Source of the DNA: Euzebyales bacterium
GTDB lineage: Bacteria; Actinomycetota; Nitriliruptoria; Euzebyales; JAHELV01
Direction of reading: 5' to 3'
NCBI GenBank assembly: GCA_036374135.1
Contig: DASUUK010000105.1
Coordinates: 1 to 36,498 of the forward strand
DNA length: 36,498 nt
The notes under the pieces are model-generated. The model saw only the letters and a program-made list of their open reading frames with translations, ran no database searches and was not told the DNA's origin. A program made the position numbers and the translations under genes. Below, one piece after another: positions 1-36,498 of this stretch (position 1 is its first letter; each line of letters begins with the position of its first letter).

Positions 1-1
1 C

Positions 2-73
2 AACGCCGAAGCGAGGTTCCTGGAGCGGCTCGGCCCGCTGCCCGCGGCGGTGCCGGCACTTGCCGCCGCGTGA
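2..73 (+). CDS. C-terminal end of an unidentified protein (partial)
   Basis: An open frame enters from the left edge and ends at TGA 71-73, giving 23 residues that end in an Ala/Pro-rich tail (AVPALAAA). The segment is too short to assign a family. Codon third positions are G/C-rich as in real genes here, but other frames are also open over so short a stretch. Function unknown. Confidence 0.35.
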   Translation, partial: NAEARFLERLGPLPAAVPALAAA

Positions 74-251
74 CGGATGTCCCTCCGCGCCCGTGATCGT
101 CGCCCACGCGGCGCGGGACCGCACCGGCGGAGCGCCTGTTCGAGGCACGGTAGGCGTCCGGAGCAGATGGTCACCGAGGTGACGTAGGCGGGAGAACCGC
201 ACCCCGTCGCTTGTTGCAGCCACCGACGGGCGGGCGCCGAGCGTTAGGGAT

Positions 252-485
252 GTGACCGAGATGACGGACCGTTACGGCGTCGTCGTGATCCGTGGCGGTT
301 CGACCGGTGAGAACGTGGCGGGAACGGTGGCAGGACACGGGTTGTCGGTCGCGCTGGTCGAGCGTGAGCTCGTGGGCGGCGAGATGGCACAGGCCCGGAC
401 CGTCGTCGGCGACCAGTTGCTGGTCGCGACCGGACGCCGCCCGGGCACGAATGACCTCGGCCTCGAGAAGGACCGGCAGACGTGA
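252..485 (+). pseudogene. Remnant of a FAD-dependent pyridine nucleotide-disulfide oxidoreductase
   Basis: The 77 codons join two distant pieces of a dihydrolipoamide dehydrogenase/mercuric reductase-type flavoprotein. Residues 8-44 are the N-terminal FAD-binding strand and helix, with a damaged dinucleotide motif (GGSTGEN where GGGPAGEN is usual) followed by the LVERELVGGE segment. Residues 45-72 match the mid-protein part ending in LLVATGRRPGTNDLGLE. The redox-active CxxxxC helix and about 200 residues between the pieces are missing, and the whole NAD and dimerisation part is gone after GLE. The frame runs from GTG 252 and its TGA overlaps the GTG of the next gene. I infer an internal deletion plus truncation. 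It could still be translated but cannot be a working reductase. Confidence 0.6.
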
Positions 486-1699
486 CTCCCCGCCGACGTT
501 CCTCGATCGCCATGCTCGTCGTGTTCGCCGTGCTCGCTGCGGCGTGCACCGGTGCGACGCCGGCCGCCGGGGACAGCGACGGGTCGACGTCCGGCCCCGC
601 CCCGGGCGACGGGGTCAGCTCGGCAGCTTCTCCGCGCACGGATGCAGGACCGCCCGACTGGCCGTGGGACCGCGCCGCCGCCGGTGAGGAGGTCGCGGCG
701 TCGGTGCCACTGTCGGACATGCGCCGCGGCGGCCCGCCGCCCGACGGCATCCCGCCGATCGACAACCCGGTGTTCGAGGACGTCGACGCCGCCGGTGAGT
801 GGTTGTCCGAGCGTGATCCGGTGCTCATGGTCACGTCCGGTGCCGAGACGCGTGCGTACCCGCTGGCGATCATGACGTTCCACGAGATCGTCAACGACGT
901 CGTGGGCGGCGAGCCGCTCGTCGTGACCTACTGCCCGTTGTGCAACTCGGGTCTGGTGTTCGAGCGCACCGTCGATGGTGAGGTGCTCGACTTCGGGACG
1001 TCGGGTCGCCTGTACAACTCGAACCTGGTCATGTACGACCGCGCGACCCGCAGCCTGTGGTCGCAGTTCACGGGCGAGGCGATCGTGGGGGAGCGCCTCG
1101 GCACGACCCTCGAGCGCGTGCCGATGCAGATCGTGTCGTTCTCGGAGCTCGCGGCCCGGCGCCCGGACGCCGAGGTCCTGTCGCGGGACACCGGCCACCG
1201 CCGCCCGTACGGCGACAATCCGTACGTCGGGTACGAGTCCGCGGAGTCACCGTTCCTGTTCGACGGTCCGACCGGCGGACCGCTGCCGCCGATGGCCCGC
1301 GTCGTGACGACTGGAGGCGAAGCGGATCCGGTCGCGTTCCCCTGGGAGATCGTCACCGACGAGCGCGTCATCGAGGCGACCGTCGACGACGAACCGGTCG
1401 TGGTGCTGTGGGCGCCGGGTACGGCGTCGGCGCTGGACGAGGCCGACATCTCCGAGAGCGCGGACGTTGGGGCGGCCGGGGTGTTCCGTCCGGTCGCCGA
1501 CGGGCGAAGGATCACGCTCGAGCCTGCAGGCGATCGACGGTTCAGCGACGTCGAGACCGGCAGCACCTGGTCGGTGACCGGACAGGCGATCAGTGGACCG
1601 CTCGAGGGCACGATGCTCGCGCGCGTCGCCCACGACGACACGTTCTGGTTCGTGCAGTTCGCGTTCCGACCCGAGACGCGGGTGGCGGCGCGGGGATGA
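482..1699 (+). CDS. DUF3179 domain-containing lipoprotein
   Basis: This 405-residue exported protein begins with a lipoprotein signal: Arg-rich start, hydrophobic stretch, and lipobox LAAAC with Cys22 as the expected lipidation site. A low-complexity Gly/Ser/Pro linker follows (about 25-60). The rest is the DUF3179 domain, recognisable from YPLAIMTFHEIVND at about 120 and the conserved TYCPLCNSGLVF segment at about 150, whose paired cysteines (CPLC) look like a metal- or redox-binding site. The family is common in actinobacteria and archaea and has no established biochemical role. Start is GTG 482, overlapping the preceding remnant by four bases (GTGA). No partner gene follows; the next 359 bases are empty. 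Confidence 0.85.
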   Translation: MTPRRRSSIAMLVVFAVLAAACTGATPAAGDSDGSTSGPAPGDGVSSAASPRTDAGPPDWPWDRAAAGEEVAASVPLSDMRRGGPPPDGIPPIDNPVFEDVDAAGEWLSERDPVLMVTSGAETRAYPLAIMTFHEIVNDVVGGEPLVVTYCPLCNSGLVFERTVDGEVLDFGTSGRLYNSNLVMYDRATRSLWSQFTGEAIVGERLGTTLERVPMQIVSFSELAARRPDAEVLSRDTGHRRPYGDNPYVGYESAESPFLFDGPTGGPLPPMARVVTTGGEADPVAFPWEIVTDERVIEATVDDEPVVVLWAPGTASALDEADISESADVGAAGVFRPVADGRRITLEPAGDRRFSDVETGSTWSVTGQAISGPLEGTMLARVAHDDTFWFVQFAFRPETRVAARG

Positions 1700-2058
1700 G
1701 CGACCTTGGAGCTGGCCGGCGCGGCGGACTACCACGCCGACGCGTCGTCGGCTGCACCATCCCGAGACGCATGTCGTCGTCCGCTCGCGACGACATCGTG
1801 CGCTGTCGAAGTCCACATCCACCGGGAGGCGGTGGCACTCCCGGCCGGCGCGTCCGGCGGCCAGCCGTCGCCGCCTGGAGCCGCGCGGCCATCGCCTCGG
1901 CCGACCGACATCGGGCGGATCGGCGCGCGTCGTCACGCGGATCGACGACTCCGTAGCCGGCCGCCCGGGACGGCGTCATCACTGGTCGCCGCCGGACCAC
2001 GTGCGCACGCTGTCCGCCCGGTAGCGTATGGGCACGCGGCAAAGTGGCGAGGTGAGGC
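1700..2058 (+). other. Intergenic region without a recognisable gene
   Basis: All six frames here give only arginine/proline/alanine-rich translations typical of GC-rich non-coding DNA, with no family resemblance. The one possible signal is TAGCGT at 2022-2027, a TANNNT -10-like hexamer about 30 bases before the GTG at 2059. No clear -35 element or terminator hairpin was found for the upstream lipoprotein gene. Confidence 0.4.
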
Positions 2059-2673
2059 GTGGTGGACCAGCAGTCCGTGGGATCCGAGAACGTGGACCGG
2101 GCAATCCTGACCGTCGAGGAACAGGCCGCACTCGACGGTGTGCTGACCGCCGACCGGGCCCGCGGCGACAGTGACTCCGACCTGTGGGTGTTCGTGCTCG
2201 ACGGGCCCCTGCGCGCGCAGGAGGCCCTGCTGGCCGCGATGCGCATGGTGGGCCGGGGGCATCTGAAGCTGGAGGATGCCGCGATCGTCACGAAGGTCCG
2301 GGGCCGTGTGCGGATCACCCAGACCAAGGACGTCAACACAGGTCAGGGTGCGATGGCCGGCACGTGGTTGGGCACGCTCGCCGGACTGTTCGTCATGCAG
2401 CCGTTGATCGGTGCGGCGATCGGTGCCGCTCTCGGCGGGTTGTTCGCGAAGCTGCATGACATCGGCATCGACGACGACGAGATGCGGGCGATGGGGGACG
2501 GCCTCGCCGACGGCGAGGCCGCGCTGTTCCTGCTGGTCGAGGAGTGCCACCAGGTGCGCGCGCTGCACGAGGCGTCACGCTTCCCGGGCCGCCTGCTGGT
2601 CACCACCGCCGACGACCGCCTCGCCGACGAGATCCGCGGCCGCCTCGCCACCGACCCCTGGGGCGCCCGCTGA
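2059..2673 (+). CDS. DUF1269 domain-containing protein, glycine-zipper membrane hairpin
   Basis: This 204-residue protein matches the DUF1269 family. A ferredoxin-like N-terminal part (about 40-95: DSDLWVFVLDGP, then EDAAIVTKVRGRVRITQTKD) is followed by a Gly/Ala-rich hydrophobic stretch (about 100-130: MAGTWLGTLAGLF through AAIGAALGGLFAKL) that looks like a glycine-zipper hairpin. A C-terminal alpha/beta part follows with DDDEMRAMGDGLADGEAALFLLVE at about 138-160. Members are small proteins of unknown role, sometimes linked to stress. The start could be either of two adjacent GTG codons (2059 or 2062); AGGTGAGG just upstream is the probable ribosome site. It is monocistronic and converges on the cyclase gene. 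Confidence 0.85.
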   Translation: MVDQQSVGSENVDRAILTVEEQAALDGVLTADRARGDSDSDLWVFVLDGPLRAQEALLAAMRMVGRGHLKLEDAAIVTKVRGRVRITQTKDVNTGQGAMAGTWLGTLAGLFVMQPLIGAAIGAALGGLFAKLHDIGIDDDEMRAMGDGLADGEAALFLLVEECHQVRALHEASRFPGRLLVTTADDRLADEIRGRLATDPWGAR

Positions 2674-2708
2674 CGGCCCGGGCGGCAGGTCCGGCGACGT
2701 GACCCGCG

Positions 2709-2744
2709 CGACAACCGTGGGCCGCCCGACAACCGTGGGCCGCC
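2709..2744. repeat. Perfect tandem duplication of an 18-bp unit
   Basis: Two adjacent identical copies of CGACAACCGTGGGCCGCC lie at 2709-2726 and 2727-2744, between two convergent genes. No other copy was seen in the window. It is probably a replication-slippage product. Confidence 0.8.
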
Positions 2745-2769
2745 GTCGCGTGCGATCGTCGAGCGGTGG

Positions 2770-3702
2770 TCAGCGTGTGACGACGACCCGGCAGGGACCG
2801 CCGGAGCCGTCCTCCCACGGAACCGCGCCGACGAACACGGTGCCGTTGCGGACCGGGGCGTTGGAGAGGTTGGCGAGGTTCTCGATGCCATAGCGATCGG
2901 TCGCCAGGAACCCGAAGTGGACCGCGAACGTCGTCGAGTTGCCGGGATCCAGGCTCGGCGTGTCGACGCCGATGCCGACCGGGTCACGGTGCGCGACCAG
3001 CCACTCGGTGGCGTCGATGGAGAAGCCTGGGAAGTTCAGATCGGGAAAGCCGGAACCGCCCAGGAAGGCATCGGGATCGCCGTACCGGTCCTCCCAACCG
3101 GAGTCCATCGCAACCAACGCCCCGTCGGGGATCCGGCCATGACGGCGCTCCCAGGCCACCAGGTCCTCCGGCTCGACCATGGCGTTCGGGTCCTCCTGGG
3201 CTTTGCTGCGGATGTCGACGACGACCAGCGGCGCGAGCAGCTCCTCGGCGGTCAGTTCGTCGACCAGCCGCGCGTTCCTGGCAAAGTGGCCCGGAGCGTC
3301 CATGTGGGTGCCGATGTGCTCCGGGAAGGTCCACGACTTGGAGTAGAACCCGGTCGTGTCGAAGTCGTCGGTGACGACGTCGGAGATCACCGGCTGGGTC
3401 CCGTAGAAGCTTGGGAAGTCCTTCACCAGACGGTAGGTGAGATCGACCACGCGGTCCGGTCGCCCGCGCCCGGCGGGTGGACGCGCAGCAGCGGGGGCTG
3501 CCGCACCCATCGACGCCAGCATCGCTCCGGCGGCCGTCGCCATCGCCCCCGACCGCAGGAACCCGCGTCGGTCCATACGTGCCGACGTCGCCCCGTCGGC
3601 CGAACCGTTCGGGTCGTGGCGTGAAGGAGCGGGCGACGACGTCGTGTCGCCGATCGTCAGATCAGCACCGTGACCGTGATGGGTCGTGCCAGAAACACAC
3701 AT
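2770..3702 (-). CDS. Tat-exported cyclase family protein (kynurenine formamidase-like metal hydrolase)
   Basis: This 310-residue protein carries a twin-arginine signal (RRGFLRSG at 45-52, then an Ala-rich hydrophobic stretch to about 73) and a mature domain of the cyclase/arylformamidase family (PF04199 type). The diagnostic metal-binding motif HIGTHMDAPGH is at 129-139, with further conserved segments at about 195 (ALVAMDSGW) and 244 (GIGVDTPSLDPG). Family members hydrolyse amide or lactone bonds with a divalent metal; the substrate here is unknown. The start at ATG 3702 has GGAGGG close upstream and leaves 42 residues before the Tat motif. The ATG at 3576 would give a normal signal-peptide length but has a weaker ribosome site. 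It diverges from the homogentisate operon. Confidence 0.85.
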   Translation of the reverse strand: MCVSGTTHHGHGADLTIGDTTSSPAPSRHDPNGSADGATSARMDRRGFLRSGAMATAAGAMLASMGAAAPAAARPPAGRGRPDRVVDLTYRLVKDFPSFYGTQPVISDVVTDDFDTTGFYSKSWTFPEHIGTHMDAPGHFARNARLVDELTAEELLAPLVVVDIRSKAQEDPNAMVEPEDLVAWERRHGRIPDGALVAMDSGWEDRYGDPDAFLGGSGFPDLNFPGFSIDATEWLVAHRDPVGIGVDTPSLDPGNSTTFAVHFGFLATDRYGIENLANLSNAPVRNGTVFVGAVPWEDGSGGPCRVVVTR

Positions 3703-3728
3703 GAGCCCTCCGTCGGTTGGTCAAGTTC

Positions 3729-3756
3729 ACCATAGTTCCTGGCCCACCATCCACAA
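3729..3756 (-). promoter_or_regulatory. Candidate promoter of the cyclase gene
   Basis: On the minus strand, TTGTGG (3756-3751) and TATGGT (3734-3729) are separated by 16 bases and lie 26 bases upstream of the ATG at 3702. Each matches the sigma-70-type consensus only partly. Confidence 0.3.
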
Positions 3757-3940
3757 AGACGCGCGTGGGTCGGTTGCGGCTCGACGGGGGTGCACGTGCC
3801 GCGATGGGCGCCCGTCGTTGACGACTGCGGAGCGACCGTGCAGGGTGGCGGGGGTGGCACCGACGCGGCCGCGGACGCTCGATGCGGGCCGAATGACGCA
3901 CCGACCGCGGGCGCTGGCGAGAGGGTCGAGGAGCGCTGGC

Positions 3941-5293
3941 ATGGCCGTTGACACATCGAGAGCAGAGCCGTCCGCGCGGCGACCCCTCCGTCAGCCTGAC
4001 TACCTGTCGGGGTTCGGCAACGAGCACGCGTCGGAGGCTGAGCCGGGGGCGCTGCCGCACGGACAGAACAACCCGCAGCAGCCGCCACTTGGCCTGTACA
4101 CCGAGCAGTTGTCGGGCACCGCCTTCACGGTCGGCAACGCGCGCAACCGCAGGACGTGGCTGTACAGGATCCGGCCGTCGGTACGTCACGCGTGGCGGTT
4201 CACCGAGACCGACAACCACATGATCCGGACGGGTCCCAACCGTGAGGCCGACCCGCCGATCGGACAGCTGCGGTGGGACCCACCGCCGTTCCCGGACCAC
4301 CCGACGACGTTCCTGACGGGTCTGCACACGGTCGCCACCAACGGCGACACCCACACCCAGGTCGGCATGGCCGCCCACGTGTACATGGCCTCGGAGTCGA
4401 TGACCGACACCTACGTCTACGACGCCGACGGCGAGCTCCTGGTGGTGCCGCAGGACGGCCGGGTGCGCTTCGTGACCGAGTGCGGCGTGCTCGTCGTCGC
4501 GCCCGGCGAGATCGCCGTGATGCCGCGCGGCATGGTGTTCCGCGTCGAACTCGTCGACGACATGGCCCGCGGCTACGTCTGCGAGAACTACGGCACCTAC
4601 TTCGAACTGCCCGAGCGCGGTCCGATCGGCGCCAACGGACTGGCGAACCCCCGCGACTTCCTGTACCCGACCGCCGCGTACGAGGACACCGACGCGTCCG
4701 GGGAGCTGTACGTCAAGTTCGACGGTCGCCTGTTCGTGGTCGAGACCGACCACTCACCGCTGGACGTCGTGGGCTGGCACGGCAACCACCTGCCGTACAA
4801 GTACGACCTGGCGACCTTCAACGTGATCGGGTCGATCAGCTTCGACCATCCTGACCCCTCGATCTTCACGGTGCTGACCGCGCCATCGCCCGACCCGGGC
4901 ATCGCCAACGTCGACTTCGTGGTGTTCACAGACCGGTGGCTGGTGGGGGAGCACACGTTCCGGCCGCCCTACTACCACAAGAACATCATGTCGGAGTTCA
5001 TGGGCATCGTGCACGGCGTGTACGACGCCAAGGAGGAGGGGTTCTCGCCGGGGGGGATGAGCCTGCACAACATGTACTTTCCGCACGGCCCGGACCACGG
5101 TGCCTGGCTGAAGGCGACCTCGGGTGACCAGCAGCCGCAGAAGCTGGCCGACACGCTGTCGTTCATGTTCGAGACGCGTTATCCGTTGATCCCGACCGCC
5201 TACGCCGGGTCGATCCCCGCCCTGCAGGACGACTATCCCACGGTGTGGCACCAAATGGAGCGTCACTTCACCGGACCGGATGCGCGAGGGTGA
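3941..5293 (+). CDS. hmgA: Homogentisate 1,2-dioxygenase
   Basis: The 450-residue product opens the aromatic ring of homogentisate with O2 to give maleylacetoacetate, the central step of tyrosine/phenylalanine breakdown. The N-terminal family signature YLSGFGNEHASEAEPGALP is followed by GLYTEQLSGTAFT. The non-haem iron ligands fit His346 (PYYHKN), Glu352 (MSEF) and His382 (PHGPD); the spacings of 6 and 30 are the same as in the human enzyme (335/341/371). The length is normal for the family. ATG 3941 is preferred because GAGGAG lies seven bases upstream (3928-3933). The frame is open further upstream to 3686, but that part has no family similarity and overlaps the divergent promoter. It is the first gene of a five-gene operon. 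Confidence 0.97.
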   Translation: MAVDTSRAEPSARRPLRQPDYLSGFGNEHASEAEPGALPHGQNNPQQPPLGLYTEQLSGTAFTVGNARNRRTWLYRIRPSVRHAWRFTETDNHMIRTGPNREADPPIGQLRWDPPPFPDHPTTFLTGLHTVATNGDTHTQVGMAAHVYMASESMTDTYVYDADGELLVVPQDGRVRFVTECGVLVVAPGEIAVMPRGMVFRVELVDDMARGYVCENYGTYFELPERGPIGANGLANPRDFLYPTAAYEDTDASGELYVKFDGRLFVVETDHSPLDVVGWHGNHLPYKYDLATFNVIGSISFDHPDPSIFTVLTAPSPDPGIANVDFVVFTDRWLVGEHTFRPPYYHKNIMSEFMGIVHGVYDAKEEGFSPGGMSLHNMYFPHGPDHGAWLKATSGDQQPQKLADTLSFMFETRYPLIPTAYAGSIPALQDDYPTVWHQMERHFTGPDARG

Positions 5294-5300
5294 GCCGACC

Positions 5301-6272
5301 GTGACCACGACAGGACCGAAGCCGTTCGCCTCGTCCGCCGACACCGACGCGACCGACGAGGCGCTGGAGATCCTCGCCGACGGTGTCTACGCACTGACGG
5401 CGGGAGGAGACCCGACGGTCGGCGCCATCGAGGGCGCCGACTTCCTCGTGTGCTTCGAGGCGCGCGCCACGCCGCACATGGCCGACAAGTGGCTGCGGCA
5501 GCTGCGCGAGCACACCGACAAGCCGGTCCGCTACCTGGTGCTGTCGCACTACCACGCGGTGCGCACCCTGGGCGCGGCCGCCTTCGACGCCGACGCGATC
5601 ATCGCGCACCGCAACACCCGCGCGCTGATCGCCGAACGGGGCATGCAGGACTGGGAGTCCGAAGCCGGGCGGATGCCCCGGCTGTTCGAGGGAGCGGACA
5701 CGATCCCGGGGCTGACGTGGCCCGGCCTCGTGTTCTCCGACGAGCTCGTGATCGACCTCGGTGAGGGCAGAGGGGATCTCGAGCTCGCCTACTGCGGGCA
5801 CGGCCACACCGAGGGCGACATCATCGCGTGGCTGCCCGACCACCGGATCCTGTTCGCCGGCGACCTCGTGGAGTCCAGGGCCGCTCTGTACACCGGTGAC
5901 GCCTACCACCGCGAGTGGTCGACGGGCACGCTCGAGCGCGTCGCCGGCTACGGCGCGACCACTCTGGTCGGCGGTCGCGGGGAGGTGGCGCACGGCGCCG
6001 GCGCCGTCGACGCCGCGATCGATCAGACCCGGCAGTTCCTCGACGTCCTGCAACGTGAGGTCGGCACCGTGCACGCCCGGGGCGGCACGTTGAAGGAGGC
6101 GTTCGACGCCGCGCACGCTGCGCTCCACGACGCGTACGGGCACTGGCCCATCTTCGAGCACTGCATGCCCTTCGACGTCGCGCGCCTGTGGGACGAGCTC
6201 GATGGCATCGAGCGTCCGCGCATCTGGACGGCTGAGCGCGACCGCGAGGTCTGGACGCAGCTGCAGGGCTGA
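5301..6272 (+). CDS. MBL-fold metallo-hydrolase of the homogentisate operon
   Basis: This 323-residue protein has the metallo-beta-lactamase fold: LVLSHYHAVRTLG at 79-91, GHGHTEGD at 167-173 and FAGDLVESR at 185-193. The first metal motif is altered. The usual HxHxDH reads HYHAVR (His83, His85, Val87, Arg88), so ligands of the second metal site are missing while His83, His85, His169 and Asp188 remain. That suggests a mono-metal enzyme or a changed chemistry. Substrate unknown; a role in hydrolysing or isomerising a ring-cleavage intermediate is inferred only from the operon. GTG 5301 is preferred because GAGGGTGAG precedes it. An in-frame ATG at 5280 would overlap hmgA by 14 bases and has no good ribosome site. 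The next gene begins three bases after the stop. Confidence 0.85.
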   Translation: MTTTGPKPFASSADTDATDEALEILADGVYALTAGGDPTVGAIEGADFLVCFEARATPHMADKWLRQLREHTDKPVRYLVLSHYHAVRTLGAAAFDADAIIAHRNTRALIAERGMQDWESEAGRMPRLFEGADTIPGLTWPGLVFSDELVIDLGEGRGDLELAYCGHGHTEGDIIAWLPDHRILFAGDLVESRAALYTGDAYHREWSTGTLERVAGYGATTLVGGRGEVAHGAGAVDAAIDQTRQFLDVLQREVGTVHARGGTLKEAFDAAHAALHDAYGHWPIFEHCMPFDVARLWDELDGIERPRIWTAERDREVWTQLQG

Positions 6273-6275
6273 CCG

Positions 6276-7883
6276 ATGACCACGCACCAGCGGGACGGAG
6301 CCGACGATCGCGTCGTGATCGCCGGTGCCGGGCCGGTCGGCATGATCGCTGCGCTGCTCCTGGCGCGGTGGGGCGTGCCCAGCGTGCTGCTGGAGGTCAA
6401 GCCGTCGCGTGAGGCGATCGGGTCGAAGGCGATCTGCTTCCAACGCGACGTGCTCGACATCCTCGACCGGGTCGGCGTCGCCCGTTCTGCCGTCGACGAG
6501 GGCGTCACCTGGTACCACGGGCTCACGTTCTACCGCGACCACCAGTTGTTCGAGATCACGTTCCCACAGGTCGGGCAGAGCGCGTTCCCGCCGTTCATCA
6601 ACCTCAGCCAGAGCACGCTGGAGGACCTGCTGTTCGCGCAGGTCGACGCGGAGCCGCTGATCGAGGTGCGGTTCGATACCCGGGTCATCGGTTTGTCGCA
6701 GGACGACGCCGGCGTGTCGGTCGACGTCGCCCGTGGCGCGGGATCGGCGACGGTCGGCGGGGCATACCTGCTGGGGTGCGACGGCGCCCACAGTGCCGTC
6801 CGCAAGCTCCTCGGGCTGCCCTTCGAGGGCCACTCGTTCACCGAGCAGTTCCTGATCGCCGACATCCGCGCCGACCTGCCGTTCCCGACCGAACGGCGCT
6901 TCTACTTCGACCCCGAGTGGAACCCTGGCCGACAGGTGCTCGTCCATCCGCAGCCGCACTCGCTGTGGCGCATCGACTGGCAGGTCCCCGCCGACTTCGA
7001 CCTCGACCACGCTCAGTCATCCGGTGAGCTGGACCGGCGCATCCGTAGGATCGCCGGTGACGCCGACTACGACATCGACTGGGTGTCGGTGTACCGCTTC
7101 CACCAACGCATCGTGCCGACCTACCGCGTGGGTCGCGTGCTGCTCGCAGGTGACGCCGCCCACCTGATGTCACCGTTCGGCGCCCGCGGGCTCAACTCCG
7201 GCGCCCAGGACGCCGACAACGCGGCATGGAAGCTCGCATTCGCGCTGCGCGGCTGGGCCGGTGACGACCTGCTCGACAGCTACGACGTCGAACGCCACGC
7301 GGCCGGTGTCGAGAACATCCGCGTGACGGGTGAGACGATGCGCTTCCTGGCACCGCAGGACGAGCGGCAGTGGGCCCGTCGCCGCGCGCTGCTGGAGCAG
7401 GCGATCGACGACCCCGACGTGCGTGCGCAGGTGAACTCGGGCAGGCTGGCCGAGCCGTTCTGGTACCTCGACTCGCCGCTGACGACCCCCGCGGGGCCAA
7501 CCGACGACTTTCCGCGCGAGGCGGCCGTCGCGCGCCCGGTCGTGCCGGGTGTGCTGTGCCCGGACGCCCCCTGCCGTCCGGCGGCGCAGCCCGGCGTGAC
7601 CAGACTGCGGGAGCTGTTCGGCGACGCCTTCGTGCTGCTGCTCAACGCTGACGATGCGCGGCCCGACGTGTCCGGTGTCGCATGCCCGGTGACCAGCCAT
7701 CGGCTGGGCGACCTGGCCGGCGACCACGGCAAGGTGCTCGCCGACGTGCTCGACCTCGCAGCGGGCGAGGCGTTGGTCGTGCGCCCCGACGGTCACATCG
7801 CCGCGGTCGTCGAGGCATGCGACGGGGCCGCGATCGTCGCGGCCGTCGAGCGTGCGTGCGGGCACCGGGTGGCGGCCTCGTGA
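6276..7883 (+). CDS. FAD-dependent aromatic-ring monooxygenase (MhpA/PheA-type)
   Basis: A 535-residue class A flavoprotein monooxygenase. It has the GxGxxG FAD motif at 17-22 (GAGPVG), the DG motif at 169-170 within CDGAHSAVRKLLG, and the GD motif at 292-293 within GDAAHLMSPFGARGLNSG. The C-terminal 130 residues resemble the thioredoxin-like domain of phenol hydroxylase and 3-(3-hydroxyphenyl)propionate hydroxylase (ending with ALVVRPDGHIAAV). Such enzymes use NAD(P)H and O2 to hydroxylate phenolic rings. Its place between hmgA and fahA suggests that it feeds the pathway, for example by hydroxylating a hydroxyphenylacetate to homogentisate, but the substrate cannot be read from sequence. ATG 6276 follows the MBL stop by three bases, and its stop overlaps the next start (TGATG). 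Confidence 0.88.
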   Translation: MTTHQRDGADDRVVIAGAGPVGMIAALLLARWGVPSVLLEVKPSREAIGSKAICFQRDVLDILDRVGVARSAVDEGVTWYHGLTFYRDHQLFEITFPQVGQSAFPPFINLSQSTLEDLLFAQVDAEPLIEVRFDTRVIGLSQDDAGVSVDVARGAGSATVGGAYLLGCDGAHSAVRKLLGLPFEGHSFTEQFLIADIRADLPFPTERRFYFDPEWNPGRQVLVHPQPHSLWRIDWQVPADFDLDHAQSSGELDRRIRRIAGDADYDIDWVSVYRFHQRIVPTYRVGRVLLAGDAAHLMSPFGARGLNSGAQDADNAAWKLAFALRGWAGDDLLDSYDVERHAAGVENIRVTGETMRFLAPQDERQWARRRALLEQAIDDPDVRAQVNSGRLAEPFWYLDSPLTTPAGPTDDFPREAAVARPVVPGVLCPDAPCRPAAQPGVTRLRELFGDAFVLLLNADDARPDVSGVACPVTSHRLGDLAGDHGKVLADVLDLAAGEALVVRPDGHIAAVVEACDGAAIVAAVERACGHRVAAS

Positions 7884-8713
7884 TGTCGTCAGTACCCGCC
7901 CTGTATGCCAGTTTGGTGGACGACGCGGGGCTGTTCCCGCCGTCGCGGCTGCCGATGCCCGCCGCGCTGGACCGCCACCGCGATGACGTGGCAGCGGCGC
8001 ATCCGGTGCTGACGCACCGGTTCCTGTGTCCCGCGTCGCAGCTCGACGTACTGCGGGCCCACCTCGCGAAGGACGAGGAGATCCGCGTCGGCATCATCGG
8101 CGACACCGGCATCGACGGGCTGCGACCAGCCCTCGACGAGGTGGCGTTCGACGACCGCGTGCGCGTGGAGACCGTCGAGGCCGCGCTGCCGCCCGGCGCC
8201 GGTCCGGCCGAGGTGCAGGCGGCGGTCGCCCGACTCGCCGCCGTGGACGCGCAGGTGTTCGTCGAGCTGCCCCGCGCCCCGGGATGGCGCGACGCACTGC
8301 AGACCGTTGCGACGGCCGGGCTCGGGGCCAAGGTGCGGTGCGGAGGGGTGCGCGCCGACCTGTTCCCCACGCAGGAGGAGTTGGCGGCGTTCGTCGTCGC
8401 GGCCGTCGACGCCGGTCTGGCCTGCAAGGCGACCGCCGGCCTGCACCACGCCGTGCGCCATCGTGACCCGCTGACCGGCTTCGACCACCACGGGTTCCTC
8501 AACCTGTTGCTGGCGGTCAGCCGTGCCGTGCAGGGGGCGCCGGACGCCGACGTCGTCCGCGTGCTCGCGATCGACGACGCCGGCTCGCTGGTCGGTGCAG
8601 CGCGCGCCGTCACCGAACCCGTCGCGCGGGCCACGCGCGACGTCCTGGTCGCGTACGGCTCGTGCAGCACCGCCGACCCGGTCGCCGACCTCACCGCACT
8701 CGATCTGATCTGA
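7883..8713 (+). CDS. Uncharacterised 276-aa protein of the homogentisate operon
   Basis: I cannot assign a described family. The protein is soluble, with no signal or membrane segment. Alternating strand/helix stretches (VFVELP at 125-130, GAKVRCGG at 148-155, FVVAAVDAGLACKATAGLHHA at 170-190) suggest a TIM-barrel-like fold. Striking candidate active-site segments are DDAGLFPP at 13-20, Lys150 in KVRCGG, Lys182 in CKATAGLHH, and FDHHGFLN at 200-207. ATG 7883 overlaps the stop of the monooxygenase gene, implying translational coupling. The gene lies directly before fumarylacetoacetase, where many bacteria keep maleylacetoacetate isomerase, and no glutathione-transferase-type isomerase occurs in the window. 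An isomerase role is a hypothesis from position only. Confidence 0.8.
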   Translation: MSSVPALYASLVDDAGLFPPSRLPMPAALDRHRDDVAAAHPVLTHRFLCPASQLDVLRAHLAKDEEIRVGIIGDTGIDGLRPALDEVAFDDRVRVETVEAALPPGAGPAEVQAAVARLAAVDAQVFVELPRAPGWRDALQTVATAGLGAKVRCGGVRADLFPTQEELAAFVVAAVDAGLACKATAGLHHAVRHRDPLTGFDHHGFLNLLLAVSRAVQGAPDADVVRVLAIDDAGSLVGAARAVTEPVARATRDVLVAYGSCSTADPVADLTALDLI

Positions 8714-8723
8714 AGGGACCGTC

Positions 8724-9914
8724 ATGGCGACGTGGGTGCCGCTGCCCGACGACTCCGGGTTCGGCGTCGACAACCTGCCGTACGGCGTCTTCGCCCCGAC
8801 GGACGGACCGGCCCGCGCGGGCGTGCGCATCGGTGACCACGTGCTCGACCTCGCCGCTGTGCTCGACGACCCGACGTTCGCCGCTGCGACCCTCAACCCG
8901 TTCATGGCGCAGGGACCGCGACGCTGGGGCGAGGTGCGGGGACGTGTCACCGATCTGCTGACCGACGAGCGCCACCGGCGACGGGTCGAGCCACTGCTGA
9001 CGCCCATCCACGACGTGGCCATGCTGCTGCCGTTCACGGTCGCCGACTACGTCGATTACTACTCCTCGCTGCACCACGCGAGCAACGTCGGGCGCATGTT
9101 CCGACCCGACGATGAGCCCCTCAAGCCGAACTGGCGTCACCTGCCGGTCGCGTACCACGGACGGTCGGGCACGGTGGTCGCGTCCGGCACGCCGATCGTG
9201 CGGCCATGCGGCCAGTCACGGCCGCCGAGCGCTGACCGGCCGTCGTTCGGGCCCAGTACGCGGCTCGACATCGAGGCCGAGGTCGGCTTCGTCGTTGGTG
9301 CGCCCAGCCGACTGGGGACCCGCGTCGGCGTCGACGCATTCGCCGAGCACGTGTTCGGCGTGGTCCTGGTCAACGACTGGAGCGCGCGGGACATCCAGGC
9401 GTGGGAGTACGTGCCGCTGGGTCCGTACCTGGGCAAGTCGTTCGCCACCAGCGTGTCGCGGTGGGTCGTGCCGCTGGCGGCGCTCGACGCCGCACGCGTC
9501 CGGCCCCCGTCGCAGGATCCGCCCGTGCTGGACTACCTGTGTGGCGCCGAGGACCGGGGTCTCGATCTGACGCTGGAGGTCCGGCTGAACGGCGACGTGG
9601 TGTCACGACCGCCGTTCGCGCAGATGTACTGGACGCCGGCACAGCAACTGGCGCACATGACCGTCAACGGTGCCAGCCTGAGGACGGGCGACCTGTACGC
9701 ATCCGGCACCGTGTCCGGGCCAGAGCGCGATCAGCGCGGCTCGCTGCTCGAGCTCACGTGGAACGGCACCGAGCCCCTGACGCTCGCTGACGGCTCCACG
9801 CGCACCTTCCTCGAGGACGGCGACACCGTCGCGATCAGCGCCACCGCGCCCGGTTCCGGCGGCGGACGGATCGACCTGGCCGCTGTGACCGGCACGATCG
9901 CGCCGGCCGCCTGA
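8724..9914 (+). CDS. fahA: Fumarylacetoacetase
   Basis: The 396-residue enzyme hydrolyses fumarylacetoacetate to fumarate and acetoacetate, the last step of homogentisate breakdown. An N-terminal SH3-like domain occupies about 1-100, followed by the FAH catalytic domain. The metal and catalytic residues fit Asp111 (YVDYYSS), His118 (LHHASNVG), Glu184 and Glu186 (DIEAEVGF), Asp218 (LVNDWSARDIQ) and Lys238 (LGKSF), in the order known for mammalian FAH. The length is slightly short of the usual 410-430. ATG 8724 has AAGGGA five bases upstream and follows the previous stop by ten bases, so it closes the operon. A short GC hairpin follows at once. Confidence 0.97.
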   Translation: MATWVPLPDDSGFGVDNLPYGVFAPTDGPARAGVRIGDHVLDLAAVLDDPTFAAATLNPFMAQGPRRWGEVRGRVTDLLTDERHRRRVEPLLTPIHDVAMLLPFTVADYVDYYSSLHHASNVGRMFRPDDEPLKPNWRHLPVAYHGRSGTVVASGTPIVRPCGQSRPPSADRPSFGPSTRLDIEAEVGFVVGAPSRLGTRVGVDAFAEHVFGVVLVNDWSARDIQAWEYVPLGPYLGKSFATSVSRWVVPLAALDAARVRPPSQDPPVLDYLCGAEDRGLDLTLEVRLNGDVVSRPPFAQMYWTPAQQLAHMTVNGASLRTGDLYASGTVSGPERDQRGSLLELTWNGTEPLTLADGSTRTFLEDGDTVAISATAPGSGGGRIDLAAVTGTIAPAA

Positions 9915-9928
9915 CCGCCCCCGGGCGG
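9915..9928 (+). terminator. Weak GC hairpin after fahA
   Basis: CCGCCC and GGGCGG flank two bases directly after the fahA stop codon. The stem is short, the loop minimal and no T-run follows, so a terminator role is only possible. Confidence 0.25.
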
Positions 9929-10012
9929 CATGTTCGCTGCCCGTCGCGGGACCTGTCGATGTGAGGGTGATCGGACCCGGGTGCAGTATCTTCGGTCACA
10001 CCGGCACGCTCC

Positions 10013-10130
10013 GTGTCAACGCGCCGCGCGTGGAGCACAACGCCCGGTTTCTGCGGGCCTTCGCCTGTGCGCTCGCCCGTACTCGTGCTCTGGGGTGACC
10101 AGGACCCGTTGATCGAGCGGTCGACGATCG
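10013..10130 (+). pseudogene. Possible scrap of an alpha/beta-hydrolase gene
   Basis: One frame reads SPVLVLWGDQDPLIE (about 10070-10114), which resembles the strand and Asp loop near the end of alpha/beta-hydrolases. A different frame just upstream reads RVEHNARFLRAF, which could be the preceding helix. The two are out of frame and neither extends into a domain. This is either an old degraded gene or chance. The 226-base gap between fahA and the nitroreductase gene holds nothing else recognisable. Confidence 0.22.
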
Positions 10131-10140
10131 ATCCCGGTCG

Positions 10141-10644
10141 CTACCAGCCGCCGCGGTGGACGACGTCGTCGAACGGCCTGCGATCGGGCTGCTCGACGGG
10201 GCGCAACGGGCGGCCGGCCGGGTATCCGAACGCGATCAGCCACGCAAGCTGCCGATCGTCGGGGAGTCCCAGCAGGCGGTGTGCGAGCGCCTGGTCGTGG
10301 ACGGCAGCGTGGCCGCTGCCGATGCCCAGGTCGGCGGCGGCCAGCATCATCGACATCGTGGCCTGCCCGAGGTCGTACGCGACTGACCAGTCACCCGAGG
10401 CGTCCGTGACCAGCCCCACGGTCGCGGCCGAGTCCGCAACGTGTCCGGCGCCCCTCCACACCTCCGCGAGCTGCCGGAGCTGGTCGCGGTCCGTACACAC
10501 CACGAAGTCCCAGCGCTGCCGATTACGGGACGACGGCGCCCGCCGTCCCGCCTCGAGCACCCGGTCGAGGTCGGCGGCGCGGATCGGCCGATGGTCGTAC
10601 GCGCGGACGTTGCGCCGTGCGCGGATCGCATCCCACGTCTCCAT
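10141..10644 (-). CDS. Nitroreductase family protein
   Basis: A 167-residue FMN-dependent nitroreductase-fold protein. The N-terminal signature METWDAIRARRNVRAYDHRP holds the phosphate-contacting arginines, followed by VLEAGRRAPSSRNRQRWDFVV and, near the end, AWLIAFGYPAGRP (about 137-149), all standard for the family. These enzymes reduce nitro compounds, quinones or enones with NAD(P)H; the specific substrate is unknown. The length is at the short end of the family. The start at ATG 10644 is chosen because family similarity begins exactly there. The frame stays open upstream to 10773, but those codons belong to the decayed substrate-binding gene. It appears monocistronic. Confidence 0.88.
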   Translation of the reverse strand: METWDAIRARRNVRAYDHRPIRAADLDRVLEAGRRAPSSRNRQRWDFVVCTDRDQLRQLAEVWRGAGHVADSAATVGLVTDASGDWSVAYDLGQATMSMMLAAADLGIGSGHAAVHDQALAHRLLGLPDDRQLAWLIAFGYPAGRPLRPVEQPDRRPFDDVVHRGGW

Positions 10645-10689
10645 GTGCCGAGTCTTCCCCACCGGCGTGAGGAACACCCGATGACCGTG

Positions 10690-11083
10690 GTCCAAGGATG
10701 ACGAATCCGCGGTCATCGGTTGCCGCACGACCACGGTGGCGATGACGCGTTGCATCAGCGAGTCGTGGTTCACGACTGGCTCCAGGTCGACGCCCTGGCT
10801 GTTGCCGCAGGTTCAGGAAGGGATGCAGACCCCAGATCGTGTAGCCGCCCCGTCGTTCGGCCTCACGCGCGGCGGGCGCGCCACCTTGACCCTGGTCGAT
10901 CAACCACTCCCCGTCGGGGCGCCCGACCGCGTTCCACAGCGTGCCGGTGATGTACAGGGTCTCGCCCGAGGTGTTGACCACGAACGGTGCCTCGTGCTCG
11001 GCGATGAGCTCGCACGCCTCCACCGGATCAGGGGCGTCGCGGACCCCTGCAGGGCGGCATCCGTCACCACGTGGACCCGTCAC
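10690..11083 (-). pseudogene. Frameshifted fragment of a tungstate/molybdate-type ABC substrate-binding protein
   Basis: Reading on the minus strand, one frame gives an alpha/beta segment with EACELIAEHEAPFVVN, TLWNAVGRPDGEWLIDQG and GGYTIWGLHPFLNLRQQ, the pattern of the second lobe of periplasmic oxyanion-binding proteins. At about 10800-10808 the similarity jumps frame and continues as QGVDLEPVVNHDSLMQRVIATVVVRQPMT. One extra C (CAACAGCCAGGG for an expected CAACAGCAGGGC) would explain the shift. The signal peptide and first lobe are missing, and the end is lost into the nitroreductase region. No permease or ATPase gene is nearby. The exact anion specificity is a guess; the pseudogene status is well supported. 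Confidence 0.6.
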
Positions 11084-11264
11084 TCGCGCCGCAGGTCGAG
11101 CTCAGCCCGGCGCGCGCTCGCAGAGCCGCATACGGCCCATGGTGCGCATGGTCCCGCTCCGTAGGGAGCCGACCGGGGTCGTGGGCATGGTCGTTCGTCC
11201 CTGTGGTCCGCCAACTCGTTGGTCAGGATGAGGAGGTCGAGTTCAGCGACCGGGAGTATCAAGT

Positions 11265-12320
11265 ATGAGAGCGCTCGTCTACCACGGACCTGGCAGCAAG
11301 GCCTGGGAGGAGGTCCCCGACCCACAGATCACCCAGGCCACCGACGCAGTCGTGCAGGTCGACACGACGACCATCTGCGGCACCGACCTGCACATCCTCA
11401 AGGGCGACGTGCCGGCGGTCACGGACGGCCGCGTCCTCGGCCATGAGGGCGTGGGCACCGTGACCGACGTCGGGTCGGCGGTCAACAGCCTGGCCGTCGG
11501 TGACCGGGTGATCATCTCGTGCATCAATGCGTGCGGGTCGTGCGCCTACTGCCAGCAGCGGCTGCCCTCCCACTGCCTCGCCGACGAGGGCACGTCCGGG
11601 ATCGGGTGGATCCTCGGGCACCTGATCGACGGCACGCAGGCCGAGTACGTGCGGGTGCCCTTCGCCGACACGTCGCTGTACAAGCTGCCCGACGGCGTGG
11701 GCGACGAGGCCGCGCTGATGCTGTCGGACATCCTGCCCACGGGTTTCGAGATCGGTGTCCGCAACGGTGGGGTGAAGCCGGGTGACGTCGTCGCGGTGGT
11801 CGGCGCAGGACCGGTGGGTCTTGCGGCGATCATGACCGTCGGGTTGTACGGCGCGTCGCGCGTGGTCGCCATTGACCTGGACGCCAACCGACGCGAGGTC
11901 GCCGAGGCGTTCGGTGCCACCGACAGCGTTGACAGCGGGGGCGATGGATGGCGGGACGCAGTGATGGCGATGACCGACGGGCTGGGCGTGGACGTGGCGA
12001 TCGAGGCGGTCGGCGTGCCGGCCACCTTCGAGATGTGCACGCAGCTCATCCGTCCCGGTGGCGCGGTCGCCAACGTCGGTGTGCACGGCGCACCAGCAGA
12101 GTTGGCGCTGCAGGACCTGTGGATCAAGGACGTGTCGATCACGACAGGGCTGGTCAGCGCCACGACGACCGCGATGCTGCTCAAGCTGGTCGCGCAGGGC
12201 AAGCTGCACCCCGAGCAGTTCGTCACGCACCGCTTCCAACTGGGCGAGATCATCGACGCCTACGACACGTTCGGCCGCGCCGCCGAGACGAAGGCGTTGA
12301 AGGTCGCACTCGCGCGCTGA
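11265..12320 (+). CDS. Zinc-dependent alcohol dehydrogenase
   Basis: A 351-residue medium-chain dehydrogenase. The catalytic zinc site fits Cys38 (TICGTDLH), His60 and Glu61 (LGHEGVGTV). The structural zinc is bound by Cys90, Cys93, Cys96 and Cys104 (CGSCAYC followed by SHC). The NAD(P)-binding Rossmann motif GAGPVG is at 180-185, and a following Asp (IDLDANR) favours NAD. It most resembles secondary-alcohol/threonine-dehydrogenase-like members that oxidise alcohols or reduce aldehydes and ketones; the substrate is unknown. ATG 11265 has GGGAG eight bases upstream (11252-11256). It stands alone, upstream of a strong hairpin shared with the convergent neighbour. Confidence 0.93.
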   Translation: MRALVYHGPGSKAWEEVPDPQITQATDAVVQVDTTTICGTDLHILKGDVPAVTDGRVLGHEGVGTVTDVGSAVNSLAVGDRVIISCINACGSCAYCQQRLPSHCLADEGTSGIGWILGHLIDGTQAEYVRVPFADTSLYKLPDGVGDEAALMLSDILPTGFEIGVRNGGVKPGDVVAVVGAGPVGLAAIMTVGLYGASRVVAIDLDANRREVAEAFGATDSVDSGGDGWRDAVMAMTDGLGVDVAIEAVGVPATFEMCTQLIRPGGAVANVGVHGAPAELALQDLWIKDVSITTGLVSATTTAMLLKLVAQGKLHPEQFVTHRFQLGEIIDAYDTFGRAAETKALKVALAR

Positions 12321-12335
12321 CGGCTGCCGCCGTCC

Positions 12336-12375
12336 GCGATGCACCGGATCCAATCAGCCGGATCCGGTGCATCGC
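12336..12375. terminator. Bidirectional hairpin between convergent genes
   Basis: A perfect 16-bp inverted repeat (GCGATGCACCGGATCC at 12336-12351 and its complement at 12360-12375) encloses an 8-base loop. It lies 15 bases after the dehydrogenase stop and 56 bases from the stop of the convergent fusion gene. No T-run follows on either strand, as is common for terminators in high-GC actinobacteria. Confidence 0.6.
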
Positions 12376-12431
12376 CCGTGCCGTCGTACCGCTGTCGTAC
12401 TTGTCGTCGTAGGCCCGCAGCACGGCGGGGG

Positions 12432-14060
12432 TCAGGTGCGACGGATCCGGACGACGGCGTCGGTGCCGGCGTGGGGGCGGTCGGCGTCGTCCGTGGTCTC
12501 GCGGGGGATGATGGCTGCGCGCTCGACCTGCCAGTGCGTAGTGTCAACGTCGAGGTCGGCGAGGACCTCGTCGGGGGTCGGGAACCGGGTGGCAGGTCCG
12601 CGATGCGCGTGCGCGGGCGGTGTACCGACGTGTCCGACGATCAGTAGGACACCGCCGGGTGCGACGGCGGCCGCCGCCGTCCCCAGGATACTGCTGCGCG
12701 GCAGGTCGACGGGTGAGTGCAGGTAGTGGATCGACACGAGGTCGAACGCCCCGGTCGGCTGCCAGTCCGCGAGGTCGCGGTGGAGCCAGGTGATGCGTTC
12801 GGCGACGTCGGCCCTGACGGCCCGGTCGCGCGCGCGGTCGAGGACGGCACGCGAGATGTCGACCGCGGTGACCCTCCAGCCGCGCTGTGCGAGCCAGATG
12901 GCATCTCCGCCCTCCCCGCAGCCGAGGTCGAGCGCGGTGCCGGGCGCCACGTCGGCCATCTCGTGGACCAGCGTTGCGTTCGCTCCGCCCGACCAGTGCG
13001 GGTGCGGCTGGGCGTGGAACCTGTCCCAGTAGCTGTCCGCGGTGTCACCGTCGACGACGGCGTGGCGCGCCTGCAGGCGGTGCCCGTCCAGCGCCCGGTC
13101 GGTGTCCTCGGCAACCAGGTCGGCGTTGATTCCGGCGGCGGCCCTCACGCCGGCGGCAGCCGAGCCGATCAGCGTGGCACGGGGGTCGGCGACGTTGCCG
13201 GCAACCCACACGCCACGAACGTCCGTCGCGCCCGTGTCGTCCGCCGCCACGAACGTCCCGATGACATGGTCAGCGATCTGCATGTCGGCGGTCGGCAGTC
13301 CCAACTCCACGAGCAGGTCCGCGCGGGCGGCGAACGTCGGTGCGACGGCGAGCACGTCGCATGCGACCGTCGGTCCGTCGTCCAGCCGCACGCCGGTCAG
13401 CCGGTCGTCGTGCACCTCGAGCTCGGCGACGTGGCCGTCGACGATGCGCACGCCGCGCGCGTTCAGCCGCTCGCGCTCGGCATCGTCGGGCCTCGGCGCG
13501 GTGTGGGTGAACAGCACCACATCGACGCTCAGCTGACGCCACAACAAGGCGGATGCGTCCGCCGACGGCGTTGTGGCCAGGACGCCGATCGTCTGGTCGC
13601 GGACCTCCCAGCCGTGGCAGTAGGGGCACGACAGCACGTCGCGACCCCACCGATCTGCCAGACCGCGGACCGGGGGCAGATCATCGACCAGACCCGTCGC
13701 GACCAGCAGCCGGCGCGCCGACACCAGTGACCCGTCGTCGAGCGTCAAACGGAACCGGTCCCCGCCGGGCCGTGCCGCGGACGTCACGGCGCCGATCACG
13801 ATCCGACCGCCGAATCGGCGGACCTCGTCGCGGCCGATCGCCAGCAGCTGCGACGGGTCGGCGCCGTCGCGTGTCAGGAAGTTGTGCAGGTGGGTGGCTG
13901 TCGCGTTGCGCGGCTGCTCGGCGTCGATCACCAGCACGCTGCGTCGGGATCGCGCGAGGGTCACGGCGCCGCTCAGTCCGGCCGTGCCGCCTCCGATGAC
14001 CGCCACGTCGACGGTGCACATCTCGTCGCAGACCGCTTCGGTCGCAGGCACGTCGGTCAT
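12432..14060 (-). CDS. Fusion of a thioredoxin-reductase-like FAD oxidoreductase with a SAM methyltransferase
   Basis: The 542-residue protein has two domains. Residues 17-315 are a thioredoxin-reductase-like flavoprotein with FAD motif GGGTAG at 23-28, the redox pair CPYC at 145-148 within SCPYCHGWEV, and a C-terminal FAD segment VWVAGNVADPRATLIGSAA at about 284-302. Residues about 340-542 are a class I methyltransferase with motif I DLGCGEGGDA at 378-387 and acidic VDIS at 400-403. The same domain order is known in actinobacterial proteins; the joint function is unestablished, and thiol/toxin or volatile-compound handling is a guess. ATG 14060 has a near-perfect ribosome site (GAGGAGGTGATC). 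It diverges from an XRE-cupin regulator that probably controls it. Confidence 0.9.
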   Translation of the reverse strand: MTDVPATEAVCDEMCTVDVAVIGGGTAGLSGAVTLARSRRSVLVIDAEQPRNATATHLHNFLTRDGADPSQLLAIGRDEVRRFGGRIVIGAVTSAARPGGDRFRLTLDDGSLVSARRLLVATGLVDDLPPVRGLADRWGRDVLSCPYCHGWEVRDQTIGVLATTPSADASALLWRQLSVDVVLFTHTAPRPDDAERERLNARGVRIVDGHVAELEVHDDRLTGVRLDDGPTVACDVLAVAPTFAARADLLVELGLPTADMQIADHVIGTFVAADDTGATDVRGVWVAGNVADPRATLIGSAAAGVRAAAGINADLVAEDTDRALDGHRLQARHAVVDGDTADSYWDRFHAQPHPHWSGGANATLVHEMADVAPGTALDLGCGEGGDAIWLAQRGWRVTAVDISRAVLDRARDRAVRADVAERITWLHRDLADWQPTGAFDLVSIHYLHSPVDLPRSSILGTAAAAVAPGGVLLIVGHVGTPPAHAHRGPATRFPTPDEVLADLDVDTTHWQVERAAIIPRETTDDADRPHAGTDAVVRIRRT

Positions 14061-14116
14061 GGTTCGATCACCTCCTCGGCAACTCTGCGCGCTGACGGTC
14101 GGCGGTGCAACTATGC

Positions 14117-14131
14117 TTGCCAGAATGGCAA
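14117..14131. promoter_or_regulatory. Candidate operator palindrome TTGCCA-N3-TGGCAA
   Basis: A perfect 6-bp inverted repeat with a 3-base spacer lies in the divergent promoter region, 57 bases before the fusion gene start and 117 before the regulator start. A helix-turn-helix dimer would fit this spacing; the XRE-cupin protein encoded next door is the obvious candidate. Confidence 0.45.
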
Positions 14132-14140
14132 TTTCGTGAG

Positions 14141-14222
14141 GCCTGGTTCCACGAGACACGCGGTGGACCGGCGCCGCCGGACGAGAAACGTCATGGAGCC
14201 TGGTTCGACGAGCACGCGGTGG
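14141..14222. repeat. Imperfect direct repeat upstream of the XRE-cupin gene
   Basis: GCCTGGTTCCACGAGACACGCGGTGG (14141-14166) recurs as GCCTGGTTCGACGAGCACGCGGTGG (14198-14222), with one substitution and one single-base indel, 57 bases apart. It ends about 25 bases before the regulator start, so it may be a second regulatory element or an old local duplication. Confidence 0.5.
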
Positions 14223-14247
14223 GCTTCGCCCGAAGGAGACTGGTTGG

Positions 14248-14841
14248 ATGGACGACGACGTCACAACGACGCTGCGGACCATCGGACCCCGACTGCGCTC
14301 ATTGCGTCAACAGCAGGACCGCACGCTCGAACAGGTCGCCGAGGCGACCGGCATCTCGGTCAGCACGCTGTCGCGCCTGGAGTCGGGACAGCGCCGGCCG
14401 CTGCTCGAGCACCTCCTGCCGCTCGCGCGCACGTACCGGGTGCCGCTCGATGAGCTCGTGGACACGCCGACCGCGCCTGACCCGCGGGTCCGGACGCGGC
14501 CGCTGACCCGTCACGGCCGGACGTTCTACCCACTGACACGCAGCCACGGCACGCCGCAGGCATACAAGATCGTCATCCCGGCGCCGAGCGCGGACCGCGC
14601 TGCCGCCGCGCCGGAGCTGCAGGTCCATACCGGCTATGAGTGGCTGTACGTGCTGTCGGGCCGGCTGCGCCTGCAACTCGGCGAGCATGATCTGCTGCTC
14701 GACGCCGGCGAGGCCGCCGAGTTCGACACCCGAGTGCCGCACGCGTTGAGCAGCGCAGGACCCGGGCCGGTCGAGCTGCTCACGCTGTTCGGTCCGGACG
14801 GGGAGCGCATGCACGTCCGTGCCCGCCCATCGGGCAGATGA
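14248..14841 (+). CDS. XRE-family transcriptional regulator with cupin sensor domain
   Basis: A 197-residue regulator. Residues about 12-67 form a helix-turn-helix (LRSLRQQQDRTLEQVAEATGISVSTLSRLESGQRRP, with the recognition helix around SVSTLSRLE). Residues about 105-190 form a cupin barrel (GYEWLYVLSGRLRLQLGEHDLLLDAGEAAEFDTRVPHAL), probably the ligand sensor. ATG 14248 has GAAGGAG nine bases upstream. It diverges from the oxidoreductase-methyltransferase fusion. The palindrome and direct repeat between them suggest that it controls that gene and perhaps itself. The small downstream genes start within 30 bases but have their own -10-like element. Confidence 0.92.
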   Translation: MDDDVTTTLRTIGPRLRSLRQQQDRTLEQVAEATGISVSTLSRLESGQRRPLLEHLLPLARTYRVPLDELVDTPTAPDPRVRTRPLTRHGRTFYPLTRSHGTPQAYKIVIPAPSADRAAAAPELQVHTGYEWLYVLSGRLRLQLGEHDLLLDAGEAAEFDTRVPHALSSAGPGPVELLTLFGPDGERMHVRARPSGR

Positions 14842-14857
14842 CGACCGTGTCGTGAGG

Positions 14858-14863
14858 TAACGT
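14858..14863 (+). promoter_or_regulatory. -10 element for a leaderless SRPBCC transcript
   Basis: TAACGT fits the actinobacterial TANNNT pattern and ends six bases before the ATG at 14870. Transcription would start at or next to the start codon. No Shine-Dalgarno sequence is in the short gap. Confidence 0.4.
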
Positions 14864-14869
14864 GCCGCG

Positions 14870-15358
14870 ATGACCACCACTCGCGTCACCCGCGTGATCC
14901 GCGCCCCTCGGGTTGACGTCTACCGTGCACTGATCGACGGTGAGGCCGTCGAGCGGTGGATGGTGCCCGAGGGGATGGCCAGTCACGTGCACGCGTTCGA
15001 TGCACGTCGGGGCGGCGCGTTCCGCATCTCGCTGACGTATGACGCCCCGATCGGCACCGGAAAGACCAGCGAGCGGACCGACTCCTATCACGGCACGTTC
15101 GTCGAGTTGGTGCCCGGTCGCAAGGTCGTGCAACGCATCGAGTTCGAATCCGACGACCCCGCGATGCAGGGCCCGATGACCGTGACCTACCTGCTGGCGG
15201 ATGTGGACGGCGACACCGAGATCGTCGGTGTCCACGAGGACCTGCCTCCGGGCATCTCGCCGGCCGACAACGAGCTCGGGTGGACCATGTCACTGGGCAA
15301 GCTGGCGCGACTCGTGGAGGGACACGTCGACACCTCGCCACCGGACGATCAGCGATGA
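14870..15358 (+). CDS. SRPBCC family protein (AHSA1-like START fold)
   Basis: A 162-residue protein with the helix-grip fold of the AHSA1/polyketide-cyclase-like SRPBCC superfamily. It has the usual beginning (TRVIRAPRVDVYRALIDGEAVERWMVPEGM), the central FDARRGGAFRISLTY, then YHGTFVELVPGRKVVQRIEFES, and a C-terminal helix (GWTMSLGKLARLVEG). Members bind hydrophobic ligands in a cavity; the role of this one is unknown. The start at ATG 14870 lies six bases after a TAACGT -10 element, so the message may be leaderless. Its stop overlaps the next ATG (ATGA), so the two are probably co-translated. Confidence 0.9.
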   Translation: MTTTRVTRVIRAPRVDVYRALIDGEAVERWMVPEGMASHVHAFDARRGGAFRISLTYDAPIGTGKTSERTDSYHGTFVELVPGRKVVQRIEFESDDPAMQGPMTVTYLLADVDGDTEIVGVHEDLPPGISPADNELGWTMSLGKLARLVEGHVDTSPPDDQR

Positions 15359-15807
15359 CCGTCGGCGTCCTCACCCTCGCGACGGTCCTCGCGGGGCTGC
15401 TCGCCGGCAACGAACTCAGCACGCTGACGGTGTCGCACCCCGCCCTCGATCGGCTGCCGCTGCCGACCCAGATCGCTGCGGAACGGGTGCTCACCCGTCG
15501 GCTCGGCAGGATCATGCCATTCGTCATGACGACGACGATCGCGGTCACCGTCGTCGCCGCCGTGCTGCTGATCGGTGAACCCGGGTTCGGCGCGGCGGTG
15601 CTCGCCGCCGTCGCGCTCATCGCCATGCTGGCGACCACGCTGATCGGCAACGTCCCGCGCAACCGTCGGACCGAGCAGTTCCCCCACGACGGCACGCTGG
15701 AGGAGTGGCGGGCGATCCGCCGACCGTGGCACCGGCTGCACACGGCCCGCGTCGCCCTGGACATCTTCGCGTTCGTCGCGCTCGTTCTCGCCGTGCTCGT
15801 GAGGTGA
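15355..15807 (+). CDS. DUF1772 domain-containing membrane protein
   Basis: A 150-residue protein with about four membrane segments (near 3-22, 55-75, 78-98 and 130-150) and the DUF1772 pattern: a Gly/Asn-containing first helix (AGLLAGNELS), then NVPRNRRTEQF in the loop and EEWRAIRRPWHRLHTAR before the last helix. Family relatives include anthrone-oxygenase-like proteins, but most members have no known activity. ATG 15355 overlaps the SRPBCC stop by four bases; an open frame extends to 15280 but would lie inside the upstream gene. Coupling to the SRPBCC gene suggests a shared small-molecule task. Confidence 0.87.
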   Translation: MTVGVLTLATVLAGLLAGNELSTLTVSHPALDRLPLPTQIAAERVLTRRLGRIMPFVMTTTIAVTVVAAVLLIGEPGFGAAVLAAVALIAMLATTLIGNVPRNRRTEQFPHDGTLEEWRAIRRPWHRLHTARVALDIFAFVALVLAVLVR

Positions 15808-15826
15808 TCCCCGCGCCCGGTCGGCG

Positions 15827-15832
15827 CATACT
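15827..15832 (+). promoter_or_regulatory. -10-like element upstream of the 178-aa protein gene
   Basis: CATACT ends six bases before the ATG at 15839, the same spacing as at the SRPBCC gene. It fits a leaderless start, though it matches the consensus less well. Confidence 0.3.
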
Positions 15833-15838
15833 GCGTGC

Positions 15839-16375
15839 ATGGACGCATTGCTGTCGCGCATGAGCGCGTTGTGGGCCCGCTTGGAGGCCGGACCGTTGGG
15901 TGTGCCGATCGAGCGGATGCGCCGTCGATGGCACCGTGGCACCGGCAGGGTCGAGGAGGGGTGGCGGCAGGGCACGGCTCCCGCCCGGCCGGCCGTCGAC
16001 AAGGCTTCGGCAGCGGCCCACAAGGCGGCTGAGGCGGCGCGCCCCGGCACCCCTCCCATCCTGTACCGCGACCGCATGATCACGCTGGACCAGCACGGCG
16101 TCGTTGTCAGCGGCTACTACCTGCCGTTCGGTCGGCACCGCATCCCCTACGACCGCATCCGCGAGGTGCGCGAGCATCCGCTGACCCGTGGACGGCAGTT
16201 CCGTCTGCACGGGTTCGCCTGGCCGCGCTACTGGTACCACCGCGACGCCCGCCGTGGTGAGCGCGCCGTGGGCCTCGAGCTGCGCACCGACACGCTGCTG
16301 TGGCCGGTGCTGACACCGAAGGACGTGGACGCCGTCAAGGAGATCATCACCGAGCGCGTCAACGGGCGCCCGTGA
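15839..16375 (+). CDS. Hypothetical protein with a PH-like beta domain
   Basis: This 178-residue soluble protein is not assigned to a named family. Residues 1-70 are helical, Arg/Ala-rich and lack a signal. Residues about 75-175 form strands typical of a small bacterial PH-like domain (MITLDQHGVVVSGYYLPFGRHRIPYDRIREVREH) and end in TPKDVDAVKEIITERV, as PH-like proteins often do. An aromatic/basic cluster (HGFAWPRYWYHRD at about 124-136) stands out. Function unknown. It follows the DUF1772 gene by 31 bases and may have its own promoter, since no Shine-Dalgarno sequence is apparent. Confidence 0.8.
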   Translation: MDALLSRMSALWARLEAGPLGVPIERMRRRWHRGTGRVEEGWRQGTAPARPAVDKASAAAHKAAEAARPGTPPILYRDRMITLDQHGVVVSGYYLPFGRHRIPYDRIREVREHPLTRGRQFRLHGFAWPRYWYHRDARRGERAVGLELRTDTLLWPVLTPKDVDAVKEIITERVNGRP

Positions 16376-16453
16376 ACGTCGTCGATCAGCGCACGACGGT
16401 GCATCTCGACGGTCGTCCCTGATCGCGCCCTTTGCGGCGCGGTCGTCACCTTC

Positions 16454-16482
16454 TTGTCAACTCCCGCCAGCGTTGATTGAAT
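16454..16482 (+). promoter_or_regulatory. Candidate promoter of the LVIVD/PA protein gene
   Basis: TTGTCA (16454-16459) and TTGAAT (16477-16482) are 17 bases apart, each with four or more matches to the sigma-70-type consensus. The predicted leader to the ATG at 16548 would be about 60 bases. Confidence 0.45.
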
Positions 16483-16547
16483 GCTCCGGTCGGCGCGGCA
16501 CCGGGCCATGCCGCTGCGACGGAAAATCGACTCGAACCGGGGGGAAC

Positions 16548-18482
16548 ATGCATCGGCGCATCATGACGATCGTTGCGGCGTTGGCCGCACTGTTGCTCGG
16601 CGTGAGCAACCTGGCACTGGCACATCCCGGCGGCGAGGACGATGGCACGAGGCACGACAGCAGGCACGCGCTGCACGACTTCGGCCACGACTCCGACGCC
16701 GAGGGTCACATCGACCCGGATGTGAACTACGGGCTGCGCCTGGTCGGACAGGACACGCTCGCCGGCGTCGACGACGGACGCTACACCGACGTCTGGGCCG
16801 ACGGGCGCGGCTACGCCTACGTCGGCACCTTCGAAGAGCCCACCTGTGACCGATCGGGCGTGTACATCAGCGACATCTCGGACCCGGAGAACCCGACCAC
16901 CGTGTCGATGGTCAAGTCGCCGCCGAACACGCGGGTCAACGACGTCAAGACCGTCGAGGTCGACGGGATGACTGTGCTCATCCATACGCTGGAGCCGTGC
17001 GGCACCACCGTGCCGTCCGGCACGCAGGGCCAGGGCGGCATCGCCCTGTGGGACGTCACCGACCCCACGCAGCCGCGGTCGCTGAAGCGCAACTTCCTGG
17101 ACTTCGGTGTCCACAACACCTATCCGTGGCATGACGGTGACAACACGTACCTGATCGGTGTCAACGACGACGAACTGCAGGACGTCTTCATCGTCGACAT
17201 CACCAAGCCGCAGTCCCCGAAGCTGCTGTCCGAGGTCGGGCTGCCCGACTGGCCCGACGCGCAGGACGAGCAGTCCGACGGCACGGGCGCCTTCTCCGCG
17301 TCGTTCAACCACGACGTGTGGGTCACGGACCTCGGCGACGGCGACTTCCAAGCCGTCGTGTCGTACTGGGACGCCGGCTTCGTGACGCTCGACGTCAACG
17401 ACCCCGCGAACCCCATGTTCGTCGACGACTCGACCTACCCGGACCCCGATCCCGTCAACGGCTTCAGCCCGCCTGAGGGCAACGCGCACGCCGCGGTCTA
17501 CAACGCCGACAGCAGCCAGATCCTCGCGGGTGACGAGGACTTCGACCCGTACCGCGTGGTCGCCGAGATCACGTCGGGGACGTTCGCCGGCACGCTGTTC
17601 AACGGCACACAGGGAGACAACGTGCCGCAGATCAGCGATGAGACCGGTCTGGTCGGACAGGTGCGCTACGTCGGCACCGCGTGCGGCGGCGACATCCCCG
17701 ACCCCGACGGTGCGACGATCGCGTTGATCGAACGCGGTGGCTGCACCTTCACGCTGAAGGCGCAGACGGCCGAGGCCGAGGGCTACGAGGGTGCCATCGT
17801 GTTCAACTCCGAGGGCGGAGACCCACCATGTGAGGCGTCGGTATCTCCGATCGCCGAGGCGGGCATCCCGTTCCTCTTCGTCGCACGGTCCGTCGGTTAC
17901 GAACTGCTGGGCATCGAGGGCTACGACCCCGACAACTGCCCGGGTGGCGAGAACCCGGCACTGCCGGCGGTAGGCGCACTCGGTGAGTCGGTCAGCGTCA
18001 CCGCCGAGTGGGACGGGTGGGGCTACTTCCACCTGCTCGACCGCGAAACGCTGGACGAGCTCGGCTACTACGCGCCGGCGCAGGTCAACGACCCCGCGTT
18101 CGCGGAGGGCTTCGGCGACCTCACGATGCACAACGTCGAGGGCGACCCCGACGATCCGAACGTCGCGTACATCGCGTGGTACTCGCTGGGCATGCGCGTG
18201 GTGGAGCTGAACACCGGCGCTGACATCGAGCCGCCCGAGGACGAGACGGGTGCGGCCGACTGGGAGGCCGCGACGCCCGCGGTCGACGACTACTACGGCA
18301 ACAACGTCACCGAGGTCGGGCGTTGGATCTCGCCCGACGGCTCCAACTTCTGGGGTGTGACGGTCACCGAGATCGGCGGTCAGGAGTACATCCTCGCGTC
18401 CGACCGCAACTCGGGCCTGCACATCTTCCAGATGGACGAGAGCTACTGCGAGATCTTCGTCGAGGACGGGGTCTGCCCGTAG
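16548..18482 (+). CDS. Secreted LVIVD-repeat protein with an inserted PA domain
   Basis: A 644-residue exported protein with a signal peptide of about 25 residues ending ALAHP, then an His/Asp-rich stretch. LVIVD beta-propeller repeats appear as GVYISDISDPENPTTVSMV, GIALWDVTDPTQPRSL, VFIVDITKPQSPKLLSEVG and FVTLDVNDPANPMFVD. Between about 370 and 470 lies a protease-associated (PA) domain, recognisable from ATIALIERGGCTFTLKAQTAEAEGYEGAIVFNSE. The propeller then resumes and ends with GLHIFQMDESYCEIF. LVIVD proteins are cell-surface propellers of unknown ligand; PA domains usually mediate protein binding. ATG 16548 has GGGGGGAA just upstream. A strong hairpin follows the stop, and two relatives face it on the other strand. 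Confidence 0.9.
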   Translation: MHRRIMTIVAALAALLLGVSNLALAHPGGEDDGTRHDSRHALHDFGHDSDAEGHIDPDVNYGLRLVGQDTLAGVDDGRYTDVWADGRGYAYVGTFEEPTCDRSGVYISDISDPENPTTVSMVKSPPNTRVNDVKTVEVDGMTVLIHTLEPCGTTVPSGTQGQGGIALWDVTDPTQPRSLKRNFLDFGVHNTYPWHDGDNTYLIGVNDDELQDVFIVDITKPQSPKLLSEVGLPDWPDAQDEQSDGTGAFSASFNHDVWVTDLGDGDFQAVVSYWDAGFVTLDVNDPANPMFVDDSTYPDPDPVNGFSPPEGNAHAAVYNADSSQILAGDEDFDPYRVVAEITSGTFAGTLFNGTQGDNVPQISDETGLVGQVRYVGTACGGDIPDPDGATIALIERGGCTFTLKAQTAEAEGYEGAIVFNSEGGDPPCEASVSPIAEAGIPFLFVARSVGYELLGIEGYDPDNCPGGENPALPAVGALGESVSVTAEWDGWGYFHLLDRETLDELGYYAPAQVNDPAFAEGFGDLTMHNVEGDPDDPNVAYIAWYSLGMRVVELNTGADIEPPEDETGAADWEAATPAVDDYYGNNVTEVGRWISPDGSNFWGVTVTEIGGQEYILASDRNSGLHIFQMDESYCEIFVEDGVCP

Positions 18483-18499
18483 CACGTAGCTGAGCAGAT

Positions 18500-18530
18500 C
18501 GGGCCCGGGGAGCTGAGCACCCCGGGCCCG
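18500..18530. terminator. Hairpin between convergent LVIVD genes
   Basis: CGGGCCCGGGG (18500-18510) and its complement (18520-18530) form a perfect 11-bp stem around a 9-base loop, 17 bases after one stop and 15 before the convergent one. It has no T-run. Confidence 0.6.
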
Positions 18531-18545
18531 TTCGCGTCGCCGGGC

Positions 18546-20157
18546 TCAGCGCTGCGGAGGACGCGCGCTCATGTCAATGCGTGCGGCGTCGCCGAGGTTC
18601 GACGCGCCCTCGAGGAACTCGACGGCGTCGACCTGCCGTGCGTGCTTGCCTGTGTAGCGCAGGATGTACAGCCCGTTGCGGATGTCCACGACGTAGACCA
18701 ACCCCTCGGAGATGACCGGGAAGCTCCACACGACCACCTGGTTCGGCCCGCGGCTCAGAGCGGGATCCTCGGTGGCCACCGACGTCAGCGGCTCCGGTGA
18801 GAACCATCCCGCCTGCTTCGGGTTCGCGGGACCGGAGACGTCGATCGCCTGCAGACCCCCCGAGTGCCAGGCGATGAACGCCAGGTTGCGGGTCAGCGTC
18901 GGGTTGTGCGACGCGAAGCTGGTCAGCCTGTTCGTTGGCGAGTCCGGCGCGAGCGTCTCGCAGAACGCCTCGGTGTTCTGCCTGATCTGGTACTCCCCGA
19001 CGATGTGGGGACGACGTGGCTGCGCGACGTTGATCGTGCGGACCCATCCCCATGGGCAGCCATGGCTCGGCACGGTGAAGGTGCCGTACACCTCGTCGGT
19101 CACGAGGGCGAACGGCCGACCGGGCAGGGGTACCGCCGAATGCGCCGGGTTCGCATTCTCCCACGTCGGCCGATTCTCCGGTGGCGTGAGCAGGTCGTCA
19201 TTGAGCGAGAGCACCACACCGTCGGCCACACCGCCGACGACCGCGCTCGTGTCGAGCACCAGGAAGTGCCCGTCGAGGTACGCCAGGTACGTCCGGGTGC
19301 CGTCGACCCGACGGCGTCATCGAGTGCAGCGCCAGGTTGCAGTTGTACACCGCGCAGTCCGGCGGCCCGTACGCCGGATCGTCGGTGCCCGGGAACAGGT
19401 GGTTCCAGTTCCCCTCCGCCACCAGTCGCGCGTCGCCACCCTCGGACACGTCGCTGATGTCGACGATCATGAGGTTGGGACGGTCGGAGTCCAGCGAGAT
19501 CGTCGGCAGCGAGATCCACAGCAGCGCACGGTCAGGATCGTCAGGGTCGACCCACAGGAACATCTCGTGGGGCGCGCGCACCTGCCCGTTCGCCGTCGTT
19601 GGCACGTAGCCCGAGATGAGCGTGGGGTTGACGGGATCGCTGAGGTCGTAGAAGCGGATCTCGGGCGTGACCTGCGTACCCGAGCAGGCGTGGATGAACG
19701 CGCTGCAGGTGAAGTTCATCACCATCAACAGGTCCCTCTCGGGCCACACGCGCAGCTCGCGCGACGTCTCGCCGTCGTTGCCCTCGAGCGGTGGTCCGAT
19801 CTCGCCCACGACCTGGGGGTCCGTCGGATCGGACGCGTCGACGATCAGCACGCCGGGGTGTTCGTGCGGGCACGAGTCGGGGTCTTCTTCGCGTCGAGGG
19901 TCGCCGATCCCGCAGGTGTCGGAGCCGTCTGTGCGGTTGCCGATGTAGACGTAGTCGCCGTACAGCGCAATGCCGGCGTTCATGCCGCGGCCGAACAGGG
20001 GCTCGTGACCGACCAGTTCGAGGTTCTCTGCGGTGCCCGGTGTGCCGCCAGCGCCGACGTTGTTGTCCTCCCGGCTCTGGCCGCTCGCGGCGGCCGGCAT
20101 CAACGCCAGCACGAGCGTCAGGATCAGGCCGGCGATCGTTGCCTGCCGTCTATGCAT
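18546..20157 (-). pseudogene. Secreted LVIVD-repeat protein, interrupted by one frameshift
   Basis: The coding sequence is intact except for one break. From ATG 20157 (AGGGGAAG upstream) it encodes a signal peptide (MHRRQATIAGLILTLVLALMPAAASG) and propeller repeats such as GVLIVDASDPTDPQVVGEIG, IRFYDLSDPVNPTLISGYV and LMIVDISDVSEGG. After LHSMTPSG at about 19307-19312 the frame is lost; it continues one base over as VDGTRTYLAYLDGHFLVLDTSAV and runs to 18546 with IDVSGPANPKQAGWF and VYVVDIRNGLYILRYTG. Restoring one G in the GGG run would give about 537 residues. It is either a recent pseudogene or a sequencing error. It is probably transcribed after the 495-aa paralogue, though a hairpin separates the two. 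Confidence 0.8.
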
Positions 20158-20220
20158 GGTTCTTCCCCTCTCGGATGATGACCGGCCGCACCGGGATCGG
20201 CACGGAGAGGACGTCGCATC

Positions 20221-20264
20221 GGACGGTGGCGGCGGACGGCGTCGCGGACCCGCCGCCACCGTCC
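20221..20264 (-). terminator. Strong hairpin between two LVIVD genes
   Basis: A perfect 15-bp inverted repeat (GGACGGTGGCGGCGG at 20221-20235, complement at 20250-20264) with a 14-base loop begins 11 bases after the stop of the 495-aa gene. It probably ends or weakens transcription into the next LVIVD gene. Confidence 0.6.
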
Positions 20265-20274
20265 CGGCCGGACG

Positions 20275-21762
20275 TCAGCCGCGCAGTCGCAGCACGACGA
20301 GGCCGCCTGACCGGTCGGAGCCGTAGATGTACTGCTCACCGGCCAGCACCGCGTCCGCATCGCCGTCGCTGATCGCCTGCCAGAACGAGCCGCACAGCCG
20401 GTACAGCCGCTTCTCCTCCGGCGTCTCGCGCCGCTTGTCGCTGCACTCCTGGCCGCCGGCGGCCTTGTACTGCGCCAGCAGCGTCGGGTTCGCCGGATCC
20501 GAGATGTCCCAGACGTACAGGCCGTCGAAGTACGCCCCGTGCGTCATGATGTCGCCGTAGATCCGGAAGTTGTGCCCGGTCCGCGCGTAGTTCGTGGTCT
20601 CACCGTTGCGGTTGCTGCCGGTCGGATGGTCACCACTCGCGTCGTCGGCGTTGCGGTCCGAGCACTGGTTCGCGCTGGACGTCGGCCAGTCGAGCACGCC
20701 GACCTCCTCCACCAATCGGGGCTCCTCGCCCACGGCGGGCAGGTCCGCCGTGTCGAAGATGTGGATGATCCCAGGGTCGCCGCACTGGATCTCGTCACCG
20801 ACGTACGTGAAGGCGCCGTCGTCGGTGGGTTCGGCGTAGTGACCGTTGGACCCGGTCGTGTAGCCGTCGACCGTGACGGTGCCGTCTGCGTTGATGTAGT
20901 TGTTGAACGCAACCAGGTGGTCGCTGATGTCGCCGGTCGTTGAGCCCTCGACCACGTCGGTCACGTCGACGACGTAGAACTGCGGGCCAGCGACGTAGGC
21001 GAAGATCCGACCGTCCGGGGCGCGCTGCACGAACAGGTCATGGGACTCTTCGCGCTCGACCTCGGGGCGGACCGAGCGGGTGTCCTCGAGGTTCGAGTAC
21101 CACGCGACCAGCTCGGGCGGTGCGGGGGTGTCACCGAACAGCGGGCGGATGTCCCAGATCTCGAAGCTGGCCTCGTCGATGCCGCCGAGGAACGCGTAGT
21201 CGCCGAACAGGAAGCCGTTGTGGGATCCGCCCTCCCGGTCGATGAACGCGACCTGATCACCGAGCGCTGCGGCGGGGTCGTAGCCCCACGGTTCGGCCGT
21301 CGCCGGATCGCGGATGTCGAACAACCAGGCGCCGTCGTTGTCGTCGGGCGCACCCTGCGTAGTGGCCAGCACGGTGTTGCAGGCGGGGTCGTCCGCACCG
21401 GTCGTGTTCTCGCCGTACCCGCAGCGGTCGACGTCGCCGTTCACCTTCGTGTCCAGCACGGCGCCGGGCAACATGAAGTAGGTCGCCAGCGTCGGGTTGG
21501 CGGGATCGGACACGTCGGCGACCTTGAACGCCGACTGGCCGTTCTCGTCGAGCGGGCTGAAGCTGCCGACGTAGATGAAGTCGTCGCGGATCTCGATCTC
21601 GGTGTTGCGGGTCGTGAAGTCGAGGTCGTAGTCGGTCGCGCCGACCCGTTCGAGTCCGCGTGGCGTGGTCTGGGCCGCGGCCGTCAGTGGCAGGACGAGC
21701 AGGACGAGCGTGAACAGCGCCAACGGAAGCCGGCGCAGGCGGTGGCGTGGGCGAAGGTGCAT
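20275..21762 (-). CDS. Secreted LVIVD-repeat beta-propeller protein
   Basis: A 495-residue exported protein. The signal peptide (Arg/His-rich start, LALFTLVLLVLPLTAAAQ) ends near residue 30. Repeats of the LVIVD type follow: AFKVADVSDPANPTLATYF, AWLFDIRDPATAEPWG, FEIWDIRPLFGD, FYVVDVTDVVEGS, IHIFDTADLPAVGEEP and LYVWDISDPANPTLLAQYK, ending GLVVLRLRG. Several cysteines (about ten) could form disulfides. ATG 21762 has AGGGGGA seven bases upstream; the frame is open further to 21855 without a signal-like sequence. It is one of three paralogues in 5.3 kb. No enzyme motif is seen, so a structural or binding role at the cell surface is likely. Confidence 0.9.
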   Translation of the reverse strand: MHLRPRHRLRRLPLALFTLVLLVLPLTAAAQTTPRGLERVGATDYDLDFTTRNTEIEIRDDFIYVGSFSPLDENGQSAFKVADVSDPANPTLATYFMLPGAVLDTKVNGDVDRCGYGENTTGADDPACNTVLATTQGAPDDNDGAWLFDIRDPATAEPWGYDPAAALGDQVAFIDREGGSHNGFLFGDYAFLGGIDEASFEIWDIRPLFGDTPAPPELVAWYSNLEDTRSVRPEVEREESHDLFVQRAPDGRIFAYVAGPQFYVVDVTDVVEGSTTGDISDHLVAFNNYINADGTVTVDGYTTGSNGHYAEPTDDGAFTYVGDEIQCGDPGIIHIFDTADLPAVGEEPRLVEEVGVLDWPTSSANQCSDRNADDASGDHPTGSNRNGETTNYARTGHNFRIYGDIMTHGAYFDGLYVWDISDPANPTLLAQYKAAGGQECSDKRRETPEEKRLYRLCGSFWQAISDGDADAVLAGEQYIYGSDRSGGLVVLRLRG

Positions 21763-22021
21763 CACAGTCCCCCTGTGGGAGATCGACACGGCGGCCGCGG
21801 CGGACCGCCCGGATTGCGGAAGCGGCGACCACCCCCTTTGCGACTGTCCGCGCACGGAGCCGATCGGGAGCGTCCTGCGGCCGATCGTCGACCGCCACGT
21901 GTGGTGCCCCCTCAGCGCCGCACACGGGTCGGTTCACCCTCTATGACAAACCGTAGTAGTTGCTGCGTGAGCCCGTCAATGGCTGCGTTCAACTTCTCGT
22001 CACACGCGCGGGCGTGCAAGC

Positions 22022-23209
22022 TCAGTCCGACGGCAGGCGGTAGGGCAGTCCCGTGTAGTTCTCCGCGAAGGCGGTCTGCGCAGCGCGAGAGTCCTCCAGG
22101 TAGGCGAGCTCGGTCTCGGCGATGCGCTCGTCGAACGCGTCGTCGGCGGCGGGGAAACGGTGCATCATCGTGGTCATCCACCACGAGAACCGCACCGCCT
22201 TCCAGACCCGCAGCAGCGCGTTGTCCGAGTACGCGTCCACGCCGGATGACGAGCCGTCGTGGTACCAGTCCCGCAGCGCGTCGGCCAGGTACACGACGTC
22301 GGACACGGCGAGGTTGAGCCCCTTCGCGCCCGTCGGCGGCACGATGTGGGCAGCGTCGCCGGCGAGGAGCAGACGGCCGTGGCGCATGGGTTCGGCGACG
22401 AAGCTGCGCAGGGGGGTGACCGACTTCTCGATCGACGGCCCTGTCTGCAGGTTCGCGACCGCGTCGTCGGGCAGCCGGGTCGTCAACGCGGTCCAGAACC
22501 TGTCGTCGGACCACTCGCCGGGGTCGGCGTCGGCCGCGCACTGCACGTAGTAGCGCGACAGCATCTCGTGGCGCATGGAGCAGAGCGCGAAGCCGTCGGG
22601 GTGGTGGGCGTAGATGAGCTCATCGTCGATCGGTGGGGTCTCCGACAGGATGCCGAGCCAGCCGAAGGGATAGACGCGCTCGAAGGTGGACACGACGTTG
22701 GCGGGCACGGCGCGGCGGGACACGCCGTACTGGCCGTCGCAGCCTGCGACCCAGTCGCACTCCAGGCGTTCGGTCTGCCCGTCCCGAGCAAGTTCGACGT
22801 ACGGCGCGTCACCCGTGACGCCGCGGATCGCCGTGGCATCGGCGTCGTCGATGATCGTGATGCCGCGTTCGCCCATGGCGTCGTAGAGGTCGTGCTGGAC
22901 CTCGGTCTGGCCGTAGATCATGACGTAGCGGTCGACCAGGCCGGCGAAGTCGATGCGCACCGTGCGCCCGCCGAAGGCCAGGTTCACGCCCTCGTGGCGG
23001 AACCCCTCCTTGTCCATCCTCTCGCCCAGGCCAACCGAGCGGAGGGTGTCACACGTCCCGTACTCGAGCACGCCGGCGCGTATCCGCGAGAGCACGTAGG
23101 CCTGGCTGCGCCGTTCGAGCACGACGCTGTCGATGCCGGCGCCGTGCAGCAGCAGCGACAGCAGCGAGCCGGCCGGCCCGCCGCCGATGATCGCGACCTG
23201 GGTCCGCAT
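22022..23209 (-). CDS. pobA: 4-hydroxybenzoate 3-monooxygenase
   Basis: The 395-residue flavoenzyme turns 4-hydroxybenzoate into protocatechuate using NAD(P)H and O2. It has the FAD motif GGGPAG at 9-14, the GCDGQYGVSRRAVP DG region at about 155, and GDAAHIVPPTGAKGLN with the FAD-binding Asp at about 285. Substrate-site residues fit the Pseudomonas enzyme: Ser, Arg, Arg and Tyr in CSMRHEMLSRYY keep the spacing of S212, R214, R220 and Y222. The length matches the 394 residues of that enzyme. ATG 23209 has GAGGAG upstream. No pca genes or pobR-type regulator are in the window; protocatechuate must be used elsewhere. Confidence 0.95.
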   Translation of the reverse strand: MRTQVAIIGGGPAGSLLSLLLHGAGIDSVVLERRSQAYVLSRIRAGVLEYGTCDTLRSVGLGERMDKEGFRHEGVNLAFGGRTVRIDFAGLVDRYVMIYGQTEVQHDLYDAMGERGITIIDDADATAIRGVTGDAPYVELARDGQTERLECDWVAGCDGQYGVSRRAVPANVVSTFERVYPFGWLGILSETPPIDDELIYAHHPDGFALCSMRHEMLSRYYVQCAADADPGEWSDDRFWTALTTRLPDDAVANLQTGPSIEKSVTPLRSFVAEPMRHGRLLLAGDAAHIVPPTGAKGLNLAVSDVVYLADALRDWYHDGSSSGVDAYSDNALLRVWKAVRFSWWMTTMMHRFPAADDAFDERIAETELAYLEDSRAAQTAFAENYTGLPYRLPSD

Positions 23210-23304
23210 CCTTCGACTCCTCGACCGATCCGCTGGGACGACGCCGCGGATACCAGCGTTGCGTGGACGGTACCAACGCAACCGAACGGCCGGCGCCCTG
23301 TCAT

Positions 23305-23407
23305 GGGGAGAGTTGCGCGGCTCGGTGTTGAGAAGTCTCCCCGCTGGCGGACGGGGACGGGTTGTCGGGGAGAGGTGCGCGGCTCGGTGTTGAGAAGTCT
23401 CCCCGCT
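23305..23407. repeat. Two copies of a 41-bp hairpin element
   Basis: Nearly identical 41-bp units at 23305-23345 and 23367-23407 differ at one base (GAGTTGC against GAGGTGC) and repeat every 62 bases. Each starts GGGGAGA and ends TCTCCCCGCT, so GGGGAGA/TCTCCCC can form a 7-bp stem around a 24-base loop containing GCGCGGCTCGGTGTTGAGAAG. They sit between the end of the nuo operon and the start of pobA, both on the minus strand. They could act as a double terminator, a pobA control region, or members of a dispersed intergenic repeat. Confidence 0.75.
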
Positions 23408-23431
23408 CCACGGCGCTGCGCCCGGTCGTCG

Positions 23432-24868
23432 TCAGGGCAGCAGCGTGCCCGACGTCAGCGGACCGAGCAGCGGCCCGGCGCCGAGTCCGACAGCGACGAC
23501 GGCCAGGCCGGCGGTCACCGCTGCGGCGGTCGCCCAGCCGCCCAGCAGCGGGGCGGGCTCGTCAGCCGCGGGATCATCGAAGTACATCGGGCCGATGACG
23601 CGCAGGTAGTAGTAGAGCGACACGACGGTGTTGACCACCGCGAGCACGGCCAGCCAGCCGTACCCGCCCTGCAGGGTCGCGGTGAACAGCGTCAGCTTGC
23701 CCACGAAGCCGGCCAACGGTGGGATGCCGACCAACGACAGCAGCGCAACGACCAGCGTCGCGGTGAGCACCGGACGGCGCGTCGCGAGCGCTCGGTAGTC
23801 GGTGATCCGCGTCCGTCCGCGCAGCGCCACGACCACGCCGAACGCCGCGACGTTCGCCGCGGCGTACCCGGCCAGGAAGTACACCAGTGCGCCGGCCGCC
23901 GTCGGACTGCGTTCCATCACGACCACGGCCATCAGTGCGTATCCGGCCTGCGACACCGAGGACCAGCCGAGCAGCCGACGCAGGTCGTCCTGCCACAGCG
24001 CGGCGAGGTTGCCCAATGTCATCGTCGCCGCCGCGAGGACGGCGACGAACACACGCCAGTCGATGACGGCGTCCGGCAGCACGTGCATGACCCGTGACAG
24101 CGCGACGACGGCGCCGACCTTCGGGGCAACGGTCAGGAACGCGGCGGCCGGGGCGGGGCCGCCCTGAGCGACGTCGGGCACCCAGGCGTGCGCGGGCGTG
24201 GCGCCGATCTCGAAGGCCAGGCCGACACCGATGGTCACGACGGCGGCCAGCAGTACGACAGCATCCGGATCGCCGGTCGACAGCACGTCCGCCGTCCCGG
24301 CGAGGCTGGTCGTACCGGTGAGGCCGAACAGCAGCACGACGCCGATCAGCAGGACAGCGTTGGTCAGCGCGCCGATCAGGAAGTACTTCATGCCGGCCTC
24401 GACGGCGGCCGCCGATCCCCGGTGGTACGCGGCCATCGTGTACCCGGTGACCGAGACGAGCAGCATGCCGACCACGATCTCCATCGTGTCGGCGGCGCCG
24501 GCAAGGACCATGGCGCCGGTGGCGCTGAACAGCACGATCGCCGGGTGCTCGCCCGCGCGCGGGTCGGTGCGCATCCAGCGGTGTGCCAGCGCCAGCGTCA
24601 CCAGGGTGACCGCGAGGATCGTCAACTCGGCGCCCGTGGTCACCCGGTCGAGCGCCCAGTCGCCCATGAACCCCAGCCGCGGCTCCGTCATCGCGAGGCG
24701 CACGCTCCAGACCGCCGCGACGCCGACGCAGGCGCAGGCCAACGGAGTCGTCACCCACTGGAGGCGCCGTGGCACGAAGATCGCGGTCAGCAGGATCACG
24801 GCGGCGCCGACGACCAGTGCCAGCTCAGGCCCCAGGTCGCCCGGCGTCATCGCGCCCATGCCGCGCAT
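23432..24868 (-). CDS. nuoN: Complex I-like membrane subunit N
   Basis: A 478-residue, 14-helix antiporter-like subunit with the NuoN signature around EAGMKYFLIGALTNAVLLIG and HAWVPDVAQGGPAPAAAFLTVAPK. In complex I this subunit forms the proton channel next to NuoK. The channel charges are altered. The TM5 glutamate of E. coli NuoN (E133) aligns with Leu136 in GMLLVSVTGY, and the TM7 lysine aligns with Glu220 (AFEIGATPAHAW). Lys250 (APK) and Lys391 (FVGKLTLF) remain, and Glu130 might replace the missing glutamate. Start at ATG 24868, three bases after the nuoM stop; two in-frame ATGs follow closely but lack ribosome sites. Last gene of the operon. Confidence 0.92.
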   Translation of the reverse strand: MRGMGAMTPGDLGPELALVVGAAVILLTAIFVPRRLQWVTTPLACACVGVAAVWSVRLAMTEPRLGFMGDWALDRVTTGAELTILAVTLVTLALAHRWMRTDPRAGEHPAIVLFSATGAMVLAGAADTMEIVVGMLLVSVTGYTMAAYHRGSAAAVEAGMKYFLIGALTNAVLLIGVVLLFGLTGTTSLAGTADVLSTGDPDAVVLLAAVVTIGVGLAFEIGATPAHAWVPDVAQGGPAPAAAFLTVAPKVGAVVALSRVMHVLPDAVIDWRVFVAVLAAATMTLGNLAALWQDDLRRLLGWSSVSQAGYALMAVVVMERSPTAAGALVYFLAGYAAANVAAFGVVVALRGRTRITDYRALATRRPVLTATLVVALLSLVGIPPLAGFVGKLTLFTATLQGGYGWLAVLAVVNTVVSLYYYLRVIGPMYFDDPAADEPAPLLGGWATAAAVTAGLAVVAVGLGAGPLLGPLTSGTLLP

Positions 24869-24871
24869 GAC

Positions 24872-26365
24872 TCACCCGGCTCCGTTGATCTCGAGCAGCA
24901 GACCCGACGTCGGCGTCACCAGATCGAGCAGCCACGTCGGCCACACGCCGATCAGCACCACGAGCGCCAGCAGTCCGACCAGCACCGCTGCCTCGCGCGC
25001 GCCCAGGTCGGCGAAGCCGGTGAGTCGATCGGGCGTGTCGCCGAAGAACAACTGCTGGAGCAGCTGCAGGAACAGCGCCGCGGTGATCAGCACACCGAGC
25101 AGCCCGATGGCGGCGAGGACCGGGAAGACCGCGAAGGTTCCCACGAAGATCTGGAACTCGGCGACGAACCCGGCGAGTCCGGGCAACCCCAGGCTGGCGA
25201 AGGCGGCCACGGTGGTCGCGCCGGCGAACCGCGGCGCAGGTCCCGCGAGCCCGCCGTAGTGGTCGAGCCGGTAGTCGGCCGTGCGTTGCCACATGGACCC
25301 GGCCAGCAGGAACAGCGCGCCCGTGATCAGGCCGTGGGCGACCATCTCGACCACCGCCCCGGTGATGGCCAGGCTCCTGGCGGCGGACTGGCCGGTCGCC
25401 GCCCCCGCGACGGCGACGCCCAGCACCGCGTACCCCATGTGGTTGACCGACGTGTACGCGATCCGGCGCTTGAGATCGATCTGACCCAGCGCGACGAGTG
25501 CGCCGTAGACGATGCTGACGACCGCCACGATCGCCAGGGGCAGCGCGAAGGCCGCGAAGGTCTCACGCGCCATCGCGAGCGGGATGCGGATCATTCCGAA
25601 GGTGCCCATCTTCAACAGCACGCCGGCCAGGATGGCGGACACCGGGCCGGGCGCGTCGACATGGGCGGGCGGCAGCCACGTGTGCACGGGCACGAGCGGG
25701 GTCTTGACGGCGAGCCCGAACAGGACCGCCGCCATCGCGAGCCCGGCCCGCGCGCCCCCACCCGCCAGCGGCTGCTGCGCGATGAGCTCACGCATGTCGA
25801 ACGTCAGCGGGTCGGTGCCCAGGTAGAGCGCGAGGAAGCCGAGCAGCATCACCAGCGACCCGGCCAGCGTGTAGAGGAAGAACTTCAGAGCCGACTTCTG
25901 CGCGTCGCCGTGCCCCCACCGGCCGATCAGGAAGTACATGCCGACCAGGCTCAGGTCGAAAAACACGTAGAAGACGAGCAGATCGATCGTGAGGAACAGC
26001 CCGAGTGACGCGAACTGCAGGAACAGCAGCCATGCCCGGTACTGCCGGTGGCGCCCGCGCAGGTCGACGGGGTACAGGGCGGCGGCGATGAACAACAGCG
26101 CGGTCAGCAGTGCCAGCGCCAGCGCGATCCCGTCGATGCCGACGCGCCAACCGACGCCCAGAGTCGGGATCCACTCGACGTCGGTGACCTGCTGGAACAG
26201 CGCGTCGCCACCTGAGTCGAATCGCAGCCACGCGCCAGACAGCAGTGCCAGCGGTGTGGCGGCCGCGACCGCCGTCAGCAGGCGCGACGCGCGCTCGTCC
26301 AACCGCGGGACCGCCACCAGCGTGATGGCGCCGAGCAGCGGCGTGAAGATAGCCAGGGTCAACAC
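24872..26365 (-). CDS. nuoM: Complex I-like membrane subunit M
   Basis: A 497-residue antiporter-like membrane subunit. Recognisable segments are FFDLSLVGMYFLIGRWGHGDAQKSALKFFLYTLAGS, VKTPLVPVHTWLPPAHVDAPGPVSAILAGVLLKMGTFGMIR and GLPGLAGFVAEFQIFVG. The key lysines are kept (Lys221 in AVKTP, the lysine in LLKMG) and so is the late glutamate (VAEF). The TM5 glutamate of E. coli NuoM (E144) is Asp137 here, a milder change than in NuoN. The start is GTG 26365, four bases after the nuoL stop, without a clear ribosome site, which suggests translational coupling. Confidence 0.94.
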   Translation of the reverse strand: MLTLAIFTPLLGAITLVAVPRLDERASRLLTAVAAATPLALLSGAWLRFDSGGDALFQQVTDVEWIPTLGVGWRVGIDGIALALALLTALLFIAAALYPVDLRGRHRQYRAWLLFLQFASLGLFLTIDLLVFYVFFDLSLVGMYFLIGRWGHGDAQKSALKFFLYTLAGSLVMLLGFLALYLGTDPLTFDMRELIAQQPLAGGGARAGLAMAAVLFGLAVKTPLVPVHTWLPPAHVDAPGPVSAILAGVLLKMGTFGMIRIPLAMARETFAAFALPLAIVAVVSIVYGALVALGQIDLKRRIAYTSVNHMGYAVLGVAVAGAATGQSAARSLAITGAVVEMVAHGLITGALFLLAGSMWQRTADYRLDHYGGLAGPAPRFAGATTVAAFASLGLPGLAGFVAEFQIFVGTFAVFPVLAAIGLLGVLITAALFLQLLQQLFFGDTPDRLTGFADLGAREAAVLVGLLALVVLIGVWPTWLLDLVTPTSGLLLEINGAG

Positions 26366-26369
26366 GGGT

Positions 26370-28289
26370 TCACATGCTCCAGGCCGCGGTCAGGGCGACC
26401 AGCACGAGCGTGCCGATCGCGATCGCCGCGTAGTAGGTGTGGGCCTGTCCGGTCTGGACGCGGCGGCTGTCACGCCCCGCGACGCCGATCAGGCGGGCCA
26501 GGCCGGTGACCGTGCCGTCGACACCCAGCTCGGCGACGCGGTCGAGCACCCGCGCGGCCCAGGCGGTGAACGTGGCGATGCCGCGCACGCCGGCGTCGAC
26601 CACGTGGTCGTCGGAGCGCCGCAGTTGGCCGCTCAGGGTGCGTCCGACGGCGGCGATCCCGCGCACCGCGCCGTCGATGACCGCGTCGTCGAAGCGCGCC
26701 ACGGCTCCGGCGGCCGCCAACGTGGGGTCCACGACGGCGACGCGGGTCAGCGCGGGCAGGCCGATCCAGGTCGCGACGCGGTCGGCGCGTGGCGTGGTCG
26801 CGGCGTGGGCGAGCCGGTCGTGGCGACGCAGGACCACCGCGGCGTAGCTCGCCACGGCGATGGCCAGCAGCGACGCGGCCAGCTCCCATGGAGCCCGCGT
26901 GGGCAGGTCCCCGCCGACGACCGCAGTCAGCGCGCGCCCGCCGGCGGGCAGCCACAGCAGCCCGAGCGCCAGGCCGAGCGCTCCCAGCAGCCCGATCGCG
27001 ATGTGCTCGGTCATGGTCGGCCGATCGCGCAGCGCAACGTGTCGGCGGTCCCGCGGCGTCCCGTACGCCAGCAGCTGGAACCTGGCCGCGTAGTAGGCGC
27101 TGAGCCCGCCGGCGACGATGACGGCCACGGCGAGCCACGTGCCGTGGTGCGCGGCGGCGGCGACCACGCCGTCCTTGGTCCACGCCATGCCCAGCGGCGG
27201 CACCGCGGCGAGCGCGATGGTGCCCGACGCGGTCAGCCACGTCATCGCCGGTAGGCTGCGTCGAAGGCCCATGCGGGCCAGTTCGCGCGTCCCGGTCGCG
27301 CCGATCGCGACACCGGCCGACAGGAACAGCAGGGCCTTGCACAACGCGTGTGCGATCAGGTGGGCGACCGCGATCGTCGGGTAGCCGGCGCCGACGGCGA
27401 CGAGCATCAGCCCGTACTGGGCCGACGTCGAGGCTGCCAACAGCTTCTTCGCGTCGTCCTGCACGGTGGCGACGACACCGCCTGCGAGCGCGGTCAGCAG
27501 GCCAACGGCCATCGTCGTTGGAGCGAACCAGCCGACGGTGTCGAGCACCGGATGCAGGCGGGCCAACAGGTACGCGCCGGCGGCGACCATGGTCGCCGAG
27601 TGCAGCAGCGCCGACGCCGACGACGGTCCGGCCATCGCCGAGAACAGCCACGGCGCGAACGGGACCTGCGCCGACTTCGCCACCGCCGCCACCAGCACAC
27701 CGGCGACGACGGCGTGGGCGGCCGGCCCCTCCATCCCGGGCAGGTCCGCGAACGCCAACCCACCGCTGGCGGCGAACGCGGCACCCGCGGCGACGAACAG
27801 CCCGAGGTCACCGGCGCGCGTGGCGTTGAACGCGTGTGCCGCCATCGCCGGCGCGTCACCGCGCCACTCGTGGGCGATCAACGCCCACGAGACGGCGCCG
27901 ACCAGTTCCCAGCCGATCAGCAGCGACAGCAGATCCTCTGCGAGCAGCACGAGCTCCATTGCGCCGACGAAGGCGACCAGCAGGCCGAGCAACCGCGGCA
28001 GGCCAACGGCGTCCTCGTGGGCTACGGCCCACGCGACGACGGCGAGCGCCACCAGCGGGACCAACGCGATCAGAGGGCGGCTGACGCCGCTGACACCGAG
28101 CCGCAGCACCAAGCCCCCGCCCCACCCGAGCGACGTCGACGGCTGCCACAACGCCGTCCACGCGGTGGTCACGAGTGTGACCGTCAGTGCGGCGCAGGCC
28201 ACGATGCCGAGCGCGCGCCGCGATCCGCCACGCCACACGCCGAGCGCGAGGCCCGTCAGCGCGGGCAGCCAGATGATCGAGAGCAGCAT
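26370..28289 (-). CDS. nuoL: Complex I-like membrane subunit L
   Basis: A 639-residue distal antiporter-like subunit. All classical channel residues are present: Glu128 (IGWELVG), Lys205 (AKSAQVPFAPWL), His230 (ALLHSATM), Lys318 (HALCKALLFL) and Lys372 (AWTKDG). The C-terminal lateral-helix region (about 490-605) is rich in amphipathic segments and holds a threefold repeat of the type DDAVIDGAVRGIA (534-546), DDHVVDAGVRGIA (560-572) and GVDGTVTGLARL (589-600). A last membrane helix follows (QAHTYYAAIAIGTLVLVAL). Start ATG 28289, one base after the nuoK stop. It looks able to transport protons, in contrast to NuoN and NuoH, where key residues have changed. Confidence 0.94.
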   Translation of the reverse strand: MLLSIIWLPALTGLALGVWRGGSRRALGIVACAALTVTLVTTAWTALWQPSTSLGWGGGLVLRLGVSGVSRPLIALVPLVALAVVAWAVAHEDAVGLPRLLGLLVAFVGAMELVLLAEDLLSLLIGWELVGAVSWALIAHEWRGDAPAMAAHAFNATRAGDLGLFVAAGAAFAASGGLAFADLPGMEGPAAHAVVAGVLVAAVAKSAQVPFAPWLFSAMAGPSSASALLHSATMVAAGAYLLARLHPVLDTVGWFAPTTMAVGLLTALAGGVVATVQDDAKKLLAASTSAQYGLMLVAVGAGYPTIAVAHLIAHALCKALLFLSAGVAIGATGTRELARMGLRRSLPAMTWLTASGTIALAAVPPLGMAWTKDGVVAAAAHHGTWLAVAVIVAGGLSAYYAARFQLLAYGTPRDRRHVALRDRPTMTEHIAIGLLGALGLALGLLWLPAGGRALTAVVGGDLPTRAPWELAASLLAIAVASYAAVVLRRHDRLAHAATTPRADRVATWIGLPALTRVAVVDPTLAAAGAVARFDDAVIDGAVRGIAAVGRTLSGQLRRSDDHVVDAGVRGIATFTAWAARVLDRVAELGVDGTVTGLARLIGVAGRDSRRVQTGQAHTYYAAIAIGTLVLVALTAAWSM

Positions 28290-28290
28290 C

Positions 28291-28596
28291 TCAGCCCTTC
28301 AACGTCGAGATGCCTTCGGTCATGTCGGCCTGACGCGTCCGGTAGACGGCGACCACGAGCGCGAACCCGATCGCCATCTCGACGGCCATAACGGCCATGG
28401 CGACGATCACGAGCACCTGCCCCTCGGGGACACCACCGGCCGCGTAGGCCCAGACCCCGGCGCCGGCGAGGATCGCGCCGTTCACCATCAGTTCGATGCC
28501 CATCATGATCATGACGAACGTCTGCTGCGCCAGGGCGCCCCAGACACCGATGCCGATCAGCGCGGCGGCGACCAGCAGCACGGTCACCAGCGTCAT
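28291..28596 (-). CDS. nuoK: Complex I-like membrane subunit K
   Basis: A 101-residue protein with three membrane helices, the standard length. Both membrane glutamates needed for proton transfer in E. coli NuoK are present: Glu35 in MMGIELMVNGAIL and Glu73 in MAVEMAIGFALVV. The ATG overlaps the stop of the preceding 32-codon ORF (ATGA). Confidence 0.95.
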   Translation of the reverse strand: MTLVTVLLVAAALIGIGVWGALAQQTFVMIMMGIELMVNGAILAGAGVWAYAAGGVPEGQVLVIVAMAVMAVEMAIGFALVVAVYRTRQADMTEGISTLKG

Positions 28597-28691
28597 CGTG
28601 CGCGCCCCGCTCGGCGGATCGTAGAGCTCGTCGTCTCCGCCGTAGCGACGCTCGGCTCACGACGGCCCAGAAAGCCTTGCGGCGCGGTCAT
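28593..28691 (-). CDS. 32-aa small ORF bridging nuoJ and nuoK
   Basis: The 94-base gap between nuoJ and nuoK is exactly filled by a 32-codon frame. Its ATG overlaps the nuoJ stop (TGATG) and its TGA overlaps the nuoK start (ATGA). The predicted peptide is hydrophilic and basic, with Thr/Ser-rich middle (VATAETTSSTIRRAGRAR), without cysteine or membrane segment. It may be a real micro-subunit, a coupling ORF that carries ribosomes from nuoJ to nuoK, or a residue of a lost gene. There is no homology evidence. Confidence 0.4.
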   Translation of the reverse strand: MTAPQGFLGRREPSVATAETTSSTIRRAGRAR

Positions 28692-29302
28692 CAGTGCCCC
28701 CCGTGGTGCATGTGGCCGTGCCCGCCGCCGTCGTCGACGAGATCGTCCTCGGGACGGTGGTCGCCATCCGGTTCGAGCGGTGGAGCGACCGAGCCGCCGT
28801 CGTCGTCGCCGTACCGGCCGCGTGCAGATGACAGCATCACGGCGCACACCATCGTCGCGACCAAGGTGACGCCGGCGGTCTCGAACACCAGCATCGAGTC
28901 GCCCAGCAACTCGCTGCCCAGCGCGCGGATTGTCGCCGGGATCGGCGCGGCCGGCGCGTCCGGGAATGCGCCGGCCACCGCGACGCCACCGAGGCCGAGC
29001 GTGGCGACGACCCCTGCGCCGATCGCGAACCGGGGCTGGTGCACCATGTTCATCGGGTTGAGCCCTGCCGGGTTCATCATGAACATGACCATGAACAGCG
29101 CCATCACGACCATCTCGACGGTCATCATGAACAGCAGCGCGGTCCCCAGGTACTCGGCCAGCAGCAGCACGCAGAGCGCGCCGACGTTGAGGAACGACGC
29201 GAGCAGCAGGAACGACGCGCGCACCATCGAGTCCGTGCGGAACACCCGCCATCCGGTCCAGATCGCGGCGGCCGAGAAGACGGCGAAGGCGGCGGACGTC
29301 AC
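28691..29302 (-). CDS. nuoJ: Complex I-like membrane subunit J with a His-rich tail
   Basis: A 203-residue membrane subunit with five helices. TM3 carries LNVGALCVLLLAEYLGTALLFMMTVEMVVMALFMVMF, where the glutamate and the glycine/bulge region of NuoJ are expected. The C-terminal tail (about 165-203) is acidic and ends in GGGHGHMHHGGH, a metal-binding-like tail not usual for NuoJ. The start is GTG 29302, overlapping the nuoH stop (GTGA), preceded by GGGGTGG. The frame is open to 29362 but those codons lie inside nuoH. NuoI, normally encoded just before NuoJ, is absent. Confidence 0.92.
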   Translation of the reverse strand: MTSAAFAVFSAAAIWTGWRVFRTDSMVRASFLLLASFLNVGALCVLLLAEYLGTALLFMMTVEMVVMALFMVMFMMNPAGLNPMNMVHQPRFAIGAGVVATLGLGGVAVAGAFPDAPAAPIPATIRALGSELLGDSMLVFETAGVTLVATMVCAVMLSSARGRYGDDDGGSVAPPLEPDGDHRPEDDLVDDGGGHGHMHHGGH

Positions 29303-30231
29303 AGCGACACCACCCCGGCGATCGCGAGATCCGCGAACGCCAGGGGCAGCAGCACGGTCCACGCGATGTGGACGAAGCGCTCAGGGCTGACCCGCGCGAG
29401 CAGGTGCCGACTGGCGAGCACGGTCACCGCCACCGCGGCGGTCTTGAGCGCCATCCACACGATGGGCGGCAGCACCGGGCCCAGCCATCCGCCGAGGAAG
29501 ACGGCCGCCGCGGCGGCCGAGAACGCGACGAGCATCGCCGCGCGTGCGCCGACCCACGCCAGCCGGACCACGCCGCTGTCCTCGGCGGCGCCTCCGCCGG
29601 CCAGGTCGGGGCTGTCGACGATGGCCAACGGGCCGGTGAACGTGACGCCCGCCGTGACGATCAGGAACAACGGCAGTCCGAGCGGCTGGCGGACCACGTT
29701 CCACACCGGTTCCTGCGAGGCCACGATCGCGCCGATCGACAGCGACTCCGCCGGCAGCGCCGCGGCGATCAGGACGAACATGCTCAGCAGTTCGTACGAC
29801 AGCGCGACCCCGACGAAGCGGTAGCCCGCGACCAGCGGCAGAGCGGAGTTCGGCGCCCACCCGTGGAGGAAGATCGCAACGATCGCCAACGCCTCGGCGG
29901 CGCCGAACACGACGATGCCGGTACGGACGTCGGCCACGGCCAGCCCGGGTCCCAGCGGAACGACGCTGAGCGCCATCGCGGCCAGCCCGGCGTAGGCCGC
30001 CGGCGCCATCACCCAGAGGATCCTGTCGGGCGCCTCGGTGGTCACCGGCTGCCGGCGCGCGACGGCGGCGGCCTCCCGGGCCGGGCCCGTGACGACCGAC
30101 CACAGCACCGGCCGTCCGGCGACCAGGGCGAACAGCACACGGTCGACGACCGCCACCAGGTACGCGCCGATCGCGAGCACACTCGCGATCAGCACCACGG
30201 CGGGGCCCGTGCCCACGGTGACCGCGTCCAT
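29299..30231 (-). CDS. nuoH: Complex I-like membrane subunit H, divergent quinone site
   Basis: A 310-residue protein with about eight helices, matching NuoH at ILWVMAPAAYAGLAAMALSVVPLGPG, ADVRTGIVVF, HGWAPNSALPLVAGYRFVGVALSYEL and AAAVFLGGW. NuoH normally lines the quinone chamber. Two conserved parts of that site are changed. The RxGPNRxG loop is replaced by RPVLWSVVTGPAREAA (40-55), and the acidic PFDLPEAExELVxGY segment reads PLAIVDSPDLAGGGAAEDSG (201-220). The scaffold is kept but canonical quinone binding is doubtful. Start ATG 30231 overlaps the stop of the NuoB/D-like gene (TGATG). Confidence 0.9.
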   Translation of the reverse strand: MDAVTVGTGPAVVLIASVLAIGAYLVAVVDRVLFALVAGRPVLWSVVTGPAREAAAVARRQPVTTEAPDRILWVMAPAAYAGLAAMALSVVPLGPGLAVADVRTGIVVFGAAEALAIVAIFLHGWAPNSALPLVAGYRFVGVALSYELLSMFVLIAAALPAESLSIGAIVASQEPVWNVVRQPLGLPLFLIVTAGVTFTGPLAIVDSPDLAGGGAAEDSGVVRLAWVGARAAMLVAFSAAAAAVFLGGWLGPVLPPIVWMALKTAAVAVTVLASRHLLARVSPERFVHIAWTVLLPLAFADLAIAGVVSL

Positions 30232-31295
30232 CACGTCTGCACTCCCACGGCGTCGGGCTGCAACGCGTCGACGCTCGCCAGGGTCGCCATCGCGTCGGTC
30301 AGCGTCATGCCCACGACCGCGGCCTCGACCGCCGACGGTTCGGCCGACGGCGCGGCGCCCGAGACCGAGCCGTCGATCGCGGCGGTCAGCGTGGCGATCC
30401 GGTGCCGCCACCGCTGCGCCGCGTCGCCCCCGTCGATCGTGCCAACGCCGCGCAGGGTCCACAACAGCCCGCTGCGGCGGACGCGGCGACACAGCCCGGC
30501 GGTTGCCCGCGCCAACGGCGCGCGATCCGCGTCGTCGGTCACCGTGCGGGCCAGCGCGGCGGCGCGGGACGCCAGCGCGTCGAGCCCGGCGACGTGCAGG
30601 CCGTGGGCGGTGCGGCGCAGCAGCCGGCGTGCAGTGCGCAGGTCCGGGTCGGCGGGTTCGCCGAACCATTCGTCGCGGGCGCGCCGCACGGTCAGCTCGG
30701 CGTCCTGCAGCACGTCGCCCTGCAGCGTGACGTGCAGGGTGACCGGGCCGGGCAGGGGATCGAGGAACGGTCCGAGCACCAGGTCGAGCTGGTCGAGCGC
30801 CAGCCCGTCGCGGTCGTCGCCCGTCATCGTCATCGGCCGCCCGTACGGCGTGCCGCCCATCATCCCCTCGCCGCCCTGCCCGAACGGGCCGACGCCCCGC
30901 CACGCGTTCGGCTCGGTGTCGGGCAGCAGGTCCCGGGCGCCTCGCGCCGGCTCGGCGATGACCACCGATCGTGATCGGTGCACCTGGGCGATCACCGCGT
31001 CCAGGTCCTCGTCGACCACCTGTGCAGGCACGTCCCTCGCCGCGCCGGCCGGCCGCCACGCCACGACCGCTCGTGGGTGCGGCAGCTGGTCGTGCACCCG
31101 CTGGAGCGGCTCCCGGTCCTCGTCGTCGATCGTTCCGGCGACCAGCAGCACCGCCGCGTGCCGCGGGGTCGTGACCACCCGCACGCCGGGGACACCGCGC
31201 AGCTCCTGCGTGGCCTCCCACGCGCCGGCGCCTGCGGCGATCGCCACGGCCACGTCGGTTCGCTGCCGCTCGCCCTCGTTGGGGGTCACTGCCAT
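30231..31295 (-). CDS. NuoB/NuoD-like fusion protein without iron-sulfur ligands
   Basis: A 354-residue soluble protein between nuoA and nuoH, where nuoB, nuoC and nuoD normally lie. Residues 38-80 follow NuoB: GVRVVTTPRHAAVLLVAGT (compare VLRASPRQADLMVVAGT in E. coli), then VHDQLPHPRAVVAW (compare LYDQMLEPKWVI). The N2-cluster cysteine pair is absent: GAGAWEAT stands at 22-29 where SCCYVEM would be. Cys269 is the only cysteine in the whole protein. Residues about 150-205 resemble the N-terminal beta domain of NuoD (DQLDLVLGPF, VTLHVTLQGDVLQDAEL), followed by an Arg/Ala-rich helical region (about 215-310) that lacks the quinone-binding His and Tyr motifs. ATG 31295 overlaps nuoA by ten bases; GTG 31289 is an alternative. 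It probably caps the membrane arm without carrying electrons. Confidence 0.75.
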   Translation of the reverse strand: MAVTPNEGERQRTDVAVAIAAGAGAWEATQELRGVPGVRVVTTPRHAAVLLVAGTIDDEDREPLQRVHDQLPHPRAVVAWRPAGAARDVPAQVVDEDLDAVIAQVHRSRSVVIAEPARGARDLLPDTEPNAWRGVGPFGQGGEGMMGGTPYGRPMTMTGDDRDGLALDQLDLVLGPFLDPLPGPVTLHVTLQGDVLQDAELTVRRARDEWFGEPADPDLRTARRLLRRTAHGLHVAGLDALASRAAALARTVTDDADRAPLARATAGLCRRVRRSGLLWTLRGVGTIDGGDAAQRWRHRIATLTAAIDGSVSGAAPSAEPSAVEAAVVGMTLTDAMATLASVDALQPDAVGVQT

Positions 31296-31642
31296 CGGAA
31301 CGCGCCCTCGCGCCAGCCGTAGACGACGCCGACCGACAGGATCCCGAGGAACATGCCCATCTCGGCGAGGGCCTTGACGCCCTCCTCGACGAACACGACC
31401 GCCCACGGATACATGAACATCATCTCCATCTCGAAGGCGATGAACAGCAGCGTCATGGGGTAGTAGCGCACGTGGAACCGGCTCCACGCGTGGGTCTCGG
31501 GCTCCCAGCCTCCGAGCACGGGCACGCGTTGCGGCGCGGACGACCTGTACGGCGACGTCCGGCGGGCGACCACGACGCACAGCGCGGTCGCCAATGCCGC
31601 GGCGGCGGTGACGGTGAACGAGGCAAGGAACGCCGGCAGCAC
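31286..31642 (-). CDS. nuoA: Complex I-like membrane subunit A
   Basis: A 118-residue, three-helix subunit. The family core is clear in RFHVRYYPMTLLFIAFEMEMMFMYPWAVVF, where the acidic pair of E. coli NuoA (FDLE) appears as FEME. The loop that normally carries YECG and contacts the quinone cavity is changed to a Pro/Trp-containing VLGGWEPETHAWS (about 42-54) without cysteine. The start is GTG 31642 with GGGTGATC just upstream, six bases after the arsR stop, so arsR and nuoA share a transcript. Confidence 0.93.
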   Translation of the reverse strand: MLPAFLASFTVTAAAALATALCVVVARRTSPYRSSAPQRVPVLGGWEPETHAWSRFHVRYYPMTLLFIAFEMEMMFMYPWAVVFVEEGVKALAEMGMFLGILSVGVVYGWREGAFRWQ

Positions 31643-31648
31643 GGCAGA

Positions 31649-32011
31649 TCACCCGCCCTCGAGGTCGCTGGCGCCACCGTTCCCGACCAGTTTGAGCACG
31701 CGGTGGGCAACCGGGTCAGCCAATCGATAGTAGATGACGCGGCCCTCGCGACGGTTTCGCACGACGCCTGCCGTGCGCAGCAACCGCAACCCGTGCGACA
31801 CCGACGAGTCGCTCACGTCCAGCGCCAGCGCCAGGTCGCCGACGCAGAGCTCATCGGCCTCGGCCAGCGCCGACACGATGCGGATCCGCACGGGGTCGGC
31901 CAGCAGCCGCAGCGTCTCAGCGACGCGCTCGCCGTCATCCGCGGTCAGCGCATGCTCGCGCGCGACCGCGACCCGCTCGGGATCGATGGGATGGTCATGG
32001 TCGAAGGGCAC
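31649..32011 (-). CDS. ArsR/SmtB-family transcriptional regulator heading the nuo operon
   Basis: A 120-residue winged-helix repressor. It has LADPVRIRIVSALAEADELCVGDLALALDVSDSSVSHGLRLLRTAGVVRNRREGRVIYYRLAD, where ELCVGDLA is the position of the alpha-3 metal motif ELCVCDLA; only one of its two cysteines is kept. The start FDHDHPIDPERVAVAREHAL contains His/Asp pairs that could be metal ligands, as in zinc or nickel/cobalt sensors, and a further Asp and His lie in LADPVAHRV near the end. GTG 32011 lies seven bases after a TAATGT -10 element, so the transcript may be leaderless. First gene of the operon, probably autoregulated. Confidence 0.9.
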   Translation of the reverse strand: MPFDHDHPIDPERVAVAREHALTADDGERVAETLRLLADPVRIRIVSALAEADELCVGDLALALDVSDSSVSHGLRLLRTAGVVRNRREGRVIYYRLADPVAHRVLKLVGNGGASDLEGG

Positions 32012-32018
32012 GCCCGGT

Positions 32019-32024
32019 ACATTA
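32019..32024 (-). promoter_or_regulatory. -10 element of the arsR-nuo operon
   Basis: TAATGT on the minus strand ends seven bases before the GTG at 32011 and overlaps the left end of a 14-bp inverted repeat, so a repressor on the repeat would block it. GGTACATTACC here is itself a short palindrome. Confidence 0.45.
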
Positions 32025-32061
32025 CCCCGACACCCTGACGGATGTGTGGGTGTCGGGGTAA
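32022..32061 (-). terminator. Long hairpin: protease-gene terminator and possible arsR operator
   Basis: TTACCCCGACACCC (32022-32035) and its exact complement (32048-32061) form a perfect 14-bp stem with a 12-base loop. It starts 14 bases after the protease stop and ends on the arsR -10 element. It suits termination of the protease message. As an inverted repeat at a repressor promoter it could also be the ArsR binding site. Confidence 0.6.
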
Positions 32062-32074
32062 CGGCGTGTGGTGA

Positions 32075-35057
32075 CTACCGCGCGAACACCTGCAGCTCGG
32101 CGGCACGGACGTTGGTCGCCTGGCTGCTGGCGGTCGAGCAGTCGGTCGGGTTCGATGGATCCTGGTCCTGCTCACCCTGGTAGTCGGGCGTCCCGGTGCA
32201 CTGGTTGGTGACGACGACCAGCCGCACGGCCGATGCAAGGGTCCGCGGGATCGCGAACGAGCGGATGATCAGATCCGGTGCGCGTGGCCGCGGCGCGATC
32301 GCCGGGAAGGCGTCCGCTTGACTCGTGAACACCTTGGTGAACGCCTGGTCCTGCGTGCAGTCGACCGTCGGTCCGGCCTGGCACGCCCACACCTCGAACT
32401 GGCGCAGCGCCGAGAAGCGACTCTGTCCCCCGGTGTCACCGCCCGGATCGTCGGAGTCGGCCGGGCGCAGCATCGCGCTGACCTGCACGCGCCGGATGAC
32501 GTGCGACGGCCGGCTCGGGTCCAGTCGCACCGTGACCTGCTGTCCGGCGACCGGCTCTCCGAGCGCCGCCCAGTTCGTGGCCTCGGTGTCATCGATCAGC
32601 TTGTCGGCGTTGATGCCATCGCCGGAGGCGGTCGCGCCCAGGTGGGACGATGCCAGGTTGGCCCGCACCTCGACGGTGAGGTCGCGGACCTGGCCCGCGG
32701 ACACGCTGACCGTGCCGCGCGTCGAGCCGTAGCCGTCAGCACGGACGACGAACGCGTAGGTCCCGGCGGTCAGATCGAACGTCGCACCCAGCTCGGTCGC
32801 CGGGTCCGTGTCGGCGACCGGCGTCGCGCGCGCCTCGTATCGACCGATGTAGAGCTCGGCCGCGACGGGTCCGCCGCTCGCGTCGTTTGCTGTGAACGTC
32901 ACGGTCGCCTCGTCGGCGAACGGCGACGCGAAGCTCGGAACGGGCTCAGCATCGTTGCCGCTGGTCGCGATGGCCGCGTCACCCATGCCGCGGCGCGCGA
33001 ACGCGTTCCACAGCAGGTCGGCGTTGGCTCCGCCGAAGCGGACAGCGTCCGCGGCGAGCATCGCGTCGCGCGCGTCCAGCATGGTCGTTGTGGCGGGCAT
33101 CAACAGCCACGCATCGAACACCAGCTGCACCCACCGGCGGTTGCCCGGGCACTGACCGACCGGCGTCTGCCCGTCGGCACACGCGCGCTGGTCGCCTGCC
33201 GACCCCGCACCGTACCGGGCGATCATGTCGCGGCGGATGTCGAAGTTCGTCGCGCTCCAGATCTCCCCGTCGGCATGCACCTGCGGGCCTGTGACGTCGT
33301 AGCCGACGTCACTGAAGTTCAGCGGACTGTCGCTCATGTTGAAGTTGCGGATGCCGGCGACGGGGTCCTGGGTCACGTAGGCGCCGATCGTGTAGGGGCT
33401 CTCGTCGGCGACCGGCAGCCAGCCATACTCGTTGAGGACCTCCATGGCCGTCAGGTCGGACCAGCTCTCGCCCATGGCGTTGGCTTGCAGCCCCCGGAGC
33501 CGGTCGTCGGGGCCGGCCACCATCCGGTTGGAGATCATGTGCGTGTACTCGTGGCCGATGACCGTCATGTCGAAGTCACCGTCGACGCACGGCGCGTAGA
33601 ACGCCCCGGCGATCGGCTGCCACAGGTACATGTTCGTGATCGGCGCCTGGCCGTCGGGCGGCGTGATCTGGTTCGCGTTGTCACGCACGCCCACCCGCGC
33701 CCCGGCCTGAGCGTTGCCCTGCTCGGGGTCGCTGTCGTCCTCACCACGCTCGAAGTTCGACACCTGCGCGTTCCACGTCGTCTCGGTGAACCCCAGGCGG
33801 TACGACCAGTCGTGCATCTGGTTGTGGCCGGCGAACAGGTTCGACGTCGCGGCGTCGATGTCGTTCTCGGCGCCGGATCTGTAGACGTCGGGACTGCAGC
33901 CCTGCTCGTACCACTGGTTGGTCCAGGGGTACTGGTAGTCGCGCTGCAGGCGACGTTGCGCGGGCTGACGGCCGACCGAGAACGGGTTGGCGTTGTCCCA
34001 GTTCTCGTAGCTCCGCGCGTTGTTGCCCAGCGTGGTGTGCGTCGCCGGACCCTTCGTGGGATCGACGTCCCAGGCCACCGGCGTGGCGCCCGGATCCTGC
34101 GCGATCACGCGCTCGCAGTCGGGTGCCGGTTCCCAGCACCACTTCTCACGGGTGTCGGTGCTCGAGTAGTTGAGGCCGGGGTACGCGGGGAACTGCTCCC
34201 ACTTCGGCTCGCCGGCGTAGTCGACCTCGTTGTAGCGCAGCACGACCTGACCGGTCCGCGCGTTGATCACATGCGTGAACGCGAGGGTGCGGAGTTGTCG
34301 AGGATGAACGTCTCGTACGCGGGCACCACGCCGCCCTGCGGCAGTGGCAGAGCCACCTGCCTCGCGCTGGCCGGATGCGTGAAACCGTCGACCGCGAGCC
34401 GCTCCCAGCCGCGGACCGTGCCCTGCCGCGTGATCTGGTCCGCCGCCACCCGCCGTCCGACGTCCGCAGCCGCGGCACGCACGGCGCGCTCAGCCGTCAC
34501 CGACGGGGATGCGACCGCACCACGGTCGCCGACGATCGACGACGAGACGTACGCCACGCGCCCGTCGACGATCGCGAGCGACACCAGTCCGCCGCCCGCC
34601 ACCGGCAGGCCGTCGATCCGCTGTGTCAGCAGCACGGCACGACCGTCGCCGAGTGGCGTCGACCGCACGAGCGTCAGGTCGTTCACGGCGGCCGGCGTCA
34701 GCTGGAACAGTGCGGCGTTGTCGCGCAGCCACGTCCGCGCGACGTTCTCGCCGTCTCCATCCAGGCGGGCTGACAGGAACCCCTCGTAGTTGATCAGCGA
34801 CTGGGGCGTTCCGAACTCGTTCCACCGCACCTGCGCGTCGGGGTCCGCCGCCAGTCTCTCCTGTTGCGCCGACGGCGCTCGCGCAGGCCCCCGTCGGTCG
34901 ACGTCCGCGGGATCCCCGTCTCGCCTTGGAACCCGATCTCCGGCGGCTCCTGTGGCGCGCGTTGCGCGCTGACGGATCCGGCGACGGTGAGCGTCGCCAG
35001 CAGTGCCAGCGCAGCTGCGATCGCGAGACTGCGGACGGTTGTGGTGCATCGGCTCAT
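32075..35057 (-). pseudogene. Secreted M36 (fungalysin) metalloprotease, two frameshifts
   Basis: Three frames together encode a large exported protease of about 994 residues. ATG 35057 (AGGGGG upstream) starts a signal peptide (SLAIAAALALLATLTVAGSVSAQ). At a G5 run near 34890 the frame shifts into a propeptide-like FTP/PepSY region (NEFGTPQSLINYEGFLSARL, then GRAVLLTQRIDGLPVAGGGLVSLAI). Near 34290 it shifts again (YETFILDNS to LAFTHVINARTGQVVLRYNEV) into the M36 catalytic part. The zinc motif HEYTH is at 33553-33539 and the third ligand GESWSD at 33472-33455. After the catalytic domain come a carboxypeptidase-regulatory-like beta domain (about 32900-32650) and a discoidin-like C-terminal domain. 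Each break is repaired by one added G. It is either a recent pseudogene or sequence error. Confidence 0.82.
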
Positions 35058-35512
35058 CGCGGCCCCCTCGGCACGACCCCTGGCCGGAGGATCCGAGGTG
35101 CCCCCGGCGTCTCCTCGTCAGCTCGACGACTGGAGCGTACTGCCGACCCGCACGGGGTGAAAGGGGCAACTAGCTCAGATGAGTCATGGACCTCGTAGCA
35201 CTACGTAAAGTAGTGGGTAGCGCACATGTGGAAGGGTTCAGCCTGCGGTCGGCTGACCGGTTCTGGCGGTCGCAACGGCCATCTACTGGCTCGTTCTCCG
35301 GGTGCTCGCGGCGTACCGCAGCGGCATGGTGCTCGGCGCGCTCGCGCCGGACGGGGCCCAGTGTCACAATGTGCCCCGGTTGGGACGGTCCGACCGGGGC
35401 ACGTGTCGTGTCGGAGGGGCTGATCGCCCCGCAGTGAAGAGTCCTCGGCCCTTGATCGAGCGGGTTGATCGGCGCAGGGTCGAAGGACAAGCGGACGGGT
35501 TGGAGGTCCACG
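35058..35512. other. Divergent control region between protease and cupredoxin genes
   Basis: This stretch contains no convincing gene. It holds a less GC-rich patch with the palindrome CACTAC-GTAAA-GTAGTG (35199-35215), which could be an operator. A perfect 10-bp inverted repeat follows: GTGCCCCGGT at 35371-35380 and its complement at 35393-35402. Because both flanking genes are transcribed outward, that hairpin is not needed as a terminator and would lie in the leader of the cupredoxin message. Confidence 0.45.
35371..35402 (+). promoter_or_regulatory. Leader hairpin upstream of the cupredoxin gene
   Basis: A perfect 10-bp stem with a 12-base loop lies 110 bases before the cupredoxin ATG. 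CACAAT just before it (35365-35370) could be a -10 element. The role could be attenuation, message protection or protein binding. Confidence 0.35.
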
Positions 35513-36106
35513 ATGGTCCAGCGGATGGTGTCGTTCGGCGGTGCGCTGCTGCTGCTGCTCGCGGGCTGCGGTGGAGCGGAATCCACCGCGCCTGATGACG
35601 GTTCCTCGCCTGACGTCGCGTCGGAGACGGCGATGGAGTCGTCCGAGATGGCGCAGGAGTCGTCTGAGATGGCGCACGACGAGGACGCCGAGGCAGATGA
35701 GCACGCAGGATCGTTCGCGTTCGGTGAGCCCGCCGACCCGGCCGACGCCGACCGCACGGTCGATGTCGAGGCGCAGGAGGAGGGTGGCTTCAGCTTCGAG
35801 CCGGACACGATCGAAGTGGCCGAGGGCGAGACCGTGACCTTCAACGTCACCAACGTCGGCGAGGCGGTCCACGAGTTCGTCATCGGGGATGAGCACACGC
35901 AGGAGGAGCATGAGGCGGAGATGGAGGCGATGCGTTCGGAGGGCGAGATGGTGATGCATGACGAGCCGAACGCATTTGCGCTGCAGCCTGGTGAGACGAA
36001 GACGCTGACCTGGACCTTCTCATCGGCCGGTGAGCTCATCTACGGCTGCCACCAGCCGGGGCACTACGACGCCGGGATGCGCGGGACGCTCGTGGTCACC
36101 GACTGA
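35513..36106 (+). CDS. Cupredoxin-domain lipoprotein (type 1 copper protein)
   Basis: A 197-residue exported lipoprotein: signal with lipobox LLAGC (Cys19), an acidic linker with the repeat ESSEMAQ/ESSEMAH (42-55), and a cupredoxin domain from about 88. The type 1 copper ligands fit His120 (AVHEFVIG), Cys179, His184 and Met189 (CHQPGHYDAGM). Between strands lies a loop rich in Glu, His and Met (about 126-152), as in cupredoxins linked to copper handling. It probably carries electrons or copper at the outer face of the membrane. ATG 35513 has GGAGG seven bases upstream; the frame opens at 35465, but those residues would bury the signal peptide. It is monocistronic. Confidence 0.92.
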   Translation: MVQRMVSFGGALLLLLAGCGGAESTAPDDGSSPDVASETAMESSEMAQESSEMAHDEDAEADEHAGSFAFGEPADPADADRTVDVEAQEEGGFSFEPDTIEVAEGETVTFNVTNVGEAVHEFVIGDEHTQEEHEAEMEAMRSEGEMVMHDEPNAFALQPGETKTLTWTFSSAGELIYGCHQPGHYDAGMRGTLVVTD

Positions 36107-36490
36107 CCGGGCCTGATGCGTCCGGCCGGATCGTCGTGACACCGGCAGCGCCGCTACGACCCGGTGCGGCCGGCATGATCTGCTCGGCGTGCTCGATCGG
36201 GCCGGCACGCTGCCGTTGAGTGTCCACATCCCGGTGGCGCGGCCGTCGCACAGGTGGATGCGGCTCTCCTGTGCGGTCAGTCGCACGTCCACGAGGTCCG
36301 GGTCGGCCGCGGTGTCGGGGTGCCACCGGTGGCTCGAACTGCCTTGGGTGCGGCCATCGGGGCCGCGCCGCCCCGATGGCCGGTCCCGCGCCGTGCCCGT
36401 TCGCCACTTGTCAACTGATGACGCCCCGTGGTTTGGTTGGCGATCACGAGGGCCGCGGCGGGCGCGGTCCGTGTGCAAGAGGGGCACCCC
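36107..36490. other. Non-coding tail with a terminator-like hairpin
   Basis: Frames here give no recognisable protein. A minus-strand frame reading VDVRLTAQESRIHLCDGRATGMWTLNG looks slightly protein-like but has no start or family. The clear structure is the hairpin at 36351-36382. CTTGTCAACT at about 36406 is identical to the -35 region seen upstream of the LVIVD/PA gene, but no good -10 follows. Confidence 0.35.
36351..36382. terminator. Perfect 13-bp GC hairpin
   Basis: CGGCCATCGGGGC (36351-36363) and its complement (36370-36382) enclose a 6-base loop. It lies 245 bases after the cupredoxin stop. It could end the cupredoxin message or an unseen one; there is no T-run. Confidence 0.45.
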
Positions 36491-36498
36491 GTGAGAAG
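36491..36498 (+). CDS. Possible start of the next gene (partial)
   Basis: GTG at 36491 follows GAGGGG by six bases, a good start arrangement for this genome. Only two codons are inside the window, so nothing can be said about the product. Confidence 0.25.

Follow-up and report, generated by a model that had tools for sequence, protein, structure and literature searches.

A protein family without a name as the probable maleylacetoacetate isomerase of bacterial homogentisate operons

The 36,498-nucleotide stretch of DNA from a Euzebyales bacterium that was analysed here (the window) contains a homogentisate operon in which HmgA, whose product is maleylacetoacetate, and FahA are both encoded (Table 1), and it raises the question of which protein carries out the isomerisation that lies between these two enzymes. 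The initial annotation suggested that the open reading frame directly upstream of fahA could encode a non-homologous isomerase suited to bacteria lacking glutathione. A maiA homologue elsewhere in the genome, which would have spoken against this idea, did not emerge: a search of the window genome (3.98 Mb, 96% complete) with the model of the known enzyme MaiA (TIGR01262) gave no match. The product of this frame (hereafter X, a member of family X) is probably the maleylacetoacetate isomerase of the operon and unrelated to the glutathione-dependent MaiA, as suggested by its position, its predicted fold and its conserved residues. HmgA makes maleylacetoacetate, FahA cleaves fumarylacetoacetate, and the step between them is the only one that stands without an enzyme in complete operons.

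The frame begins with an ATG that shares one base with the TGA stop codon of the preceding monooxygenase gene (positions 7881-7883; the overlap TGATG spans 7881-7885), and its own stop codon (8711-8713) is followed 10 bases downstream by the ATG of fahA at 8724. The coordinates that the initial annotation gave for this gene were confirmed, and so was its place next to fahA. The annotation also described it as translationally coupled; the one-base overlap and the 10-base gap make such coupling plausible. X has no match in Pfam, NCBIfam, PHROGs or the PDB sequences. In the window genome, no match to glutathione synthetase (GshB) was found, and an MshA-like protein reaches 407 bits against a cut-off of 462.5; judging from the sequence, mycothiol is possible in this organism. 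The metallo-beta-lactamase-fold protein encoded beside them may contribute to the formation of homogentisate. The pair of metallo-hydrolase and FAD-monooxygenase genes (window 5280-7883) also occurs beside hmgA-fahA without X on a plasmid of Dinoroseobacter shibae (Alphaproteobacteria; locus L172).

Table 1. Genes of the homogentisate operon and conserved codons of X in the window
Feature	Position	Strand	Basis
hmgA, homogentisate 1,2-dioxygenase	3890..5293	+	TIGR01015, 628 bits, cut-off 511; exact start uncertain, match from 3998
Metallo-beta-lactamase-fold protein of operon	5280..6272	+	Family search
FAD aromatic monooxygenase, likely homogentisate-forming	6276..7883	+	NF006002
Candidate maleylacetoacetate isomerase (family X), 276 aa	7883..8713	+	ORF, family searches, model
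X Asp13, strand 1, 80/80	7919..7921	+	Model, conservation
X Glu128, end of strand 5, 80/80	8264..8266	+	Aligned to invariant DERA-profile Glu
X Lys150, strand 6, 79/80	8330..8332	+	Position of DERA Schiff-base lysine
X Lys182, strand 7, 80/80	8426..8428	+	Position of DERA second active-site lysine
X His188, after strand 7, 79/80	8444..8446	+	Conservation
X Cys261, just after strand 8, 79/80, candidate internal thiol	8663..8665	+	Model, conservation
fahA, fumarylacetoacetase, next pathway step	8724..9914	+	TIGR01266, 439 bits, cut-off 375

A profile scan of GTDB genomes identified at least 544 stretches that encode relatives of X, and a tblastn search of plasmids with X returned 24 records; remote members were found in Priestia (Bacillota, 27% identity) and Kovacikia (Cyanobacteriota). 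Since these relatives are conserved, occur in three phyla and keep the same gene position, X is far more than a chance open reading frame. Neither the libraries nor the open-licence papers that were searched provided a name for it, and X is thus a conserved, widespread bacterial protein family without a name. Among 62 relatives only scattered weak matches were obtained, the best of them to CbiZ (12 members, best E 0.003), and an identity with CbiZ was rejected; X itself has no match to PF11716 (MDMPI).

In 73 of the 80 best loci (out of at least 544), fahA lies less than 300 bp downstream of X on the same strand, and in most of the 80 hmgA adjoins X in a co-directional or divergent arrangement. 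The seven exceptions show a contig end, a rearranged order (X-hmgA-fahA), a larger gap or an X gene located elsewhere, and all seven genomes in which X is not directly before fahA contain a fahA over the cut-off. X stands directly before fahA in all six annotated plasmid records that were inspected. The gene order is hppD-hmgA-X-fahA on the Tsukamurella plasmid, hmgA-X-fahA on the Pseudonocardia and Rhodococcus plasmids and hppD-X-fahA-hisC-hmgA on the Priestia plasmid, X is followed by fahA on the Kovacikia plasmid with hmgA ~2 kb upstream on the opposite strand, and two Streptomyces plasmids carry X-fahA, one of which (Streptomyces Alt3) reads hmgA-X-fahA-CoA transferase A-B. The Tsukamurella and Streptomyces Alt3 operons leave isomerisation as the sole step without a named enzyme; with regard to EC 5.2.1.2 irrespective of fold, the X gene is found between hmgA and fahA in genomes without MaiA. 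X is accompanied by HmgA of a long type (as in the window) or of a short type, and in a related genus it is located between guaA and fahA; thus, the constant partner of X is fahA. In a metagenome-assembled genome of Sphaerisporangium, X and FahA share one uninterrupted frame of 674 aa (L028:6995-9016). It may reflect a genuine fusion, or else the loss of a stop codon or a faulty assembly, the latter two being conceivable because a GTG with GAGGAA just upstream could start FahA in frame. A long open frame in another genome (G111) suggested a second fusion, which was rejected, as X and FahA lie in different frames there.

The distribution of the family was surveyed in 296 Actinomycetota genomes with a completeness of at least 90%. 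X was detected in 18 of them; as scoring was limited to the 8 best candidates of each genome, an odd remote member could have been missed. In 34 genomes fahA exceeds its cut-off, and another 6 reach 263-359 bits (40 genomes with a strong fahA in total). A strong fahA is present in 17 of the 18 carriers of X, and in the eighteenth X is truncated by the end of its contig, which also carries hmgA. The association of X with fahA yields a Fisher p of 8e-16 (2.7e-15 at the strict cut-off), a value which is not a true probability because the genomes are related. No MaiA over the cut-off was found in the 296 genomes or in 50 X-bearing genomes and records. The check that the initial annotation had proposed, co-occurrence with hmgA/fahA in genomes lacking maiA, therefore gave a positive result for the best loci, for the seven exceptional genomes and for the carriers in the Actinomycetota sample. 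Plasmids of Pseudomonadota carry an annotated maiA beside hmgA and fahA.

Twenty-three of the 40 Actinomycetota genomes with a strong fahA contain neither X nor MaiA. One genome (G008, locus L127) has fahA and hmgA without X, and its relatives in the same genus have X between guaA and fahA. Together, these cases indicate that X is not indispensable. In a further genome (G254, locus L124), hmgA is directly followed by fahA with neither X nor MaiA, and in one genus with large genomes, probably Streptomyces (L113-L118), fahA occurs without X or MaiA and is mostly solitary. A search beside fahA in the X-less genomes recognised no alternative isomerase. Another isomerase, a free thiol or tolerance by FahA must serve in the genomes that possess fahA without X and MaiA.

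An AlphaFold2 model of X built from 62 relatives (pLDDT 97, pTM 0.93) predicts with confidence a (beta/alpha)8 barrel in which four helices separate strand 7 from strand 8; DSSP assigns the strands to residues 12-14, 43-50, 67-72, 93-101, 124-128, 148-152, 181-184 and 255-260. In a structure comparison with VIA-align 2, the top 28 matches of the model are all deoxyribose-phosphate aldolase (DERA) or DERA-based designs (Z 13.7-15.4, rmsd about 3.2-4.2); the best reach Z 15.4 over 211-214 residues with an rmsd of 3.5-3.6, which places the predicted fold among DERA-type barrels, and the next families follow from Z 13.1. Foldseek alone gave weak matches to the model (best E 0.0011, none below 0.001). 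The fold does not prove a function.

Conservation was counted over 80 relatives, including those of Priestia and Kovacikia. D13, E128, R152, K182, T184 and G186 are invariant in all 80, and K150, H188 and C261 are retained in 79. The segments CKATAGLHH (residues 181-189) and FDHHGFLN (residues 200-207), which had been pointed out as conserved-looking, belong to the best-conserved regions of the family. In the model, several of the residues D13, E128, K182, K150, H188 and C261 are located at C-terminal strand ends, on the active-site side in such barrels, and C261 is predicted at the catalytic end. In E. coli DERA, the Schiff-base lysine is K167 on strand 6 and the second lysine is K201 on strand 7, and by strand position K150 and K182 of X correspond to this DeoC pair. 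A comparison of the X profile with a profile of 23 actinobacterial DERA sequences by hhalign was not significant (E 0.24, a score reached by 62 of 400 shuffles). Within this alignment, D13, E128, K150 and K182 are each paired with an invariant DERA column of the same residue (D, E, K and K, respectively), whereas 400 column-shuffled profiles, a generous null, gave at most two such residue matches; this placement of four residues is the only feature of the alignment that exceeds the shuffles. The predicted fold and the invariant residues fit an enzyme with a ketone-activating lysine. One family member, encoded between hmgA and fahA in genome G111 (L130, 4443-5834), jointly lacks K150, G154, H188 and C261 in a frame that is open, so that this copy is either decaying or changed in function. 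It offers a natural test of which residues of X matter.

These features allow a mechanism to be put forward, rather tentatively, in which X may dispense with a thiol cofactor and isomerise its substrate through a lysine iminium together with a nucleophile of its own, either a cysteine or a lysine. Lys150 (or Lys182) would form an iminium with the C4 keto group beside the double bond of maleylacetoacetate and make C2 electrophilic, and Cys261 (or a lysine or water) would then undergo a reversible Michael addition that turns C2-C3 into a single bond. Rotation about C2-C3 and departure of the nucleophile would convert the cis double bond to trans, and the resulting fumarylacetoacetate would be hydrolysed by the adjacent FahA. 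The existence of engineered DERA variants with iminium Michael additions, as described in PDB titles, indicates that such a barrel can host this chemistry. A cis-trans isomerisation mechanism of this kind is known so far only in pieces, namely as the Michael addition of glutathione in MaiA and as the iminium Michael chemistry of engineered DERA.

Isomerisation of maleylacetoacetate is itself an established reaction, and X probably represents a non-homologous replacement for the known enzyme. In MaiA/HmgC (a zeta-class glutathione transferase; TIGR01262, EC 5.2.1.2), glutathione adds to the double bond, rotation takes place and glutathione is eliminated. MaiA has the reaction proposed for X and its place in the pathway in common with X; however, MaiA combines a thioredoxin fold with a helical domain and needs glutathione, whereas X is predicted to be a (beta/alpha)8 barrel and is proposed to act without a thiol cofactor, and thus X would lack the GST fold and the glutathione dependence that characterise MaiA. 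For the corresponding step in gentisate degradation, actinobacteria have an enzyme that is not a GST, the mycothiol-dependent maleylpyruvate isomerase (MDMPI; DinB fold, PF11716), a four-helix bundle with a bound metal, to which the predicted barrel of X is unrelated; X also occurs in groups that are not known to produce mycothiol. Maleate cis-trans isomerase, of the Asp/Glu racemase superfamily, employs an enzyme cysteine for isomerisation without a thiol cofactor and provides a mechanistic parallel for Cys261, although its fold differs and it has no sequence match to X. DERA (TIGR00126, PF01791; engineered Michael-addition variants, PDB 7p76) shares with X the predicted barrel (Z about 15) and colinear Asp, Glu, Lys and Lys residues on strands 1, 5, 6 and 7. 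In contrast to DERA, X has four additional helices inserted between strands 7 and 8 of the model and carries Cys261 behind strand 8, and it is linked to fahA rather than to nucleoside catabolism.

It counts against the assignment that maleylacetoacetate might be taken care of by FahA alone or by free mycothiol, and several other roles for X have to be weighed against isomerisation. It is unlikely, though worth considering, that X acts next to FahA without isomerising, by cleaving, hydrating or otherwise processing maleylacetoacetate or a by-product, for example by an aldol-type or hydrolytic route or by repairing diketo acids in the cis or saturated form, or that it is a partner of FahA. Such a role would agree with the aldolase-type fold, with fahA rather than hmgA being the most constant neighbour, with the existence of fahA without X and, to a slight degree, with the in-frame X-FahA reading frame in one metagenome-assembled genome. 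However, FahA is full length and over its cut-off, which means that cleavage is already provided, and it is isomerisation alone that is left without an enzyme in the complete operons. That X is simply a deoxyribose-phosphate or sugar aldolase which stands in the operon by chance is very improbable in spite of DERA being the best fold match, because X matches no Pfam or NCBIfam model, the DeoC models (TIGR00126, PF01791) included, the KTSTGF motif is absent from it, the window genome has its own deoC over the cut-off, and the linkage between X and fahA is too strict.

The remaining alternative moves the isomerisation away from X: maleylacetoacetate would be isomerised by a free thiol or by a mycothiol-dependent (DinB/MDMPI) enzyme encoded at another place in the genome, and X would have a different task in the pathway, for example with acetoacetate. 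We regard a non-isomerising X of this kind as improbable, somewhat more so than an X that processes maleylacetoacetate beside FahA. It would accommodate the many fahA-bearing Actinomycetota without X and MaiA and the MshA-like protein of the window genome; an MDMPI-domain gene is also located near X on one Streptomyces plasmid, and a gene of the mycothiol-dependent isomerase family is listed among the tyrosine genes of Streptomyces albidoflavus (PMC11012174). Against this, X together with fahA is also present in Priestia and Kovacikia, groups not known to produce mycothiol (general knowledge; PMC4360819), and a role in acetoacetate metabolism is disfavoured by the acetoacetate genes that some operons carry after fahA. 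Thus, the assignment of X as the maleylacetoacetate isomerase remains the probable one.

In Gram-positive bacteria, the lack of an identified maleylacetoacetate isomerase is a recognised gap: a study of Bacillus thuringiensis, in which hppD, fahA and hmgA are present, stated that it could not assign any genes to the isomerisation of maleylacetoacetate (PMC6193087). The genes hppD-fahA-hmgA of that strain have consecutive locus tags (PMC6193087); X therefore leaves this particular gap unfilled, and it would fill the corresponding one in Priestia. If the assignment is correct, X constitutes a testable family that closes the gap in many genomes and explains the breakdown of tyrosine, phenylalanine and hydroxyphenylacetates in bacteria without glutathione. 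It would also show that the reaction for which human GSTZ1 uses glutathione can proceed by a new route without a cofactor, and annotation pipelines could label hundreds of genes that are now called "hypothetical protein."

Elsewhere in the window, ARAGORN called a tRNA-Asp on the minus strand at 27646-27741, inside a gene that resembles one for a NuoL-like NADH dehydrogenase (26370-28289, minus strand), and this call is probably false. By eye, a single frame on the minus strand at 12432-14282 seems to join a flavoprotein of the thioredoxin-reductase type to a following domain that resembles SAM methyltransferases.
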